Shown here: positions 1 to 64,000 of the stretch, piece after piece
Layout of the letters: every line of letters begins with the position of its first letter
Position numbering within the stretch: the first letter of the stretch is position 1
From: Fodinisporobacter ferrooxydans
Lineage (GTDB): Bacteria; Bacillota; Bacilli; Tumebacillales; MYW30-H2
DNA length: 64,000 nucleotides
Assembly: GCF_022818495.1 (NCBI RefSeq)
Contig: NZ_CP089291.1
Coordinates: forward strand, 4,295,501-4,359,500
Direction of reading: 5' to 3'
Made by a program: the position numbers and the translations under genes
The notes under the pieces: generated by a model
Databases searched by the model: none
Seen by the model: the letters and a program-made list of their open reading frames with translations, nothing else
Told to the model about the DNA's origin: nothing

Positions 1-19
1 CACTGCACTCTCCAACCAT
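1..19 (-). CDS. 5' end of a gene cut by the window edge
   Basis: An ATG at 19-17 on the minus strand follows a near-perfect ribosome binding site (AAGGAGGAGTT at 30-20). Only six codons (MVGECS) lie inside the window, so the product cannot be named. The upstream region carries paired operator-like motifs, so the gene is probably regulated by a dedicated repressor. The call rests only on the start signal. Confidence 0.6.
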
Positions 20-53
20 AACTCCTCCTTAAATCGCTTTCACATGTCGAATT

Positions 54-105
54 TTGTCTATACAAATTTATAATTAAATCTATCTTGTATAGACAACTTT
101 GTCAA
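54..105 (-). promoter_or_regulatory. Promoter with two inverted GntR-type operator motifs
   Basis: Seen: TTGTCTATACAA at 54-65 and its exact reverse complement TTGTATAGACAA at 85-96. On the minus strand a TTGACA (105-100) and a TAGATT (82-77) are 17 bases apart. The second motif therefore lies in the promoter spacer and the first just after the expected start of transcription. The motif resembles operators of HutC/TreR-type GntR repressors (TTGTATATACAA-like); assignment to that family is inference. It serves the truncated gene at the left edge. Confidence 0.5.
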
Positions 106-199
106 TTTTAAATTTTTACAGGAAATAAATTGATGTTTATTGTCTGCCAATTTATACGACTGCATTCCATAGTGTTTTTGAAACGATCCAAATACGCGC

Positions 200-244
200 A
201 AAAAAAAACGCCGCCATCCGATTGCAATTGGCCGACGTTTTTTT
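200..244 (-). terminator. Terminator of the chemoreceptor gene
   Basis: Read on the minus strand, an imperfect hairpin with arms around ACGTCGGCC and GGCGGCGT is followed by a run of about nine T. It lies just after the chemoreceptor stop codon. Confidence 0.7.
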
Positions 245-267
245 CAAAGAATGCTTTCCAAATACCA

Positions 268-1971
268 CTATACTTTGAACGTATGTATCATAAGTTGTAA
301 ATCTTCTGTCATTTTGGCGAGTCCGCTGGCAGCTGTCGCAATTTCCTCCATCGATGCCAGTTGTTCTTGCGTTGTCGCTGATATCGTTTGTGATGCGGAT
401 GCAATTGACTCGGATCCTTCCGCAATATCATCGACTACACGCACAATTTCTTGCGCTCCGACCGACATTTGTTCCGTTGCGGCCGATACTTCTTGAATTT
501 GCCGAAATACATCATCAACAGAAGCAGAAATCTTATCAAATGAATCTTTGGCAAGATTGACCACTTCGATTCCGGCATTTGCTTCTTTCGTACCTGCATC
601 CATCGCAGCAACTGCTTTCGCAATGCCTTCCTGGATCGTATGAATGTAATTGGTGATTTGTTTCGCCGAGTTTGAAGATTGTTCGGCAAGTTTTCGAACT
701 TCATCCGCCACAACCGCAAATCCCCGGCCGTGTTCTCCGGCTCTTGCCGCCTCAATCGCCGCATTTAAAGCAAGCAGGTTTGTTTGACTGGCAATTTCGG
801 TTATAATTCCCACAATTTTGCCTATGTTTTGCGCGTGCGTCCCCAATTCTTTAATGAAATAGGAAGCATCCTGTACGGTTGTATGAATCGCGTTCATTTG
901 ATTGATCGCTTTATCGATCGCTTGATTGCCTTCTACTGTTGCTTCTGATGCAAACGTGACTGTTAAGGAAACTGTTTCCGCGTTGCCCGCAATTTGTTGG
1001 ATGCCTGAAGCCATTTCATTTATGGTTTGCGCTGACTGTTCGATATTGGAAACCTGTTGCTGCGATCCTGCTGAAATCTCTTGAATGGAAGACGCAATAT
1101 GTTCGGTTGCTTTGCTTGTTTGTTCAGAGCTTGCCAATAATTCTTCAGAAGAAGCAACAACTTGTAACGCACTCCAATGTGCTTGCTGAATGACCTTGCG
1201 GAGATTCATTGACATTTCGTTAAATGCTTTCGCTAACATTCCGATTTCATCGCGATTCTTGACTTTCAATTCATTCCCCGTTAAATCCCCGGAAGCGATT
1301 CGTTCTGTCATTTTCACCATCTCTGTCATCGGTTTTGAAATGATCCTTGCCATAAAAAGAGCGATTCCGATTCCGAAAACAATGGCTATTGAACTTGCGG
1401 CGAGAATTGTAATCCATCCGTATGTATACAGCTGAACAGATGCAGATGTCGCTTGATCTGCTTGACTCGTGTTGTATTGAATATTTTTTTCAAGATCATT
1501 CAGCGTTTGTTTATAAATGGGCGCCACTTGTTTCAACAATTTCTGTTTGCTTTCCAGATCCGTTGTTTGACCATGATTGATGAGTGCGGAAAGTTGTGAA
1601 AAATAGTTGATTTTATCTTGCTTAAATCTTTGATATAAATTTCGTTCGGTGCTATCGGAGAGCATAGAATCTTCATATTGTTTTTGTTTTTGATTGAGAT
1701 CCTGAATCACCTGTTGTTGCTCTAAAATGACTTTATTTAATTCATTTCCGTCTGTTTCCAAAATGATTTGCAATACCAGCCGCTGGATATCAATGATGTC
1801 CCGTTGGGTATTATTGAGAATTTGAACGCTTGGCATCCATTCGTTTTGGATGTTGCGCGCTTCATTTCCCATTCGACTCATGCTCCAGATCGAAACAGTG
1901 CTTACAATAATTAAAAGAATGAGCACTCCTAAAAATCCCATCATTAATTTTTTCCCAATGCTAAGCTTCAT
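268..1971 (-). CDS. Methyl-accepting chemotaxis protein
   Basis: A membrane chemoreceptor that senses a ligand outside the cell and controls the CheA kinase. After a short cytoplasmic N-terminus come a first membrane helix (about residues 10-30), a 150-residue extracellular four-helix-type sensor domain, a second membrane helix (about 180-205), a HAMP linker and a long coiled-coil signalling domain. The highly conserved hairpin tip, with [16 protein letters not shown], lies at about 390-433. A frame-open upstream ATG at 2040 has no ribosome binding site. The ATG at 1971 is preceded by GAGAGGG and is chosen (567 residues). The ligand cannot be predicted. It stands alone, with its own promoter and terminator and no che genes nearby. 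Confidence 0.93.
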
Positions 1972-2057
1972 TCTGACCCTCTCGTTTCTTGTCAATACTG
2001 TTGTTGAATGATTCATTTCATTGTTTTGAAACATTTTCATAAACCGATTTCAAAAAT

Positions 2058-2087
2058 ATTGTAAGCGAATTCAATCCCGAATGTCAA
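2058..2087 (-). promoter_or_regulatory. Sigma-A type promoter of the chemoreceptor gene
   Basis: Minus strand: TTGACA at 2087-2082, an 18-base spacer and TACAAT at 2063-2058. Transcription would start near 2051, giving a leader of about 80 bases to the ATG at 1971. This supports that start over the ATG at 2040. No SigD-like motif was recognised. Confidence 0.6.
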
Positions 2088-2226
2088 TGAGAGGATTGCA
2101 ACTACGTGGCAAATTTCGCACGTATCCTGCCGGTTTTTAAAATGTATATTTTCCGATCGCACAAAAAAAGAATCCGGACGAAGTTAAGAAATAGATTCTG
2201 TAACTGTCGTCATGGATTCAGAGAGA

Positions 2227-4014
2227 TTATGATTCCACATTTGCCTGAGAGTGCAAAAAATCGAGAATCTGACGAGCCAATGCATCGCCGATTCCGATTT
2301 TGCGAAACTCTTCCACAGGTGCCTGACGCATGGCGGCAATCGATCCGAAATGTTTGAATAATGCCCGCTTCCGTTTTTCGCCAACTCCCGGGATATCATC
2401 CAAAACGGATTTGACTGCTTGCTTTCCTTTGGCATCCCGATAAAAGGTAATGGCAAATCGATGTACTTCATCTTGCACGCGTGTGAGCAAATAAAACGCC
2501 TGTGACGATCGATCGATCGAGACGGGGACGGGGTCATCCATAAAAAACAATTGGGACGTGCGATGCCGCTCATCCTTTGCCAATCCGCATACCGGGATTT
2601 GCAAACTCAGTTCGTCCTCCAACACTTCCAAAGCCGCACGAATATGGCCTTTGCCTCCATCGATTACAATCAAATCCGGCAATGGAAGTTGTTCCCGCAA
2701 GACTCTTGTGTATCGCCGCCGCACTACCTCCTGCATCGACGCATAATCATTCGGGCCTTGGACTGTTTTGATTTTAAATTTGCGATATTCTTTCTTGGCC
2801 GGTTGTCCGTCGGTAAACACGATCATGGCGGCAACCGGATCTGTTCCCTGAATATTGGAATTATCAAACGCTTCGATTCTCTTCGGCGCCGGAATGCCCA
2901 AAACGTCTCCCAATTGTTCCACTGCGAGAATCGTGCGGGCATGGTCGCGGTTCATCAATTGAAAACGTTCCTCTAAAGCAATTTGCGCGTTTTTGATCGC
3001 CAAATCGACCAACTCTTTTTTGTCGCCCCGCTTTGGCACGATCACTTTGGCGTCTAACCAGTCGCCGATCACGCTTGCATCAATTCCTTCCGGCAGAAAA
3101 ATCTCCTTCGGAACATCTTGTTGATTCATATAAAATTGGGCAATCCAGGATAAAAAATCTTCTTCCACATCTCCGTAATGGTGAAATACGCTGACATCTC
3201 TTTGAATCATTTTGCCCTGTCGAATATAGAAGACCTGGATGCACATCATTCCTTTGTCCGCAAAAAATCCGAACACATCCCGATCTACCTGGTCGGCAAC
3301 CGTTATTTTTTGGGATTCCATGACCCGTTCGATGTGCATGATCAAATCCCGTATTTCTTTCGCCTTTTCAAAATTCAACTGCTCAGCAGCCTCATTCATG
3401 TCCTCTTGCAGCTGCCTGACGATTTGTTTGTATCCGCCCTGCAAAAACCGGGTAATCTCTTTTATCATGTTTTGATACACATCCGGTTCCACCGTAAACT
3501 CACAGGGCGCCACACACTGGTTGATATGATAGTACAGACAGACTTTGTCTTTCAATGTCCGACATTTGCGCAACGGATACAGTCGATCCAACAATCGTTT
3601 CGTTTCCGCTGCCGACCCGGCATTTGGATAGGGGCCAAAATATTTCGCTTTATCTTTTTGCACGCGCCTGACGATTTCAATCCGCGGATGCAATTCATTG
3701 GTGATTTTTATATAGGGATATGTCTTGTCGTCTTTTAGCAAAATGTTATACTGCGGATTGTATTGTTTGATAAAATTGCATTCCAGAACTAACGCTTCTA
3801 CCACCGTATCTGTCACAATGTACTCAAAGTCCTCAATATTGGATACGAGCGCCTGTGTTTTGCCGTCATGGCTCCCTGTAAAATATGATCGCACACGATT
3901 TTTCAACACTTTCGCCTTGCCTACATAAATAATGGTACCAGAGGCATCCTTCATGAGATATACACCTGGCTTGTCAGGCAAAAATTTGAGTTTTTCCCGA
4001 ATCAGTTCATTCAT
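2227..4014 (-). CDS. uvrC: Excinuclease ABC subunit C
   Basis: Makes the two incisions flanking a DNA lesion in nucleotide excision repair, recruited by UvrB. It is 595 residues from the chosen start, normal for UvrC. Domains in order: GIY-YIG nuclease (GVY at 17-19, YVG at 30-32), a UVR motif near 200-235 (FEKAKEIRD) that binds UvrB, the UvrC RNase H-like nuclease domain, and a C-terminal helix-hairpin-helix ([18 protein letters not shown]). The N-terminus [13 protein letters not shown] aligns with known UvrC starts, and GGAG lies nine bases upstream. The in-frame start at 4047 has no ribosome binding site. It is not next to uvrA or uvrB here. A short, weak hairpin is the only terminator candidate downstream. 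Confidence 0.96.
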
Positions 4015-4175
4015 GTCCTTCGACTCCGCTCCCTTTGCTATAACCATTGTAGCGCATTCGAAGAAATGTTTGTAGATTGAAAACTTGCCAGGGCAATGTC
4101 GCCTGCTGCAAGATGCCTTCCGAACATCCGCCGTTGCGGTGACAGATGATGTTTGCTTGCTTGCACATCATGTAC

Positions 4176-5012
4176 TCAGTCTGATAACTCAGACTGATAA
4201 ACAAGTCCCAACTCATGTGCGCGATCAGTAGCTTTGCATACCGCATCGACAATCGCCTGCGGAAAATTGCGCTCAGCCAAAACGGCGATGCCGGCAGCTG
4301 TCGTACCGGCCGGAGATGTGATATGTTCCCGCAGTGCGGCAGGGTCTTCTTCCGCCTCCTGCAGCATGCGGGCAGCTCCTACTACGGTTTGGTAAACAAG
4401 ACGCTGAACGATTTCCTTTTCCAATCCGGTCTTGACGCCTGCTTCAACCAACGCCTCAATCATATAGTAAACGTATGCCGGTCCGCTTCCTGACAATCCG
4501 GTAATGGCATCCATATGCGACTCTTCCACTTCCTCTACAATCCCTACCGCTTCAAATAATCGTCTGATATTTATCAGATCCTGGTTTTTCACCCAGCGGC
4601 CCGGTGTAATCGCCGTGGCGGATTCCCCGACAGCACAGGACGTATTGGGCATTGTGCGAATCACGGACAACTCCGCTTCATTGAGCGTATCTTCAATCAA
4701 CCGTGTCGGGACGCCGGCAATGACGGAAACAATGCATTTTCCTTTCAAATTGAAGGGTTTCAACCGCTCCAATCCATTCATGATATCCTTTGGTTTAAAC
4801 GCCAGCACAATCACGTCTGCATGTTCAACAAAGGAAAGATCTCCCGGACTCGTTATATTTACGTCATATTTGGTTTGCAATCCCAATAGACGTGCTTGAT
4901 TGGCAGCGTTCGTCACCCAAATGTCTTCCGGTTGCAACAGTTGATTCTGAATCACACCTTTGATCATCGCTTCGGCAATCGAACCGGCACCAATAAAACC
5001 GACTTGTTTCAT
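4176..5012 (-). CDS. proC: Pyrroline-5-carboxylate reductase
   Basis: Catalyses the last step of proline synthesis, NAD(P)H-dependent reduction of pyrroline-5-carboxylate to proline. The 278-residue protein has an N-terminal Rossmann fold (GFIGAGSIAEAM from residue 5), the MPNTSCAVGE region and the C-terminal family signature (PAALREHITSPAGTTAAG). The start at 5012 follows GGGAGG with seven bases spacing; the longer frame from 5033 is not needed. The last codons contain an 8-bp hairpin (CAGTCTGA and TCAGACTG arms at 4177-4196), which may aid termination. It is monocistronic between terminators; no proA or proB is near. Confidence 0.95.
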   Translation of the reverse strand: MKQVGFIGAGSIAEAMIKGVIQNQLLQPEDIWVTNAANQARLLGLQTKYDVNITSPGDLSFVEHADVIVLAFKPKDIMNGLERLKPFNLKGKCIVSVIAGVPTRLIEDTLNEAELSVIRTMPNTSCAVGESATAITPGRWVKNQDLINIRRLFEAVGIVEEVEESHMDAITGLSGSGPAYVYYMIEALVEAGVKTGLEKEIVQRLVYQTVVGAARMLQEAEEDPAALREHITSPAGTTAAGIAVLAERNFPQAIVDAVCKATDRAHELGLVYQSELSD

Positions 5013-5083
5013 GTAGATCCTCCCATTTGACACTTTTTCCTGAGTGTATAAAAATACATGGGAACTGTAAAGAGATAAATGAG

Positions 5084-5124
5084 AAAAAGGTCTGACAACA
5101 GCAGAAACCTGTTGTCAGACCTTT
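5084..5124 (-). terminator. Strong terminator downstream of acsA
   Basis: A perfect 16-bp stem (arms 5086-5101 and 5109-5124) with a 7-base loop. On the minus strand it runs into TTTTT CTC. It separates acsA from proC. Confidence 0.85.
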
Positions 5125-5203
5125 CCCTAATGTTATGAATTTTTCAATTGCATTGCGTTAGTCTTCCACAATTTTCATTCGGATTAACCTTCCATTATGC
5201 GGA

Positions 5204-6931
5204 TCAATCTTCCATTGTAGACAAATCACCCGTTGGCAAGTTTAGCTCCCATGCTTTTAATACACGACGCATGATCTTGCCGCTTCTGGTTTTTGGCAGC
5301 TTGTCTTTAAATTCGATTTCCCGTGGTGCGGCGTGTGCCGCCAAACCTTCCTTGACAAATTTCCGAATGTCTTCTTTTAATTCTTCGGACGGCTGATATC
5401 CTTCGCGCAATGCGATAAACGCTTTGATAATTTCGCCGCGAAGGGGATCCGGCTTGCCGATTACACCGGCTTCTGCAATAGCCGGGTGTTCTACCAGCTT
5501 GCTCTCGACTTCAAATGGTCCTACCCGCTCGCCGGATGTGTTGATCACATCATCAATCCGGCCCTGGAACCAGAAATAACCATCTTCGTCTTTGTATGCG
5601 GAATCCCCGGAGATATACCAGCCTTCGATCCGGAAATATTCTTCATACTTCGCCGGATTGTTCCAAATCCGGCGCATCATGGACGGCCAGCCTTTGCGAA
5701 TCGCCAGGTTGCCCATCCGATATGGCGGCAATTCATTGCCGTTGTCATCGATAATGGCGGCATGAATGCCAGGGAACGGCTTGCCCATCGAGCCCGGCTT
5801 AATCGGCATGCAAGGATAGTTGGAAACCACTTGGCCGCCCGTCTCCGTCATCCACCAGTTGTCATGAATACGCTTGCCGTATACTTTCATGCCCCAGCGC
5901 ACCACTTCCGGATTTAAAGGCTCGCCCACGCTTAAAACGTGGCGAAGACGGCTTAGATCATATTTTTTCACGACATCATCGCCCGCGCCCATCAACATCC
6001 TAAACGCTGTCGGCGCACTGTACCAGACGGTCACATGATTGGTCTCCAAAGTGGAATACCAGTCGTCAGGACTGAACCGTCCGCCGCGAATCACGTTTGT
6101 AACGCCATTTAACCACGGAGCTAAAATTCCATAAGACGTTCCGGTAACCCAGCCGGGATCAGCCGTACACCAGTATATATCATTCTCTTTTAAATCCAGG
6201 ATCCATTTGCCCGTCTGATAATGTTGAATCATGGCATTATGCACGTGCAATACACCTTTCGGCTTGCCAGTCGAACCGGATGTATAATGTAAAAGCATGC
6301 CATCTTCGCGATCGACCCATTCGATTTCAAGATCGCCGGATGCATCCTTCATGGCAGCAGCAAACGACACTTCACCTTCGCTTACTTCTTCTGCGCCCAC
6401 CAGAATCACATGTTTCAAATCCGGCAATTCCGCACGGGGTACGCGCTCCAACAGCTTGGGTGTCGTAACAAGCGCGACTGCACCGCTGTCAAGCAAACGA
6501 TCTTTCACAGCCGCAGCCATAAATGCCTCAAAAAGCGGTCCAACAATCGCGCCGATTTTGATTGCGCCTAAAAATGCGACATAAAGTTCGGGACTGCGCG
6601 GCATAAAAATAAATACCCGATCCCCTTTTTGAATGCCCAATGTACGCAGTACGTTCCCAAACCGATCCGAGAGTTCTTTCAGTTGTCCGAACGTATACGA
6701 TTCATCTCGCGTCGCATCGCTATAATGCAATGCAATTTTGTCTTTCCTATCACCTGCCGCATGACGATCAATGGCCTCGTACGCAGCGTTTACCTTTCCC
6801 GTTGTGAACCATGAAAATTCTTTCTCTACGTCCTTCCAGGAAAAGGATGCATACGTTTCTTCATAGTTCTTCATGTTGTTCCCGGTAGTAACAACCTCAA
6901 TGATTTCTTGATGTTGGTTTTGCTCTGACAT
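5204..6931 (-). CDS. acsA: Acetyl-CoA synthetase (AMP-forming)
   Basis: Converts acetate, ATP and CoA to acetyl-CoA through an acetyl-adenylate. The 575 residues match Bacillus AcsA in length. The adenylate-forming P-loop motif YTSGSTGKPKG is at 216-226, WWMTETGGQ follows in the middle, and the C-terminal PKTRSGK motif ends in Lys552. That lysine corresponds to the residue acetylated by AcuA in Bacillus subtilis. The start has AGGAGGT eight bases upstream. The gene is divergent from acuA-acuC, as in B. subtilis, so enzyme and modifiers are encoded together. A cre site 24 bases upstream of the ATG implies repression by CcpA when glucose is present. Confidence 0.97.
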   Translation of the reverse strand: MSEQNQHQEIIEVVTTGNNMKNYEETYASFSWKDVEKEFSWFTTGKVNAAYEAIDRHAAGDRKDKIALHYSDATRDESYTFGQLKELSDRFGNVLRTLGIQKGDRVFIFMPRSPELYVAFLGAIKIGAIVGPLFEAFMAAAVKDRLLDSGAVALVTTPKLLERVPRAELPDLKHVILVGAEEVSEGEVSFAAAMKDASGDLEIEWVDREDGMLLHYTSGSTGKPKGVLHVHNAMIQHYQTGKWILDLKENDIYWCTADPGWVTGTSYGILAPWLNGVTNVIRGGRFSPDDWYSTLETNHVTVWYSAPTAFRMLMGAGDDVVKKYDLSRLRHVLSVGEPLNPEVVRWGMKVYGKRIHDNWWMTETGGQVVSNYPCMPIKPGSMGKPFPGIHAAIIDDNGNELPPYRMGNLAIRKGWPSMMRRIWNNPAKYEEYFRIEGWYISGDSAYKDEDGYFWFQGRIDDVINTSGERVGPFEVESKLVEHPAIAEAGVIGKPDPLRGEIIKAFIALREGYQPSEELKEDIRKFVKEGLAAHAAPREIEFKDKLPKTRSGKIMRRVLKAWELNLPTGDLSTMED

Positions 6932-6954
6932 ACACTCGACCTCCTATCACCTAC

Positions 6955-6968
6955 AGAAAACGTTTACA
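6955..6968 (-). promoter_or_regulatory. CcpA (cre) site in front of acsA
   Basis: On the minus strand TGTAAACGTTTTCT matches the cre consensus TGWAARCGYTWNCW at every position. It lies 24 bases upstream of the acsA start. A TATTAT about 12 bases further upstream could be the -10, which would place the site at the start of transcription, a typical CcpA roadblock. CcpA control of acsA is known in B. subtilis; here it is inferred from the site. Confidence 0.8.
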
Positions 6969-7162
6969 AGAATAGTTACATAATACTACAAAATTTCTTA
7001 TTATGCTACCATAGTCTTCTCATATGTTCTATAATTTATACAGTTTTGATGAAATACTAGAAACCGAAATGGAATTTTGAAAAGTAGTCACAAACGAAAA
7101 TGGATGATTCTATCTTCATACAAGAAAGGACCTTATAATGAAACTACGTGGAGGTGAATGGA

Positions 7163-7804
7163 ATGCATGCGTTAAGCCATAGAAAGAGGTACCATGCCAC
7201 AGAACTGCAACTCCCCGATTCGACGCTTGTCGTTGAAGGGCCGGTTCCGTCTGAGGTCATTTCAAACTATACATTTCATGAAGGCCTGCGGGCATTTCGC
7301 CCCGCTTTGCAGCAACAGAAAGCGATTGAAGAAATTGCCGATCTTCCGGAAGGCCGCGTGATCATTGCCAGAGAAGGAAACGTAATTGCAGCATATGTAA
7401 CCTTTTTATATCCGGATCCTTTGGAACGCTGGTCACAAGGCAATATGGAGGATTTGCTGGAGCTTGGGGCAATTGAAGTCGCAGCACCGTGGAGACACGG
7501 GGGAACTGCAAAAAAATTGCTGGAAGTCGCGTTTATGGATGACGCCATGAACGATTATATCGTTATTTCTACCGAATATTATTGGCACTGGGATTTGGAA
7601 GGCACCCATTTAAGCGTATGGGATTATAAGGAAGTCATGAAAAAAGTGATGGGCAGTGTGGGGATGGAATACTTTGCAACGGATGATCCGGAAATTACTT
7701 GCCACCCGGCAAATATGTTGATGGCGCGAATCGGAACGCGCGTTCCGCTGGAATCCATTGAAAAATTTAATGAAATTCGCTTTCAATCGCGATACATGTA
7801 TTAG
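7163..7804 (+). CDS. acuA: Protein acetyltransferase AcuA
   Basis: A GNAT-type acetyltransferase that in Bacillus inactivates acetyl-CoA synthetase by acetylating its active-site lysine. The 213-residue protein keeps the typical N-terminus (TELQLPDSTLVVEGPV) and the FHEGLRAFRPA block of AcuA. The start at 7163 is chosen because GGAGGTG lies seven bases before it; a GTG at 7148 lies inside that ribosome binding site. It is divergent from acsA, its predicted substrate, and one codon from the acuC start region, so the two acu genes are co-transcribed. A TATAAT at 7134-7139 is close to the gene but no good -35 was found. Confidence 0.93.
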   Translation: MHALSHRKRYHATELQLPDSTLVVEGPVPSEVISNYTFHEGLRAFRPALQQQKAIEEIADLPEGRVIIAREGNVIAAYVTFLYPDPLERWSQGNMEDLLELGAIEVAAPWRHGGTAKKLLEVAFMDDAMNDYIVISTEYYWHWDLEGTHLSVWDYKEVMKKVMGSVGMEYFATDDPEITCHPANMLMARIGTRVPLESIEKFNEIRFQSRYMY

Positions 7805-7816
7805 GTGAGTGTGACG

Positions 7817-8977
7817 ATGAGCGGAAAATCAGTATTTATATACAGCGACTCCTATCAAACATATAAATTTACCGAAGAACATCCGTTTAATCCGCAAAGG
7901 CTGCGAATGACAAGGGATTTGATTTGCCTGTTGGACCTGATAAAAACGGAGCAGTTGGTAACTCCGGCGCCAAGCTCTGTTGCCGACCTGTTGCTCGTTC
8001 ACGACGAAACATATGTGCAAGCAGTCATGGAAGCGAGCCAAATGTCAACGGATTCCCCGGAATCTTTGCTTGCTTACGGACTTGGAACAGAAGATACGCC
8101 CATCTTTCCGAATATGCATGAAGCGACATCTTTGATCGTCGGCGGTACGGTCGCCGCCATGAATCTCGTATTGCGCGGTGAAGCCGATCATGCATGCAAT
8201 ATTGCGGGTGGATTGCACCACGCCCATCGTGCACAGGCATCCGGATTTTGTGTGTACAATGACGCCGCTGTTGCAATCGCCCATGCAAAAATGCAAAATC
8301 CGTCACTGAAAGTCGCGTATATCGATACGGATGCCCATCATGGGGATGGCGTACAATGGCTATTTTATAAAGATCCCAACGTTTTGACGATTTCTTTTCA
8401 TGAAACGGGAAAATACCTGTTCCCCGGAACCGGTGATACGACAGAGCGCGGGGAAGGTCCGGGATACGGGTATTCCCTGAACGTTCCGCTACAAGCGTTT
8501 ACAGAGGACGAGTCGTGGATGGAAAGCATGAAGACTGTACTCATTCCTGTACTGGAGCGTTTCAAGCCGGACATCATCATTAGCCAACATGGCTGTGACG
8601 GTCATCGATACGATCCTTTGACACATCTTTGCGCCACAACACATCTCTATCGGTTTATCCCAAAATTGATTCACCGTTTGGCACATGAAGTGTGCGACGG
8701 CAAATGGGTGGCGATTGGCGGAGGCGGCTATGACATTTGGCGGGTGGTGCCGCGCGCTTGGACGATGTTATGGGCGGAAATGTCCGATCAATCTTTGCAG
8801 GCGGCGATTCCAAAAGACTGGTTGGATCGCTGGCAGCCCCATGCACCGTCCGACCTTCCTGACACATTTTTGGACCATGCAAAAGATTTCCCGCCGATTC
8901 CCCGGCGCAAAGAAATTGAAGAACAAAATCGGATTGCGACCCGATTGGCTTTGCAGGGTTCTCCGTTTGTCATTTGA
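7817..8977 (+). CDS. acuC: Acetoin utilisation deacetylase AcuC
   Basis: A zinc-dependent class I histone-deacetylase-like enzyme that reverses acetylation of acetyl-CoA synthetase and so reactivates it. The 386 residues carry the catalytic and metal motifs of the family: HHAHRAQASGFCVYND, DTDAHHGDGVQ and GGGGYDIWRVVPRAW. The ATG at 7817 follows AGGTGAG with seven bases spacing; the GTGs at 7805 and 7811 are inside that signal. It is translationally linked to acuA. The CBS-domain gene acuB, which lies between acuA and acuC in B. subtilis, is absent here. Confidence 0.94.
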   Translation: MSGKSVFIYSDSYQTYKFTEEHPFNPQRLRMTRDLICLLDLIKTEQLVTPAPSSVADLLLVHDETYVQAVMEASQMSTDSPESLLAYGLGTEDTPIFPNMHEATSLIVGGTVAAMNLVLRGEADHACNIAGGLHHAHRAQASGFCVYNDAAVAIAHAKMQNPSLKVAYIDTDAHHGDGVQWLFYKDPNVLTISFHETGKYLFPGTGDTTERGEGPGYGYSLNVPLQAFTEDESWMESMKTVLIPVLERFKPDIIISQHGCDGHRYDPLTHLCATTHLYRFIPKLIHRLAHEVCDGKWVAIGGGGYDIWRVVPRAWTMLWAEMSDQSLQAAIPKDWLDRWQPHAPSDLPDTFLDHAKDFPPIPRRKEIEEQNRIATRLALQGSPFVI

Positions 8978-9023
8978 TTTGGAATGAAAGTATTCATGAA
9001 AGTAATGTTGACTGATGATGATA

Positions 9024-9060
9024 CAAACGTGTACGTTGCCGAAACGTACACGTTTGCTTT
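9024..9060. terminator. Bidirectional hairpin between acuC and menE
   Basis: A perfect 14-bp stem (arms 9024-9037 and 9043-9056) with a 5-base loop lies between two convergent genes. Only a weak T-rich tail (GCTTTATCC) follows on the plus strand, so efficiency is uncertain. Confidence 0.55.
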
Positions 9061-9069
9061 ATCCGATCG

Positions 9070-10584
9070 CTATATCTTTCTTGTCCCCGTTGCATCTACA
9101 AGACCCAACAGTTCTCTTCTGAGTAATTTATTGGACGCATTTCTCGGCAATTGTACAACGCTGTAAAAGCATTTTGGAATCTTATAGCTGGCCAATTTTC
9201 CAAAACAGAAGGTTTTTAGCTCCTTTTCGTCAATGATTTGCCCAGGACGTATTTTTACAAAAGCTGCCGGAATTTTTCCCCAAACCGGATCCTCCATCCC
9301 GGTGACACCCGCTTCGAGAATCGCCGGATGTGACAGCAGAACGGCTTCCAATTCTGCCGGATAGATATTTTCCCCACCGGAAACAATCAAGTCGCTGCGC
9401 CGATCCAATACGTACAAAAATCCGTCTTCATCCAGGTAACCGATATCGCCTGTATGCAGCCATCCCTGTGTAAATACATGTGCCGTAGCATCGGCGCGAT
9501 TCCAATAGCCCTTTGTCACATTCGGTCCTTTGACGAGAATTTCTCCGGCCTGCATCGGCTTTTGCACTTCACCGTCCTGAACAATCTGCAATTGCGCTTG
9601 AAATAAAGGCTTGCCGGCAGAACCGAGTTTTTGCAGCATATATTCCGGCGACAATGTCACGATTTGCGAAGCTGTTTCTGTCATTCCATATGTTTGATAG
9701 ATCGGAATATCAAATGCCTTGCATGCTTCAAGGATCGGCAAAGGCGCAGGGCCTCCCCCGAGCAGCATGCATCGAAACGTTTCCGGATATCTCCGGTGGG
9801 AATCTTCCAGCTCATCGACCATTTGTTTCAACATCGCCGAGACTACAGATACAATCGTAACATGCTGCCGGATGATCGCATCATTGACCTGTTTCGGATC
9901 GAATGATTCAAGAACGACCATTGCGATTCCATACATGACACTCCGCATCAGAATCGACAAACCGCTGACATGAAACATCGGCACACACGCCAGCCAGCGG
10001 TCATCCAGGTGCAATCCAAGATTCAGCGCCGAGCCGATTGCACTCCACCAATGATTTCCATAGCATAACTGTACTCCTTTGGGATAACCTGTTGTTCCGG
10101 ATGTATAGATAATCGTATGTGTCTGATCCAGATCAAACTCCATCTGAAGTTCCTCTGTAGCAGTCTCCGGATGCTCCATCATTTCCGATACGGTACGCCA
10201 TGCCAAATGCGGCAGCCGATGGTTCTGTCTGATTTCCTGCACTTTTTCCAGAAATGACAAATCATATAGGACATGTGCAACATTGGCGTCTTCGATTTGC
10301 CACGCCAATTCATGTGCACTTAAACGGGTATTCAGCAAAACCATAACTGCTCCGATATATTCCAGACCATGAATCAGCTCTATGATTTCCAACCCGTTTG
10401 GAAACAACAATGCGACATGATCGCCTTTATGAACACCCATCCGAATCAGTCGCCGGGCAACCGACTGTGCCCGCTTGTCCAATTCGGCAAATGTCACAAT
10501 GTTGTCATGCAGGATGACTGCTGGCCGCTCAGGAGTCAAATCTGCCCGTTTGCGCAGCCAATTCGGTACGATTGTGTGTGTCAT
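9070..10584 (-). CDS. menE: o-Succinylbenzoate-CoA ligase
   Basis: Activates o-succinylbenzoate to its CoA ester in menaquinone synthesis. It is a 504-residue ANL-family adenylate-forming ligase with YTSGTTGYPKGVQ (P-loop), YGMTETASQIV and the GWLHTGDIG and DRRSDLIVSGGENIYP hinge motifs. Generic acyl-CoA ligases share these motifs; the position directly after menB makes MenE the natural call. GAAAGGATG lies about a dozen bases upstream of the ATG. A 241-base gap with a hairpin separates it from menB, so it may be partly independent. No menC is seen in the window. Confidence 0.9.
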   Translation of the reverse strand: MTHTIVPNWLRKRADLTPERPAVILHDNIVTFAELDKRAQSVARRLIRMGVHKGDHVALLFPNGLEIIELIHGLEYIGAVMVLLNTRLSAHELAWQIEDANVAHVLYDLSFLEKVQEIRQNHRLPHLAWRTVSEMMEHPETATEELQMEFDLDQTHTIIYTSGTTGYPKGVQLCYGNHWWSAIGSALNLGLHLDDRWLACVPMFHVSGLSILMRSVMYGIAMVVLESFDPKQVNDAIIRQHVTIVSVVSAMLKQMVDELEDSHRRYPETFRCMLLGGGPAPLPILEACKAFDIPIYQTYGMTETASQIVTLSPEYMLQKLGSAGKPLFQAQLQIVQDGEVQKPMQAGEILVKGPNVTKGYWNRADATAHVFTQGWLHTGDIGYLDEDGFLYVLDRRSDLIVSGGENIYPAELEAVLLSHPAILEAGVTGMEDPVWGKIPAAFVKIRPGQIIDEKELKTFCFGKLASYKIPKCFYSVVQLPRNASNKLLRRELLGLVDATGTRKI

Positions 10585-10695
10585 GATTCATGCCATCCTT
10601 TCCATGCAATCTGCATCCAAAAGCTAACCGCCGCCAGATCCGAGTTTCCCATTGCAAAATCACATATGCCAATCAACAAGTATGCAAATCAACAA

Positions 10696-10737
10696 GCCCG
10701 TTCCACTCATATGATGAAACATATGGTGAATACGGGC
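10696..10737 (-). terminator. Hairpin between menB and menE
   Basis: An imperfect stem (GCCCGT and CATATG segments pair with CATATG and ACGGGC) with loop ATGAAA. The T content after it on the minus strand is low (TTGTTGATTTG). It could be a weak terminator or attenuator that lowers menE relative to menB. Confidence 0.4.
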
Positions 10738-10825
10738 ATTTTGCATTTGACACATTTCAGGACTGCTGATTCGAAACTCGTTAAGGCTATCCGTTTCAGA
10801 AAGCCCCTTTCGCATCCTGTTCTTT

Positions 10826-11644
10826 TTATGGAAAACGAGGGAATTGCTTGAAGTCCGGCTTCCGCTTCTCCTTGAATGCGTCACGGCCTTCTTTGGCTTC
10901 ATCTGTCGTATAGTACAACAGTGTGGCGTCGCCTCCGAATTGCTGCAATCCAGCCAAACCATCCGTGTCGGCATTGAATGACGCTTTGAGAAAACGAATC
11001 GCCGTTGGAGATTTTTCCAATATTTCTTCACACCATTTGACCGTTTCTTCTTCTAATTTTTCCAACGGTACAACCGTATTCACAAGACCCATGTCGAGCG
11101 CTTCCTGGGCATTGTATTGACGACATAAATACCAGATCTCCCGGGCTTTTTTATGACCGACAATCCGTGCCAGGTAGCCGGCGCCATAGCCTGCATCGAA
11201 GCTGCCGACCTTGGGTCCCGTTTGACCGAAAATCGCATTATCCGCAGCGATTGTAAGATCACAAACGACATGCAGCACATGTCCGCCGCCAATCGCATAC
11301 CCGGCCACCATCGCGATTACAGGTTTTGGCGTCACGCGAATCAACCGCTGCAAATCCAGAACATTTAAACGCGGAATTTGATCGTCACCCACATATCCGC
11401 CATGGCCGCGAACCTTTTGGTCGCCGCCGGAACAAAATGCTTCTGTTCCCGCGCCTGTCAAAATAATGACGCCGATATCGGAATCATCTCTGGCGTATGC
11501 GAATGCATCGATCATTTCCACAACCGTCTTCGGTCGAAACGCATTGCGCACTTGCGGCCGATTAATCGTAATTTTCGCGATCCCGTTATATGTTTCATAG
11601 AGTATGTCTTCATATGTACGTTCCGCTTTCCATTCCACTGCCAC
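10826..11644 (-). CDS. menB: 1,4-Dihydroxy-2-naphthoyl-CoA synthase
   Basis: Cyclises o-succinylbenzoyl-CoA to 1,4-dihydroxy-2-naphthoyl-CoA (crotonase fold). At 272 residues it matches the family. It carries the MenB signatures [20 protein letters not shown] and [20 protein letters not shown]. The start is a GTG at 11644 preceded by GGGGG. Its first 35 bases overlap the end of menH, so the two are translationally coupled within the men operon. Confidence 0.96.
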
Positions 11645-12461
11645 GTTTCGTTCCCCCTTTATTAAGAAATTCCATTACTATTGTACCAAATATTTTCGAT
11701 TGTTCCACATGTACGGCATGACCGCATTCCGGTACTGTGATGTGTCTCGCATCCTTCAACCTGCTTCTCACTTCCGTTGCAATTCCCGTAAACTTCGTAT
11801 CCAACTCACCTGTGGCAAGCAAGACCGGCACTTCAAGATGAGCTAGATGTTCCCACCAGGAAGGCTGCGCTCCTGTGCCCATCCCCCGCAAGCTGTTGGC
11901 CAATCCAATCGGATCATTTTGCAAACGCTGTGCGCGGATAGTCAATCTTACTTCCTCCGGCAACGATTGCTGACTTGAAAATAACGGGTTTTTTTCCCAT
12001 TCTTGAACAAAAGCAGGCACACCGATCCTTTCGATGCGATCTGCCAGCAGATCATCCCGCCGTTTGCGCTCTTGCCGTTCTATGTCATTGTCCAATCCCG
12101 GCGAACTGCTTTCTAAAATCAAGGATTCCAGCAAGTTTGGATATGCGACTGCGAACGACAATGCCAATCGTCCGCCCATGGAATATCCCAATACGTGAGC
12201 TTTCTCGATCTGCAGTACGGCAAATAATCCGCGCAAATCTTCCACTGCCCGTTTCATGGAATAGCGCGTCCAATCCGCAGGTTTATCCGATTGCCCATGG
12301 CCAATGATATCTACCAGTACGACATGACAGGACGTTTGCCATGCTTCCACAAACGGCCGCCAATTTTCCATACTGCCGGTAAATCCATGCAACACAAGCA
12401 AAACAGGTCCATTGCCGTAGCGTTCGACATGCAGGGAAATGCCGTTGACTGTACAGATCAA
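11610..12461 (-). CDS. menH: SHCHC synthase, alpha/beta hydrolase
   Basis: 2-Succinyl-6-hydroxy-2,4-cyclohexadiene-1-carboxylate synthase removes pyruvate from the MenD product. The 283-residue alpha/beta hydrolase has the [10 protein letters not shown] oxyanion region, the nucleophile elbow GYSMGG, and a late catalytic histidine ([11 protein letters not shown]). Its ATG overlaps the menD stop by four bases (ATGA) and its end overlaps menB by 35 bases, so its place in the operon supports the call over other hydrolases. The last residues (after about 262) are unconserved-looking and may be an extension created by the overlap. Confidence 0.9.
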
Positions 12462-14242
12462 GGCAAAGGCACCTCATTTCGCAATGACTGCAACGCTTGA
12501 CTGGCGTTTTGCCAGACATTCCGATGCTGTGCCACATTTTCCCCGCGATCCGTTTTTATTTCAATCACGCGCAAGCCGGTTCCGGATAAGGACAAGGCCA
12601 ATTCGCTGCGATACTGTTCGAAGGATTGCACCGATACGAACTGTCCTCCATACATTTCCACCACATGACGATAGTTTAATCCGATCGGTGTGCCGAACAA
12701 TGTTTCAAAATGGGCAGGCGACTGGGCTTGCGGCAAAAACGAAAAGATGCCGCCGCCGTCATTATTGACGAGTACAATCGTCGCGTTCAACTGATGCAAT
12801 TTGGCTGCCAAGAGCCCGTTCAAATCATGAAAAAACGACAGATCGCCGATCGCCAAGACGAGCGGTTGGCCGCATGTACTGGCACCCAGCGCACTTGATA
12901 CGACGCCATCGATTCCATTCGCCCCGCGATTGGCCAGCACCCGGATTTCCCGATCTTGAAATAAGCCAAACGTATCCAGATCGCGAATCGGCATGCTGTT
13001 TCCCACATACAAAATCCCATGTTCGGGAAGCTGGCGAGTCAACTCGGACAATATCTTGCCCTCATGCCAATGTTCAAGCTTCAACTCATCAATCAGGACT
13101 TGTCGTGTGATTGCATGTACGCGGAAGATCTGATCGGACCAATGGGATACACCGACTGAACGGCTTCGCAATGTTTTGCAACGCATGGAGATTTCATTGC
13201 AAAAATGCTCCGGATCTGTATAGATCATATCACTGGCAAGCAAAGTGGGTTCAAGCCATCCTTCATCCTCTTGCACAATCATTTGGCGGCAATTGGGAAA
13301 CCGTTTCAGATATTGAAGAAACGCTTTTGAAACAGGCATTGCGCCAAATCGAAGCACGATTTCAGGTTCGAATTGGCGTACGGTTTCTACATCTCGCAAA
13401 AACGTATCATATGTATCGATCACCCAATCGGATGCATGTTTCCCAAACCGGACTTGTGATAAAGGATCTGCAAAAATAGGAAATTGCAGAGTTTCTGCCA
13501 GCCGCGTGACAGCTTCGGCAAATCCCGGTTGATCGAGAGGGCCGCAGACGATGACGCCGCGCTCCGTTGCTGCCAAGTCACCAGCCAAACGGTCCAGTTG
13601 TTCCGATGGGAGACTTCGTTTTCCATGCAAGGCTCGTGCGTAAGAAGTATGTGGCTCCATGCTTCGCTTGCCGCTTTCCCAAATCGTATCACTAGAAAAA
13701 TCGGGCACCAATGGCTCACGAAAAGGAAAATTCAGGTGGACAGGTCCTTGCGGGCCGCTTTTTGCCACTGCTGCTGCTCGCGCTGCCGCCGTTCGCACAT
13801 AGTGCAGCATCTCCGGCGTTCTTTCCGGAAGTGCCATCTCCACAAACCATTTGACATAGGATCCATACAGTTCGATTTGTTGGATCGCTTGCGGCGCACC
13901 AACGTCCCGCAATTCATGGGGACGGTCGGCTGTGCAAACGATTAGCGGAGTCCTGCCCTGATAGGCCTCTACAACTGCCGGATAATAATTGGCAGCCGCC
14001 GTTCCCGACGAACATACCAAAACGACAGCCGTCCGCTTTGCTTTTGCCATTCCCAAGGCAAAAAAACCTGCCGATCGTTCATCGACATGCATCCATATCC
14101 GCATGTTCGAATGTTCGGCCATTGCCATTGAGAGCGGGGTAGAACGGGAACCTGGACTGATCACCGCATTCGTTACACCTGACTGTACCAATTCGTCCAC
14201 AAATGCTGCCACATATGCGCTTACTGCTTCATTTCCAGTCAT
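12458..14242 (-). CDS. menD: SEPHCHC synthase (MenD)
   Basis: A thiamine diphosphate enzyme that adds 2-oxoglutarate to isochorismate, the first committed step of menaquinone synthesis. It is 594 residues long. It shows the N-terminal pyrimidine-binding region with ISPGSRSTPLSMAM, and the C-terminal diphosphate site ending in VNNDGGGIFSFLPQ, which is diagnostic of MenD. The ATG at 14242 is chosen because GGAGG lies eight bases upstream; a TTG at 14257 is part of that signal. The start overlaps the end of menF by 14 bases. Confidence 0.97.
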   Translation of the reverse strand: MTGNEAVSAYVAAFVDELVQSGVTNAVISPGSRSTPLSMAMAEHSNMRIWMHVDERSAGFFALGMAKAKRTAVVLVCSSGTAAANYYPAVVEAYQGRTPLIVCTADRPHELRDVGAPQAIQQIELYGSYVKWFVEMALPERTPEMLHYVRTAAARAAAVAKSGPQGPVHLNFPFREPLVPDFSSDTIWESGKRSMEPHTSYARALHGKRSLPSEQLDRLAGDLAATERGVIVCGPLDQPGFAEAVTRLAETLQFPIFADPLSQVRFGKHASDWVIDTYDTFLRDVETVRQFEPEIVLRFGAMPVSKAFLQYLKRFPNCRQMIVQEDEGWLEPTLLASDMIYTDPEHFCNEISMRCKTLRSRSVGVSHWSDQIFRVHAITRQVLIDELKLEHWHEGKILSELTRQLPEHGILYVGNSMPIRDLDTFGLFQDREIRVLANRGANGIDGVVSSALGASTCGQPLVLAIGDLSFFHDLNGLLAAKLHQLNATIVLVNNDGGGIFSFLPQAQSPAHFETLFGTPIGLNYRHVVEMYGGQFVSVQSFEQYRSELALSLSGTGLRVIEIKTDRGENVAQHRNVWQNASQALQSLRNEVPLP

Positions 14243-15647
14243 TCCAACTTCCTCCAAGGGCTGAAATCATCGGCTTGAATTTTAATTCCGTTTCTTTATA
14301 TTCACTTTCGGGATCGGATTCACCGACAATACCGCAGCCTGCAAATAAGGATGCTTCGTCTTTCTGCAACAGACCTGATCGAATGGCAACTGCAAATTCC
14401 CCATTGCCCTGACTGTCCAGCCAGCCGACCGGGGCTCCGTAAAACCCTCTTTCAAATGGTTCGAGTTCGCGGATTTTGGCTAATGCCGACTCTTTCGGAA
14501 ATCCACCAAGAGCAGGAGTCGGATGCAGCCGTTCGACGATTGATAAAATGGAACTATCAGGTTTCACAATTCCAACAACCGGCGTGTACAAATGCTGAAT
14601 ATCTCGTACCCGATATAACATCGGATGCTCCGGTACTTTTACATCTTCACACATGTCTTCCAATGCAGATCGAATCATCGCCACAACCAGGTGATGCTCA
14701 TGACGGTTTTTCGGATCGGACAATAGCTGTTCACCCAATTGCCGGTCTTCTTCCAAGGTCTTGCCCCTTGCAATGGATCCCGCAAGACAAGCGGACAAAC
14801 AGACATTTCCCTGTTTCTTGATTAAACGTTCCGGTGTTGCACCAAGAAAACAATCCTGATCGCTTTCAATCGCAAACCGATAACTTAACGGCTGCTCCTC
14901 CTGCAGTCGATGCAAAACATTCTCAATAGAGATGTATTGTGCTGCATGCACTCGCAATTCTCTTGCCAAGACGACTTTCTCCAACTGTTGCGCGCGAATC
15001 TCTGCAGCAAGCTGCTCAACCGCCTGCATCCACGATTCTCGATCCGCTTCCTGAACATGATAAAATTGGGCATCCACATCCGTTTCAAACGCGCGCAATT
15101 GCACGATTTGCTGCTGCATTTGGTGAATGGACTCAACTGCTTCTGTTATATCATCAGACGCATGAACATACGCATTCGTCGTCAGCCAAGCTTGTCCGTC
15201 TTTTGCCAGCGTTACTAAAAATTTGGGTACAACCAGATAGGAATGAGCATAATTCTTCCAGAGCGATGATTGTTTGCGCGCAGGATCAAATGTGAATCCT
15301 CCCAGTAAAACAGGCCCGACAGCCGGAGCCGGCAGATCAGGTGTTACGATGCAGTTCGCTACTACTGCATTCCATTTTCGCTCAGCGTCTTGAAATCGCC
15401 GATTTGAATATGACTTTAATGTATACGCGGAACCTATGCCTACAAGAACCATTTCTTGCTCAGGATCCGCCCAAAAAGTACGTGTACCTTTAAAATACTG
15501 TTTGCCGAAAAGAAAAAACGCCAATGGATCGATCGGTTCGATCTTTGTGATTTTACTCACAAGAATCGGCTTTGACAATTGCTTTGCGCGTTCTTTTCCT
15601 TGTAAAAATACCTGGTATAGCTCTTCTCTCATCTCAATCGTAACCAC
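14229..15647 (-). CDS. menF: Isochorismate synthase
   Basis: Isomerises chorismate to isochorismate at the head of the menaquinone branch. The 472-residue chorismate-binding enzyme has the usual C-terminal block: ATPERLIKKQGNVCLSACLAG, LHPTPALGGFPK, EPFERGFYGAPVGW and FAGCGIVGESDPESEYKETE. The start is a GTG at 15647 just after GGGGGCGGAG, with tight spacing; an ATG at 15632 is the alternative. It is first gene of menF-D-H-B(-E), divergent from menA, so quinone ring and prenylation genes share one intergenic region. Confidence 0.95.
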   Translation of the reverse strand: MVTIEMREELYQVFLQGKERAKQLSKPILVSKITKIEPIDPLAFFLFGKQYFKGTRTFWADPEQEMVLVGIGSAYTLKSYSNRRFQDAERKWNAVVANCIVTPDLPAPAVGPVLLGGFTFDPARKQSSLWKNYAHSYLVVPKFLVTLAKDGQAWLTTNAYVHASDDITEAVESIHQMQQQIVQLRAFETDVDAQFYHVQEADRESWMQAVEQLAAEIRAQQLEKVVLARELRVHAAQYISIENVLHRLQEEQPLSYRFAIESDQDCFLGATPERLIKKQGNVCLSACLAGSIARGKTLEEDRQLGEQLLSDPKNRHEHHLVVAMIRSALEDMCEDVKVPEHPMLYRVRDIQHLYTPVVGIVKPDSSILSIVERLHPTPALGGFPKESALAKIRELEPFERGFYGAPVGWLDSQGNGEFAVAIRSGLLQKDEASLFAGCGIVGESDPESEYKETELKFKPMISALGGSWNDWK

Positions 15648-15769
15648 GTACTCCGCCCCCAGTTACATTCCATGCAAAACAGACCGACGGGCATCGATCT
15701 CGCTTACTTTAAGATATACCTGCTGCTCTGTGAAGTCAATCGAGAGCGAAAGGGGGAACCAAAAAAGTA

Positions 15770-15798
15770 TTGACAGCCTACATTCCAAACCATAAACT
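15770..15798 (+). promoter_or_regulatory. menA: Probable sigma-A promoter of menA
   Basis: TTGACA (15770-15775), a 17-base spacer and TAAACT (15793-15798) point toward menA. The transcript would carry a leader of about 165 bases that contains the dispersed repeat copy at 15839-15945. The rest of the 322-base gap between menF and menA shows nothing else recognisable. Confidence 0.5.
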
Positions 15799-15838
15799 CT
15801 AATATGTGAATTTGTGTACAAAATTTTATAAGTGTGAG

Positions 15839-15945
15839 TGTTCAAAAAGTGGTCAAGTAAGACACGTGGAGTTTTGACTACTTTTTGTACGAAAATAACA
15901 TTTTCATGTGATGCGGTGGCTGAAAGGCCACATAAGTTTTGAACA
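15839..15945 (-). repeat. Dispersed MITE-like repeat, copy 1 (internally deleted)
   Basis: Begins TGTTCAAAAAGTGG like the right end of the complete copy at 61051-61195 (reverse orientation). It loses about 70 bases of the centre (junction at GACAC/GTGGAG near 15866), then continues into the other end (GAGTTTTGACTACTTTTTG). After that a 50-odd base module with a GTGGC/GCCAC hairpin is inserted before the terminal GAACA. The same module occurs in copy 3. This copy lies in the menA leader and ends nine bases before the menA ribosome binding site. Confidence 0.75.
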
Positions 15946-15969
15946 TCCTCAATAAAAGGAGCGTTGTCG

Positions 15970-16914
15970 ATGGGAAAAGGTATAGAACCCAACCAGCCGT
16001 ATTTAACAAACCCCATTCGTCCATCCGGCGAATGGAAAGTTTGGTGGAGATTATTGCGTCCGCATACACTTACCGCATCCTTTGTTCCGGTCGGAGTAGG
16101 AACCGCTCTTGCATTGCAAAATGGCCATTTTCACCTGGTTTTATTTCTCGCGATGATGATTGCAAGTATTTTAATACAAGCTGCAACCAATATGTTTAAC
16201 GAATACTTTGACTATGTTCGCGGACTTGACACAGCCGAGTCGATCGGGATTGGCGGCGCCATTGTTCGCGAGGGTATCAAGGCAAAAACGGTCATGACGC
16301 TTGCCCTTGCATTCTACACTATTTCCATATTGATCGGCGTTTATATCTGTTACCACAGCAGTTGGTGGATCGCAGCAATCGGACTGATCTGTATGGCAGT
16401 CGGATATTTTTATACAGGCGGGCCATACCCGATCGCATATACACCATTTGGTGAATTGTTTGCAGGATTCTTTATGGGTTGTATTATTATTCTCATTTCT
16501 TATTATATTCAAACGGGTACAGTTACAGTCGAGAGTATTCTCGTATCCATGCCTGCCCTGATCTTGGTTGGCGCCATCCTCATGGCGAATAATATCCGGG
16601 ATTTGGACGGCGACAAAGAATTCGGGCGTCAAACATTAGCAATTCTTTTAGGCCGTGAAAAAGCCATTCGATTTTTGGCCGGCATGTTTGTCATCTCCTA
16701 TATATGGATGTTTGTTTTGGTAGTGATGCATATTGTATCGCCATGGCTGATGCTGGTATTCGCAAGTGTTCCAAAGGCGATACAGGCAACCCGCGGATTC
16801 CGGGGAAAAACAGCCCCCATTCAAATGTTGCCTGCTATGAAAGCTACCGCCCAAACCAATACGCAATACGGATTTTTCTTGGCATTGGGACTTTTGCTTA
16901 CACACTGGATCTAA
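15970..16914 (+). CDS. menA: 1,4-Dihydroxy-2-naphthoate polyprenyltransferase
   Basis: A membrane enzyme that attaches the polyprenyl tail to dihydroxynaphthoate, giving demethylmenaquinone. It is 314 residues with about nine membrane helices. Both aspartate-rich UbiA-family motifs are present: NEYFDYVRGLD near residue 80 and NNIRDLDGDKEFGR near 205, which bind Mg-prenyl diphosphate. The ATG at 15970 has AAAGGAG eight bases upstream; the TTG at 15964 is too close to it. Divergence from the menFDHB operon supports MenA rather than another UbiA enzyme. Confidence 0.93.
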   Translation: MGKGIEPNQPYLTNPIRPSGEWKVWWRLLRPHTLTASFVPVGVGTALALQNGHFHLVLFLAMMIASILIQAATNMFNEYFDYVRGLDTAESIGIGGAIVREGIKAKTVMTLALAFYTISILIGVYICYHSSWWIAAIGLICMAVGYFYTGGPYPIAYTPFGELFAGFFMGCIIILISYYIQTGTVTVESILVSMPALILVGAILMANNIRDLDGDKEFGRQTLAILLGREKAIRFLAGMFVISYIWMFVLVVMHIVSPWLMLVFASVPKAIQATRGFRGKTAPIQMLPAMKATAQTNTQYGFFLALGLLLTHWI

Positions 16915-17070
16915 CATACTTGAACGTTGGATCGAACGGAAGAACGGAAAAACAGAAGATCGAATGGAAGACCGAACGGATTGGAGTTCCTGCTACCGAG
17001 AGGTTTACGCGATTCGTCTCTGCCGTTATATGCTTTTGGAGCGTATAACGATGCGCTGCCAAGCGCACAT

Positions 17071-17118
17071 AAAAGCAGCAAGGTTGAAGCCTTGCTGCTT
17101 TTGCTTGTTTGTTCTTTT
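17071..17118. terminator. Terminator between menA and aroF
   Basis: A 13-bp perfect stem (arms 17071-17083 and 17090-17102) with a 6-base loop, followed on plus by TTTTGCTTGTTTG and flanked on minus by TTTTATG. It can serve both convergent genes. Confidence 0.8.
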
Positions 17119-17164
17119 TTCCCTTCGATTCCTGTTTGGCGGAAATCGCGTGCAAGCCCGGCTC

Positions 17165-18262
17165 CTATCGGGCGGTGACTGCCGGAATGCTCGGCAAATA
17201 CTTGGCGTTGCGCAATGCGTTCATAAGTGTCTCAAATTGCGGAATATTCAACTGCTGTTTTGCATCCGATAAAGCAACAGACGGTTCCGGGTGCACTTCC
17301 ACCATGATTCCATCCGCTCCGACAGCAAGAGCTGCGCGCGCGATCGGCTCCATAATATCCTTCCGCCCGGTGGAGTGTGTGATGTCGACCAACACCGGCA
17401 AATGGCTTTCTTGTTTCAAGATCGGAACCGCAGAGATATCCAGCGTATTTCTTGTAGCTTTTTCATACGTGCGAATGCCCCGTTCACATAGAATGACCTG
17501 GTCATTGCCCCGTGACATGATATACTCTGCCGCATACAAGAATTCTTCAATGGTTGCAGACAATCCGCGTTTTAAAAGTACAGGTTTCTTAACAGCACCT
17601 ACTACTTTTAGAAGTTCGAAGTTTTGCATGTTCCGCGCCCCGATTTGAATCACGTCTACATAATCGAGCGCCATTTCCACATCAGATGGGCTGACAATCT
17701 CACTAATGGCAAGCATGCCATAGCGATCGGACGTTTTGCGCAGCAGCTTCAATCCTTCTTCACCAAGACCTTGAAAGTCATATGGAGATGTGCGCGGCTT
17801 ATATGCCCCACCACGCATTACCTGTATCCCTTGCTGCTGCAATCCTTGCCCGACCAACTCCATTTGCCGCTCATTCTCCACGGAACATGGACCAGCCACG
17901 ACAACAGGCGCACCGCCTCCGAAACGAACATTTCCAATCGTGACAACCGTGTCTTCCTGGCGGCGTTTGCGGCTGACTAACAGCGGCTTTTTCTCCTGCT
18001 CTTCCTGCAAGCCAAGAGATGCCTGGAAAATCTGTTTAAACAAATAGCGGATCGTATTATCATCAAACGGACCCGGATTCTCTTTCACAAGCAGATCGAG
18101 CATTTGTTTTTCCCGCTCGGGATCGAATGCTTCGATTCCCTGCAAACGTTTCACTTGCCCAATCTCTTCAACAACACCGGCCCTTGCGTTTAACAACCGT
18201 AAAATATCGAAATTGATCTCATCGAGTTGGGTTCTCAACTTTTCTAACTGCTCTAAACTCAT
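17165..18262 (-). CDS. aroF: Chorismate mutase / DAHP synthase fusion
   Basis: A bifunctional enzyme. The N-terminal chorismate mutase domain of about 90 residues ([20 protein letters not shown]) acts on chorismate and also lets prephenate/chorismate feed back. The C-terminal DAHP synthase domain condenses PEP with erythrose-4-phosphate at the entry of the shikimate pathway. The 365 residues match the B. subtilis protein (there called AroA). DAHPS motifs: [39 protein letters not shown] and DITHSTG. GGAGGAG precedes the ATG. It lies downstream of hisC, on the same strand, after a strong hairpin. Erythrose-4-phosphate links it to transketolase metabolism, but no direct tie is claimed. Confidence 0.95.
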
Positions 18263-18334
18263 AGTTTCTCTCTCCTCCTGTTACTGAATAAACACCCAAT
18301 TGCATACCATATGTCTTGTATATATTTTGTGGTT

Positions 18335-18366
18335 CCGGGCTTTGGAATTCTCCTTCCAAAGCCCGG
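18335..18366 (-). other. 13-bp hairpin between hisC and aroF
   Basis: Arms 18335-18347 (CCGGGCTTTGGAA) and 18354-18366 are perfectly complementary around a 6-base loop. On the minus strand the sequence after it is AACCACAAAA, without a T run, so it is not a normal terminator. It may be a processing or stability element in a hisC-aroF transcript. Confidence 0.6.
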
Positions 18367-18396
18367 ATACACAGGCATACCGGAAATCGAATCCCG

Positions 18397-19494
18397 CTAG
18401 ATTTGCTCCAATGCTTCAATCAAGCGTATATTTTCTTCTTGCGTCCCAACAGATACCCGAATCCACGTAGACAGCCCAAATGGCTCTCCGGATCGAATAA
18501 TCACTCCAACCTTAAGCAACTGCTGGAACACTTCTTTTGATGGCCGCTTCGTATCCACGAGAATGAAGTTTGTCTGTGTCGGGATATACGTCAAACCTAA
18601 GCGTTCAAATGCCGAATACAACTGTTTCTTGCCAGACTCGTTCACTTCAATACTCGTTTGCACATGCTCGGTATCATCGAGCGCAGTAACAGCAGCAACT
18701 TGCGCAACTGTATTTACGTTAAAAGGTTCCCGAACCCGGTTGATCTCCTGGACAATTGACGGATCGGCAACCAAGTAACCGACCCTGAGGCCAGCCAATG
18801 CATACAGTTTCGAAAACGTATGCAGGACGACAACAGGATATCCTTCCCGAACAAAAGATAACCCATGCACCGCATCAGCAGCCGTCACATACTCATAGTA
18901 CGCTTCATCCAATACGATCAATACACCTTCAGGAAGCTTCCGCATAAATGCAGCGAACGCTTCTTTCCGTATGTATGTTCCGGTTGGATTATTCGGTGTG
19001 CACAGATACACCATTTTCGTACGCGGCGTGATCGCTCGAAGAATCGCATCCAAATCATATTCAAATCCCTCTGCCAATGGAACATAATTGACACTCCCGT
19101 CCATCAATAAAGTGCCAAATACGTATTGGGAAAAAGATGGTGCAGGCATAACCACTTCATCCCCGGGATGAAGGAACGTTTCCGAAAGCATTTTGATCAA
19201 TTCATCCGAACCGTTTCCTACCAGAATATGTTCAGGAGTCACATCATGTTTTTGTGCGATTGCCCGTTTTAATTCCGTACTGCCGCCGTCCGGATATCGA
19301 TGCAGTTCACCTAATACGGATTGGATTGCTGCTTGCACCTTTTTGGAAGGGCCAATGGGATTTTCATTGGACGCAAGTTTCGCAACTTCCGAAAGTCCGT
19401 ACTCTTCCTGTACTTCCCGGATCGGCTTGCCCGGAATGTACGGGGATAACTTTGTTACATTTTTTCTGACATTTTGTAAAATCTGCCGGCTCAA
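18397..19494 (-). CDS. hisC: Histidinol-phosphate aminotransferase
   Basis: A PLP-dependent aminotransferase of histidine synthesis. In Bacillus the same enzyme also transaminates tyrosine and phenylalanine precursors, which suits its place upstream of the shikimate entry enzyme. The 365 residues begin with the usual YIPGKP and LASNENPIGPS. The cofactor lysine is in FSKLYALAGLRVGY. The C-terminal substrate arginine region RSGEPFGLSTWIRVSVG is intact. The start is a TTG at 19494 with GGGAGG ten bases upstream. That ribosome binding site can pair with an upstream segment (see the leader entry). Confidence 0.94.
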   Translation of the reverse strand: MSRQILQNVRKNVTKLSPYIPGKPIREVQEEYGLSEVAKLASNENPIGPSKKVQAAIQSVLGELHRYPDGGSTELKRAIAQKHDVTPEHILVGNGSDELIKMLSETFLHPGDEVVMPAPSFSQYVFGTLLMDGSVNYVPLAEGFEYDLDAILRAITPRTKMVYLCTPNNPTGTYIRKEAFAAFMRKLPEGVLIVLDEAYYEYVTAADAVHGLSFVREGYPVVVLHTFSKLYALAGLRVGYLVADPSIVQEINRVREPFNVNTVAQVAAVTALDDTEHVQTSIEVNESGKKQLYSAFERLGLTYIPTQTNFILVDTKRPSKEVFQQLLKVGVIIRSGEPFGLSTWIRVSVGTQEENIRLIEALEQI

Positions 19495-19643
19495 ACGAAT
19501 AGCCTCCCTTCTCTATTAAAAAAGCCGCCGCATCGCCAGTAACGAAGGGAAGCTCCGCAAGTTATAAAACGAATTCTCAATGTCTTGCCAAGCGACAAAT
19601 AAGGAATAATGATTTTTATAGCATTCTATCATAAGAGTATTTA
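19495..19643 (-). promoter_or_regulatory. hisC: hisC leader: extended -10 promoter and RBS-sequestering hairpin
   Basis: A TGCTATAAA extended -10 (TATAAA at 19620-19615) with only a weak -35 predicts a leader of about 115 bases. In the leader, 19554-19544 (AGCTTCCCTTC on the minus strand) can pair over 11 bp, one of them G-U, with 19511-19501 (GAAGGGAGGCT), which contains the hisC ribosome binding site. A GGCGGC-TTTTTT segment lies in the loop. No T-box (GGGTGG) sequence was found. Regulation of translation is inference from this pairing. Confidence 0.45.
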
Positions 19644-19661
19644 AGCAAACAATATATTTTT

Positions 19662-20279
19662 TCAACCAGGCTCATCCGAACGGCGGTCGACAGAATGATG
19701 GAAGGGATGTGCATTTGTAACGCCTGCCGCAATTACAAACTTCAAGGCATCCTCCACATGAATATCCAATACTTCCACCGATTCTTTTGGGACAATGATC
19801 GTAAAACCGGCGAGTTGAAAGCTTTGCGGAAGATAAACAGCAATCGAATCACAATACCGTTCCCCTAAAAAGGAGAGTTGCTCTGTTGTCACAAAACCGA
19901 CCGCCTGCATGTCTGAACCCGGCAGTTTGACTAATACAACTTTGGAAAATGAACGCTTTTCGCCAACAAGGGATTGGATCGTATCTTTGATCATGCTGTA
20001 CAAGCTTTTCACAAATGGAATGCGATTCATGATCGTATCCATGTATTCAAAAATTCTATGTGTAAACCAGGCAGTTGCCAGCCAGCCAATCACTGTTACG
20101 AGAAAAACCGTAACCAATAGTCCCAATCCCGGCAAATATTCCCCGTGAATTTCTTTGCGGATCCATCTGCCGAGAATACTGTCCAAAAAATTAAATAACT
20201 GAACGACGACATAGATTACAGTACAAACCGGCACAACTGTAATAATTCCATTGAGAAAATACTTCAGTAATCGTCTCAT
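19662..20279 (-). CDS. DUF502 family membrane protein
   Basis: A 205-residue conserved membrane protein with two N-terminal hydrophobic helices (about 8-30 and 50-75) and a soluble tail with the family pattern PFVKSLYSMIKDTIQ and VGFVTTE. Its function in bacteria is unknown; related proteins are proposed to organise membranes or transporters. The ATG at 20279 follows GGAGG; an in-frame TTG at 20291 is inside that signal. It is monocistronic. Confidence 0.85.
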   Translation of the reverse strand: MRRLLKYFLNGIITVVPVCTVIYVVVQLFNFLDSILGRWIRKEIHGEYLPGLGLLVTVFLVTVIGWLATAWFTHRIFEYMDTIMNRIPFVKSLYSMIKDTIQSLVGEKRSFSKVVLVKLPGSDMQAVGFVTTEQLSFLGERYCDSIAVYLPQSFQLAGFTIIVPKESVEVLDIHVEDALKFVIAAGVTNAHPFHHSVDRRSDEPG

Positions 20280-20396
20280 CCATTCCTCCAAAATATGCTA
20301 TTTTCTTTTTTTACATTTCTAGTTTACCTTCTTGATTCAATTCAGTAAACTAATATTGAATGAATCGAACGTTGCGAAAAGGTTGTGTAAGGAAAC

Positions 20397-21107
20397 GTGA
20401 ATGGAATCGACAGCAAATCATTAGCCAATTTGTTAAAAATAGAGTTTCTGTCATTAGGACTGCCCGGTGATTCGAGCCAATCGTCTTCCCTGCCAGGCTC
20501 CACAGGAGGGCAAGGCTTTTCAGACATGCTTGCTTCCATTCTCGGGCCGACGGGCAGTATGGGTTCTGCGACACCAGCAGCGAACCAACTCTTGCAATCG
20601 CAAAACACATGGAGTGCATTGGCGCAAATGTCCTCGACACAATGGAACCCGCTCTCCTTCTTGCCAATCGGACAAGCGAGTGCAGTCAGGCAACCGCAAC
20701 CGGCAGACCAATCGCTATCTACCAATCCTTCCCAATGGGACTCTGTTATAGAAAATGTATCCAATCGATACAATTTGCCTGTCAATCTGATTAAAAGTGT
20801 CATTGCCCAAGAATCAGGCTTTCAACCCGATGCAATATCGAAAGCAGGTGCTCAAGGACTCATGCAACTGATGCCGGCAACTGCCCGTGCATTGGGTGTG
20901 GACAATCCATTTGACCCCATGCAAAACATCGACGGCGGCACCCGCTATCTAAAACAGCTGCTGGACCGTTTTCACGGTCGGATCGATTTGGCGTTGGCTG
21001 CCTACAATGCAGGACCAGGCGCAGTAGAAATGTACGGAGGGATCCCTCCATATAAGGAAACGCAGTCCTATGTTGAAACTATTATGAACCGGGCCGGCTT
21101 GGCGTAA
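20397..21107 (+). CDS. Lytic transglycosylase (CwlQ/YjbJ-like)
   Basis: A 236-residue murein hydrolase. Residues 1-115 are low-complexity and rich in Ser, Gln and Pro. Residues from about 120 on form an SLT (goose-lysozyme-like) domain with the catalytic glutamate in AQESGFQPDAIS, then GAQGLMQLMPATA and LALAAYNAGPGAV. There is no signal peptide, as in the B. subtilis CwlQ (YjbJ) group, so export is by an unknown route or through a secretion complex. The start is a GTG at 20397 after AAGGAA, rather close; no ATG occurs before the mid-region. Confidence 0.88.
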   Translation: MNGIDSKSLANLLKIEFLSLGLPGDSSQSSSLPGSTGGQGFSDMLASILGPTGSMGSATPAANQLLQSQNTWSALAQMSSTQWNPLSFLPIGQASAVRQPQPADQSLSTNPSQWDSVIENVSNRYNLPVNLIKSVIAQESGFQPDAISKAGAQGLMQLMPATARALGVDNPFDPMQNIDGGTRYLKQLLDRFHGRIDLALAAYNAGPGAVEMYGGIPPYKETQSYVETIMNRAGLA

Positions 21108-21191
21108 ACACAGAGGAAGTTCCGCCTCTGCCGCGTGCCGCCGCAGCTTTCATGCAAATTCGGAAGCCTTTGCCAAGCAGAAGCCGGTCTT

Positions 21192-22235
21192 CTAAACAAA
21201 ATAGAAACCGGTCGCGATGATGATATATGCACCTACTGCCATGGCCCCTTCCAGCCAGTTGGATTCCCCGTCCAATGACAAATACGTAATAAGAAATACG
21301 CTCAAAATCATGGACACCGTCTCTGGAACGGCAAATACAAAACTCATCGGGTGTCCGACGAGAAAACTTAAAAATATTAAAACGGGTGTAACGAACATGG
21401 CCACTTGCAGACTGCTGCCGACTGCGATCTCCAGGCTGATATCCATCCGATTTTTCCATGCCATGAACACAGCCGAACTATGTTCCGCCGCGTTGCCCAC
21501 AATCGCCACCACAATTACACCGATGAACATCTGGCTCCAACCGAATACATGGGAAACATGTTCAATGGATTTTACCAAAAATTCACTTTCAAATCCAACG
21601 GCAATCGTTGCACCGCATAAAATGCCGATTGCTTTCGATAAACTCCATTCTGCATCTTCGTGCTCCATATCTTCCGTATAATTTAATAATTGCTTATGCG
21701 TAAAAAGTGAAAACAAAAGCCCGAGAATGTACAGCAATAGAGAAATGATCGCGACGGTAATCGAAAGGGCATGCGCAATTTCCGGCTTTTTAAATGTGAA
21801 GATCGACGGAATGACAAGTGCAACGATTACGCCAAGCACCATCATCGAAGCATTTGTCCCGGCGATGGTACGGTTAAAGGATTGTGTCGGATATTTAATC
21901 CCGCCGACAAAAAAACTTAACCCTGCAACCAACAACAAATTGCCGATAATGGAACCGGTAATAGACGCCTGTACGACTGACGTTAATCCGGCTTTGAGCG
22001 CAAAAAAGCTGATGATAAGCTCTACCGCGTTCCCAAATGTCGCATTTAACAATCCACCCAATCGCGGACCGCTATGAATGGCGATACTTTCTGTAGCTCT
22101 CCCCATGATTCCTGCCAATGGGATAATGACAGCACAGCTCAGAATGAACAGAATCGTATCGGAAACGCCCAACCAGGCGGCCGCTATACTTACCGGCAAA
22201 AGAATAAAAAGCAACAGGTTCAAAATTCGATTCAT
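21192..22235 (-). CDS. Ca2+/H+ antiporter, CaCA family
   Basis: A polytopic membrane protein of 347 residues with about eleven helices that exchanges cytoplasmic calcium for protons, like B. subtilis YfkE (ChaA). Both alpha-repeats are clear: GNAVELIISFFALKAGL near the N-terminal third and GNAAEHSSAVFMAWKNRMD in the second half, each with the ion-coordinating glutamate. The ATG at 22235 is chosen because GGAG lies seven bases upstream; ATGs at 22241 and 22253 are too close or lack a signal. Confidence 0.92.
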   Translation of the reverse strand: MNRILNLLLFILLPVSIAAAWLGVSDTILFILSCAVIIPLAGIMGRATESIAIHSGPRLGGLLNATFGNAVELIISFFALKAGLTSVVQASITGSIIGNLLLVAGLSFFVGGIKYPTQSFNRTIAGTNASMMVLGVIVALVIPSIFTFKKPEIAHALSITVAIISLLLYILGLLFSLFTHKQLLNYTEDMEHEDAEWSLSKAIGILCGATIAVGFESEFLVKSIEHVSHVFGWSQMFIGVIVVAIVGNAAEHSSAVFMAWKNRMDISLEIAVGSSLQVAMFVTPVLIFLSFLVGHPMSFVFAVPETVSMILSVFLITYLSLDGESNWLEGAMAVGAYIIIATGFYFV

Positions 22236-22329
22236 CGACATTCTCCATCCCAAACCGTTTTTTCAGAGCAATCAAAAACCACTTCAATAGTTTTTTCGAG
22301 TTTTCCATATGTATTCAATAATGAATCCG

Positions 22330-22356
22330 AAAAAAAACCCCAGAAAAAATCTGGGG
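22330..22356 (-). terminator. Terminator of the CorC-type gene
   Basis: A 7-bp GC-rich stem (arms 22338-22344 and 22350-22356) followed on the minus strand by eight T. It is a classic intrinsic terminator. Confidence 0.88.
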
Positions 22357-22369
22357 AGTTTTTATGCGT

Positions 22370-23758
22370 TTATACCGTTCGATAGTTTTCACGATCAAGT
22401 TCTACGAAAGAGTTTCCGTGAAAGGTGCCGCCACCGTCAGAATCCTCGGAATTTTTCTGCTCTACGGGTTTGATCTCCATGCGTGTGACCCGCAAATTGT
22501 CCATCTCCGTTACTTTAAACTGATATCCCTCAACCGCGACCGATGAACCGATGTTTGGCGGTGTTTTGAATTGCGAGTACATCCAACCGCCAATCGTATC
22601 CACTTCTTCCGTGTCAAGGTTTAGATTCAGGTATTCATTCACTTCATCGATCAGCAATCGTGCATCGATGGAAAGAATGTCACCTTTTGTCTCGATAAAA
22701 GGACGTTCCTCGTCAAACTCATCCTGAATCTCGCCGACGAGTTCCTCAAGAATATCCTCCGTCGTAACCATTCCCGCCGTACCGCCATATTCATCAATGA
22801 CAATGGCGATTTCCGATCGATTCTTTTGCAGAATCCGAAGGACATCTTTAATCAACATCGATTCGTGCACAGTGACCGGGTCCCTTGCAATCGATTCCAG
22901 CGATGTTTCATAATTGCCCTGTAAAGCTACGGCGTACAAATCCTTTATATGAATCACTCCGATAATGTGATCTTTATCTGTTTCACACAATGGAAACCTT
23001 GTATGTTTATCGCTTTCCGCCACTTCCAAATTTTCCTGGAACGTCCTCGTGGAATATAAACACACCATATCGGTACGGGGCACCATAATCTCTCTGGCCA
23101 CCCGATTTGAAAAATCAAAAATGTTATCAAACAAGCTTAGCTCCGTCTCATCAATGACACCACTTTCATGGCTTTGGGACACAAGCATCCGCAGTTCTTC
23201 TTCCGAATGCGCCAATTCCGTTTGGTTATTGCCGCGAATTCCAAACAAATGCAAAATCGTGGAAGCCGACTTGTTTAATAACCATATGGCCGGATACATA
23301 ACACGATGAAAACCCACCAAAATTCCTGCTGTAAACAAAGCCATACCTTCTGCACGGTGAATGGCCAGCGTCTTTGGCACCAATTCCCCCAAAATAATCT
23401 GCAAAGCGGTAATCAACAGAAATGATAGGATCGTAGACAGCACATTTACGGTTGTTGCCGATAAATGCATGGAAGCAAATACACCATCAATCAGTGTCGC
23501 AAGGGACTGTTCCCCAATCCATCCAAGGCCCAGCGAGGCAAGCGTTATGCCCAACTGTGTGGCAGATAAATACGCATCCAAATCTTCCATGACCTTTTTT
23601 ACATGCTTGGCGCGTCGATTGCCTTCAATTGCGAGTTGCTCAATTCGCGTACCGCGCACTTTGATGATTGAAAATTCGGCAGCAACGAAATATCCATTCA
23701 TTACAACCAATAAGAAAGCGATGAAAATTTTAAATAACGATTCGCCCAATGGGTCCAA
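22370..23758 (-). CDS. CNNM/CorC-type transporter (hemolysin C family)
   Basis: A 462-residue membrane protein. Domain order: N-terminal CNNM (DUF21) membrane domain, about residues 5-200, with NGYFVAAEFSIIKVR and LGELVPKTLAI; a pair of CBS domains, about 215-335, that bind adenine nucleotides; and a C-terminal CorC/HlyC domain (IGGWMYSQF). Relatives export or sense magnesium and resist cobalt; the hemolysin name is historical. It starts at a TTG (23758) with AGGAG eight bases upstream. A CCTGTC/GACAGG inverted repeat just upstream overlaps part of that signal. No magnesium riboswitch was recognised. Confidence 0.9.
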   Translation of the reverse strand: MDPLGESLFKIFIAFLLVVMNGYFVAAEFSIIKVRGTRIEQLAIEGNRRAKHVKKVMEDLDAYLSATQLGITLASLGLGWIGEQSLATLIDGVFASMHLSATTVNVLSTILSFLLITALQIILGELVPKTLAIHRAEGMALFTAGILVGFHRVMYPAIWLLNKSASTILHLFGIRGNNQTELAHSEEELRMLVSQSHESGVIDETELSLFDNIFDFSNRVAREIMVPRTDMVCLYSTRTFQENLEVAESDKHTRFPLCETDKDHIIGVIHIKDLYAVALQGNYETSLESIARDPVTVHESMLIKDVLRILQKNRSEIAIVIDEYGGTAGMVTTEDILEELVGEIQDEFDEERPFIETKGDILSIDARLLIDEVNEYLNLNLDTEEVDTIGGWMYSQFKTPPNIGSSVAVEGYQFKVTEMDNLRVTRMEIKPVEQKNSEDSDGGGTFHGNSFVELDRENYRTV

Positions 23759-23986
23759 TCCTGTGCTCCTGTCAAGGCAGCCCTAGACAGGATTACACCT
23801 CCCGTTATTAGTAAGATGTATTGAAGTATATCATACAGTTGCAAAAAGTTCCACGAACCAAGATTGCACCCTCCCCCTTTTACAGTACCTATGCTTCAAT
23901 TCTATGCGATCATCCCTTGTCTTCTTACTGTTTTTCCATCAGAATAATTTTCGCTGCTTCTTAGCCCTTTGATTTGTCAGTCTGGA

Positions 23987-24041
23987 CTTTTTGGGATTCG
24001 GCAAAGCAATCCGCCGTGGAGTTTTGACTACTTTTTGAACA
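23987..24041 (-). repeat. Dispersed MITE-like repeat, copy 2 (truncated)
   Basis: Matches the reverse complement of the left half of the complete copy at 61051-61195: CTTTTTGGGATTCGGCAAAGC, then GTGGAGTTTTGACTACTTTTTGAACA. The far half is missing. The terminal part lies directly upstream of ppa and supplies the -35 hexamer of its promoter. Confidence 0.8.
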
Positions 24042-24052
24042 TCCTCTATAAT
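24024..24052 (+). promoter_or_regulatory. ppa: Sigma-A promoter of ppa, partly made by the repeat
   Basis: TTGACT (24024-24029), exactly 17 bases, then TATAAT (24047-24052). The -35 hexamer and most of the spacer belong to repeat copy 2; TATAAT lies just outside the repeat end (ATCCTC flank). Transcription would begin near 24059, about 39 bases before the ATG. Confidence 0.8.
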
Positions 24053-24097
24053 AATACAGGTGAAAATCTGTATTTTATTGCTAGGAGGTCACAGCAA

Positions 24098-24586
24098 ATG
24101 GCAGAACAGTTGATTGTAGACGCACTGATCGAGATTCCCACAGGCAGTCAAAACAAATATGAATTTGACAAGGAAGCAAACGTATTCCGTTTAGACCGTG
24201 TTTTATATTCACCAATGCATTATCCTACCGAATACGGATACATTGAAAATACGCTGGCAGAAGATGGAGATCCGCTTGATATCCTGGTATTGACGACATT
24301 TCCGACATTTCCCGGTTGTGTCATCGAATCCCGCGTAATTGGTGTCCTCGTTATGGCGGATGATAAAGGTCAAGACGAGAAATTATTGGGTGTTCCTGTG
24401 AAAGATCCTCGTTTTAAGCATATTCAAACATTGGATGATGTTGCACCACACGTTTTAAAAGAGATTGCTCATTTCTTCCAGGTCTATAAAGATTTAGAAG
24501 GAAAAGAAACAAAAATTGAAGGCTGGCGCGGTGTTGAAGAGGCGCAAAAGATTCTGCAAGACTCTTTGGCGCGCTATCAAGGCTAA
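24098..24586 (+). CDS. ppa: Inorganic pyrophosphatase (family I)
   Basis: Hydrolyses pyrophosphate to two phosphates and so pulls biosynthetic reactions forward. The 162-residue protein is the compact, soluble Mg-dependent type. Seen: EIPTGSQNKYEFDKEANVFRLDR, YPTEYGYI and the signature DGDPLDILVL with the metal-binding aspartates. The ATG at 24098 has AGGAGG nine bases upstream. The open frame extends upstream to 23969, but that part runs through repeat copy 2 and is not coding. Many Firmicutes use the unrelated family II enzyme instead. Confidence 0.96.
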   Translation: MAEQLIVDALIEIPTGSQNKYEFDKEANVFRLDRVLYSPMHYPTEYGYIENTLAEDGDPLDILVLTTFPTFPGCVIESRVIGVLVMADDKGQDEKLLGVPVKDPRFKHIQTLDDVAPHVLKEIAHFFQVYKDLEGKETKIEGWRGVEEAQKILQDSLARYQG

Positions 24587-24678
24587 TTGTCCGGATTATC
24601 CTTCAATTTTCGCATTCTTGACTTCTGCATTTGTCACTGCAGCATTCTTTCTATTGCAGATCGTACATAGTACAGTCG

Positions 24679-24708
24679 AACGCCCGTCAAAAGTTTCTGA
24701 CGGGCGTT
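24679..24708 (+). terminator. Hairpin downstream of ppa
   Basis: An 11-bp perfect stem (arms 24679-24689 and 24698-24708, AACGCCCGTCA type) followed by TGGTGATT, a poor T run. It is probably the ppa terminator. Confidence 0.55.
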
Positions 24709-24819
24709 TGGTGATTCAACGAAACATTCGATATCCACGTTTGCGCAGCGACAAATGCCATTTTGCTGATAATAGAACCGTAAAGAAAGACGAATATTTG
24801 GAAGAAAGGAGCGGAAACA

Positions 24820-25608
24820 TTGCAAAAAAACGGCATTCGAATCGCCTCTCTCACTCCAAGCAATACAGAAATCCTGCATGCTTTAGGACTCATCGATCAG
24901 TTGGCAGGAATTGATGATTACTCCGATTACCCTGCAAACCTCTTAGAAAATGTACCGCGTTTAGGTCCGGATTTACAGATACGAATGGAAGATGTAATCG
25001 CTTTCAAACCGGATTTGGTACTCGCTTCCCTATCCGTTCCGGGTATGGAACACGTTGTAGAACAACTGAAAAGCACCGGTCTTCCCTATGTAGTACTCAA
25101 TCCCAAATCCATATCTGAGATTTGGGAAACAATCCGTCTAGTCGGAGAACTCACAGGCACTTCCAAACAGGCAGCTTTGTTGATCGATCAGTATGAGCAG
25201 CGCATCCATGCTGTGCGTGCTGCCTATGTACATCTGGAAGACAGACCCAGGTTATATTGGGAATGGTGGCCGCATCCATGCATTAGCCCAGGCGGACAAA
25301 ATTGGTTAACGGAAATCAGCCATCTTGCCGGTGCCAAAAATATTTTCGCCGATGTGGATCGAGAAAGCGTGATCGATGCTGCGGAAGAAGTCAAGCGTTG
25401 CAATCCCGACTATTTTCTTGCCGTATGGTGCGGAGTCAAGACAGAAAAAGTACCTTATAAGAAAATTCTGGAGCGTACAGGCTGGCAACTGGTAGAAGCA
25501 ATCAAACAGAAACGCGTATACATTTTAGAGGAAGGTTTGTATTGCAGACCCTCGCCGCGGCTGGTTGATGGTTTGGAGAGCTTGGTAAAAATCATCCATC
25601 CCAAATGA
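24820..25608 (+). CDS. BtuF-like cobalamin-binding protein without signal peptide
   Basis: A 262-residue protein of the type III periplasmic-binding fold (BtuF/FecB family), the class that delivers cobalamin or iron chelates to ABC importers. It starts directly in the first beta strand (IRIASLTPSNTEILHALGL). DDYSDYP, the PDLVLAS strand and YWEWWPHPCISPGGQNWLTE follow. There is no signal peptide or lipobox, so it may be cytoplasmic, as in several orphan relatives. The start is a TTG with AAAGGAG nine bases upstream. No permease or ATPase gene is adjacent. The ligand is not known; cobalamin is the family-based guess. Confidence 0.75.
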   Translation: MQKNGIRIASLTPSNTEILHALGLIDQLAGIDDYSDYPANLLENVPRLGPDLQIRMEDVIAFKPDLVLASLSVPGMEHVVEQLKSTGLPYVVLNPKSISEIWETIRLVGELTGTSKQAALLIDQYEQRIHAVRAAYVHLEDRPRLYWEWWPHPCISPGGQNWLTEISHLAGAKNIFADVDRESVIDAAEEVKRCNPDYFLAVWCGVKTEKVPYKKILERTGWQLVEAIKQKRVYILEEGLYCRPSPRLVDGLESLVKIIHPK

Positions 25609-25716
25609 AATATCCTTTTATCCTTTGATTTGTCAACTTAATCACTGCACATGTGTTGAGCGTTGAAATGAGCATGTGAAGTGCAATCCATGTGCCATGT
25701 ACACAACGGCCAAAAT

Positions 25717-25857
25717 CTACGTCGACGAGTTGATGGAGTTGCGTTCTCTGGTCGTATCTGTTTGTTGAAGAATCGCAGATTTTCCTATAATATAAAATGA
25801 TACGCCAAGCAATCCGATTGTAAGAATAAATGCGATTGTTTGCAAGTCGAAACCCAT
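25717..25857 (-). CDS. Small membrane protein (46 residues)
   Basis: Not previously obvious because of its size. The ATG at 25857 is preceded by AAAGGAGATG, nine bases upstream. The protein begins MGFDLQTIAFILTIGLLGVS, has a single hydrophobic helix (about 5-25), then a polar tail (QQTDTTRERNSINSST). It is divergent from the amidase gene at 25968, with the two start regions about 110 bases apart. No family was recognised. The strong ribosome binding site and helix argue that it is real. Between it and the BtuF-like gene (25609-25716) nothing else was seen. Confidence 0.6.
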   Translation of the reverse strand: MGFDLQTIAFILTIGLLGVSFYIIGKSAILQQTDTTRERNSINSST

Positions 25858-25967
25858 GGTCTGCATCTCCTTTCCCGCTTCTATTTCATTAGACGAATGC
25901 CATGGGTTTTTTGTTGCATCTTTTTAAAGTATTTACCCAATTGGTTATATGGGGAGGAGTTTTACCT

Positions 25968-26765
25968 ATGACGCGGATCGCTCTTTTACAGATGGATCTT
26001 GTCTTCGGTCGACCGGAAGACAACAAACAGAAAGCCGGCAAGATGATCGAAGAGGCAACGGCACAAAAAGCGGAAATCGTTGTTTTGCCGGAACTTTGGA
26101 CAACCGGTTATGCATTGACTAAAATTTCTGAATTGGCTGATCCGAATGGGCAAGCGTTTCAAGCATTTTTTTCTGAGCAAGCCAAAAAATACGGGATCAC
26201 AATTGTCGGTGGATCGATTGCTGAACGCTCTACAGATGATGCTGTTTTTAATACTTCGTATACGTTTTCTCATACAGGTGAACGGTTAAATGCATATCGA
26301 AAAATTCATTTGTTTCAATTAATGGATGAACACCTGTATTTACACGCCGGAGACCAAGTGACTACATATGATATTCATAATGTGCCTGCTTCGACAATCA
26401 TTTGTTACGATCTGAGATTCCCGGAGTTGACACGAACTCTCGCATTATCGGGTGTCCAAATGATTTTCATTCCTGCTGAATGGCCCCATCCCCGTCTGCA
26501 GCACTGGCGGCAGCTGCAAATTGCCAGGGCGATTGAGAATCAATTGTTTATGATCAGCTGCAACCGTGTCGGGAAAGCCGGCGATACGGAATTCTTCGGT
26601 CATTCCATGGTCGTCGACCCATGGGGTGAAGTTCTCTTGGAATGCAGTGAAGAAGAAGGTGTGTTCGTCGTGGATATCGATCTGAGCTTGGTGGCTGAAG
26701 TGCGAAAAAAAATTCCTGTTTTTGCAGATCGAAGACCTCATTTATATACATCTGCCCATTTTTGA
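25968..26765 (+). CDS. Nitrilase-superfamily carbon-nitrogen hydrolase
   Basis: A 265-residue amidase. The Glu-Lys-Cys triad is visible: Glu in VVLPELWTTGY, Lys in YRKIHLF, Cys in IICYDLRFPEL. Length and motifs are close to the omega-amidase/YafV group, including B. subtilis MtnU (YkrU), which hydrolyses 2-oxoglutaramate or alpha-ketoglutaramate-like amides formed in methionine salvage. No mtn genes are nearby, so the substrate is open. The ATG at 25968 follows GGGGAGGAG; the frame's upstream extension to 25902 lacks a signal. Confidence 0.86.
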   Translation: MTRIALLQMDLVFGRPEDNKQKAGKMIEEATAQKAEIVVLPELWTTGYALTKISELADPNGQAFQAFFSEQAKKYGITIVGGSIAERSTDDAVFNTSYTFSHTGERLNAYRKIHLFQLMDEHLYLHAGDQVTTYDIHNVPASTIICYDLRFPELTRTLALSGVQMIFIPAEWPHPRLQHWRQLQIARAIENQLFMISCNRVGKAGDTEFFGHSMVVDPWGEVLLECSEEEGVFVVDIDLSLVAEVRKKIPVFADRRPHLYTSAHF

Positions 26766-26918
26766 GCCATCCAGGTCAAACATCTATACAAAACGATTCC
26801 TAGTCGCATTACATGTAGTATGTGAAAACATCTACTTCACAAAAACGTTATGGCAATCATCCGCTGCCAAAGAGTAGAGGTTTTTACGATTACCGAATAA
26901 AACTGGGAGGAATTCGAT

Positions 26919-27041
26919 ATGTACGGAATTTTTGGCGGATATACACGTTGGGCAGTTGTATTTTTGATCATCTTCGTGCTCTTCTTCTTACTCGTTCCTG
27001 GCTACGGTGCTGGTGCTGCAGCAGCTGGCCCTGTTTGCTAA
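26919..27041 (+). CDS. Small membrane protein, YjcZ-like (40 residues)
   Basis: The ATG at 26919 follows GGGAGGAA with good spacing. The protein has a short Gly/Tyr-rich N-terminus (MYGIFGGYTRW), one hydrophobic helix (AVVFLIIFVLFFLLVPG) and a GAGAAAAGPVC tail. This layout recalls the YjcZ/SscA-type tiny proteins made in sporulating Bacillus, but the match is by pattern only. A clear terminator follows within ten bases of the stop, so it is a self-contained gene. The convergent neighbour is the Tyr/Pro-rich protein at 27085-27594. Confidence 0.6.
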   Translation: MYGIFGGYTRWAVVFLIIFVLFFLLVPGYGAGAAAAGPVC

Positions 27042-27048
27042 CGGAAAC

Positions 27049-27083
27049 GGCCTTCTCTCAAAGCAGAGAAGGCCATACTTTTG
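27049..27083 (+). terminator. Terminator of the small YjcZ-like gene
   Basis: A 10-bp stem (GGCCTTCTCT at 27049-27058 with AGAGAAGGCC at 27065-27074), then ATACTTTTGATT. Confidence 0.75.
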
Positions 27084-27084
27084 A

Positions 27085-27594
27085 TTACCAGAAAAAGGGC
27101 GGATATATCGGCACAGATCCAATGTAACCTCCGATAAAGGGTCTTGGATACATGTACCCGTAGCCATAGCCATATGGGTACATAGGATATGGAAGTAACG
27201 GATATCTGTACTCTGCATCAACCGCCAAAGAATCATCATTCGATCGATTTGTACTTGGAATCCCATCGTCTGTTGTTTCTACATCAATTTTTAATTTTGT
27301 GACATCTTCCACTGTTTTTGCAAAGTTTTCATGTACCAAATGCATCGGTAAGTAAAAAATTTGGGGATACTCATTCGTCAATGGCGGAAATGTTGTACCA
27401 GGCGAAAGAAGCGTTTCCGGCGGGTATGCAACTTCACCTGGAAACGGACCATACTCCTGAATCACATGTGTTTCATGCAAGTGCCCCGGATACACGTTTG
27501 TTTCTATTGATTTGACACTCCCTGCAACGGATTCCTTCGAAGAACTTGTGTTTGTCAATGGAGAAGAGGACGATTCGACTCGCTTCATATCCAT
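27085..27594 (-). CDS. Uncharacterised protein with Tyr/Pro-rich C-terminus
   Basis: About 169 residues, not recognised. The N-terminal 30 residues are Ser-rich; the middle has mixed polar sequence with a helical-looking HENFAKTVEDVTKLKIDVE. The last 40 residues are dominated by Pro, Tyr and Gly (LPYPMYPYGYGYGYMYPRP), as in spore coat proteins. No signal peptide is visible. The start at 27594 has AAGGAG about eleven bases upstream; a longer form from 27639 is possible but has no good signal. A spore-coat role is only a guess from composition and from the small YjcZ-like neighbour. Confidence 0.55.
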   Translation of the reverse strand: MDMKRVESSSSPLTNTSSSKESVAGSVKSIETNVYPGHLHETHVIQEYGPFPGEVAYPPETLLSPGTTFPPLTNEYPQIFYLPMHLVHENFAKTVEDVTKLKIDVETTDDGIPSTNRSNDDSLAVDAEYRYPLLPYPMYPYGYGYGYMYPRPFIGGYIGSVPIYPPFFW

Positions 27595-27672
27595 ATATGT
27601 GTGTGCTCCTTCCAAATGAAATCTTACACGTACACCCATACGATATGTAAAATCATCCTCATCCGCGCTAAT

Positions 27673-28197
27673 CTAATGAAAATTAGGCTCGTTCAAAATC
27701 CGTTTCACTGCCCCCATCAAATCATTGGCCTGATAATCTGCGGAAACAGCGGGATCATCCCCAATAAAAACCGTTTTTGTTCCCGCCCGCCGTCCTGCCT
27801 CTACATCTGTATCCCGATCCCCGACCATAAAGCTTGAAGCCAAATCAATCCCATGTTCTTGCGCCAAATCCAGAATCATTTTGGGCTCCGGTTTTCGGCA
27901 GGGACAACCTGCTTTCGGACGATGCGGGCAATATCGGATGGCATCAATATGCGCGCCATCTTTCGCCAACTCTGCCGACATTTTTTCATGTATGTCACGG
28001 AGAGCATCTTCTTTCATATACCCAAGTCCGATTCCGCCTTGATTTGTTACGACAAATACCCAAAAATCCGCGGCGTTCAACTTGGCAATTGCCTGACCTG
28101 CATCTGCAAATAAAATCAAATCTTCCGGCGTATTCACATACCGGACATGATCATTGATCACTCCATCGCGGTCAAGAAAGACTGCCCGCTTGCTCAT
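27673..28197 (-). CDS. gmhB: HAD-IIIA heptose bisphosphate phosphatase-like (GmhB)
   Basis: A 174-residue HAD phosphatase. The nucleophile motif is FLDRDGVIND at the N-terminus, with TNQGGIG as motif II and VGDRDTDVEAGRRAG as motif III/IV. The zinc-binding loop typical of GmhB is present (CPHRPKAGCPCRKP). The family removes the 7-phosphate of glycero-manno-heptose-1,7-bisphosphate. In Gram-positive bacteria such heptoses occur in S-layer glycans. No gmhA, hldE or glycosyltransferase is nearby, so the substrate may differ. The ATG at 28197 follows GGGAG; the TTG at 28218 is upstream of that signal. Confidence 0.85.
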   Translation of the reverse strand: MSKRAVFLDRDGVINDHVRYVNTPEDLILFADAGQAIAKLNAADFWVFVVTNQGGIGLGYMKEDALRDIHEKMSAELAKDGAHIDAIRYCPHRPKAGCPCRKPEPKMILDLAQEHGIDLASSFMVGDRDTDVEAGRRAGTKTVFIGDDPAVSADYQANDLMGAVKRILNEPNFH

Positions 28198-28358
28198 GCA
28201 ATCGCTCCCTCTTTTCAATTTCCGACTGATCTATTGTACCCATTTCCTAATACAGGATCAAATTGCTCACAAGTTCCCCGAGTATTCCCTCGTGATTTAA
28301 CAAACACTAATTAACACTAATTGTTGCATAAGTGTTTGTATTCGTGAGGTGTCAGGAA

Positions 28359-29090
28359 ATGATTCGATGGTTCCATTGGTTTTTTCGCAAACAAATGCAG
28401 CACATTTTTGCGCTTTGCAGCATTCTCTTTATCAGTTGTTTGATTCCCCAGGAAATTTGTCATGCCAATACTGTAGGGGCAAATTTTGAGGAGTTCTACA
28501 AACCTGGGAATACAAGCGATTTTTATATTTTTGTCGATACAATACGACACCGTATGATCGTAAAACAAAATGGAGTCATGATTCGCACATTTCCCATCGC
28601 CATTGGCACGGATGATACGCCGTCACCTATAGGAGAATGGAAAGTCATATCGAAATCAAAGGATTGGGGATCCGGCTTTGGCACACGATGGCTTGGGCTC
28701 AATGTGCCATGGGGAATCTATGGCATTCACGGAACAAACAAACCACAATCCATTGGAAGGAGAGCCAGCCACGGCTGTGTCCGGATGTTTAACCGGGATG
28801 TTGAAGCATTATTTCAAATGATCCCTGTAGGAACCCCCGTCACGATATCCGGATATATTCTTGGCGCTCCATGGGAATTGCCGCGGCGGCTGGTCGAGGG
28901 AGAACGCGGACCAGATGTGCTTTTAATTCAACAACGATTAAAATACGGCGGATATTATTCGGGAACATGCGATGGCATTTACCGTGGGGATTTGGATTAT
29001 GCCTTACAAAAGTTTCAAAAGGTCAATCATATTTCAATTGATCGAAATGTAAGTCTTGCTGATTATCGTTCACTTGGGTTGGATGAATAG
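28359..29090 (+). CDS. L,D-transpeptidase with C-terminal peptidoglycan-binding domain
   Basis: A 243-residue exported enzyme that forms 3-3 peptidoglycan cross-links or attaches proteins to murein. A signal peptide covers about residues 1-36 (hydrophobic IFALCSILFISCLIP). The YkuD catalytic domain follows, with IGTDDTPSPIG and the active-site run GIHGTNKP then SHGCVRM (catalytic Cys). The last 60 residues form a PG_binding_1-type repeat (GPDVLLIQQRLKYGGYYSG). The ATG at 28359 follows GAGGTG. The upstream region has a tandem 10-base duplication (AACACTAATT at 28303-28322) and an AAACACT/AGTGTTT inverted pair, unexplained. Confidence 0.9.
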   Translation: MIRWFHWFFRKQMQHIFALCSILFISCLIPQEICHANTVGANFEEFYKPGNTSDFYIFVDTIRHRMIVKQNGVMIRTFPIAIGTDDTPSPIGEWKVISKSKDWGSGFGTRWLGLNVPWGIYGIHGTNKPQSIGRRASHGCVRMFNRDVEALFQMIPVGTPVTISGYILGAPWELPRRLVEGERGPDVLLIQQRLKYGGYYSGTCDGIYRGDLDYALQKFQKVNHISIDRNVSLADYRSLGLDE

Positions 29091-29126
29091 AATGTGGTAC
29101 GGTCCTACAAATTTACAAATTCATGC

Positions 29127-29185
29127 TGCAAATTTTCATTGCACTTATAACGCTAATATCTATGGCATGCAAAAATTATTTGCAT
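29127..29185 (+). promoter_or_regulatory. rocD: Two RocR-type enhancer palindromes upstream of rocD
   Basis: Palindrome 1 at 29127-29143 has TGCAA and TTGCA arms. Palindrome 2 at 29167-29185 has ATGCAAA and TTTGCAT arms. Their centres are 41 bases apart, about four helical turns, and about 110 bases upstream of the sigma-54 promoter. This is the layout of upstream activating sites for a sigma-54 activator. In B. subtilis RocR binds such sites for rocDEF; identity of the activator here is inferred. Confidence 0.65.
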
Positions 29186-29281
29186 ACTATATGTTCAAAT
29201 CTGTTTAAAAATATGTTTCCTGTTCTCTCATTTGCAGGTATCAATCTTCGAACGCGGTTTAAAATCCTCGTCGTTCCACAG

Positions 29282-29298
29282 TTGGCATAATTCTTGCT
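29282..29298 (+). promoter_or_regulatory. rocD: Sigma-54 (SigL) promoter of rocD-rocF
   Basis: TTGGCA then TTGCT with the GG and GC dinucleotides exactly ten bases apart, matching the -24/-12 consensus. Transcription would begin about 12 bases after the GC, near 29309, some 49 bases before the rocD ATG. Confidence 0.78.
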
Positions 29299-29357
29299 TA
29301 TTATGTTGACAGAAAGGAACGCATGTTTCCAAAATGAACGACTTGGGAGGATCTATC

Positions 29358-30548
29358 ATGACTGTCAGTCAATCCATTATTCAACAAACCGAAGCATTCG
29401 GTGCGCATAATTATCACCCGCTGCCGATTGTCATAGCAAAAGCGGAGGGTGTATGGGTCGAAGATCCTGAAGGCAACCGCTATATGGATATGTTGAGTGC
29501 TTATTCTGCCTTGAATCAAGGACATCGCCATCCCAAAATTATTCAAGCCCTCAAGGATCAAGCGGATAAAGTGACACTGACTTCCAGAGCATTTCATAAT
29601 GACAAATTGGGTGTATTTTATGAAAAGCTTTCCACTCTTACGGGAAAACGGATGATCTTGCCGATGAATACGGGCGCTGAAGCGGTTGAAACGATACTCA
29701 AAGCTGTTCGTCGCTGGGCATATGATGTAAAAAAAGTACCGGAAAATCAGGCGGAAATTATCGTTTGTGAAGGAAATTTCCATGGACGGACTGTTACAAT
29801 TACATCTTTTTCCTCGGAAGCGGAATACAAACGGGGGTTCGGACCTTTTACACCCGGTTTTAAAATTATACCATACGGAGATATTGACGCTTTAAAACAA
29901 GCGATCACAGCAAATACAGCCGCTTTCCTGGTCGAACCGATTCAGGGGGAAGCCGGGATCCGCATTCCCAAGAAAGGATTTTTAAAAGAAGCAAGCCAAC
30001 TATGCAAAGACAATCATGTGTTATTTGTCGCCGATGAGATCCAAACAGGTTTTGGACGAACGGGAAAACGTTTTGCCTGTGACTGGGAAGATGTGATTCC
30101 GGATGCATATATTCTGGGGAAAGCCCTCGGCGGCGGTGTATTCCCGATTTCCGCCGTCGCTTCGGACCCGGAAATTCTCGGTGTATTCAATCCAGGGTCA
30201 CATGGTTCAACGTTCGGAGGCAATCCTTTGGGATGTGCTGTTGCCATCGCTGCACTTGAAGTTATGGAAGAAGAAGGACTTGTCCAGCGTTCCCTCGAAT
30301 TAGGAGATTATTTTATCCGGCAAATAAAGACCATGCAAAACCCTGGCATTCGGGACATTCGCGGCAGAGGGCTGTTTATCGGTGTCGAACTCCATGGAAA
30401 TGCTCGTCCATATTGTGAGAAACTAAAAGAACTGGGTCTTTTATGCAAAGAAACACATGAAACCACCATACGCTTTGCACCGCCTTTAATCATTAAAAAA
30501 GAAGAACTGGATTGGGCAATCGAACGAATTTCAAACGTGCTACAGTAA
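29358..30548 (+). CDS. rocD: Ornithine aminotransferase
   Basis: Transfers the delta-amino group of ornithine to 2-oxoglutarate, giving glutamate semialdehyde, in arginine catabolism. The 396 residues carry the class III aminotransferase features: [48 protein letters not shown] and the PLP lysine in ILGKALGGG. The ATG at 29358 follows GGGAGG. rocF starts 13 bases after its stop, so arginase product feeds straight into this enzyme. Control by sigma-54 with a RocR-type activator is predicted from the promoter and enhancer sites. Confidence 0.96.
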
Positions 30549-30561
30549 GGAGTATGCGATC

Positions 30562-31464
30562 ATGAAAAAAACAATTAGCGTAATTGGTGCGCCGATGGAT
30601 TTGGGCCAAGGAAGAAGAGGTGTCGATATGGGGCCTAGTGCGATTCGTTACGCCAATTTGAAAGAGCGCATCGAGCGGCTTGGCTATCCCGTAAAAGATC
30701 TGGGGAATATCCATGTACCTACAGCAGAAACACACAACATTATCAATGAAAAACTGAAATATTTACCGGAAGTCGTCAATGTCAATACCGAAATATACGA
30801 AAAAGTGGCTGAAGTTGTTCAGCAAGGCGATTTCCCGATCGTACTCGGCGGCGATCATTCCATTGCCATCGGCAGCATTGCGGGCGTCACTTCAAAAATC
30901 TCTTCGTCCGTCGGCGTCATCTGGTTTGATGCACATGCCGATTTTAACACAGAAGATACGACACCTTCCGGAAATATACATGGGATGCCGCTGGCCTGCA
31001 GCGTCGGTGTCGGCCAGCGGGACTTGACCTCCATTGGCGGATTTTCCCCCAAATTGCAAGGGAAAAATGTGGTAATCGTCGGTGCGCGGTCGATCGATCC
31101 AGAGGAACGGGAATTGATCAAACAAAATGGCGTTACCTGTTTTACCATGCATGAAATCGACCGCATGGGAATCGGCCGGGTCATGGAAGAAGCCATCCGA
31201 ATCGCTTCAGACGGAACGGATGGCATTCACTTGAGCCTCGATCTCGATTCATTGGATCCGGATATTGCGCCTGGTGTTGGAACACCCGTGCTTGGCGGCG
31301 TCACCTATCGTGAAGGCCATTTGGCCATGGAAATGCTGTATCAGTCGGGAAAAGTAATTTCCTGTGATGTGGTAGAAGTGAATCCGATTCTCGATCGCGG
31401 CAACAAAACCGCACTTGCCGCCGTTGATTTGATCTGTTCGCTGCTGGGCAAATCCATTCTGTAG
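30562..31464 (+). CDS. rocF: Arginase
   Basis: A manganese enzyme that splits arginine to ornithine and urea. It is 300 residues with all metal-binding blocks: GGDHSIAIG, WFDAHADFNT, GNIHGMPLA and SLDLDSLDPDIAPGVGTPV. It is second gene of rocD-rocF, 13 bases after rocD, with AAGGAG before the ATG. The arginine/ornithine permease gene rocE, which lies between rocD and rocF in B. subtilis, is absent. A terminator follows directly. Confidence 0.97.
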   Translation: MKKTISVIGAPMDLGQGRRGVDMGPSAIRYANLKERIERLGYPVKDLGNIHVPTAETHNIINEKLKYLPEVVNVNTEIYEKVAEVVQQGDFPIVLGGDHSIAIGSIAGVTSKISSSVGVIWFDAHADFNTEDTTPSGNIHGMPLACSVGVGQRDLTSIGGFSPKLQGKNVVIVGARSIDPEERELIKQNGVTCFTMHEIDRMGIGRVMEEAIRIASDGTDGIHLSLDLDSLDPDIAPGVGTPVLGGVTYREGHLAMEMLYQSGKVISCDVVEVNPILDRGNKTALAAVDLICSLLGKSIL

Positions 31465-31467
31465 CAA

Positions 31468-31495
31468 AAAAGCCGGATCCGATTCCGGCTTTTCA
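31468..31495 (+). terminator. Terminator of the rocD-rocF operon
   Basis: An 8-bp stem (arms 31470-31477 and 31484-31491, AAGCCGGA type) followed by TTCATTTTG. Confidence 0.8.
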
Positions 31496-31599
31496 TTTTG
31501 TATGAATGTATTTTGTATGAATGCCCTGTTGCGAAATGCGGACATTTGTCATACATATGAACTATAAATCGTAAATACTTCGAATAGAGGGCGCATTTC

Positions 31600-32025
31600 A
31601 TGAGCAAACTCGAAGGATTCAAATGGATTCCGCTTTTAATCAAAGCGTATAGTGAAGTACAAGTTCGCAAAGCTTTAGCGGCACAACAAAATGAACTTCC
31701 CAATGCGCCATCCCTGTTTGTGGAAGGCCAAGCGAAGGAACACAACGTCACTCCCAAACAAAAACACACCATAAAACCTTCACAAACAAAGCAGACATCC
31801 CCTACTACAAAATCGCAACCATATAATTATCATTTGATATTGCGTGAACTAAAAGAAACCCAACGGAAATTGCATCGCTTGGAAAGCACGCACAAACAGC
31901 TATTGAAACAACTGCAAAATCATTTTGAGCATCCGGGCAATACAACAAAAAAATTATACAGGCAAGAAAACAAACCCTACAAACGCTCAAAGCCGAACAA
32001 AACTCAGCCTTTCATCGCTCCATAA
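31600..32025 (+). CDS. Uncharacterised basic protein
   Basis: 141 residues, not recognised. A short N-terminal segment with WIPLLIKAYSEVQVRKALAAQQ, a central low-complexity Lys/Thr/Gln region, a coiled-coil-like stretch (LRELKETQRKLHRLESTHKQLLKQLQ, split in two heptad runs) and a very basic Lys/Asn/Pro tail. It is strongly positively charged with no signal peptide or membrane helix. Only a weak GAGGG ribosome binding site precedes the ATG. It may bind nucleic acid or spore structures, but nothing proves it. It stands alone between rocF and the glucosaminidase gene. Confidence 0.5.
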   Translation: MSKLEGFKWIPLLIKAYSEVQVRKALAAQQNELPNAPSLFVEGQAKEHNVTPKQKHTIKPSQTKQTSPTTKSQPYNYHLILRELKETQRKLHRLESTHKQLLKQLQNHFEHPGNTTKKLYRQENKPYKRSKPNKTQPFIAP

Positions 32026-32176
32026 AGGACGATGACAAAATTCAACAGAATTTTGCAAAGTTTTTACAAGAATTTTGTAAAATGTAATAGGAAGTTTTGC
32101 CTCCATGTCGAATCAAATACTAGATTACTAACATTTGGCGACTAAATTTTGTTTCGAAACAGGGGGTACTTACTTC

Positions 32177-34090
32177 ATGTCCGGCTTTTTCTCCTGCACA
32201 AACTCCGGCAAAAAAAGGAAATTTCCATACTTTTCTATCTGGACACTTGCAGCGCTATTCAGTCTGTATGGCTCGCATGTATCCTACGCGGATAGTACTG
32301 TTGCTACATCCGCTACACCAGCCACACCAGCCACACCAGCCACACCAGCCACACCAGCCACACCAGCCACACCAGCCACACCAGCCACACCAGCTACACC
32401 AGCTACACCAGCTACACCATTTCGGATCATCCAGTATCCGACATCCAATAATTTTTACCAATCGATCAACGGGGCTCTCTACCATGTTCTAGGCACGCCG
32501 GAATTGCCTCAAGAGTCGTTCTACGTCGGGAAATCGCCCGCTTTCATACAGGATGGACAAATATATGTACGCAATTCTAGTCATCAATTTTATCGGCGGG
32601 ATCCGGATGGGGACCACCTGGTTGGCACCTACGAACCGGAGTTTGAAACACTGGATTTACGTTTGAAAAGTCCGATTCAAGCATCTGCTATCAATGCTTT
32701 TATCGCCAGCCACAGCCCGAATAGCCCTTTAATCGGCCTTGGACAAGCGTTTGTTGACGCGCAATCAAAATTCGGTGTGAATGCGGAATATTTGGCTGCA
32801 CATGCCATTTTGGAAAGCAATTATGGAACATCCGTCATTGCGCGGGACAAAAACAACTTGTTTGGCTATCAGGCATATGATGTTGATCCATATGGCAGTG
32901 CCGCCCATTTTGATTCTTTTACAGACGCCATCAACTACGAAGCATACTTTGTCCGAAAACAATACCTGGACGCCAACGGTCAATGGTTTGGCGGAAGTCC
33001 TACCCTTGACGGAATGAATGTACACTATGCAAGCGATCCGTACTGGGCAGAGAAAATAGCAGGCATCATGAATCAGATGTACGCCTACCAGACGACAGTT
33101 TACAGTCAGGAACAGCCTTTGCCGCTGATTGCAGCCAAGCCTGCCGGTCCGACTCCGGACTCCGTGCAATCTGTGATTCAAAAAACCGTCCCGATGACAG
33201 CCAGTGGAGTCACCACAGATCAGGTCAATTTCCGGCAAGCGCCTTCCCTTGACAGTTCGATTTACCGCGTGTTATCCGGCGGTACGAAACTTGCGGTAAT
33301 CGGTCATTCAGGCGCTTGGTATGAAGTAAAAGTCGGTTCCCAAACCGGTTGGATTTTCCAAGACTACATCCAATTGACAAATGATTCATCCGATTCGGCG
33401 AATCAAAACACAGGATCAAGTCCAGCTGCGAATACCACATCCGGAAATGGTTCAAATGCAAATACTGCCGGAACAACCGGCAGCGGTTCCCCAACCGGCA
33501 TTGCAAGTCCGGAGATCACGACGCCGCCAGTTCCGACAACACCGCCCATTTCCTTAAATGGCGATACGACGGATAACGTAAATTTCCGCAAGGGACCATC
33601 GTTGACTGCAGCTACATATGGGGTGTTAAGCAAGGGAACCAAAGTAACCATTCTCGGTTTGCAACAAGATTGGTATCACGTCCAAATCAACGATCAGGTA
33701 GGCTGGATCAATAAGAATTACGTGGAATTGAATCGCACGCATCAGGGATTGACCGTATTTGTGAATGGTACGGAACAAAGCTACAATCCATCGCCAATCA
33801 TCGAAAATGATCGTACATTGGTTCCCTTGCGTGCCGTATTCGAAACATTGGGAGCAAAAATCAACTGGAATCAAGCAACACAAACCGTTACAGCTTTCAA
33901 AGGCCAAACCAATATCGTCCTAAAAATCGGATCATCAACTGCCTATGTGAATGGAAAGCCGATTCAACTGGATGTGCAGGCACATACCCTGCAAAATCGA
34001 ACAATGGTTCCATTGCGGTTTGTATCGGATGCTCTTGGAGCCAATATCAGTTGGGATGGATCGACAGAGAGCATTTTTATAACATCCTGA
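32177..34090 (+). CDS. Modular surface glucosaminidase with SH3b and copper-amine-oxidase-like domains
   Basis: A 637-residue exported cell-wall protein. Order: signal peptide (about 1-40, basic KKRK then hydrophobic [12 protein letters not shown]), twelve perfect Ala-Thr-Pro repeats (about 46-81), a linker domain, an endo-N-acetylglucosaminidase domain (about 175-320; [30 protein letters not shown] with the catalytic Glu), two SH3b wall-binding domains (about 340-400 and 465-525; [12 protein letters not shown] and [12 protein letters not shown]) joined by a Ser/Asn/Gly/Pro linker, and a C-terminal copper amine oxidase N-domain-like module ([16 protein letters not shown] and [15 protein letters not shown]). 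It cleaves glycan strands of peptidoglycan. The ATG at 32177 follows GGGGG; the upstream frame from 32135 lacks a signal. Confidence 0.88.
32312..32419 (+). repeat. Twelve tandem 9-bp units encoding Ala-Thr-Pro
   Basis: Twelve uninterrupted units: one GCTACACCA, eight GCCACACCA, three GCTACACCA. The unit is a multiple of three, so slippage would change the length of the stalk without breaking the frame. The Pro/Thr-rich repeat probably spans the cell wall. Confidence 0.95.
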
Positions 34091-34140
34091 TTTTCAAAAC
34101 ATGTACATCTAACATTGCGAGCAAATCGTATAAACATTCA

Positions 34141-34193
34141 AACGAAAGAGGACAGCCGCCAAAGCTTGGAAGCTGCCCTCTTTCGTTTTCTTT
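34141..34193 (+). terminator. Terminator of the glucosaminidase gene
   Basis: A 16-bp stem with one mismatch (arms 34141-34156 and 34172-34187) followed by TTCTTT. Confidence 0.8.
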
Positions 34194-34197
34194 ACAA

Positions 34198-34319
34198 GTA
34201 CACTCCGTCGCCTATTCGCGCTTCGGCTTCGCACTTCTTGTGTCTTGCTTCACCACTTTTTGTACGAAAATAACATTTTCATGTGATGCGGTGGCTGAAA
34301 GGCCACATAAGTTTGAACA
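34198..34319 (+). repeat. Dispersed MITE-like repeat, copy 3 (truncated, with module)
   Basis: Starts at GTACACTCCGTCGCC, matching the right half of the complete copy in the same orientation through CTTGTGTCTTGCTTCACCACTTTTTG. The same inserted module as copy 1 follows (TACGAAAATAACATTTTCATG and the GTGGC/GCCAC hairpin), then TGAACA. It lies between two convergent genes, so it is not a promoter donor here. Confidence 0.75.
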
Positions 34320-34320
34320 C

Positions 34321-35232
34321 TTACTTATAGAGATGCTGGTAGTATTCCTCAAGTGTCCAGCCGTTTTTCTGCAACAGCTTGGCGACATCTTTCCCGACGT
34401 ATCGGATGTGCCACGGTTCGTATTGGTATCCTGTAATCGACTCTTTGTTTTTGGGATACCTTATTACAAAGCCATATTCGTATGCATGTTGCGCCAACCA
34501 TTTGGCAGCCGGCAGCTTCGCAAACCCGTCTTCTACCGCATATTGTCCCGTGCTGTCCGAAACATCAATCGCAAGTCCTGTTTGATGTTCGCTTGTTCCG
34601 GGTTTTGCACTGAAGGTATTTGCTGCTTGTACACCTTGTGTAGCCACGTATTGATCGTAAACCGTTTGCTGCGTGGCATAAGACCGGTATGCCGATACGC
34701 CATAGATATAGATTCCATCCTTTTTCGCTCCGGCAACAAGTTGTACCAAAGCATCTGCCGCCACTTTCCGCATCAAATGAATTTCCGGGTTCCCCTGATA
34801 GAGAAACGGAATATTCGGAGTGACAAGATCGGGCGGTACATAGTTATCCGGCAACGCATTATATTTATTGACCAAGACCAAGATACTTTCGGGGTTTGAA
34901 ACGACTTGTATCTTTGCAGGATTGAAATTCGGCTTGGCCGTATTCATATTGGCTTTCGGGGCAGCCGTCCCGCCGTTGATAGTATTGTTACCGGCAATGC
35001 TGTTGCTGGTATCGTTATGATTGCTAATACTGCTGCCGGCAACCGCAGAAACCGGGTTACTTTTGGCTTCCACCGGACTCATTGTGGCATTCGATTTGCT
35101 TGTTCCATTATGTAAGTGCAAAAATTCCGAAGTTACTTGATTAAAATTCTGGCTGAATTGATTACTGCAACCGACAAGCAAAGTTCCTAGAATCCATATT
35201 GCAGCGAATTGTGCATATCTGTGTTTTCTCAC
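34321..35232 (-). CDS. VanY-type D-Ala-D-Ala carboxypeptidase lipoprotein
   Basis: A 303-residue lipoprotein. A signal with lipobox LLVGC puts the lipidated Cys at residue 22. A 90-residue Ser/Asn-rich linker follows, then an M15B (VanY/DdcY) peptidase domain from about residue 110. The zinc site is seen as SAYRSYATQ, GTSEHQTGLAIDVSD (His and Asp ligands) and EPWHIRYVG (final His). It trims the terminal D-alanine of peptidoglycan stem peptides. It starts at a GTG with GGGAG eight bases upstream. No vanR/S, vanA or vanX genes are near, so it is a wall-maturation enzyme rather than a resistance system. Confidence 0.9.
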   Translation of the reverse strand: MRKHRYAQFAAIWILGTLLVGCSNQFSQNFNQVTSEFLHLHNGTSKSNATMSPVEAKSNPVSAVAGSSISNHNDTSNSIAGNNTINGGTAAPKANMNTAKPNFNPAKIQVVSNPESILVLVNKYNALPDNYVPPDLVTPNIPFLYQGNPEIHLMRKVAADALVQLVAGAKKDGIYIYGVSAYRSYATQQTVYDQYVATQGVQAANTFSAKPGTSEHQTGLAIDVSDSTGQYAVEDGFAKLPAAKWLAQHAYEYGFVIRYPKNKESITGYQYEPWHIRYVGKDVAKLLQKNGWTLEEYYQHLYK

Positions 35233-35381
35233 TACTAGTCTCCCTTTGAGGTCTCTATTCCTATCTTTTCATTTCTGATACCCATTATACAAGAATCAAA
35301 CAGAAAAATGTTGAAAAAAGGTGAATATTGTTAGACGAGAATTGAAATCGGACGGTTCCACAAAAAAATTTTTCAAAAGAC

Positions 35382-35437
35382 TTGAAAGTCAAATAAGGTC
35401 AAATTATAATAATAGTAAAAGATCAAAGAAAGTCAAA
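35382..35437 (+). promoter_or_regulatory. clpE: Sigma-A promoter of clpE with two CtsR boxes
   Basis: TTGAAA (35382-35387), 17-base spacer, TATAAT (35405-35410). A perfect CtsR heptad repeat (AGTCAAA-TAA-GGTCAAA) spans 35387-35403, inside the promoter. A second box at 35421-35437 (GATCAAA-GAA-AGTCAAA) has one mismatch to the consensus. This is the known control of clpE by the heat-shock repressor CtsR in Bacillus. The 346-base gap upstream of clpE holds this promoter and an untranslated leader of about 160 bases. Confidence 0.9.
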
Positions 35438-35578
35438 GTCAATTACGCATATACATGCGGACAGATATATAGAATGCATGCTGCGGCTCGCAAAGGAAGC
35501 CATCTTAATATGAGAGCCGCAAGTGAGAACAAAACACTATCAGTAAGAACAAAACGCAATTTCAAGGAGGTTACTCAA

Positions 35579-37714
35579 ATGAAATGTCAAAACTGCAAAC
35601 AAAACCCTGCAACAATTGAAATGCAAATGAACATCAACGGAAAAACAACACATGCAAAGCTATGTCAAACATGCTATAGAAACATGGGAACATCGTTGCA
35701 AACACGGTCCCTCTTCGATGCGTTTTTTCCGATGTTCAATCAAATGAACCAAGCCAAATCCTTTGGTTCTATGGGAAATCCAAATATCTCGGTAGCCGAG
35801 CAAACATCGAGAGGATCTGGCGTTCTAGATCAATTAGGCAAGAATATCAGCGCAGAAGCACAAGCAAACCACATCGATCCGGTCATCGGCAGAGATCGTG
35901 AAATTGAACAAGTCATCGAAATTCTCAGCAGACGCAATAAAAACAATCCGGTTCTGATCGGTGAGCCCGGCGTGGGAAAAACAGCCATTGCAGAAGGGTT
36001 GGCGCTAAAAATTGCGAATGCTGAAGTTCCTGCAAAACTCTTGAATAAAACCGTCTACACGCTGGATGTGGCAACATTGGTTGCCGGCACCGGCATTCGC
36101 GGACAATTTGAGGAAAAAATGAAAGCAATCATTGAGGAACTTCAGGATCGCAGCGATATTCTCTTATTCATCGATGAAATTCATCTGCTTGTGGGCGCGG
36201 GGAAAGCGGAAGGTTCGATGGATGCGGGAAATATTTTAAAACCGGCCCTCGCGCGCGGCGAGTTGCAATTGATTGGCGCAACCACATTAAAAGAATACCG
36301 GCAAATTGAAAAAGATGCCGCACTGGAACGGCGTTTTCAACCGGTGATGGTGGACGAACCGACAAACGAAGAAGCAATTGAAATTCTAAAAGGATTGCAA
36401 GACAAGTACGAGCAATACCACAACATTCGCTACAGCGATGAAGCGATTCAAGCATGTGTCACATTATCAAAACGTTACATTCAAGATCGCTTTCTCCCGG
36501 ACAAAGCGATCGATCTGATGGATCAGGCAGGCGCCAGAAAAAGTTTGGATGCACAAAGCGGCAGCACAACAGAATTAGAATCGAAATTGCAGCAAGTGCG
36601 CACTTTGAAACAGCAAGCAACGGCGGAAGAAAAGTATGAAAAAGCCGCTGAATTGCGTGATCAGGAATGGAAGTTGGAAAAAGAACTCGCACACGCCAAA
36701 GAACACGACACCGCCATTGTGCAAGTCGAAGACATCCAATGGATCATCGAGAAAAAGACCGGCATACCTGTAAGAAAATTGCAGCGAGCGGAACAAAATA
36801 AAATGAAACATTTGCAGGAATCCCTCGCAGCAAAAGTCATCGGTCAAGACCAGGCAGTGGAAAAAGTGGCAAAAGCGATCCGCCGCAATCGTACCGGGCT
36901 CGTATCAAAATCCCGACCGATCGCATCCTTTCTTTTTGTCGGACCGACCGGAGTTGGGAAAACAGAGTTGGCAAAATGCCTGGCGGAAGAAATGTTCGGC
37001 TCGAAAGATGCCATGATTCGCCTCGATATGAGCGAATATATGGAAAAACACAGCGTCTCCAAAATCATTGGCGCGCCTCCGGGATATGTCGGTTTCGATG
37101 AAGCCGGCCAACTGACAGAGCGAATTCGCCGCAATCCGTACGCAATTCTGCTGATTGACGAAGTAGAAAAAGCACACCCGGATGTTTTGCACCTTTTCCT
37201 GCAAATTCTTGAAGACGGCCGATTAACAGACAGTCAAGGCAAAACGGTAAGTTTTAAAGACACTGTCATTATCATGACATCCAATGCAGGCGCGACAGAC
37301 GGGAAGAAAATCGCGATCGGTTTTGATGCAAGGGAAGAAGACGATCGGGATGCTTTGCTGGAACAATTGGGCCAATATTTCCGGCCGGAGTTTCTCAATC
37401 GATTTGACGCGATCCTATCTTTCAACCGATTGACGAAAGAACATCTCGTACGAATTGTGGATCTCATGTTAAACGATCTGATTCGACAAACGGCAGAACA
37501 GGGATTGACTGTCACAGTTTCAGAAGCGGCAAAAGAAAAACTGGCAGAACTCGGTTACCATCCCGCATTCGGCGCACGTCCGTTGCGGCGTACCATACAG
37601 GAATTTGTGGAAGATGGAATTTCCGACGTTTTATTAGATGAGGAATCTGTCAAGCATATCGAGGTTCTGGTAGAAAACAATCAAATTACCGTGAAACACA
37701 AACAGTCGGCATAA
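35579..37714 (+). CDS. clpE: ATP-dependent Clp protease ATPase ClpE
   Basis: A Hsp100 unfoldase that partners ClpP and destroys aggregated proteins after heat stress. 711 residues. The N-terminal zinc finger that defines ClpE is present (Cys3, Cys6, Cys29, Cys32). First AAA domain with Walker A GEPGVGKT at 128-135 and LLFIDEIH; a UVR motif in the linker ([20 protein letters not shown]); second AAA domain with [23 protein letters not shown] and [16 protein letters not shown]. The ATG at 35579 follows AAGGAGG; the in-frame upstream extension to 35321 is only the promoter and leader. It is preceded by two CtsR boxes. Confidence 0.96.
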
Positions 37715-37771
37715 GTAGGTGCAAATCCATACCAAGAGGATAAAAGCCGATATAAGCCGGACTAAATAAAT

Positions 37772-37838
37772 GGGGATTCGAGACCCAGACTGCAGACAAA
37801 CGTCTTGTGAAGCTTGGGTCAGAATCCCCTTTTTTTAA
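37772..37838 (+). terminator. Terminator of clpE
   Basis: A long stem (GGGGATTC and GACCCA pair with TGGGTC and GAATCCCC) followed by seven T. Confidence 0.85.
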
Positions 37839-37910
37839 TTTTTGCATATTCATGTACGATTTTTGCATATGCTCATGCACGCGAAACATGCTGAATCCGT
37901 ATGATGACAC

Positions 37911-38699
37911 TTACTCCTGTGCTGATGCCAAACGAAATCCCCGATAACCAAGGCGCTCCGAAATTTGATAAGCCGTTTGCGTCACGAAGGGAACCATTTC
38001 CTGCAACCGATCGTGTGTCATGCGAAAACTTGGCCCGGAAACGCTGATTGCAGCAACCACTTTGTTATTGTAATCCCAAATCGGCGCTGCCACACAACAC
38101 ACTTCAATTTCATTTTCTTCAATATCAAGCGCATAGCCGAGCTTCCTCGTCTCGTCCAAAGCATCCAGCAATTGGTTGCGATCCGTAATCGTATACGGTG
38201 TAATCGGTTTCAAACCATAACGATCGATGATGGCGACTGCCTCGGACGGAGGCAAAAAAGCCAAAATGGCTTTCCCGAGACCTGTGCCATGGACGGGTAC
38301 CCGCTTGCCAACCCGTGAATGCATGCGCGTCGTATTGCTGCTTTCCACTTTATCGATATACACAATTTCTCCATGATCGAGCACTGCCAAATGAACCACT
38401 TCGTTGGATTCCATTGCCAATTTATGCAAAAACGGAGCAGACTCCCGCCGCAAATCGATCCCGGTCAGAAGCTTCATTCCCAAATCAAGCACACGATACC
38501 CCAATTTATATTTTCCGGTCCCAGGATCCTGTTCAATATAACCGCGAGCAGCTAGTGTATTCAAAAGCCGATGCACAGTACTTTTGTACATCCCGACTTT
38601 TTCGGCCAATTCGGTAATGCCGACGCCATCCTCGTAATCACTGATGATTTCCATCAGCATACATGCTTTATCTACAGATTTTACCGTATATTCTTCCAT
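37911..38699 (-). CDS. IclR-family transcriptional regulator
   Basis: 262 residues: N-terminal winged helix (GITELAEKVGMYKSTVHRLL, residues about 28-47) and C-terminal effector-binding domain (VHLAVLDHGEIVYIDKVES, GKAILAFLPPSE, ISVSGPSFRM). The ATG at 38699 follows a G-run; the longer frame from 38768 is unlikely. It lies at the downstream end of the minus-strand catabolic block, after the terminator of the isomerase operon, and is the best candidate for the factor that binds the shared AGAAC-N3-GTTCT operators at 44.9, 51.15 and 58.55 kb. IclR proteins often sense hydroxy or oxo acids such as glyoxylate and pyruvate. Target and effector are inference. Confidence 0.9.
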   Translation of the reverse strand: MEEYTVKSVDKACMLMEIISDYEDGVGITELAEKVGMYKSTVHRLLNTLAARGYIEQDPGTGKYKLGYRVLDLGMKLLTGIDLRRESAPFLHKLAMESNEVVHLAVLDHGEIVYIDKVESSNTTRMHSRVGKRVPVHGTGLGKAILAFLPPSEAVAIIDRYGLKPITPYTITDRNQLLDALDETRKLGYALDIEENEIEVCCVAAPIWDYNNKVVAAISVSGPSFRMTHDRLQEMVPFVTQTAYQISERLGYRGFRLASAQE

Positions 38700-38828
38700 T
38701 TTGCCCCCCCTATCCTGTCCGTGCCGTATTTCCAACTTCCTGCGCAGGCTGCCGGCGCTATCGTCCATACGGAATTTGGCGGTCCGGCCTGCTGTTTTAT
38801 CTATCCTATGGATGTAGACTGTATCGAA

Positions 38829-38861
38829 GTAAAAGATAGGGACGGCAACAAAGACCGTCCC
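38829..38861 (-). terminator. Terminator after the isomerase gene
   Basis: A 7-bp stem (GGGACGG at 38839-38845, CCGTCCC at 38855-38861), then TATCTTTTACTT on the minus strand. It ends the transketolase-to-isomerase operon before the IclR gene. Confidence 0.7.
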
Positions 38862-38895
38862 TCATGCATTCATCCGACTTGTCATGGCAATTTTT

Positions 38896-39807
38896 TCAGA
38901 CTCTTTGCCATGCGGTGCGCAGTGTTCGTTTTGCTTGAGCAATAATCGCTTGTGACGATTCTCCCGGTGCCGGTTTGATTTCAAACGCCAGTACGCGATC
39001 TGCTCCTTCCGCCAAATAACCAATATCAAGCAATGCACGGAGATATTCAGTTAATTCAGGAACATCGATCTCTCCACCATTATACCCAAAACGAGGATGT
39101 GTGTCTCCATATAAAGGATCATTTTTATCACGAATCACGCAGTTCCCCATATGTGCGTGATTGAGATAATCACGCGTGGTTGTCAGTGCTTTTGCCGGCG
39201 ATTCCCCCTGCATCGGCAGATGGCTGAGATCGACCATAAGTCCAAATGCAGGATCTACTTTTCTGACTTCCTGAGCGACTTCCACAGCCAATCGGGTAGG
39301 ACCGATCAAACAGCACTTATCTGTCACATGGTCGAATAATTCCAGGGAAAGCTGCAAATTGCCTTTGGAACGGGCATATCGGCAAAGTTCCTGAATGGAA
39401 TCGATCAAATATCCAATCGCTTTTTCTCTGTATTCCTCCCCCGGATCTCTGCCGGAAAGAAAGCCAAGTTTGCCTGCTCCGATCTGGCAGGCCTGATCAA
39501 TCCCTTCTTTGACAAGCGCAATAGCACGACTCCGCTCTTCCGCATCCAACGCATTCAAATTTCCTTTATTGCCCAAAAGAATCGGTTGCGCCCCAAACCC
39601 CACAGCTACTCCGGCACTTTCGAATAATTGCCGCGCTTGTATCGCTGTCTCTTCATCCGGTGCCGATGTCACTTCAATTCCGCCAAAAAAATCATCTTCG
39701 ATAATGGCCGAAATGGACCGTAAATACTCTTCACTGGATTTCGCATTTGGATATGCCATAAAATGCACGATACCGACGCGCATAAAATCATGTAAACTTT
39801 GCCGCAT
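38896..39807 (-). CDS. Xylose-isomerase-like TIM barrel sugar isomerase/epimerase
   Basis: 303 residues with the AP-endonuclease-2/xylose isomerase TIM-barrel fold (PF01261 type). Probable metal ligands are in LSLELFDHV (Glu), MVDLSHLPM (Asp, His), AHMGNC (His) and LAFEIKP (Glu). Members of the family include hydroxypyruvate isomerase (Hyi) and 2-oxo-tetronate isomerase (OtnI). Its partners are a carboligase-type TPP enzyme and a DUF1537 kinase, which fit either role. The start at 39807 follows GGGGAGG; the TPP enzyme stops 17 bases upstream, so they are co-transcribed. Confidence 0.8.
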   Translation of the reverse strand: MRQSLHDFMRVGIVHFMAYPNAKSSEEYLRSISAIIEDDFFGGIEVTSAPDEETAIQARQLFESAGVAVGFGAQPILLGNKGNLNALDAEERSRAIALVKEGIDQACQIGAGKLGFLSGRDPGEEYREKAIGYLIDSIQELCRYARSKGNLQLSLELFDHVTDKCCLIGPTRLAVEVAQEVRKVDPAFGLMVDLSHLPMQGESPAKALTTTRDYLNHAHMGNCVIRDKNDPLYGDTHPRFGYNGGEIDVPELTEYLRALLDIGYLAEGADRVLAFEIKPAPGESSQAIIAQAKRTLRTAWQRV

Positions 39808-39824
39808 GTTCTGCTGCCTCCCCT

Positions 39825-41558
39825 TTATACCGTCTCTACTACACCTGCGATGGAACCGTTGTTGGACATGGAGCAAACTGCCTTTTCATCGACCAAAACT
39901 TCAATCAAATACGGTTTGCCAGATGCCGCCGCACGCTCGAGCGCACCTTGAATTTCATCATAATGTGTAACAAGCTCTGCTTCGACTCCCATCCCTTTTG
40001 CCGTAGAAACAAAGTCGATTCCGCGGTCATGGCCAAATTCCTCATTGTGATAAATCAAATCGGTAGAGATGGCCCGTTCCGCATAGTACCAGTTCTGTTG
40101 CTGGCGAATCAGGCCCAGCAAGGAATTATTCAATAAGAAAACAATCACCGGAATGTTATGCTTCGCCGCTGTCGCCAGATCTTGCAGGGACATGCCCAAA
40201 CTGCCATCGCCGACAATATTCACAGATTGCCGTTCCGGATACGCCAGTTTCGCAGCCATTGCCGCACCAAGACCCCAGCCCATCGTGCCGGCACCGCCTG
40301 TAATCAAAAATGTCCGTGGAACAAATGTTTCAAATAATTGTGTGGACCAAATTTGGCTGATCCCGCAATCGTGTGATACAAATGCATCCCGATCCAGGAA
40401 CTTGCGCAGTTCCAAAAGCGCTCGCTGCGGCTTGATCGGCAGTTCATCAAAGTCTTGCTTGCGCGCCATTTCTTTGCGGTCTGCCAGCAGTTTTGCAATC
40501 GTCGGTTTTGCCTCCAGCTCTTCCCAAGACGGCACCGTCTTGCCACTTGCTTTTGCACGGTCGACCATCATGTACAGGAACGCTTTCACATCTGCAGCGA
40601 TTCCCAAATCGATCGGAAAGTATTTGCCCAATTCTTGTTTATCGAGATTTACATGAACGATCGTGCGATTGGCTGTAAAAACTTCAAACGTACCGACGCT
40701 GCGATCGGCAAATCGACCGCCCACGTTGAGGATAAAATCGGATTCCAACAACGTCTGATTCCCCAATGGCGTGTTGCACATCGTCCCCATGCGTCCGGCA
40801 AACAGCGGATGGTCGTTCGGGAATGCATCAATTCCCATCAATGCAGTAACAACCGGCAATTCATACAAAGAAACGAACTCTTCCAGTTCTGCTGTTGCGT
40901 TGGATAATATGACACCACCGCCGACGATCAAAGCAGGTTTCTGCGCACGTTGCAAAAGTGCAATCACTTGATCGATTTCTTGTTCTGTCGGTGTCGGCAA
41001 TTGTTCCGGCTGTTCTTGTGCGATTGCATCAATATCGATTTCAATGACTTGCTTTTGAATATTAAGTGGGAGGTCAAGCAATACAGGTCCTTTTTTGCCT
41101 TTTGTGGCCGTATTCCACATATCGACAAGCCACTCTTCTGTTTTCGCAGCATCGTTCCAAAGATAGACACCTTTACAGACAGGACGTGCCATATCAGTTA
41201 TCGGAGCTTCCTGGAACGCCATTGTGCCGATCATCGGCGTGCTGACTTGACCGGTCATGGCAATCATCGGAATCGAATCCATGTAGGCGCCGTACAACCC
41301 TGTCAAAAGGTTGGTTCCGGCAGGGCCTGACGTAACGGCACAAACACCCGCTTGGCCCGTTGCGCGGGCATATCCATCTGCCATAAACGCAGCTGTCTGT
41401 TCATGGCGTACAACATAGGATGTAATCTTGCTGACTTCCCGAATGGCATCAAATACAGGAAGTATCGCAGCACCGGGAATTCCATAAAGTTGTGTAACAC
41501 CCTTTTTCTCCAAGAAACGAACGATCGCTTCTGCTACCAGCATTTTTTGCTTTGCCAT
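39825..41558 (-). CDS. TPP-dependent carboligase (glyoxylate carboligase/acetolactate synthase family)
   Basis: 577 residues with the three domains of the acetohydroxyacid synthase family. Residues seen: the catalytic Glu in VVRHEQTAAFMADGYARA, the FAD/dimer middle domain, and the TPP-Mg motif GDGSLGMSLQDLATAAKHNIPVIV with NNSLLG. The block GISQIWSTQ and LGLIRQQQNW resembles glyoxylate carboligase (Gcl). E. coli Gcl, however, lacks the Glu of the HEQ motif, so assignment is not settled: tartronate-semialdehyde synthase, acetolactate synthase or another benzaldehyde-lyase-like activity are possible. No small regulatory subunit gene (ilvH/ilvN) is adjacent, which argues against branched-chain synthesis. 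AGGAGG precedes the ATG. Confidence 0.82.
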   Translation of the reverse strand: MAKQKMLVAEAIVRFLEKKGVTQLYGIPGAAILPVFDAIREVSKITSYVVRHEQTAAFMADGYARATGQAGVCAVTSGPAGTNLLTGLYGAYMDSIPMIAMTGQVSTPMIGTMAFQEAPITDMARPVCKGVYLWNDAAKTEEWLVDMWNTATKGKKGPVLLDLPLNIQKQVIEIDIDAIAQEQPEQLPTPTEQEIDQVIALLQRAQKPALIVGGGVILSNATAELEEFVSLYELPVVTALMGIDAFPNDHPLFAGRMGTMCNTPLGNQTLLESDFILNVGGRFADRSVGTFEVFTANRTIVHVNLDKQELGKYFPIDLGIAADVKAFLYMMVDRAKASGKTVPSWEELEAKPTIAKLLADRKEMARKQDFDELPIKPQRALLELRKFLDRDAFVSHDCGISQIWSTQLFETFVPRTFLITGGAGTMGWGLGAAMAAKLAYPERQSVNIVGDGSLGMSLQDLATAAKHNIPVIVFLLNNSLLGLIRQQQNWYYAERAISTDLIYHNEEFGHDRGIDFVSTAKGMGVEAELVTHYDEIQGALERAAASGKPYLIEVLVDEKAVCSMSNNGSIAGVVETV

Positions 41559-41627
41559 TGTAGTATCCTCCTCAACCCCAGTGATCTTCGCGTCGTTTCG
41601 CAGCCAGTCTGGGTACTTGTTTATTTG

Positions 41628-43046
41628 TCAAGCTTGCCGCATTTGCCGATAGGATTGATAGCGTTCAATCAATCTTGCAAGCGCATCTGTATCTCCGACA
41701 TTTCCCGGAAAAACAATATAATGCAAATGCGGCCATTTACTTTCGGAACCGAGTTCCCAAACGGGAACGCCGGGAAGTGCTTGCCCGGCCACCCAGGCTT
41801 GTTGTACCGATAGTCCATCGCTTGCAATCGTATGTGACGTAATTCCGCCTTTTGCTACAAAAAACGCCGGGCGAGTCGGCAGCTCCCGGACTACCTGCAC
41901 AATCGCGTCCATAATCCGCCTGCCGATGTACAAACTTTCCTGCGCCGACTTTGCCTGAACCAGTGTCCGGCTTGTAAAACATACGACATCCTTGCCTGCT
42001 TGCAGCGCTTCCGAAATGGCTCTGATCACCCGCTGAATTTCCCGCTCCCGCTGTTCCTGCAAAAGGGATTCGCTGTGCATTTCTACCTGGACCATTTCAC
42101 ATGTGTCCAGCAATGCCTGCAATTGACTTGTCGTTTTATTGACAAACGACCCGACGAGCACGAGTCCGCCCGTACCTTGCGTACGATCCACTACCCGCTC
42201 CACCGGCAGCGGGTCGATGCGAGTGATTCCGGCATATGCCCGAACAAAGGAAGCGGCTGTCCGGAAGAAAAAACGTTTGCCGCGCTTCCGGCATTCCAGG
42301 CAGGCGAGGGCAACGACTTGCAGATCCGCATCGTCAACCGCATCCACTGCAATGACTTGCTGATTTGTCGCTTGCATCAATGTATCGATCACCGCATCGA
42401 TGCCGGCAGAACGGATTTGCTCCAGAGATAGTACGACAACTGACTGTTGATTGACGGTCGGCCATTTTTCTGCAATCCATCTCGGCAAGTAAGCGGACGT
42501 GAACGGGAACGCCGGATCCTTTGCAAATTCCGTCTGATCTGCCGGCAGATACGCATTGCCTTGTTTGACGTAGTGCGTGCCGTTATAGGTAAACCGCCCA
42601 CCTTCAAAAAACGCCGGTGAAAGGAGGATGCCGTCGATGTCGCCAAAGCGGCTATCGTTGATAAATGGCAGCACGTCTTCCGGAAAATGGCCCCGCAATG
42701 TAGAATCGCTGCGGCTGATCACATGTACCTTGATTTTCAACTCTGCCGCAACTTCCACAATCCTGTCGGCGATTTCCCGATGGATCTCCAGCGCCCGTAC
42801 CGCATCCACGCTGCGCAGATTTGTCAAAATGTATACCAGATGTTCCGGCGCTTCCAACGCTTGCCGGAGTGTCTCCCGATCCCAATTCATTAATGCGCGG
42901 ATTCCGTGCACGGTTTGACACCCGGTCGGATCATCATCCAACACGATGATTTTTTCAGAACGATGTTCCCAATATTGGCGAATCAAATCCATTTGATCTG
43001 TAAGCGAATGTTCGATATACGTCGACCATGGACATTCCTGCATCAT
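41628..43046 (-). CDS. DUF1537 four-carbon acid sugar kinase family protein
   Basis: 472 residues. N-terminal domain motifs: LDDDPTGCQTVHGI and SRSDSTLRGHFPED; C-terminal nucleotide-binding domain with AKGGITSHTIASDGL and LPGVPVWELG. Family members phosphorylate four-carbon acid sugars (OtnK on 3-oxo-tetronate, DtnK and DenK on threonate and erythronate) or 3-oxo-isoapionate (OiaK). The ATG at 43046 is chosen because GAGGGTG lies eight bases upstream; longer forms to 43100 overlap the transketolase gene and lack a signal. It is in one operon with split transketolase, the TPP enzyme and the isomerase, so its substrate is probably an intermediate of the same pathway. Confidence 0.85.
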   Translation of the reverse strand: MMQECPWSTYIEHSLTDQMDLIRQYWEHRSEKIIVLDDDPTGCQTVHGIRALMNWDRETLRQALEAPEHLVYILTNLRSVDAVRALEIHREIADRIVEVAAELKIKVHVISRSDSTLRGHFPEDVLPFINDSRFGDIDGILLSPAFFEGGRFTYNGTHYVKQGNAYLPADQTEFAKDPAFPFTSAYLPRWIAEKWPTVNQQSVVVLSLEQIRSAGIDAVIDTLMQATNQQVIAVDAVDDADLQVVALACLECRKRGKRFFFRTAASFVRAYAGITRIDPLPVERVVDRTQGTGGLVLVGSFVNKTTSQLQALLDTCEMVQVEMHSESLLQEQREREIQRVIRAISEALQAGKDVVCFTSRTLVQAKSAQESLYIGRRIMDAIVQVVRELPTRPAFFVAKGGITSHTIASDGLSVQQAWVAGQALPGVPVWELGSESKWPHLHYIVFPGNVGDTDALARLIERYQSYRQMRQA

Positions 43047-43056
43047 GTACACACCC

Positions 43057-44019
43057 TCACTGACAGGATTCATTTCGAACCGGTTGTTCCACAATTTCAT
43101 GGACCGCCTGGATCACATTGACGGCACGCATTCCCAACAAGTCCAGCAGCTCATCCATTTTTCCGGAGAAACCAAAGCGATCCAAATTGCCGACAGATCG
43201 CATCAGCGTTGGCTGTACGCGCGTCAATCCTTCGGCAACCGCGCCGGTCAAACCACCGACGATGGAGTGTTCTTCGACCGTTACCACCCGTTTCGTCTTG
43301 GCGGCAGATGCGGCGATAGTGTCCAGGTCTAACGGTTTAATCGTCGCACAATGAATCACTTCTGCCGAAATGCCGTCTGCTTGCAGTTGGTCAGCAGCCT
43401 GCAATGCTTCATATAGCAAGATGCCGGTTGAGATAATCGTTACATCTTGCCCTTCGCGCAGGATGCGCGCTTTGCCGATGGCGAACGGATCTTGCTCATT
43501 TGTCACAACAGGTGCAGGGAGTTTCCCGACGCGCAAATATACCGGACCTTCAAATTCCGCTGCCGCTTTCACCGCTTTCTCCATTTCAACCGAATCACAA
43601 GGTACGATCACTGTCATTCTCGGCAATGCCCGCATCAATGCGATATCTTCAAAAGGCAAGTGGGTAGCGCCTTCCTGTGCGGCAGATGTGCCTGCGTTAT
43701 GGCCGACAATTTTCACGTTCAAATTGGAGTAACAGACAGATATCCGCATTTGATCCCAAGCGCGTCCTGTCAAGAAGTTCGCATACGCATTGGCAAAAGG
43801 AATCTTTCCGCCTAATGCGAGGCCGGCTGCAGTACCGACGATATCCTGTTCCGCAATCCCCATGTTGAAAAACCGATCCGGGTACTCTGCGCCAAATAAA
43901 TTGGTCAAGTTCGATTTTGCACAGTCTCCATCGAGAACGACGATCTTATCATTGGTTTTGGCAATTTCAATCAGAGATTTTGCGTACCCTTCCCGCGGTG
44001 CTATTTGGGCAATCGACAT
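43057..44019 (-). CDS. Transketolase, C-terminal (pyrimidine-binding) subunit
   Basis: 320 residues forming the second half of a split transketolase: the pyrimidine-binding domain with FNMGIAEQDIVGTAAGLAL (catalytic Glu) and the C-terminal domain (VVTVEEHSIVGGLTGAVAE). It works only with the N-terminal subunit encoded just upstream. Its ATG abuts the stop of that gene (TAA-ATG), and AAGGAG lies inside the end of it, so translation is coupled. Split transketolases are common in catabolic clusters and some act on unusual ketoses. Phosphate-sugar specificity cannot be read from sequence alone. Confidence 0.92.
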   Translation of the reverse strand: MSIAQIAPREGYAKSLIEIAKTNDKIVVLDGDCAKSNLTNLFGAEYPDRFFNMGIAEQDIVGTAAGLALGGKIPFANAYANFLTGRAWDQMRISVCYSNLNVKIVGHNAGTSAAQEGATHLPFEDIALMRALPRMTVIVPCDSVEMEKAVKAAAEFEGPVYLRVGKLPAPVVTNEQDPFAIGKARILREGQDVTIISTGILLYEALQAADQLQADGISAEVIHCATIKPLDLDTIAASAAKTKRVVTVEEHSIVGGLTGAVAEGLTRVQPTLMRSVGNLDRFGFSGKMDELLDLLGMRAVNVIQAVHEIVEQPVRNESCQ

Positions 44020-44850
44020 TTATACCAACTCCTTCAGCGCAAGTTCAAGTTCTTGTTCATTGGGCGCCAACCCATGCCATTTCGCGTCGTTTTCCATGAA
44101 CGTGACGCCTTTTCCCTTGATCGTATGTGCAATAATAACGCTTGGTTTGCCCTTGACTGCCGCCGCTTCATCAAAAGCGTCATCGATTTGTTGAAAATCA
44201 TGTCCGTCGATCTCGATCACATGCCAGCCAAATGTTGCCCATTTTCCTTTTAGATCGCCCAATGTTTTCACTTGATCTGTCCATGTGTCCAACTGAATCT
44301 TGTTCCAATCGACAATGGCGCAAACATTATCGAGTTTGAAATGTGCTGCTGACATCGCTGCTTCCCATACCTGGCCTTCTTGCAATTCCCCATCGCCGAT
44401 CACGCAGTACGCCCGCCGATTCTTGCCGTCAAGCCTGGCAGCCAAAGCTACGCCGTTGGCCACAGACAGCCCTTGCCCAAGAGAGCCGGAAGAAATATCA
44501 ACGCCGGGTGTATGCTCACTGCCGGGATGTCCCTGAAAACGGCTTTCCGGTTTGCGCAATGTCGCCACGATTTCTTCTGCCGGGAAATAACCCGCTTCCG
44601 CCATTACTGCATACCACCCCGGAGCCGCATGGCCTTTTGAAAGAAATACCATATCCCGCTCTTCCCACTCCGGTTCATTCGGTTTATGATTGAGTTTTTC
44701 CAGATAAAGAACAAGCATAAATTCCATCTGCGAAAACGATCCGCCAGGGTGGCCGCTGCCTGCTTGATGCAACGCACGCAATACGGTGCGGCGCGCCCGT
44801 TTGGCAGCATCCGTCAATTCTCCCTTTCGCTCGTCCGTCAACTTAGCCAT
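44020..44850 (-). CDS. Transketolase, N-terminal (TPP-binding) subunit
   Basis: 276 residues: the diphosphate-binding half of a split transketolase. Seen: HQAGSGHPGGSFSQMEF, SKGHAAPGWYAVMAEAG, SSGSLGQGLSVANGVALA, and the TPP-Mg motif GDGELQEGQVWEAAM with the later DWNKIQ. Together with the next gene it moves two-carbon ketol units between sugars. Transketolases can also use hydroxypyruvate as an irreversible ketol donor. The ATG at 44850 follows GGAGG. It is first gene of the five-gene operon ending in the isomerase; a palindromic operator lies 38 bases upstream. Confidence 0.93.
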   Translation of the reverse strand: MAKLTDERKGELTDAAKRARRTVLRALHQAGSGHPGGSFSQMEFMLVLYLEKLNHKPNEPEWEERDMVFLSKGHAAPGWYAVMAEAGYFPAEEIVATLRKPESRFQGHPGSEHTPGVDISSGSLGQGLSVANGVALAARLDGKNRRAYCVIGDGELQEGQVWEAAMSAAHFKLDNVCAIVDWNKIQLDTWTDQVKTLGDLKGKWATFGWHVIEIDGHDFQQIDDAFDEAAAVKGKPSVIIAHTIKGKGVTFMENDAKWHGLAPNEQELELALKELV

Positions 44851-44887
44851 CCAAGAATCCTCCATTCTCCGCATCCAATTTCAATTT

Positions 44888-44929
44888 TTGTTCTGAAATA
44901 CAGAACACTGTTCTATATTTAAAATTATA
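44888..44929 (-). promoter_or_regulatory. Promoter and IclR-like operator of the transketolase operon
   Basis: Minus-strand -10 TATAAT at 44929-44924 (no good -35). Directly downstream, on the plus strand, lies AGAAC-ACT-GTTCT (44902-44914) with a further TTCT half-site at 44891-44894. The arrangement aligns base for base with the site at 51137-51163 in front of the permease gene. The operator covers the expected start of transcription, suggesting repression. Confidence 0.6.
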
Positions 44930-44977
44930 CATCGATTTTTCCATTCTGAATAGAGCAATGGGAATATTTTTTCGGTT

Positions 44978-46477
44978 TTATTTTGCTTCTTTGTAAGCAG
45001 GCGACAAAATCGAAGTGTGCTCCTGGAATCCGTCGTAAACCGCCTGTTCCGCCTGAAACAGCTGCTGTGCCCGCTTCACTTCCACACAGCGGCTCGGTTT
45101 GGGCACAAGTTTCCCGGCATTGCACAAATCTTGCGGATTAAACACGCTGCGAATCGCCAACTGCGCCTGCAATTCCGCGTCATTAAACAAAAACCGCATT
45201 TCTTCCAATTTTTCCACGCCGACACCGTGCTCCCCTGTGATGCTCCCACCGACATCCGCACACACTTTTAACACGGCTGAACCTGTCTCCTGTGCCAGCT
45301 TTGTTTGTCCCGGAATTCTTCCATCGTACAAAATCAACGGATGCAAATTTCCGTCTCCCGCGTGAAACACGTTGGCAATCCGCAATCCCGACTCACGGCT
45401 GATGTCCGCAATTTTCGCCAGCACTTCCGCCAGGCGCGTCCGTGGAATCACGCCGTCCTGCACCAGATAATCCGGAGAAATGCGCCCCATGGCGCCGAAC
45501 GCCATTTTCCGGCTGCTCCACCACAAAGCCCGCTCTGCATCCGACTCCGCCACTTTTACCATGCGCACATGATGTTTTTGACACATGTGAACGATCTTTT
45601 CCGCCATTTCTTCCACACCTGCAGCCAAACCGTCCACTTCGATCAACAATACGGCGGCAATATCTGTCGGATATCCGACATAGTAGTTGCTTTTATCGAC
45701 TGCCTGCATGGCCAATTGGTCCATCATTTCCATGGCGGCCGGAATAATGCCGGAGCTTATGACGTCAGAAACGGTGTTTGAAGCATCTTCCACAGAATCA
45801 TACATGGCCATGACTGTCTTGACAGCTTCCGGCTTTTTCAGAATCTTCACGGTTATTGCGGTTGCGATGCCAAGCGTACCTTCCGATCCGACGATCAGAC
45901 CGATCAGATCATACCCGAGGGAGTCCCCCATATAGGAGCCGACTTCAACGATGTTCCCATTTGGCAAAACGATTTCGGCGCCGACGATATGGTTTGTTGT
46001 CACACCGTATTTCAAACAATGGGAACCGCCTGCATTTTCCGCAAGATTTCCGCCGATTGTACAAGCCGATTGGCTGGACGGATCCGGCGCATAATAGCAG
46101 CCGTTGCCCGCAATTTTTTTGGTCAACTGCAAATTGATGTGGCCTGGCTGAACAACCGCCCGCATATTGTCAAAATCCACGTGCAAGAGCCGATCCATTT
46201 TGGCCAGACTGATGATGACTTCCCCATTCAACGGCGTTGCGCCGCCGCTGAGCCCTGTGCCTGCGCCCCGCGGCAAAAAGGGGATCTGATGCTCGTGCAA
46301 AAGCTTTACGACCCGGGACACTTCTTCTGTCGTGACAGGGAATACAACAGCCTTTGGGCGAGCCTTTTGCGCCACATATCCGTCACAATCATAGGCAAGC
46401 AGCTGATGTTCTTTATATAAAACACGATTCGGGCCGAGTATATTTGTGAGCTCACGAACCATTTCCAGTTTGTCCAT
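44978..46477 (-). CDS. glcD: Glycolate oxidase subunit GlcD (FAD-linked)
   Basis: 499 residues. FAD-binding PCMH domain (LPRGAGTGLSGGATPLNGEVIISL, split motif; APDPSSQSACTIGGNLAENAGG; LIGLIVGSEGTLGI) and the C-terminal FAD-oxidase domain (NVFHAGDGNLHP, GGSITGEHGVGVEK). With GlcE and GlcF it oxidises glycolate, and often D-lactate, to the oxo acid and passes electrons to quinone. Its ATG overlaps the glcF stop by one base (TAATG). Gene order is glcE-glcF-glcD. D-lactate or 2-hydroxyglutarate oxidation cannot be excluded, but the split three-subunit set and nearby glcB favour glycolate. Confidence 0.92.
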   Translation of the reverse strand: MDKLEMVRELTNILGPNRVLYKEHQLLAYDCDGYVAQKARPKAVVFPVTTEEVSRVVKLLHEHQIPFLPRGAGTGLSGGATPLNGEVIISLAKMDRLLHVDFDNMRAVVQPGHINLQLTKKIAGNGCYYAPDPSSQSACTIGGNLAENAGGSHCLKYGVTTNHIVGAEIVLPNGNIVEVGSYMGDSLGYDLIGLIVGSEGTLGIATAITVKILKKPEAVKTVMAMYDSVEDASNTVSDVISSGIIPAAMEMMDQLAMQAVDKSNYYVGYPTDIAAVLLIEVDGLAAGVEEMAEKIVHMCQKHHVRMVKVAESDAERALWWSSRKMAFGAMGRISPDYLVQDGVIPRTRLAEVLAKIADISRESGLRIANVFHAGDGNLHPLILYDGRIPGQTKLAQETGSAVLKVCADVGGSITGEHGVGVEKLEEMRFLFNDAELQAQLAIRSVFNPQDLCNAGKLVPKPSRCVEVKRAQQLFQAEQAVYDGFQEHTSILSPAYKEAK

Positions 46478-47811
46478 TACTCATTTCCCTCCCGCCGATA
46501 TGCTTCATCCAAAATTTCAATCGTGTGCAATACATCCAAGTCAGTTTCCCGCCGATGGACACCGACCATAATCTGCATCATGCAGCCCGGATTCCCCATG
46601 GCGATACACTCCACACCTTCCGGCACGTCATCCATTTTGCGCTCCAGCAACTGCCCTGCCATATCCGGATGCGTGATATTATAAATCCCGGCGCTCCCGC
46701 AGCAGCGATCCGAATTCGGCATCTCCACCAATGTGACGCCAGGAATGGAACGGAGGATCTGGCGCGGTTGCGAACGGACTTTTTGGGCATGGCACAAATG
46801 GCAAGCATCATGATACGTAATGGTGCGTTTGACTTCCGCTTGCGGCGGTTCGAAACCGACTTCTACCAGCAACTCGGAAATATCGCGCACACGGGCTGAA
46901 AATTGCTCCGCTTTTTCATGATAGAATGGATCGTCGCGAAAGAGTTCCGGATATTCCTTGAGTGCGGCTCCACATCCGGCGGCGTTGATGACGATATAGT
47001 CGGCATCTGACGCCAAGAACACGTCAATGTTGTGTTTGGCCATTTGCCTTGCCTGCTCTCTGTCACCCGCATGCACTTGCAGTGCGCCGCAGCAGATCTG
47101 CTGTTTTGGCACGATCACTTCCAGGCCGTTGTGTGTGGCAACTCTGGCTGTTGCCCGATTGATGTCGGAGAAGACAACATCCATCACACAGCCGGTAAAC
47201 AAGGCAGCCGTCGCTTTTTTGTCGCCCCGCTGCGGAATGCGCTCCGGCAGCGAATCAAGTGCGCTTGTCGCCGGCACTTCCGGCAGAATCGCTTCCATCT
47301 CCCGCAACTGCTTCGGCAAGATTTTTAACAGACCCGATTTCCTTGATACCGCTTGCAATCCAGATTTTTGATAGAAGCGCGTCAATTTTCCAACCATTTT
47401 CAGGCGATTCGGATGTGGAAAAATCCCTCGCAAAAATAATTTTTGGACAGCACCTTTCATCCCTTTTGCCGGTTCCGCATAAAATACTTGGCCGCGGGCT
47501 TCTTCGATCAATGCGCCGACCTGCACGCCCGATGGACAGACCGTTTCGCAAGCGCGGCAATCCAAACATTGAAATACCGGGTCAATCACCGACTCATCGA
47601 GCGGCAACAACCCTTCCGATGCGGATTTGATCAGATACACGCGCCCCCGCGGCGACTGATTTTCATCTCCCAATTGTTGATAGGTCGGACAAACCTCCAG
47701 ACAAAAACCGCAGTGCACACAGACCGAATACTTGTCTTCATCCGGCGCATCCGGCCATTTAAAAGCAGATTCCAGTTGTAAGAGCGATACATCCGCTTCC
47801 GCTTTTGCCAT
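46477..47811 (-). CDS. glcF: Glycolate oxidase iron-sulfur subunit GlcF
   Basis: 444 residues. Two 4Fe-4S motifs (CVHCGFCLEVCP and CLDCRACETVCP) in the N-terminal 110 residues, followed by two CCG domains (CCGALQVHAG and CCGSAGIYNI) of the heterodisulfide-reductase type. It carries electrons from the FAD subunits to the membrane quinone pool. The start follows GGGAGGG. It begins two bases after the glcE stop and overlaps glcD by one base, so the three subunits are made in step. Confidence 0.94.
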   Translation of the reverse strand: MAKAEADVSLLQLESAFKWPDAPDEDKYSVCVHCGFCLEVCPTYQQLGDENQSPRGRVYLIKSASEGLLPLDESVIDPVFQCLDCRACETVCPSGVQVGALIEEARGQVFYAEPAKGMKGAVQKLFLRGIFPHPNRLKMVGKLTRFYQKSGLQAVSRKSGLLKILPKQLREMEAILPEVPATSALDSLPERIPQRGDKKATAALFTGCVMDVVFSDINRATARVATHNGLEVIVPKQQICCGALQVHAGDREQARQMAKHNIDVFLASDADYIVINAAGCGAALKEYPELFRDDPFYHEKAEQFSARVRDISELLVEVGFEPPQAEVKRTITYHDACHLCHAQKVRSQPRQILRSIPGVTLVEMPNSDRCCGSAGIYNITHPDMAGQLLERKMDDVPEGVECIAMGNPGCMMQIMVGVHRRETDLDVLHTIEILDEAYRREGNE

Positions 47812-47813
47812 TG

Positions 47814-49133
47814 TTATATCCCTCCCAAGAAACGACCCGGGTTCATAATCCCGTGCGCGTCAATGGTTTGTTTGATTCCTTTCATCAGCGACCATGCAGC
47901 ATCCACTTGCCCGAATACATCGACGCGTTTCCGCAATTCCAAAGGTCCTGCAAGCATCACTGCGAACCCTTTTTGACGTTCCGCCATTTGTCGAACACGC
48001 GTGACAAGCTCCTCCCATTGCTCCACCGAGCCTGTTTTGCAAACCACTGCGGCAGTTCCTTGCGCTTTGTTGCAAGTAGCGATGACAGGCAGCTGCATTT
48101 GGTCAGCCAGGCTCTTCATTTGCGCAAGATCTGTCAAGATGCCTGCAGCTTTTGTGCTGACTTTAATCACGAGACTGGCACCGCAGATATCCCCATGATA
48201 GACGTTCCAAAACCGTTCGACAGCAGCGCCTTTGCGGACATTGATCGCCAAACCTGCTTCTTTCGCCCATTGCGTCAAGACAGATGTTTGATAAGCGGCT
48301 GCTGTCTCCACTTCGTCGCACCCGACAGCCAGCGTCCATGGAGATGGCAAATCCGTAACGGCTGAGCAGGAACCGGACAATACTTCAAACGAACTCGGAA
48401 CCAAATGTGAGTTGATGATTCTCTCGGAGATTTCTTGGATTTGCTGCAATGTTCCGCTTAAAACGCACAGTTCCCGATGCAAAGGCAGCGGTTTCAACTT
48501 AAATGTAACTTCTGTAATCATCGCCAATGTTCCCAAGGAACCGATGAAAAGCTTGGTCATATCGTATCCGGCGACATTTTTCACCACTTTTCCGCCTGTC
48601 TGAATCACTTGTCCGTTGGGGTATACCACCCGGAGACCGATGGTGTGATCCCGCAATGTTCCGTACAAGACACGGGATGGACCGCTCAGATCCGTTGCCA
48701 CGATCCCGCCGATTGTCGCATGATCCATGCAAGAGGGATGGATGGAAAGCATTTGTCCGCTGTCTGCCAGAAGTTTTTGCAAGTCCTTGAACACAACGCC
48801 CGGTTGGACGGTAACGGTCATATCGGCCGGCGAGTACTCGATCACCTGATTCATGCGAACCGTTCGAATTACGAGATCGATCGGTTTGGAAATATTCCCA
48901 TAGGCAAGCTGCGTACCGCCGCCAACGACAGAAACATGCAATCCGTTCTCATTTGCCAATGCCAGAAGATTCGATACTTCCTCTTCTGTCTCCGGCTCCA
49001 AGACAATCGTCTGACGCTCATGACCATCGATTGCCTTTGTGGCTGACGAATCCTCGTATACACGATCAGGGGAGAGAATGCTTCGACACACTTGTACAAT
49101 TGTATCTGCTGCTATGCGTGTTTCGATTGTCAT
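47814..49133 (-). CDS. glcE: Glycolate oxidase FAD-binding subunit GlcE
   Basis: 439 residues with an N-terminal FAD-binding PCMH domain: LHVSVVGGGTQLAYGN, HPSCMDHATIGGIVATDLSGPSR (split), KVVKNVAGYDMTKLFIGSLGTL. The length is a little above the usual GlcE. A second FAD-oxidase-type C-terminal domain is only weakly like GlcD. It is first gene of glcE-glcF-glcD, with GGAGGTG before the ATG. The gap to the permease gene (49134-49323) holds a short terminator-like palindrome, so the oxidase genes may be partly read through from the permease promoter or have their own. Confidence 0.88.
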   Translation of the reverse strand: MTIETRIAADTIVQVCRSILSPDRVYEDSSATKAIDGHERQTIVLEPETEEEVSNLLALANENGLHVSVVGGGTQLAYGNISKPIDLVIRTVRMNQVIEYSPADMTVTVQPGVVFKDLQKLLADSGQMLSIHPSCMDHATIGGIVATDLSGPSRVLYGTLRDHTIGLRVVYPNGQVIQTGGKVVKNVAGYDMTKLFIGSLGTLAMITEVTFKLKPLPLHRELCVLSGTLQQIQEISERIINSHLVPSSFEVLSGSCSAVTDLPSPWTLAVGCDEVETAAAYQTSVLTQWAKEAGLAINVRKGAAVERFWNVYHGDICGASLVIKVSTKAAGILTDLAQMKSLADQMQLPVIATCNKAQGTAAVVCKTGSVEQWEELVTRVRQMAERQKGFAVMLAGPLELRKRVDVFGQVDAAWSLMKGIKQTIDAHGIMNPGRFLGGI

Positions 49134-49260
49134 GGTTTCACCTCCAAGATTGTATATTCTTCAAAACCAAAATCCATGAGCATGCCGCCACATTTGCCGA
49201 CAGATTCATCTGTGGCTTGGGATGCCGCATGTGCAGAAAACAACAACTTGCATGAATGGA

Positions 49261-49285
49261 GAAAAGAGAGGAGATATCTCCTCTC
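49261..49285 (-). terminator. Palindromic terminator after the permease gene
   Basis: A perfect 20-base palindrome (49266-49285, GAGAGGAG and CTCCTCTC arms) followed by TTTTC on the minus strand. Confidence 0.6.
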
Positions 49286-49323
49286 CGCTCATCCATAGTA
49301 TGAAGGTACGAAAATTTGCTAAG

Positions 49324-50982
49324 TTATTTTCCCGGAATCATGCCAGGGAACACATAGGCTTGCAGTACTGTGATCACGGCGATGATCGCCAGGAACAGGA
49401 CGCTATGCTTGATGGTGAAACGGTACAAGTCGCCTTCTTTCCCCACCAAACCTGTCGCAGAAGTACCGACGGCAATGGATTGGGGTGAAATCATTTTTCC
49501 CATCACACCGCCTGAGGAGTTTGCCCCCATGGTCAGATATGGATTGAGGTGCAATTGTTGTGCTGTCAATTGTTGCAAACCGCCAAACAAGAGATTGGAT
49601 GAAGTGTCGCTGCCTGTCAGGAATACGCCGATCCATCCGAGCAATGGCGCGAAGATCGGGAACAACACGCCTGTATGCGCCAAGGCAAGGGCCATCGTAG
49701 CACTCATCCCGGAGTAGTTCATCAATTGTCCAAATCCGACAACCAAACCAATCGTTGTCAGCGGATACTTCAATTGCTTTAACGTTTCGCCAAACGTCTT
49801 CAACCAGTCGCCCATGGAAATTCCAATGACAAATTTCGCTAAAAACGCTGTCACGAGAATGGATGTACCTGTCGCAGCCAAAATGTCAAACGTATAGATC
49901 GCCGGTATTGGAGTAGCTTTTGCCACAATTGGAGCCGCTTTCAAAACTTCGTTGTGCAATGCCCAGAATTTGAAAGTAACCGTAAATCCGGAGAGCGCTT
50001 TCTTTACGCCCGGCAAAGTCCATAAAATAACCATGACCGTCAAGAGAATGTACGGCGTCCATGCGCGCAGCACTTCACCTGCCGAATGCTTCGGCGGCAA
50101 ATTGGATTTTAGTCCAAGTTCGGATGTTGCCGCAATTTGTTCTTCATTCTTAAAGCGGAAAATGGTTTTCGGCTGCCAAAACCGCATCAAAATGATAACG
50201 GCCACCAAGGAAACGAGAGCAGACAAAACGTCCGGAAGCTGTGGGCCAAGATAGTTTGCAACTAAAAATTGTGTGATTGCAAAGGAAAAGCCTGCAGTAA
50301 ACGCAGCCGGCAGTACTTCTTTTAATCCTTTCCAGCCGGACATGACAAATACCAGCCAGAATGGCAACAGAAACGAAACGATCGGCAACTGTCGTCCGAT
50401 AACTTGGCTCAAGAACAATGCATTGGAATGCGTAACGCCTGCCAACGCCGTCACAGGTATCCCCAGTGCGCCAAATGCAACCGGACCGGTATCGGCGATC
50501 AAGCACAAACCCGCCGCATACAATGGATTAAATCCTAATCCCACAAGCATCGCACCCGCAATCGCAACAGGCGCTCCAAATCCGGCAGCACCTTCCAGGA
50601 ATGCCCCAAAGGAAAACGCAATCAGCAGCATTTGAATTCTGCGGTCACTTGTGATTCCACTGATCGATTCGCGAATGGTATCGAAATGTCCTGTTTTAAC
50701 CGTCAGATTGTACAGGAACACCGCTGTAAAAACAATCCACCCAATCGGCCAAATACCCGTCAGCCCACCGTATAACGTAGATGACACCGCTTTCACAATT
50801 GGGAAATGGAAAAAGATAATAGAAATCAAAATGGCGATTATCACTGTATAAAACGCCGCAACATGACCTTTCATGCGTTTGACTGCCAACGCCCAGAAAA
50901 AGAACAAAATCGGAAGTGTCGCAACCAGCGCAGACCACCCCACACTACCCGCCACAGGTGTGTACCCCTGAGTCCAACTCAT
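49324..50982 (-). CDS. lctP: L-lactate/glycolate permease (LctP family)
   Basis: A 552-residue membrane protein of the lactate permease family with about 13 helices. Seen: SFGAFLEGAAGFGAPVAIAG, FNPLYAAGLCLIADTGPVAFG, GWIGVFLTGSDTSSNLLFGGLQ. The family includes LldP (lactate) and GlcA (glycolate). Placement upstream of glcE-glcF-glcD, with glcB nearby, makes glycolate a likely substrate, possibly together with lactate. The ATG at 50982 follows AAGGGGG. Its leader holds an eightfold 8-bp repeat and a predicted IclR-type operator. Confidence 0.92.
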   Translation of the reverse strand: MSWTQGYTPVAGSVGWSALVATLPILFFFWALAVKRMKGHVAAFYTVIIAILISIIFFHFPIVKAVSSTLYGGLTGIWPIGWIVFTAVFLYNLTVKTGHFDTIRESISGITSDRRIQMLLIAFSFGAFLEGAAGFGAPVAIAGAMLVGLGFNPLYAAGLCLIADTGPVAFGALGIPVTALAGVTHSNALFLSQVIGRQLPIVSFLLPFWLVFVMSGWKGLKEVLPAAFTAGFSFAITQFLVANYLGPQLPDVLSALVSLVAVIILMRFWQPKTIFRFKNEEQIAATSELGLKSNLPPKHSAGEVLRAWTPYILLTVMVILWTLPGVKKALSGFTVTFKFWALHNEVLKAAPIVAKATPIPAIYTFDILAATGTSILVTAFLAKFVIGISMGDWLKTFGETLKQLKYPLTTIGLVVGFGQLMNYSGMSATMALALAHTGVLFPIFAPLLGWIGVFLTGSDTSSNLLFGGLQQLTAQQLHLNPYLTMGANSSGGVMGKMISPQSIAVGTSATGLVGKEGDLYRFTIKHSVLFLAIIAVITVLQAYVFPGMIPGK

Positions 50983-51017
50983 TACAATGTGCCCCCTTCT
51001 CCATCGGAATCGATACT

Positions 51018-51081
51018 GCTTAATTGCTTAATTGCTTAATTGCTTAATTGCTTAATTGCTTAATTGCTTAATTGCTTAATT
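51018..51081. repeat. Eight tandem copies of an 8-bp unit in the permease leader
   Basis: Eight perfect GCTTAATT units, 36 to 99 bases upstream of the permease ATG and downstream of its predicted promoter. On the transcript it reads AAUUAAGC. Such simple repeats change copy number by slippage and could alter leader length or structure. The rest of the 434-base gap holds the lctP and adeR upstream regions. Confidence 0.95.
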
Positions 51082-51136
51082 GAATTGTATCAAGAACTTC
51101 CGCTTTCCCCTTTCCGCTCACCTCCCTGATATTCAT

Positions 51137-51213
51137 TTGTTCTGCATTACGGAATATGGTTCTGAAATATTCATCTTGTATTTTGAATATACCATATCTA
51201 GTTTTTATTTGTC
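51137..51213 (-). promoter_or_regulatory. lctP: Promoter and IclR-like operator of the permease gene
   Basis: Minus strand: ATGACA (51213-51208), 18-base spacer, TATATT (51189-51184). Downstream, on the plus strand at 51151-51163, lies GGAAT-ATG-GTTCT, with a TTCT half-site at 51140-51143. This aligns without gaps to the operator at 44888-44914, sharing most positions. The operator sits about 14-40 bases after the predicted transcription start. Confidence 0.55.
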
Positions 51214-51416
51214 ATTATTTTATTTTAACTGTCACAATTCAGTCTAGTGCAAATTGAAAATTTTACAAAATCGGGTTCCCTTTCTATAATTCTGTCTATT
51301 TCCGTAGATGATTTCAATGATATAATGAATGAACACAATTGTTTTGTATGAAACGAATCTGAGTTTTATTGAACCATCCTCGTAAAACATTTTGCGTATT
51401 TGAGGAGTTAGCAGAA

Positions 51417-52652
51417 GTGAATTTGGAACATGATCCGTTTGATGAACCTTTTGAAAATTTAGAGACGTTGGCGGACAGGATCAGCGAGACATTGCAGTGT
51501 CCTGTAACGATTGAAGACGCCAATCACCGTCTGCTTGCATATAGCTTTCACGATTTGCAGACCGACCCGGCACGCATTGCAACCATCATCGGCCGCCGTG
51601 TTCCGGAATCTGTCATTAACAGCCTTTGGAAAGAAGGAGTGATCCAACGGCTGTTGAGTGGTGATGAACCGATTCATATCCCATCCATTCAAGATGTGGG
51701 GCTCGGCAGCCGTGTAGCGATTTCGATTCGCAAAAATCAGGAAGTATTGGGATATATTTGGGTTGTGGAAACCCGGCCCTTATCTTCGCATGCCTTTCAC
51801 GTGTTAAAAAAAGCCGCTCAGACAGCGAAAGCCAAGCTCATGCAGCTACAAATCCGCAAGCAAAAACAAGAAGAGGGTTATCAAGAATTTTTTTGGCGAT
51901 TGTTGACCGGTTCCTTTCCGTCCGATGCTGCCATTGAAGAAGAAGCACAAAAATTGGCGCTTTCTCTCGCAAGGGATTTTCAGATCCTTGTTTTAGATTT
52001 TAAACAACCGATCGACCCCCAAATTCGCCAAAAAATCCAGTATGTAATCAAAACGAATCAAAAAGTAAAAATTGTATTGACTGCTGTAGATCGAAGCCAA
52101 TTGATTCTGTTGGTCAATCCGCCGCTGCCAGCTACTGCAAAACAGGATATTTCCGCATTTGTACAAAACTTTGTCGCCCAGATGTGGGAGCGTTTTGAAG
52201 TTTCATCGATTACTCCGGCAGTCGGCACATTATATCGGGATCACTATACGAAAGTGGAAAATAGCTACCAGGAAGCATTAACCGTTTTGCAAATGAAAGA
52301 TCGTTATCCAAGTGAAATCAAACCGTTGCTTCATTATGAAGATTTAGGATTTTATCGATACATCCCAGTATTGCATGAATTCCGGAAACAGCATAAATCC
52401 AATCATCCGGCCATCCAAAAATTGCAGGAATATGACCGGCTGCACCACTCCAATCTGCTGGAAACCCTGTTTGTCTACCTGGTCTGCGATTCCAATATCA
52501 AAGAGGCGGCTGACCGTTTGCATATTCATACGAACACGCTTGCCTATCGACTTGCACGCATGGCTGAAATCGCAGACATTCAGTTGAAAGACATGGATCA
52601 GAAAGTCGGACTCTATCTGGAATTCCGATTGATACAGTTGGAACAAAAGTGA
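51417..52652 (+). CDS. adeR: PucR-family regulator AdeR, activator of ald
   Basis: 411 residues from a GTG at 51417 that has GAGGAG nine bases upstream; the length matches B. subtilis AdeR. N-terminal sensor region (VTIEDANHRLLAYSFHD), a middle GGDEF-like linker typical of CdaR/PucR proteins, and a C-terminal helix-turn-helix (NIKEAADRLHIHTNTLAYRLARM). AdeR activates alanine dehydrogenase in B. subtilis, and ald is the next gene here, which makes the call firm. A glycolate or glycerate regulator (CdaR type) is the alternative, because the divergent neighbour is the permease. Confidence 0.82.
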   Translation: MNLEHDPFDEPFENLETLADRISETLQCPVTIEDANHRLLAYSFHDLQTDPARIATIIGRRVPESVINSLWKEGVIQRLLSGDEPIHIPSIQDVGLGSRVAISIRKNQEVLGYIWVVETRPLSSHAFHVLKKAAQTAKAKLMQLQIRKQKQEEGYQEFFWRLLTGSFPSDAAIEEEAQKLALSLARDFQILVLDFKQPIDPQIRQKIQYVIKTNQKVKIVLTAVDRSQLILLVNPPLPATAKQDISAFVQNFVAQMWERFEVSSITPAVGTLYRDHYTKVENSYQEALTVLQMKDRYPSEIKPLLHYEDLGFYRYIPVLHEFRKQHKSNHPAIQKLQEYDRLHHSNLLETLFVYLVCDSNIKEAADRLHIHTNTLAYRLARMAEIADIQLKDMDQKVGLYLEFRLIQLEQK

Positions 52653-52743
52653 ACTTGTTAAAATACACAAACCTATTGCGAGTTTTTCATTTTTCTCAAC
52701 AAAGAAAAAATCCCCCGTCTCCCCTATACTTTATATAAGTGAT

Positions 52744-52854
52744 TATTCAAAAAATGGTTAAGCTAGACACAAGGAGATGAGTTGAAGCACGAAAAAGTCT
52801 GAGAAGTGTACGTGTTCGGTGCATGATAGGGCTTTTTGGGATTCGGCAAAGCAA
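52744..52854 (-). repeat. Dispersed MITE-like repeat, copy 4 (decayed)
   Basis: Follows the reverse complement of the complete copy from its TTCAAAAAATGG end through GACACAAGGAG, GAAGCACGAAAA, GTGTACGTGTTCGGT and CTTTTTGGGATTCGGCAAAGCAA. It stops before the terminal GTGGAG...GAACA part. It has many point changes. Its inner end is 18 bases before the ald ATG, so the ald leader consists largely of this element. Confidence 0.75.
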
Positions 52855-52872
52855 TCATTGAGGGGGATATTT

Positions 52873-54009
52873 ATGAAAATCGGAATTCCAAGAGAAATTA
52901 AAAATAATGAAAATCGTGTTGCCATTACACCCGGCGGCGTGGAAGTGTTAAAAAACAACGGACATACCGTATACATCGAATCATCCGCGGGAGTCGGCAG
53001 CGGATTTGCCGATGAAGAATATCGCCAAAAAGGCGCGACGATTCTATCCTCTGCGGCAGACGTTTGGACGCAATCCGATATGATCATGAAAGTAAAAGAA
53101 CCGTTGCCGGAAGAATACACATATTTCCGCGAAGGGTTGATTCTGTTTACCTATTTGCATCTGGCTCCTGAGCCTGCTTTGACAAAAGCATTGGCGGATA
53201 ACGGAGTGATCGCCATCGCATACGAAACCATCCAGCTTGATGACCGGTCTTTGCCGCTTTTGACACCGATGAGTGAAGTGGCAGGCCGTATGGCTGTCCA
53301 AATCGGCGCGCAATTTTTAGAAAAACCAAATGGCGGGAAAGGCATTCTCTTGAGCGGAGTTCCTGGAGTTGCCCCAGGAGAAGTCGTGATCGTCGGCGGC
53401 GGCACCGTCGGATTGAATGCCGCCAAAATGGCGGTCGGTTCGGGTGCGCGCGTCACCATCCTCGACGTTAATCCAGACCGTCTTCGTTATCTCGATGATA
53501 TTTTCGGCAGCCGCATCACAACACTGATGTCCAATTCCTACAATCTCGAACAGGCTGTCGGCAAAGCAGACTTGTTGATCGGCTGTGTTCTCATCCCTGG
53601 AGCCCGTGCGCCAAAACTCGTCAAAGACTACATGGTAAAAGGAATGTCCGCAGGTTCTGTAATCGTCGATGTAGCCATCGATCAAGGCGGCTCGATCGAA
53701 ACGATCGACCGCGTTACGACTCATTCCAATCCGACCTACGAAAAATATGGGGTCATTCATTATGCAGTAGCCAATATGCCAGGGGCTGTCGCAAGAACAT
53801 CCACGCTTGCGTTGACAAATGTAACGATCCCCTATGCGCTGCAAATTGCAAACAAAGGCGTCCAAAAGGCAATTGCCGACAATAAGGCATTGTATCGCGG
53901 CGTAAACGTGGCGTTTGGTTCCGTTACGTACGAAGCTGTCGCCAAAGACCTTGGCTACGTGTTTGTCCCGGCAGATAAAGCAATGGAATTGAAAGTAGCG
54001 GCAATTTAA
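52873..54009 (+). CDS. ald: Alanine dehydrogenase
   Basis: NAD-dependent conversion of alanine to pyruvate and ammonia, important in sporulating Bacillus growing on alanine. It is 378 residues from the ATG at 52873 (GAGGGGG upstream), the family length. Motifs: [20 protein letters not shown], the substrate Lys in [13 protein letters not shown], the catalytic His in FTYLHLAPE, and the NAD-binding [15 protein letters not shown]. An in-frame extension to 52819 is repeat sequence and is rejected. It follows adeR; the terminator is not clear, since group II intron debris starts about 25 bases after the stop. Confidence 0.96.
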
Positions 54010-54035
54010 TAATTTTTCACTAATTGTATTCGGTT

Positions 54036-54180
54036 GTCGGAATCCTACTGGTAAGCAGTGTAGGTACGATCTCATCAGAAAGCCGTATGAGGGAAAACCT
54101 CACGTACGGTTTGTTGAGGAAGGGATGAAGAGTAAAGTGCGGGTTCTCGCCCGCAAGTGAAATTCATTCCTTTACCCTAT
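54036..54180 (+). mobile_element. Group II intron remnant (3' end: domains V and VI)
   Basis: Domain V is at 54080-54112: AAGCCGTA pairs with TACGGTTT, with the CG bulge region and a GAAA-capped TGAGG/CCTCA upper stem. This is the conserved catalytic hairpin of group II introns. Domain VI follows (TGCGGG/CCCGCA inner stem at about 54138-54155, AGGGATGAA/TTCATTCCT outer stem), and CCCTAT near 54180 fits a 3' splice end. No reverse transcriptase or domains I-IV are present between ald and here, so it is a dead fragment. Confidence 0.85.
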
Positions 54181-54211
54181 ACGTGGTTAGTATTTGACGA
54201 TTACGCCATAA

Positions 54212-54317
54212 CAAGCTTACTTAAATGAATTTTGTTATCGGTTCAATCGTCGAATGTTTACCGGGGAATTGTTTGAAAGGCTCATTCAAGCGTGTATCAA
54301 TTCATCCACAGTGAACT
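54212..54317 (+). pseudogene. IS1595-type transposase, C-terminal fragment
   Basis: The frame reads QAYLNEFCYRFNRRMFTGEL and then FERLIQACINSSTVNY. The YLNEFCYRFNRR block is the C-terminal signature of IS1595/ISXO2-family DDE transposases. The rest of the gene is missing; a stop (TAA) lies just before it and at about 54318 the sequence switches to an RHS fragment on the other strand. Confidence 0.75.
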
Positions 54318-54440
54318 ATATGGGTTTGAAGAAGTCATCGTTCCTGACTGAGAAATGCTATTACCCCATGCATCATACTGATACTGTGCTACCACATTAC
54401 CATTTCCATCAGTCACAGTACCACCCGTTGAACGGGTGGT
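54318..54440 (-). pseudogene. RHS-repeat protein fragment
   Basis: Minus-strand translation gives TVTDGNGNVVAQYQYDAWGN then SISQSGTMTSSNPY. This is the YD/RHS repeat just before the RHS core domain. It is cut after NPY by the junction with the transposase fragment and on the other side by a long palindrome. No RHS toxin or complete RHS gene lies in the window. Confidence 0.75.
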
Positions 54441-54449
54441 ACTGTGACT
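54411..54449. repeat. Perfect 19-bp inverted repeat around one central base
   Basis: Arms 54411-54429 (AGTCACAGTACCACCCGTT) and 54431-54449 are exact reverse complements around one G at 54430. The CCCGTTGAACGGG centre resembles the subterminal hairpins of IS200/IS605-type elements. It also marks the junction between RHS and resolvase fragments. Confidence 0.8.
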
Positions 54450-54535
54450 CTTCCACTGTATTTGCCTTCCTTTTTAGCTAAATCAATTCCTTCACGTTGT
54501 CGCATTCGCTTGAACTGGAGTGAAAGCGAGACTTT
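54449..54535 (-). pseudogene. Serine resolvase/invertase fragment
   Basis: Minus-strand frame reads FKRMRQREGIDLAKKEGKY then SGR. This is the end of the catalytic domain and the start of the linker of Tn3-type serine resolvases (typical ERQREGIAIAKKEGKYKGR). Only about 29 codons remain, followed by the palindrome; the DNA-binding domain is gone. Confidence 0.7.
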
Positions 54536-54561
54536 CCCCGTTTTTTTCTACCGATACGAGG

Positions 54562-54786
54562 TCATTTGACACTTTCATGATGGCATTCCACTTTCAACTC
54601 TCCATTATGGAAATACATCTCATATTTGCCATCAAACTCAAGTTGATTTTGTTGACATAATTCAATAGTTTTAACATATCTGCAATTTTCAAGGCTGCCG
54701 TTTTTATTGATTCGGGTGTTGTTCCATCTTAGATTACGAATCGGATTGGGACAAGGACTTCGGATCAATCGGATGCATGGAATCAT
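54562..54786 (-). other. Unassigned open frame in the fossil region
   Basis: A frame of up to 74 codons whose last 45 residues (about YVKTIELCQQNQLEF, DGKYEMYFHNGELKVECHHE) faintly recall YwqK/MORN-type repeats, sometimes found near toxin systems. It has no ribosome binding site and its N-terminal part looks random. It could be another relic. The region 54536-54848 holds nothing else that I can identify. Confidence 0.25.
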
Positions 54787-54848
54787 TTTCGTGCATGAAT
54801 GTATATCTCAGCAACAAAGAAACATCATTCAGGACGAGGGGACTAGAA

Positions 54849-56168
54849 ATGAAATCATTCAAATTATTAACCATTATGGCCGCGAGTCTCGTTGCTTCGA
54901 CTATGACAAGCGTAGCATTTGCAAGTGCTGCTACATTTTCGGATACTGGCAATTCTTATGCTTTAAGCGAAATTCAAACTCTATCGAATGCTGGAATTCT
55001 ATCCGGGTATAAGGATGGAACATTTCGGCCCAACCATCCAATGACCCGCGAAGAGTTTGCTGTCGTACTGGCAAAATCATTAAAACTTACTCCGGATGCA
55101 TCGGCGTCTTCGCAATTTACGGATGTTGACGGATGGGCAAGGCCATATGTTGGGGCTTTGGTCAATGATAAGCTTACCAGCGGAATCAGCGCCACACAAT
55201 TTGGTGCACAGCATTTGATTTCGCGGGAGCAATTGGCGGTTTTCTTTATCAGGGCTCTCGGTGAAGAAAATTTTGCGAGACAGATGAGCCTTTCGCCAAC
55301 GTTTTCGGATGCCAAAACAATAGACGAGTATGCTGTGCCATACGTTGCGATCGCCCAAAAAATAGGTCTGCTGAAAGGTTCCGCAAATTCCGACGGATCA
55401 TTTCAGTTGAATCCGGCACAATCTGCAGACAGGCAAGCGGTTGCCCGACTTGCTTATGAGGTTTATGCGAATGCTGGCTCCTATCAATCACGAGTCGATA
55501 CGATGGCAAAAACATTGGACATTTTAAACAAATCAAATGCAGCAATGGAAGCCGAACATTCGTTTCAAATGAATGTTGCATTACATGCAACAGGCAATGG
55601 TTCCCCAGGCCAAATTCACACACAATTGGCGTTGGAAATCGATTATACGAAACAACCGGCCATCATTCATGCAAAAGGCAATGTTTCGATCTCTGCGGAC
55701 GGGAATTCAGGTGCAAATGCACAGGGTACGATACCGCTTGAAGTGTATGAGGTGAATGGAACGGTTCATATCTTAAATCCTTTTACAAATACGTGGGACA
55801 AACAGTCGGCAGATGGAAGCTTGATCCCGTTGCCAAACTTTACGCAACATCAATCGGAAATCAATATGCTTGCAGCGGACCTTCGTGCGACGAAAACCGG
55901 AGATTCCTATGTCCTGACGGGTACTCTTGACGATCATGAGATGAACGCTTTAATGGGCGGGAATGATGCAATCCCACAAAATGTTCCGGGTTTGCATGCA
56001 ACTCCAAGTACTACAAACGTTACGATCGTCATTGATAAACATACAAATCTGTTAAACAGCATGACATTGGAGTTGCCGCCGGAGGCGAACGGGAGTTTTG
56101 CCATTACATGGTCCAACTACAACAACGTAGCGCCCATCCAAGTACCGCAGGATGTTTTACATTCGTAA
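54849..56168 (+). CDS. S-layer homology domain surface protein
   Basis: 439 residues, exported. Signal peptide about 1-27 (LLTIMAASLVASTMTSVAFASA). Three SLH domains follow, about 28-200: FSDTGNSYALSEIQTLSNAG then GYKDGTFRPNHPMTREEFAV; the second FTDVDGWARPYVGALVND; the third FSDAKTIDEYAVPYVAIAQ. They bind pyruvylated wall polymer. The remaining 240 residues resemble the DUF6612-type lipoprotein-like beta domain (EIDYTKQPAIIHAKGNVSI, VNGTVHILNPFTNTWDK). Its ligand or function is unknown. The ATG at 54849 follows GAGGGG; the frame extends to 54777 without a start signal. Confidence 0.86.
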   Translation: MKSFKLLTIMAASLVASTMTSVAFASAATFSDTGNSYALSEIQTLSNAGILSGYKDGTFRPNHPMTREEFAVVLAKSLKLTPDASASSQFTDVDGWARPYVGALVNDKLTSGISATQFGAQHLISREQLAVFFIRALGEENFARQMSLSPTFSDAKTIDEYAVPYVAIAQKIGLLKGSANSDGSFQLNPAQSADRQAVARLAYEVYANAGSYQSRVDTMAKTLDILNKSNAAMEAEHSFQMNVALHATGNGSPGQIHTQLALEIDYTKQPAIIHAKGNVSISADGNSGANAQGTIPLEVYEVNGTVHILNPFTNTWDKQSADGSLIPLPNFTQHQSEINMLAADLRATKTGDSYVLTGTLDDHEMNALMGGNDAIPQNVPGLHATPSTTNVTIVIDKHTNLLNSMTLELPPEANGSFAITWSNYNNVAPIQVPQDVLHS

Positions 56169-56206
56169 TCAGGGCGCACACACCGTGTGATCAATGATCT
56201 CTGACG

Positions 56207-56245
56207 AAAAAACCTCCAAAACCACAATGAAAGTGGGGTTGGAGG
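56207..56245. terminator. Bidirectional terminator between the SLH gene and glcB
   Basis: Stem CCTCCAA..CCAC (from 56213) with GTGG..TTGGAGG (to 56245). On the minus strand six T follow (56212-56207); on plus TTCATTTCC follows. Confidence 0.8.
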
Positions 56246-56254
56246 TTCATTTCC

Positions 56255-58438
56255 TTATGCTTTCTGTAATGCAGCCTTGGCCTTAAATTCGATGCGCCGG
56301 CGGTGCAAGATGGGCTCGGTGTAACCATTTGGCTGTTCATAACCTTGAAAAACCAGATCGCAGGCAGCCTGAAATGCCACAGAGTTATCGAAGTCTGCAG
56401 CCATGGGACGGTAGGCGGCATCTCCGGCGTTTTGCTCATCCACGACTTTAGCCATGCGCTGCATGGTCTCTGTGATCTGTTCCTTCGTACAAACCCCATG
56501 GTGCAGCCAGTTTGCCATGTGCTGGCTGGAAATACGCAACGTGGCACGGTCTTCCATCAGGCCTATATTGTTAATATCCGGCACTTTGGAGCAACCGATC
56601 CCCTGCTCGACCCAACGAACCACATAACCGAGTATCCCTTGTGCATTGTTATCGAGTTCCTGTTGAATTTCTTCCGGGCTCCATTGTGGTGTTTGCGCCA
56701 CGGGAATGTCCAAAATATCATCGCGGAAATCCCGAATGGTTTCTTTTAATTTGTTTTGCACTTCCTTTACATCCACTTGGTGATAGTGGATCGCGTGCAA
56801 TGTAGCCGCAGTCGGCGAAGGCACCCATGCGGTATTGCCGCCTGCTTTCAGATGGCCGATTTTTTGCTGCAACATTTCCTTCATCAGGTCCGGCATGGCC
56901 CACATTCCCTTGCCGATCTGAGCGCGATTTTGGAAGCCACAGGACAGCCCTATGTTCACGTTCGACTGCTCATAACTTTGCAGCCATTTTGATGATTTCA
57001 TGTCATTCTTTCGAATCATTGGTCCCGCTTCCATCGAAGTATGCATTTCGTCACCGGTCCGATCCAGGAATCCGGTATTAATAAACACGACTCGATCCTT
57101 CACTTGACGTATGCAAGCTTTCAAGTTCAAAGAAGTACGGCGTTCCTCGTCCATGACGCCGATTTTAAGCGTATTGCGATCCAGACCCAGCATGTCTTCC
57201 ACACGATCAAACAGTTCATTGGCAAACGCCACTTCCTCGGAGCCGTGCATTTTCGGCTTTACAATATAGATCGAGCCTTTCGTGGAATTTTGATATTTCC
57301 CATTTTTCAAGACGTCATGCATACCGATCAGGCCAGTGACAGCCGTATCCAAAATCCCTTCAGGAATCTCCTCGCCGTCCTGATCGAGTATCGCATTCGT
57401 CGTCATCAAATGGCCAACGTTGCGGACAAACAAGAGGGACCGCCCAGGCAGGCTGAATTCCTCGCCGGTAACGGAGGTGTACGTCCGATCAGGGTTCAGT
57501 GTTCGTGTCATGGATTTGTTGCCCTTCGTGAAGGTAGCAGACAAATCCCCTTTCATGAGTCCTAACAAGTTGCTGTACACCAGCACCTTGTCCCAAGCAT
57601 CGACAGCAGCAACCGAGTCTTCGCAGTCCATGATGGTCGTCAGCGCCGCTTCCATGAGGATATCTTTAACGCCCGCCGGATCCGTTTTGCCGATCGGATG
57701 GCTGCGATCGACTTGAATTTCCAAATGCAAGCCGTTATTTTTCAACAATATGGCGGAAGGGTTTTCAAGCTGTCCCTGATACCCAGCAAGCTGTGAAACA
57801 TCCTTGAGTCCGGTAGTTGCTCCGTTTTGCAGCAAAACGGACAATTGGCCATTGTCGATGGAATACTGCACGACGTCTTTATGGGAATATTCCCTTAATG
57901 GTGCCGCTTGATCCAGAAATTCCTTGGCATATGCAATGACTTTCCCGCCTCGAATCGGATTGTAAGCGCCTGTGCGTTCCGCTCCACCCTCTTCATCGAT
58001 TGCATCTGTTCCGTACAATGCATCGTAAAGGCTTCCCCAACGGGCGTTCGCAGCATTGATGGCATAACGGGCATTATTGACCGGAACGACCAATTGCGGT
58101 CCGGCTTGCAATGCAATTGCATCATCTACTCCTTGTGTGGCAATCTGAAAATCTTCTGCTTCCGGTTCCAGATAGCCAATCGCTTGCAAAAATGATTTAT
58201 ATGTTTCGAAATCAAAACGATCTTTGTTTTCCTTATGCCATTCATTGATTCGCCTTTGCATTTCATCCCGCTTGGCTAATAACGCCTTGTTTTTGGGCGC
58301 CAAGTCATGAATCAAGGCATCCAAACCGGACCAGAACTGCTCACCGGTCAATCCGCTGCCGGGCAGGACTTCTGAATGAATAAACTGATAAAGAACTGGC
58401 GCAACTTGAATATTCCCTACTTTTACGTAATCTTTCAT
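56255..58438 (-). CDS. glcB: Malate synthase G
   Basis: Condenses glyoxylate with acetyl-CoA to malate. At 727 residues it is the large monomeric G isoform, the one paired with glycolate use in E. coli (glc operon). Signatures: [43 protein letters not shown] (split), [37 protein letters not shown], and [23 protein letters not shown] precedes the ATG with eight bases spacing. It is monocistronic, between a terminator and a promoter that carries the AGAAC-N3-GTTC operator. With glcDEF it completes glycolate to malate. Confidence 0.96.
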
Positions 58439-58533
58439 TGTAAATCTCCTTTCATTAACTATCGAATTATAATAATCATGAACAAACAGATCCTGATAGG
58501 AATGACAAAGACTCCATAGGATTCTTTTTATTT

Positions 58534-58567
58534 ATTATACAATAGAACCGCGTTCCTTAATATAGAA
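58534..58567 (-). promoter_or_regulatory. glcB: Promoter and IclR-like operator of glcB
   Basis: Minus-strand TATAAT at 58539-58534. The plus-strand palindrome AGAAC-CGC-GTTCC (58544-58556) lies between it and a weak -35. A further AGAA half-site at 58564-58567 keeps the spacing seen in the other two sites when read on the minus strand. Binding would block RNA polymerase. Confidence 0.55.
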
Positions 58568-58626
58568 TTTAAGTTAAAAAGCGCATAAGCCTTTATCCCA
58601 TCGCAAACCGAAACGTATCGATCGCT

Positions 58627-58660
58627 ATAAAAAAGACTATCCCATTTTGAGATAGTCTTG
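58627..58660 (-). terminator. Terminator of amt
   Basis: A 9-bp stem (AAGACTATC at 58633-58641, GATAGTCTT at 58651-58659), then TTTTATAG on the minus strand. Confidence 0.85.
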
Positions 58661-58681
58661 AAGGATGCACGCGTTTATCTA

Positions 58682-60001
58682 TTACGCCTGAAGTCTTTTT
58701 GCAAAACTGTAATCGGATGGCAACTGCTCGGGATAACCGGACGTTCCATGCTCCGCAATATCCAATCCGATCAATTCTTCTTCTTTTGGTACGCGTAAAC
58801 CAACCGTTATTTTAATGAGATACATGGCAATAAACGATGTAACAAACACAAATCCAAAAGCAATGGCAACTCCGTAAAACTGTACCCACAGCTGATGGAA
58901 CCCGCCGCCGTAAAATAAACCGGCTTTGCCGACGCCTACTTTGTTTACAAGATCAGGCGCTGCAAAAAATCCTGTAGAAAGTGTTCCCCAAATTCCGGCA
59001 ACTCCGTGAACCGAAAACGCTCCAATCGGATCGTCGATTCGAAATACTTTGTCAAACAATTGGACAGAAAACACCATAAAGATTCCGGCCAATCCCCCGA
59101 TAACCAAAGCCGCCCAAGGGTGTACAAAAGCGCAACTTGCCGTAATCGCAACCAATGCTGCCAAAACGCCATTCAACATATACGTGATATCAGGTTTTCC
59201 GAGTACAATCCAAGCGGTTACCAAAGCTCCAATTGCGCCTGCCGCTGCTGCAAGATTCGTCGTATATGCAACGTATGCGAAGAAACTTTTATCAAGACCA
59301 AGCGTAGAACCAGGATTAAAGCCAAACCACCCCAACCATAAAATAATCACGCCAAGAACGGAATATACTTGATTGTGGCCATAGATCGTATTGGAAGAAC
59401 CATCTTTGTTGTACTTTCCAAGTCTTGGCCCAAGCAAAATAGCGCCTACCAATGCGGCAGTCCCGCCTACCAAATGTACTACTGTAGAGCCTGCAAAGTC
59501 CTGCATTCCTACTGAACCTAACCAGCCTCCACCCCATACCCAATGTCCAACAACCGGATAAATGAATGCCGAAAACACAATTCCAAACAAGAAATAGACA
59601 GCCAATTTTGCACGTTCCGCAAGGCCTCCCCACATGATCGCGAGAGAAACTCCGGCAAATACCACTTCAAATAAAAACTTGGCGCCAATTGGAACATCCG
59701 AAAAACTCAACGAAGAAAATACTTGATCGATTTTAGAAGCTTCCACATGCATGAACCATCCGGAAGTACCCATAAAATTATTTCCGGTGCCAAATGCGAT
59801 TCCGAAACCGCAAATCCAGAAAACAACGGTTACAATTGCAAAGCTAAGGATTTGCTTTCCGGCAATATGCCCGGCGTTCTTCATCCTCGTGGATCCTGCT
59901 TCCAATAAAGCAAATCCCGCTTGCATGAAGAAAACCAATACAGCGGCAACAATCACCCAAATTGTATCCACACCTTGCACTAATTCCTTCATTGATGGCA
60001 T
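58682..60001 (-). CDS. amt: Ammonium transporter Amt
   Basis: A 439-residue channel for ammonium/ammonia with eleven helices. Seen: the Phe gate region and AGFALLEAGSTRMKNAGHI, DFAGSTVVHLVGGTAALVGA (with the twin-His pore first His), GWFGFNPGS, and DPIGAFSVHGVAGIWGTLSTG (second His). The short C-terminal tail contains the usual regulatory segment. AAGGAG lies ten bases upstream of the ATG. glnK, usually next to amt, is absent; a terminator follows directly. A GlnR/TnrA box 151 bases upstream implies control by nitrogen status. Confidence 0.96.
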   Translation of the reverse strand: MPSMKELVQGVDTIWVIVAAVLVFFMQAGFALLEAGSTRMKNAGHIAGKQILSFAIVTVVFWICGFGIAFGTGNNFMGTSGWFMHVEASKIDQVFSSLSFSDVPIGAKFLFEVVFAGVSLAIMWGGLAERAKLAVYFLFGIVFSAFIYPVVGHWVWGGGWLGSVGMQDFAGSTVVHLVGGTAALVGAILLGPRLGKYNKDGSSNTIYGHNQVYSVLGVIILWLGWFGFNPGSTLGLDKSFFAYVAYTTNLAAAAGAIGALVTAWIVLGKPDITYMLNGVLAALVAITASCAFVHPWAALVIGGLAGIFMVFSVQLFDKVFRIDDPIGAFSVHGVAGIWGTLSTGFFAAPDLVNKVGVGKAGLFYGGGFHQLWVQFYGVAIAFGFVFVTSFIAMYLIKITVGLRVPKEEELIGLDIAEHGTSGYPEQLPSDYSFAKRLQA

Positions 60002-60151
60002 CGTAACAACTCCTTGGTAAAATACCTAACATATATTTTGCATACTATAATGGCTTGATACGCAATTTCTAACACAGGATACTAATTTTATAAATATGGT
60101 TACGAAAAATCTTTCGTTTTCTAAATTGAATCTAAATAGAACTTTATCACA

Positions 60152-60168
60152 TGTTATAAAACATGACA
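60152..60168. promoter_or_regulatory. amt: GlnR/TnrA binding site upstream of amt
   Basis: TGTTA-N7-TGACA on the plus strand, equal to TGTCA-N7-TAACA on minus, matches TGTNA-N7-TNACA on either strand. It lies 151 bases upstream of amt. In Bacillus TnrA activates the amt (nrgA) promoter from such a site; the core promoter here is not obvious, in keeping with activation. Confidence 0.7.
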
Positions 60169-60203
60169 AATGAAGTATTTTCCATCGTGTTATCATATGG
60201 TTG

Positions 60204-60983
60204 TCACCTTTTTTCACAAAGAACCATCCATTCATCAACCTCTAGAGATTGTATCTGATTGTTTTCGGCAATTACCGAATAATAGCGCCGGAGATCCTCG
60301 CCTGCACTCAAAATATACTGGCTGACCCGTTGAATTTGTTCCTGATTCGCTGTGGTTCGTTCTACCCATGTCGGATAATCATACGTCTTTTTCCGCTTAA
60401 GAGAACGAATTTCCACCAAACCTTTTGCGGCAAACAAGCCCTGCCATTCCCTCATGGACAGACACCGAACATGGCTTTTATCCCTTAATTTTTCAAATGT
60501 ATTCATAAAATCAGCAAATCGTTTGTCATCTGGAACGACGTTATCGATGAGCAAGAATTTCCCGTGGGGTTGTAATACTCTTTGAACTTCTTCAATAAAT
60601 CGATCCGGATTTGGAAAATGGTGTGGTGCAATCCGGCAAGTGACTATATCGAACGTGTTTGGCAAAAAAGGAAGTGATTCCGCATCTGCAATCACATACC
60701 AAATATTCTTGCCGTGTTGTTTCAAGTGTCTCGCTGTATTTTCCAGCATTTGTTCGGTAAGATCTGTCGCGAATACATGGGACACATGCGAAGCCAATGT
60801 TTTAGCAACATGTCCGCCGCCAGTTGCTATATCCAAAACGACAGAATCGGATGTTGGCCGTAACCAGTCAATCAGTAAAGAAAGATCATTTCCTTGGGAA
60901 TGGGATTCACTTGCGACATATTTCTGGGCATTTTTTGCAAATTGCTGTTTCACTTTCTCCTTCATTTTCTCATGTTCTTGCAT
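60204..60983 (-). CDS. Class I SAM-dependent methyltransferase (YcgJ-like)
   Basis: 259 residues with the Rossmann methyltransferase fold: SAM motif I VLDIATGGGHVAKTLA, the acidic VFATDLTEQM, motif post-I IADAESLPFLPNTFDIVTC and the type 11 block RIAPHHFPNPDRFIEEVQRVLQPHG (split). It resembles B. subtilis YcgJ and the UbiE/COQ5 superfamily; the substrate is unknown. It is not menG, which lacks these extensions, though a quinone substrate cannot be ruled out. GGAGGAG precedes the ATG at 60983. Repeat copy 5 upstream presents a TTGACT-N17-TAAAAG promoter-like pair toward it. Confidence 0.85.
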   Translation of the reverse strand: MQEHEKMKEKVKQQFAKNAQKYVASESHSQGNDLSLLIDWLRPTSDSVVLDIATGGGHVAKTLASHVSHVFATDLTEQMLENTARHLKQHGKNIWYVIADAESLPFLPNTFDIVTCRIAPHHFPNPDRFIEEVQRVLQPHGKFLLIDNVVPDDKRFADFMNTFEKLRDKSHVRCLSMREWQGLFAAKGLVEIRSLKRKKTYDYPTWVERTTANQEQIQRVSQYILSAGEDLRRYYSVIAENNQIQSLEVDEWMVLCEKR

Positions 60984-61039
60984 CTGGTTCTCCTCCTCGA
61001 AACTTGAATTCCCGTCACTATTCCTTGCGGTTGGATTCT

Positions 61040-61068
61040 CTTTTAGAGGATGTTCAAAAAGTAGTCAA
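61040..61068 (-). promoter_or_regulatory. Promoter-like pair at the edge of repeat copy 5
   Basis: Minus strand: TTGACT (61068-61063) inside the repeat, 17 bases, TAAAAG (61045-61040) outside it. The layout equals that of the ppa promoter at copy 2. It points to the methyltransferase gene 57 bases downstream. Confidence 0.45.
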
Positions 61069-61195
61069 AACTCCACGGCGGTTTGCTTTGCCGAATCCCA
61101 AAAAGGCTTACTCATGTACCAAACACGTACACTCCGTCGCCTTTTCGTGCTTCGGCTTCGCACTCCTTGTGTCTTACTTAACCACTTTTTGAACA
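61051..61195 (+). repeat. Dispersed MITE-like repeat, copy 5 (complete)
   Basis: 145 bp bounded by TGTTCAAAAAGT and ACTTTTTGAACA, a perfect 12-bp terminal inverted repeat that extends with mismatches to about 17 bp. The interior reads GTTTGCTTTGCCGAATCCC, then GTACACTCCGTCGCCTTTTCG and GCTTCGGCTTCGCACTCC. It has no coding capacity or transposase. It fills most of the 367-base gap between the methyltransferase and MFS genes; the remainder (61196-61350) shows nothing recognisable. Confidence 0.85.
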
Positions 61196-61350
61196 CGCAC
61201 TTTTATCCAGTTATCTGTAAAAAAGAAAAACAACAATCATTTTGTCATCATATGCCCGATTCGGTTGAAGTACAATACTGTCGGATTCTGCGAATGCACG
61301 ATGCGTGTATATCCTTTTTTGTCAAAACAGTACAAAACTCTTCGACCGAT

Positions 61351-62799
61351 TCATTTATGACGAACGGCTGCGATCAACAGCGTACATGCTGCAATGCAAG
61401 CGATGGCGATAAACGACCAGCGAAACGCGAGAATCATGTGTTGGATCATAGCGGCATTCTCATCCATGGAACCGGTCATGGAAAGAAACAACTGGTAGCT
61501 TAGGCCTCCGATTGTAATGCCAAGTCCCATGCCAAGTGTACGGGACATATTTAAAATCCCGCCGGCAATCCCCAAGCGATTCGATGCGACGCTCCCCATC
61601 ACACTGCTGTTATTCGGCGGTGTAAACAAGCCGACACCTGCGCCGACAAGAAACAAGCCGGGAACCAGAAATGGCAAAGCCCCCTGCGCATTCATGAAGG
61701 ATAACGACAAACATCCCGTGCAAGCTGCCAACATTCCAATGACTGCCGGTATCCGTGTCCCATAGCGATCGGCGACAATGCCGGCAATCGGTGTAAAAAG
61801 GGTCATCCCAATAGGAATAATGGTTAAATACATACCCGATACCAACGGACTCATCGCCTGTACATTATCCAGGTAAAACGGAGTAAGCAATAAAATGGCA
61901 TACATGACTGCAAACGACAGAACACCGGTAATACTTCCCAACGCAAAAATTCTTTTCTTAAATAAAGAAAGATCCACCATTGGATATTCGCTTTTTCTTT
62001 CAACCCATAAAAAGCTGATCATTCCTAAAGCAAACAAGAAGTAACTTCCAACAACGCGGGGTGAAGACCAACCTTCCTTGAATCCCATGTTTAAAAAATA
62101 TAGTAATGCAACTAAAGACGGTGAAAGTATTACGGCACCTAAATAATCAAACCGTTCTCGCTGTGGCGCTTTTTTATCCTTCGGGAGAAATAGAACGCCT
62201 AAAGTCGTGCCAATGATTCCAATTGGTACATTGACATAAAATATCCAATGCCAACTGGAAAACGACAACAACAATCCTCCAATCGCAGGTCCCAGACTCA
62301 GTCCGATTCCTTGTGCACTCGCCTGAATCCCGATGGCTTTCCCCCGGTCGGACGCCGGAGTTGCCGCTGTCACAATCGAAACGCTGTTTGCCTGCAGCAT
62401 GGCAGCGCCTACTGCTTGGATCACTCGTGAAACCAAAAGAAAAGACAAGGAAAACGAAAGTCCGCATAACAGTGAACCGATGATGAATACGGTGAATCCT
62501 AATGTATACATCCAACGTCTCCCCATAATATCTGCAATTCTCCCAAACGGAACAATCAATCCCGCCAATGTCAGCAAGTACACAAGACTTACCCATTCGA
62601 CGATATGCATTCGGACAGAAAACTGCTTTTTGAGAACAGGCAATGCAATATTGATAATACTTGCATCGAGAGCAGCCATAAATGCACCAACGCAGACAGT
62701 CCCTACAACAAACCAGTGATAATTGTTTCGATCACGCACCGTTTGCAGAGGAAGAAAATCAGATTGCCCTTTTGAGGAATGCTGTCTGAGATGAGACAT
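61351..62799 (-). CDS. MFS drug/H+ antiporter, EmrB/QacA (DHA2) family
   Basis: A 482-residue exporter with 14 predicted helices. Seen: motif A variant GRIADIMGRRWMYTLG, motif D1 GAFMAALDASIINIALP, motif C QGIGLSLGPAIGGLLLS and the second motif-A copy GIVADRYGTRIPA. It probably expels hydrophobic toxic compounds with the proton gradient. GAGGATG precedes the ATG. No regulator gene is adjacent; the substrate is unknown. Confidence 0.92.
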   Translation of the reverse strand: MSHLRQHSSKGQSDFLPLQTVRDRNNYHWFVVGTVCVGAFMAALDASIINIALPVLKKQFSVRMHIVEWVSLVYLLTLAGLIVPFGRIADIMGRRWMYTLGFTVFIIGSLLCGLSFSLSFLLVSRVIQAVGAAMLQANSVSIVTAATPASDRGKAIGIQASAQGIGLSLGPAIGGLLLSFSSWHWIFYVNVPIGIIGTTLGVLFLPKDKKAPQRERFDYLGAVILSPSLVALLYFLNMGFKEGWSSPRVVGSYFLFALGMISFLWVERKSEYPMVDLSLFKKRIFALGSITGVLSFAVMYAILLLTPFYLDNVQAMSPLVSGMYLTIIPIGMTLFTPIAGIVADRYGTRIPAVIGMLAACTGCLSLSFMNAQGALPFLVPGLFLVGAGVGLFTPPNNSSVMGSVASNRLGIAGGILNMSRTLGMGLGITIGGLSYQLFLSMTGSMDENAAMIQHMILAFRWSFIAIACIAACTLLIAAVRHK

Positions 62800-62915
62800 G
62801 TGATCACATCCTCTTATATTCCTATTCTATTCGATACAAACATGCCGGACTCCGCGATTCCGGCGAAACAAAAATACCCCCTGCATGAAAGGAGGATATG
62901 TTTGCCAATGATATG

Positions 62916-63485
62916 TTACAGATGTGTCGACACTCGAAATAAACTGTACCCGGTTAGCGGCACGATTGGATTCTGATCCACAATCAGCCCTTGATTTTTG
63001 CCATGAAAAGCCACATCGACAAGCCACCTCGTAAAGCCCGCGACATTCATATGTTCAATCTCCTGCAAACTAAAAAATCCGGCCGCGTCCACTTCCATTC
63101 CATCCGGACATGGCTCACCCTCTATGTATTCCATGGAAAAAGCAACATATAAATTATGAATATCACGAGGCAAATCACGGATCGCAACGACTTCTTTAAC
63201 CATTGCAGATACTCCCGACTCCTCCAGCACTTCACGAACAACTGTCTGCTCAATCGGCTCATGCTGTTCAATATAGCCTCCGGGATTTGTCCATAATCCT
63301 TTTCCTGGGTCGATCGCTCTTCTAACCAACAATACCTTGTTATCCTTCAATACTAACGCTCCGACGCCTATGCTATAATTTCCCCAAAAAACAAAATTAC
63401 ACTCGGGGCAGGCAATTCGATTATTGCCATCTATATCTCGTTTCACTAACAAATGACCACATGAGGAACAATATTTCACCTGCAT
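62916..63485 (-). CDS. NUDIX hydrolase with N-terminal zinc ribbon
   Basis: 189 residues. Four cysteines (YCSSCGHLL and ACPECNF) form a zinc ribbon in the first 35 residues. The NUDIX box is exact: GYIEQHEPIEQTVVREV then LEESGV. The layout is that of the NudC-like/ADP-ribose group that hydrolyses nucleoside diphosphates linked to another group, such as NADH or ADP-ribose. The start at 63485 follows GGGGAG at rather long spacing; the frame to 63512 has no signal. Confidence 0.88.
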   Translation of the reverse strand: MQVKYCSSCGHLLVKRDIDGNNRIACPECNFVFWGNYSIGVGALVLKDNKVLLVRRAIDPGKGLWTNPGGYIEQHEPIEQTVVREVLEESGVSAMVKEVVAIRDLPRDIHNLYVAFSMEYIEGEPCPDGMEVDAAGFFSLQEIEHMNVAGFTRWLVDVAFHGKNQGLIVDQNPIVPLTGYSLFRVSTHL

Positions 63486-63589
63486 ATTGTTCTTTTCTCC
63501 CCTTTCATACAACGGAAACAGTAAAGCCTACAAATCGATCATACTATTTGCATCAGCAAAACACCATAACTATATAGATTTTTCCCAAT

Positions 63590-63617
63590 CAAAAAGGACG
63601 AGAATAATGCCCCGTCC
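63590..63617 (-). terminator. Probable terminator of the DedA-type gene
   Basis: GGACG (63596-63600) and CGTCC (63613-63617) pair around a 12-base loop; the minus strand then reads TTTTTGATT. Confidence 0.55.
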
Positions 63618-63651
63618 ATGGAAGTACTTGCGTTTGCCGCAAATGAATTCA

Positions 63652-64000
63652 CTAAGATTTCTTTCGTTTTTTCCCTATGTAAATGGCGGCAGCTGCAACA
63701 ATTAGGATCAAAATCGGAACGATCAATTGATGAAGAATCAGATGATAGCGCTGCCAGGCGATTTCCACGTAACTCCCCAGCATGATGAATACAACACACC
63801 AAATCAAGGATCCGATTGCGTTATACACAGAAAACAACCAAAATGACATTCGATTAATGCCAGCCAAATACGCAGTAAGAACGCGAATTCCTGCGATGAA
63901 TTTACCGAAGAATACGACAATCCCCGTGTATTTTTGAAATTTTGCTTCTGCACTGTGAAACCTCTGTTCCGTAATGCCGACAAACTTGCCAAAACGCAAA
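63652..64000 (-). CDS. DedA-family membrane protein (5' end outside the window)
   Basis: The last 115 or so residues of a DedA/SNARE-associated (VTT domain) protein, cut by the right edge. Visible: GIVVFFGKFIAGIRVLTAYLAG (the conserved F-x-R-F/G-x-R loop variant FGKFIAGIRV), NRMSFWLFSVYNAIGSLIW, and a final hydrophobic helix followed by GKKRKKS. Family members are proton-dependent flippase-like proteins, including undecaprenyl phosphate translocases. The start is not in view. Confidence 0.87.
   Translation of the reverse strand, partial: LRFGKFVGITEQRFHSAEAKFQKYTGIVVFFGKFIAGIRVLTAYLAGINRMSFWLFSVYNAIGSLIWCVVFIMLGSYVEIAWQRYHLILHQLIVPILILIVAAAAIYIGKKRKKS

What the first reader, a model, noticed from the sequence alone, without database searches (positions are those of the whole stretch)
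61051..61195. Dispersed 145-bp MITE-like repeat, five copies in 64 kb
Seen: one complete copy (61051-61195) with 12-bp perfect terminal inverted repeats (TGTTCAAAAAGT / ACTTTTTGAACA) and four partial copies at 15839-15945, 23987-24041, 34198-34319 and 52744-52854. Shared inner blocks include GGGATTCGGCAAAGC, GTACACTCCGTCGCC and GACACAAGGAG. All copies are intergenic. Five copies in 64 kb implies very many in the genome. No transposase is encoded, so it would depend on an enzyme elsewhere. I do not recognise it as a named family.
Basis: seen in the sequence. Interest (0 to 1): 0.7.

Follow-up and report, generated by a model that had tools for sequence, protein, structure and literature searches.

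The report
Mobile hairpin repeat with conserved core
The repeat is a small transposable element without genes, present in many copies in this bacterium and with relatives in other Bacillales; it looks like a miniature insertion sequence and carries a hairpin core whose shape has been kept while its letters changed.

Summary
The repeat is real and is a MITE, but the true element is 155 bp (61046-61200), not 145: GAGGA-TGTTCAAAAAGT ... ACTTTTTGAACA-CGCAC between 5-bp duplications (TTTTA here). Of 107 distinct own-genome insertions read with both ends, 79 have perfect 5-bp duplications (7.4% in shuffled pairs), mostly at C-TNNNA-G. The end motif occurs 255 times in the 4.86-Mb genome (control 1). 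The left-end pattern occurs in 23 of 398 Bacilli genomes, own included; 33 of 45 distinct non-own hits have a partner end within 320 bp. The likely driver, inferred, is a DUF772/DDE_Tnp_1 transposase clade (IS1182-like but below that family's cut-off), with two damaged copies here; its elements share the G-G--TGTTCAAAAAG ends, 5-bp duplication and target rule. Two further points look new. On one strand the interior folds into a long hairpin with an apical motif (CG-GA-stem-GA-G) whose helices covary across genera; it is not found in the driver's elements. And a 52-76-bp hairpin insert sits at the same spot and orientation inside MITE ends at 19 of 19 loci, two in the window. No autonomous copy with exactly matching ends was found; no movement or function was shown.

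The parts
61046..61200 (+). Complete 155-bp MITE (left tip GAGGA, right tip CGCAC)
   Evidence: 77 of 107 held own-genome insertions are exactly 155 bp
61041..61045 (.). Target-site duplication TTTTA, left
61201..61205 (.). Target-site duplication TTTTA, right
61084..61162 (-). Conserved apical hairpin domain (model R1, 43.8 bits; this copy is a training row of the model)
15834..15950 (-). Internally deleted MITE copy, 117 bp including a nested insert; no matching duplication
15887..15939 (+). Insert X (53 bp, two hairpins) inside the MITE's left-type end
23987..24046 (-). MITE left half (truncated), 98% identical over 55 bp
34194..34324 (+). MITE right half with insert X in its end
34262..34313 (+). 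Insert X (52 bp) inside the MITE's right-type end
52739..52854 (-). Degraded MITE copy (right end and interior, 82% identity), its inner edge close to the start of an ORF
   Evidence: not found by model R1

Best explanation
A miniature inverted-repeat transposable element moved in trans by a DDE transposase. Shown: fixed ends, 5-bp duplications at C-TNNNA-G targets, many near-identical copies, too short for a transposase gene. Inferred: the enzyme belongs to the DUF772/DDE_Tnp_1 clade whose roughly 1.6-kb elements have the same end core and target rule; it binds G-G--TGTTCAAAAAG, cuts the element out and inserts it at an AT-rich pentamer. Shown: the apical motif of the interior was not found in that clade's elements, and it covaries across Bacillales genera. 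Inferred: the hairpin is kept because a transcript of one strand does something, such as protecting or processing the RNA in which it lies.
For: Ends and duplications: 79 of 107 insertions with perfect 5-bp match, 16 with 4 of 5, 12 with less; shuffled pairs 7.4% perfect; T 91% and A 99% at the two outer positions of the 79 duplications (same counts when the partner end is chosen by distance alone). Copy number: 255 end hits, control 1. Left-end pattern in 23 of 398 Bacilli genomes, own included, control 0; 33 of 45 distinct non-own hits have a partner end within 320 bp, 11 of them with at least 4/5 flank match; of 73 hits from the species-wide scan 36 have a partner and 21 at least 4/5. Driver: own transposase (438 aa) with end GAGCC-TGTTCAAAAAG; second copy with GAGCC/GAGTC ends and TTTAA/TATAA flanks; homologs with TTAAT, TAACA, TATTA and TATTA 5/5 duplications; single homologs also show a GAGGT or GTGCG tip. 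Of 52 DDE_Tnp_1 or rve places in the genome, 46 loci (several types in many copies) were held and scanned, and only this type has such ends. Structure.
Against: No autonomous element with exactly the MITE tips and inner bases was found. In this genome the intact transposase gene lacks its right end and the copy with both ends is frameshifted. The clade was found in only 10 of 398 Bacilli genomes at E<=1e-25, query L267, and in 8 of 398 at E<=1e-60, query the own protein; none of these is a genome of group g27, which carries many of the MITEs. Transposase families other than DDE_Tnp_1 and rve were not searched in this genome. The end-finding script required at least 4/5 flank match, and in 12 of the 18 loci given it found no such end pair with these tips; one homolog with both tips has only a 3/5 flank match (L306). 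In other genomes most paired hits have poor duplications (22 of 33 below 4/5). No movement was observed.
Confidence: 0.78

Rival explanations
1. The elements are moved by a transposase family not identified here, and the likeness to the DUF772/DDE_Tnp_1 clade is only the short TGTTCAAAAAG core.
For: Inner end bases differ (MITE AGTNG, insertion sequence AGCCC or similar); no end-matched autonomous copy; clade found in only 10 of 398 genomes at E<=1e-25 against 23 of 398 with the MITE left end.
Against: Core, tip letters G-G, 5-nt tip spacing, 5-bp duplication and C-TNNNA-G context agree, and single homologs carry GAGGT or GTGCG tips; none of the other types among the 46 loci held from this genome has such ends.
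Confidence: 0.2
2. The covarying hairpin is a by-product of palindrome correction (template switching between arms), with no selected RNA function.
For: Palindromic DNA is known to mutate towards symmetry (recalled); no transcript was tested here; one representative element (L144) folds little better than its shuffles on either strand (z -1.1).
Against: A non-complementary internal loop and a G-U pair (19 of 23 rows) are kept, and the strand starting with the GTGCG end folds more stably in 12 of 13 representative elements (not all independent); arm correction alone would not favour G-U on one strand. The GA letters of the loop and the upper stem were required by the finder, so they are not independent evidence.
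Confidence: 0.35
3. A bcr1-type repeat: the Bacillus cereus group element already described, or its direct homolog.
For: Similar size class, copy number, TTTAT motif and hairpin according to passages read.
Against: bcr1 is described as restricted to the B. cereus group; this element has no match in 72,556 plasmid records, some of which should carry bcr1 copies. I could not read the bcr1 sequence papers.
Confidence: 0.1

Closest known systems
bcr1 (B. cereus group repeats, group A bcr1-bcr3)
   Same: Short, dispersed, up to 130 copies, conserved secondary structure, MITE-like, TTTAT motif (passages of PMC6542083, PMC3446304, PMC2267715)
   Different: Described as restricted to the B. cereus group; sequence and ends not compared because the source papers are not held
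IS1182 family insertion sequences (NCBIfam NF033551)
   Same: The candidate driver matches this model (99.6 bits)
   Different: Below the curated cut-off of 270; the high-scoring IS1182 loci examined have different ends and flanking repeats
Bacillaceae-1 RNA (Rfam RF01690)
   Same: A structured repeat of Bacillales that lies inside relatives of this MITE in some Bacillaceae
   Different: No match in the window's element; in longer relatives it is an extra stretch of about 63-64 bp at different places
RUP, NEMIS and similar bacterial MITEs
   Same: Non-coding elements with inverted ends, mobilised by transposases that recognise them, often transcribed beside genes (passage of PMC3733652)
   Different: Other hosts; their ends were not compared here

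Membership tests
MITE | Inverted terminal repeats | tested here: met
   TGTTCAAAAAGTNGTNAA at both ends; 255 genome hits, control 1
MITE | Target-site duplication of fixed length | tested here: met
   79 of 107 perfect 5-bp; shuffled 7.4%
MITE | No transposase gene, short | tested here: met
   155 bp; 77 of 107 held copies exactly so
MITE | Same ends as an autonomous element | tested here: inconclusive
   Core, tip pattern, duplication and target rule shared; inner bases differ
IS1182 family (candidate driver) | NCBIfam NF033551 cut-off of 270 bits | tested here: not met
   99.6 bits
bcr1 | Sequence identity to the bcr1 consensus | not testable with these tools
   Source papers not held
Bacillaceae-1 RNA | Rfam gathering score | tested here: not met
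   No match in the window
IS200/IS605-derived palindromic element (for insert X) | Hairpins, no terminal repeats, fixed target and orientation (definition recalled) | tested here: inconclusive
   19 of 19 loci at one site in one orientation; two small hairpins
IS200/IS605-derived palindromic element (for insert X) | Shared ends with an autonomous HUH element | not tested

The most novel reading that the evidence does not exclude
A Bacillales-wide superfamily of mobile structured RNAs: one conserved RNA hairpin, with a fixed internal-loop motif near its tip, has been captured between insertion-sequence ends and spread across genera as MITEs; the ends in turn are the landing site of a second, site-specific hairpin parasite, and in some Bacillaceae the interior also hosts the orphan Bacillaceae-1 RNA.
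Probability: 0.4. Interest if true: 0.75.

Novelty: new variant of a known kind. Interest (0 to 1): 0.52.

Why it matters
It links a set of short repeats spread over several Bacillales genera to a candidate transposase clade, gives an exact end and target rule with which they can be annotated, places the orphan Bacillaceae-1 RNA inside mobile elements in some genomes, and offers a clear test of whether a MITE interior can be a selected RNA rather than filler between two ends.

Tried and rejected
Autonomous copy with exact ends: looked for non-MITE interiors after the end motif in the own genome, at all 46 non-own places listed (1.5 kb of flank on each side for 29 of them, up to 5 kb inward for the other 17 and for 3 fetched again), in 73 loci of the species-wide collection, in plasmids and phages and in viral contigs; none found. 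12 of 45 distinct non-own hits and 37 of 73 scan hits have no partner end within 320 bp; many of the latter look like chance. L105/L113 looked like an insertion-sequence end but lies just before a small gene, with no partner. L280 looked like an IS1182 element with MITE ends but is a short MITE beside it. Single ends in the own genome without a partner were not resolved.

Tn7-like, IS21 or IS3 ends (TG...CA at the tips; family rules recalled) were considered and dropped: the outer pentamers are part of the element. An intrinsic-terminator role was dropped from the sequence: no U run follows the hairpin. Orientation relative to flanking genes showed no clear bias (10 against 16 of 26 tandem intervals). 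The viral-contig match to insert X is in an unrelated AT-rich region; X has no plasmid match. No solved-structure match to the transposase at E<=1.

Sampling limits: the 107 insertions come from places listed (lists are capped) and from loci fetched for other reasons, some chosen because a partner end was missing, so their length mix is not a census. A place was kept if both tips matched at 3 of 5 letters or better and the ends were 34-260 bp apart.

Full report
What is there. The window is part of a 4.86-Mb genome in one contig, 46% G+C in the window. The repeat at 61051-61195 is real, but copies printed with their flanks showed that the constant part runs five bases further on each side and is then followed by matching 5-bp flanks. 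The element is therefore 61046-61200, 155 bp: GAGGATGTTCAAAAAGT...ACTTTTTGAACACGCAC, with TTTTA on both sides. The two tips differ (GAGGA and, read inwards, GTGCG): of 107 insertions 98 have GAGGA, and 74 have GTGCG, 14 GTGTG and 10 GTGAG.

Numbers. The end motif TGTTCAAAAAGTNGTNAA with up to one mismatch occurs 255 times in the genome (139 forward, 116 reverse) against 1 for the reversed control. The DNA search scored 40 copies at 98-100% identity out of 178 first-look candidates. From held stretches I could read 107 distinct insertions with both ends: 79 have a perfect 5-bp duplication, 16 match at 4 of 5, 12 at 3 or fewer; shuffled left-right pairs are perfect in 7.4%. That script kept the better-matching partner where there was a choice; choosing the nearest partner gives the same counts. 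Among the 79, the duplication begins with T in 91% and ends with A in 99%, preceded by C in 61% and followed by G in 58%. 77 of 107 are exactly 155 bp and differ from their consensus by 0-10 bases. 22 of 107 are shorter than 120 bp, down to 38 bp, little more than the two ends. Two 46-bp copies of almost identical sequence have different duplications (TAATA, TTTTA), so short forms may themselves move, though repeated deletion at the same short repeats cannot be excluded. This set is not a census.

Relatives. A DNA search of 61 genomes (own and 60 relatives) found matches only in the own genome and in G003, 75% identical over the full length, a record titled 'MAG: Bacilli bacterium' (L152). By its left-end pattern alone the superfamily is broader: GAGGNTGTTCAAAAAGTNG hits 23 of 398 Bacilli genomes, own included, control 0. 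I looked at all 46 non-own places listed (45 distinct sequences): 33 have a partner end within 320 bp, 11 of these with at least 4 of 5 flank letters matching, and 12 have no partner. A scan of one genome for each of 84,980 species, with the pattern narrowed to miss interiors already known, gave 73 loci, many in Paenibacillus, Brevibacillus and Bacillaceae; 36 have a partner end and 21 of these at least 4/5 flanks; others, for example those in Bacteroidota, mostly show no second end and look like chance. Elements of 36-285 bp with 4-5 of 5 duplications occur in Terrihalobacillus, Siminovitchia, Pseudogracilibacillus, Aquibacillus and Paenibacillus. None of the paired ends encloses a transposase gene.

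The likely driver. In the own genome, 36 places match DDE_Tnp_1 and 16 match rve; 46 loci of these were held and examined for ends. One type has a MITE-like end: a 438-aa protein with DUF772 and DDE_Tnp_1 domains, whose ORF starts 116 bp inside the end GAGCCTGTTCAAAAAGCCC. This copy has lost its right end: its sequence stops agreeing with copy 2 beyond the gene, and an ORF resembling an IS630-type transposase (my reading, not tested) follows. The second copy (G000:C1:320332-321963, 1632 bp) has both ends, GAGCC/GAGTC, flanks TTTAA/TATAA, and a gene split between two frames. For homologs elsewhere I used a script that looks for inverted ends with at least 4 of 5 matching flank letters and does not use the MITE motif. 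Its best-scoring pair was GAGCC/GAGCT with TTAAT/TTAAT (L262), GAGCG/GAGCG with TATTA/TATTA (L267) and GAGCG/GAGGT with TATTA/TATTA (Alicyclobacillus plasmid, L301); in 12 of the 18 loci given (some overlap) it returned no pair with these tips. By eye, L263 has TAACA/TAACA, L304 has tips GAGCG/GTGCG with TTTCA/TTTAA, and L306 has TTTTA/TTAAA, 3 of 5. Thus tip pattern, core, 5-bp duplication and C-TNNNA-G context agree with the MITEs. The inner bases do not (AGCCC against AGTNG), so an exact partner remains unknown. The protein scores 99.6 bits to the IS1182 model, cut-off 270, so I do not file it as IS1182.

The interior is a structured core. The strand that begins with the GTGCG end folds into one hairpin (145-bp version -63.8 kcal/mol, z -7.9; other strand -44.9, z -6.1). 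In 13 representative elements, not all independent, that strand is the more stable in 12; one of them, L144, folds little better than shuffles on either strand (z -1.1). Near the tip lies a motif: C-G, G-A, a stem of mostly 6-8 pairs with a small loop, then G-A-G. A finder that required the stem and both GA letters found it at score 16 or more in 25 of 34 non-own elements of at least 130 bp (a 26th scored 15), in 1 of 34 on the other strand and in 1.8% of 340 mononucleotide shuffles. Many of the 34 come from one genus. The 8 without a match are a deleted copy (L116), an element with an insert in its loop (L155), one element read from its other end (L075), a doubtful one (L292) and four others (L144, L153, L184, L203). 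The 23 rows of alignment A2 are 21 of the 26 segments plus this window's copy and G003; they were chosen for having the motif, so the 100% pairing of the upper stem is by construction. Helix 1 was not used by the finder, and the two inner pairs of helix 2 only added to its score. Over helices 1 and 2 alone 89.1% of cells pair against 56.9% in shuffles, and the covariation score is 0.752 against 0.195 (0 of 500 shuffles for both); the count of pairs changed on both sides is not unusual (218 of 500). Slid controls reach at most 0.315, but the structure was predicted on this same alignment, which favours it. In the full structure 10 of 14 pairs show changes on both sides (51 of 500 shuffles reach that; none reaches the covariation score of 0.664). 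Among 77 own copies, 15 cells show double changes, 14 of them in pairs 46-110 and 61-95, while 74 cells are broken.

A covariance model built from A2 found 16 matches at E<=0.1 among 76 further loci. Thirteen of the 15 that I checked lie next to a MITE end, twelve of them at 48 bits or more; L152 is the same place as a training row, L091 and L124 are one place, and several come from the same group as training rows. Two weak matches have no convincing end and one (L209) was not checked. In the insertion-sequence loci of the driver clade the model found nothing; in that call its only match was this window's copy, itself a training row, and it missed the degraded copy at 52 kb. In 39 other loci it found nothing. 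It matches other full own copies at 27.9-45.6 bits. So the core is not a deletion product of the insertion sequences seen here. The loci were mostly fetched because they carry MITE ends or transposases, so I cannot say how often the motif occurs elsewhere.

Rfam. The window's element matches no family at gathering score and nothing better than E 8.8; a relative from group g27 and a Terrihalobacillus relative give only sub-threshold matches to animal families or the like. Longer relatives contain Bacillaceae-1 RNA: 8 matches in 4 of 10 loci searched (Terrihalobacillus, Terrilactibacillus, Siminovitchia). Of the five whose surroundings I printed, three are inside elements with 5/5 duplications (L167 twice, L200 once), one (L167:6168-6234) is in a copy with one end left, and one (L200:3221-3285) shows no MITE ends; the other three were not examined. 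The 218-bp and 217-bp elements exceed the 154-bp type by about the length of that RNA, and it sits at different places in the two. The paper that defined the RNA lists it for Bacillaceae as an RNA, probably not cis-regulatory (one table passage read, PMC2864571); another suggests that its reverse complement could bind CsrA (passages read, PMC4333381).

Insert X. Two window copies share a 52-53-bp insert inside ACTTTTTGAACA. Genome-wide the pattern TACGAAAATAACATTTT with up to one mismatch gives 21 hits (control 0) at 19 loci, two loci having a duplicated unit. At 19 of 19 the insert lies between a CTTTTT-like stretch and a GAACA-like tip, in the same orientation; 10 are left-type and 9 right-type ends (the table stopped at an error, so the last loci were read by eye). 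There are three sequence types, one with an internal duplication. In L319, L320 and L328 the host MITE keeps a 5/5 duplication; at several loci the other MITE end was not found. X has two small hairpins and no inverted ends that I could see, as IS200/IS605-derived elements do (recalled); I had no search left to look for the enzyme. Spread by gene conversion between ends is the alternative.

Literature. Searches for the end letters, for MITEs with Brevibacillus, Paenibacillus or Bacillales, and for non-autonomous IS1182 elements listed nothing that describes this element (listings only). The library holds only open-licence papers. bcr1 is the nearest described element in kind (passages in PMC6542083, PMC3446304 and PMC2267715); its own papers are not held.

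Judgement. That this is a MITE: near certain. That the DUF772/DDE_Tnp_1 clade drives it: likely, not proven. That the core is a selected RNA: plausible, about two in five. The mobile repeat itself is an ordinary kind of thing; its breadth, structured interior and nested parasite make it more than that.

Noticed in passing
window 15887-15939 and 34262-34313; 19 loci genome-wide (L315-L335): A 52-76-bp hairpin insert sits at one fixed position and orientation inside MITE ends at 19 of 19 loci, in three sequence types.
   Followed up: partly
L167, L200, L184, L207: Rfam Bacillaceae-1 RNA: 8 matches, at least four of them inside relatives of this MITE, at different positions.
   Followed up: partly
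window 54078-54180 (+): Group II intron match (Rfam RF00029, 47.9 bits).
   Followed up: no
window 51009-51096: Tandem array of an 8-bp unit (TGCTTAAT).
   Followed up: no
window 32285-32428: 9-bp tandem repeats (GCCACACCA type) inside a 651-aa ORF.
   Followed up: no
window 52739-52854: A degraded MITE copy ends just upstream of an apparent ATG start near 52870 and may supply a leader.
   Followed up: no
L208 3711-4036 (Paenibacillus cellulosilyticus): A 285-bp and a 36-bp element lie side by side with the pentamer TTATA between them.
   Followed up: no
G000:C1:4266202-4267515 and 320332-321963: Candidate driver: one copy has an intact gene but no right end, the other has both ends but a frameshift.
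   Followed up: partly
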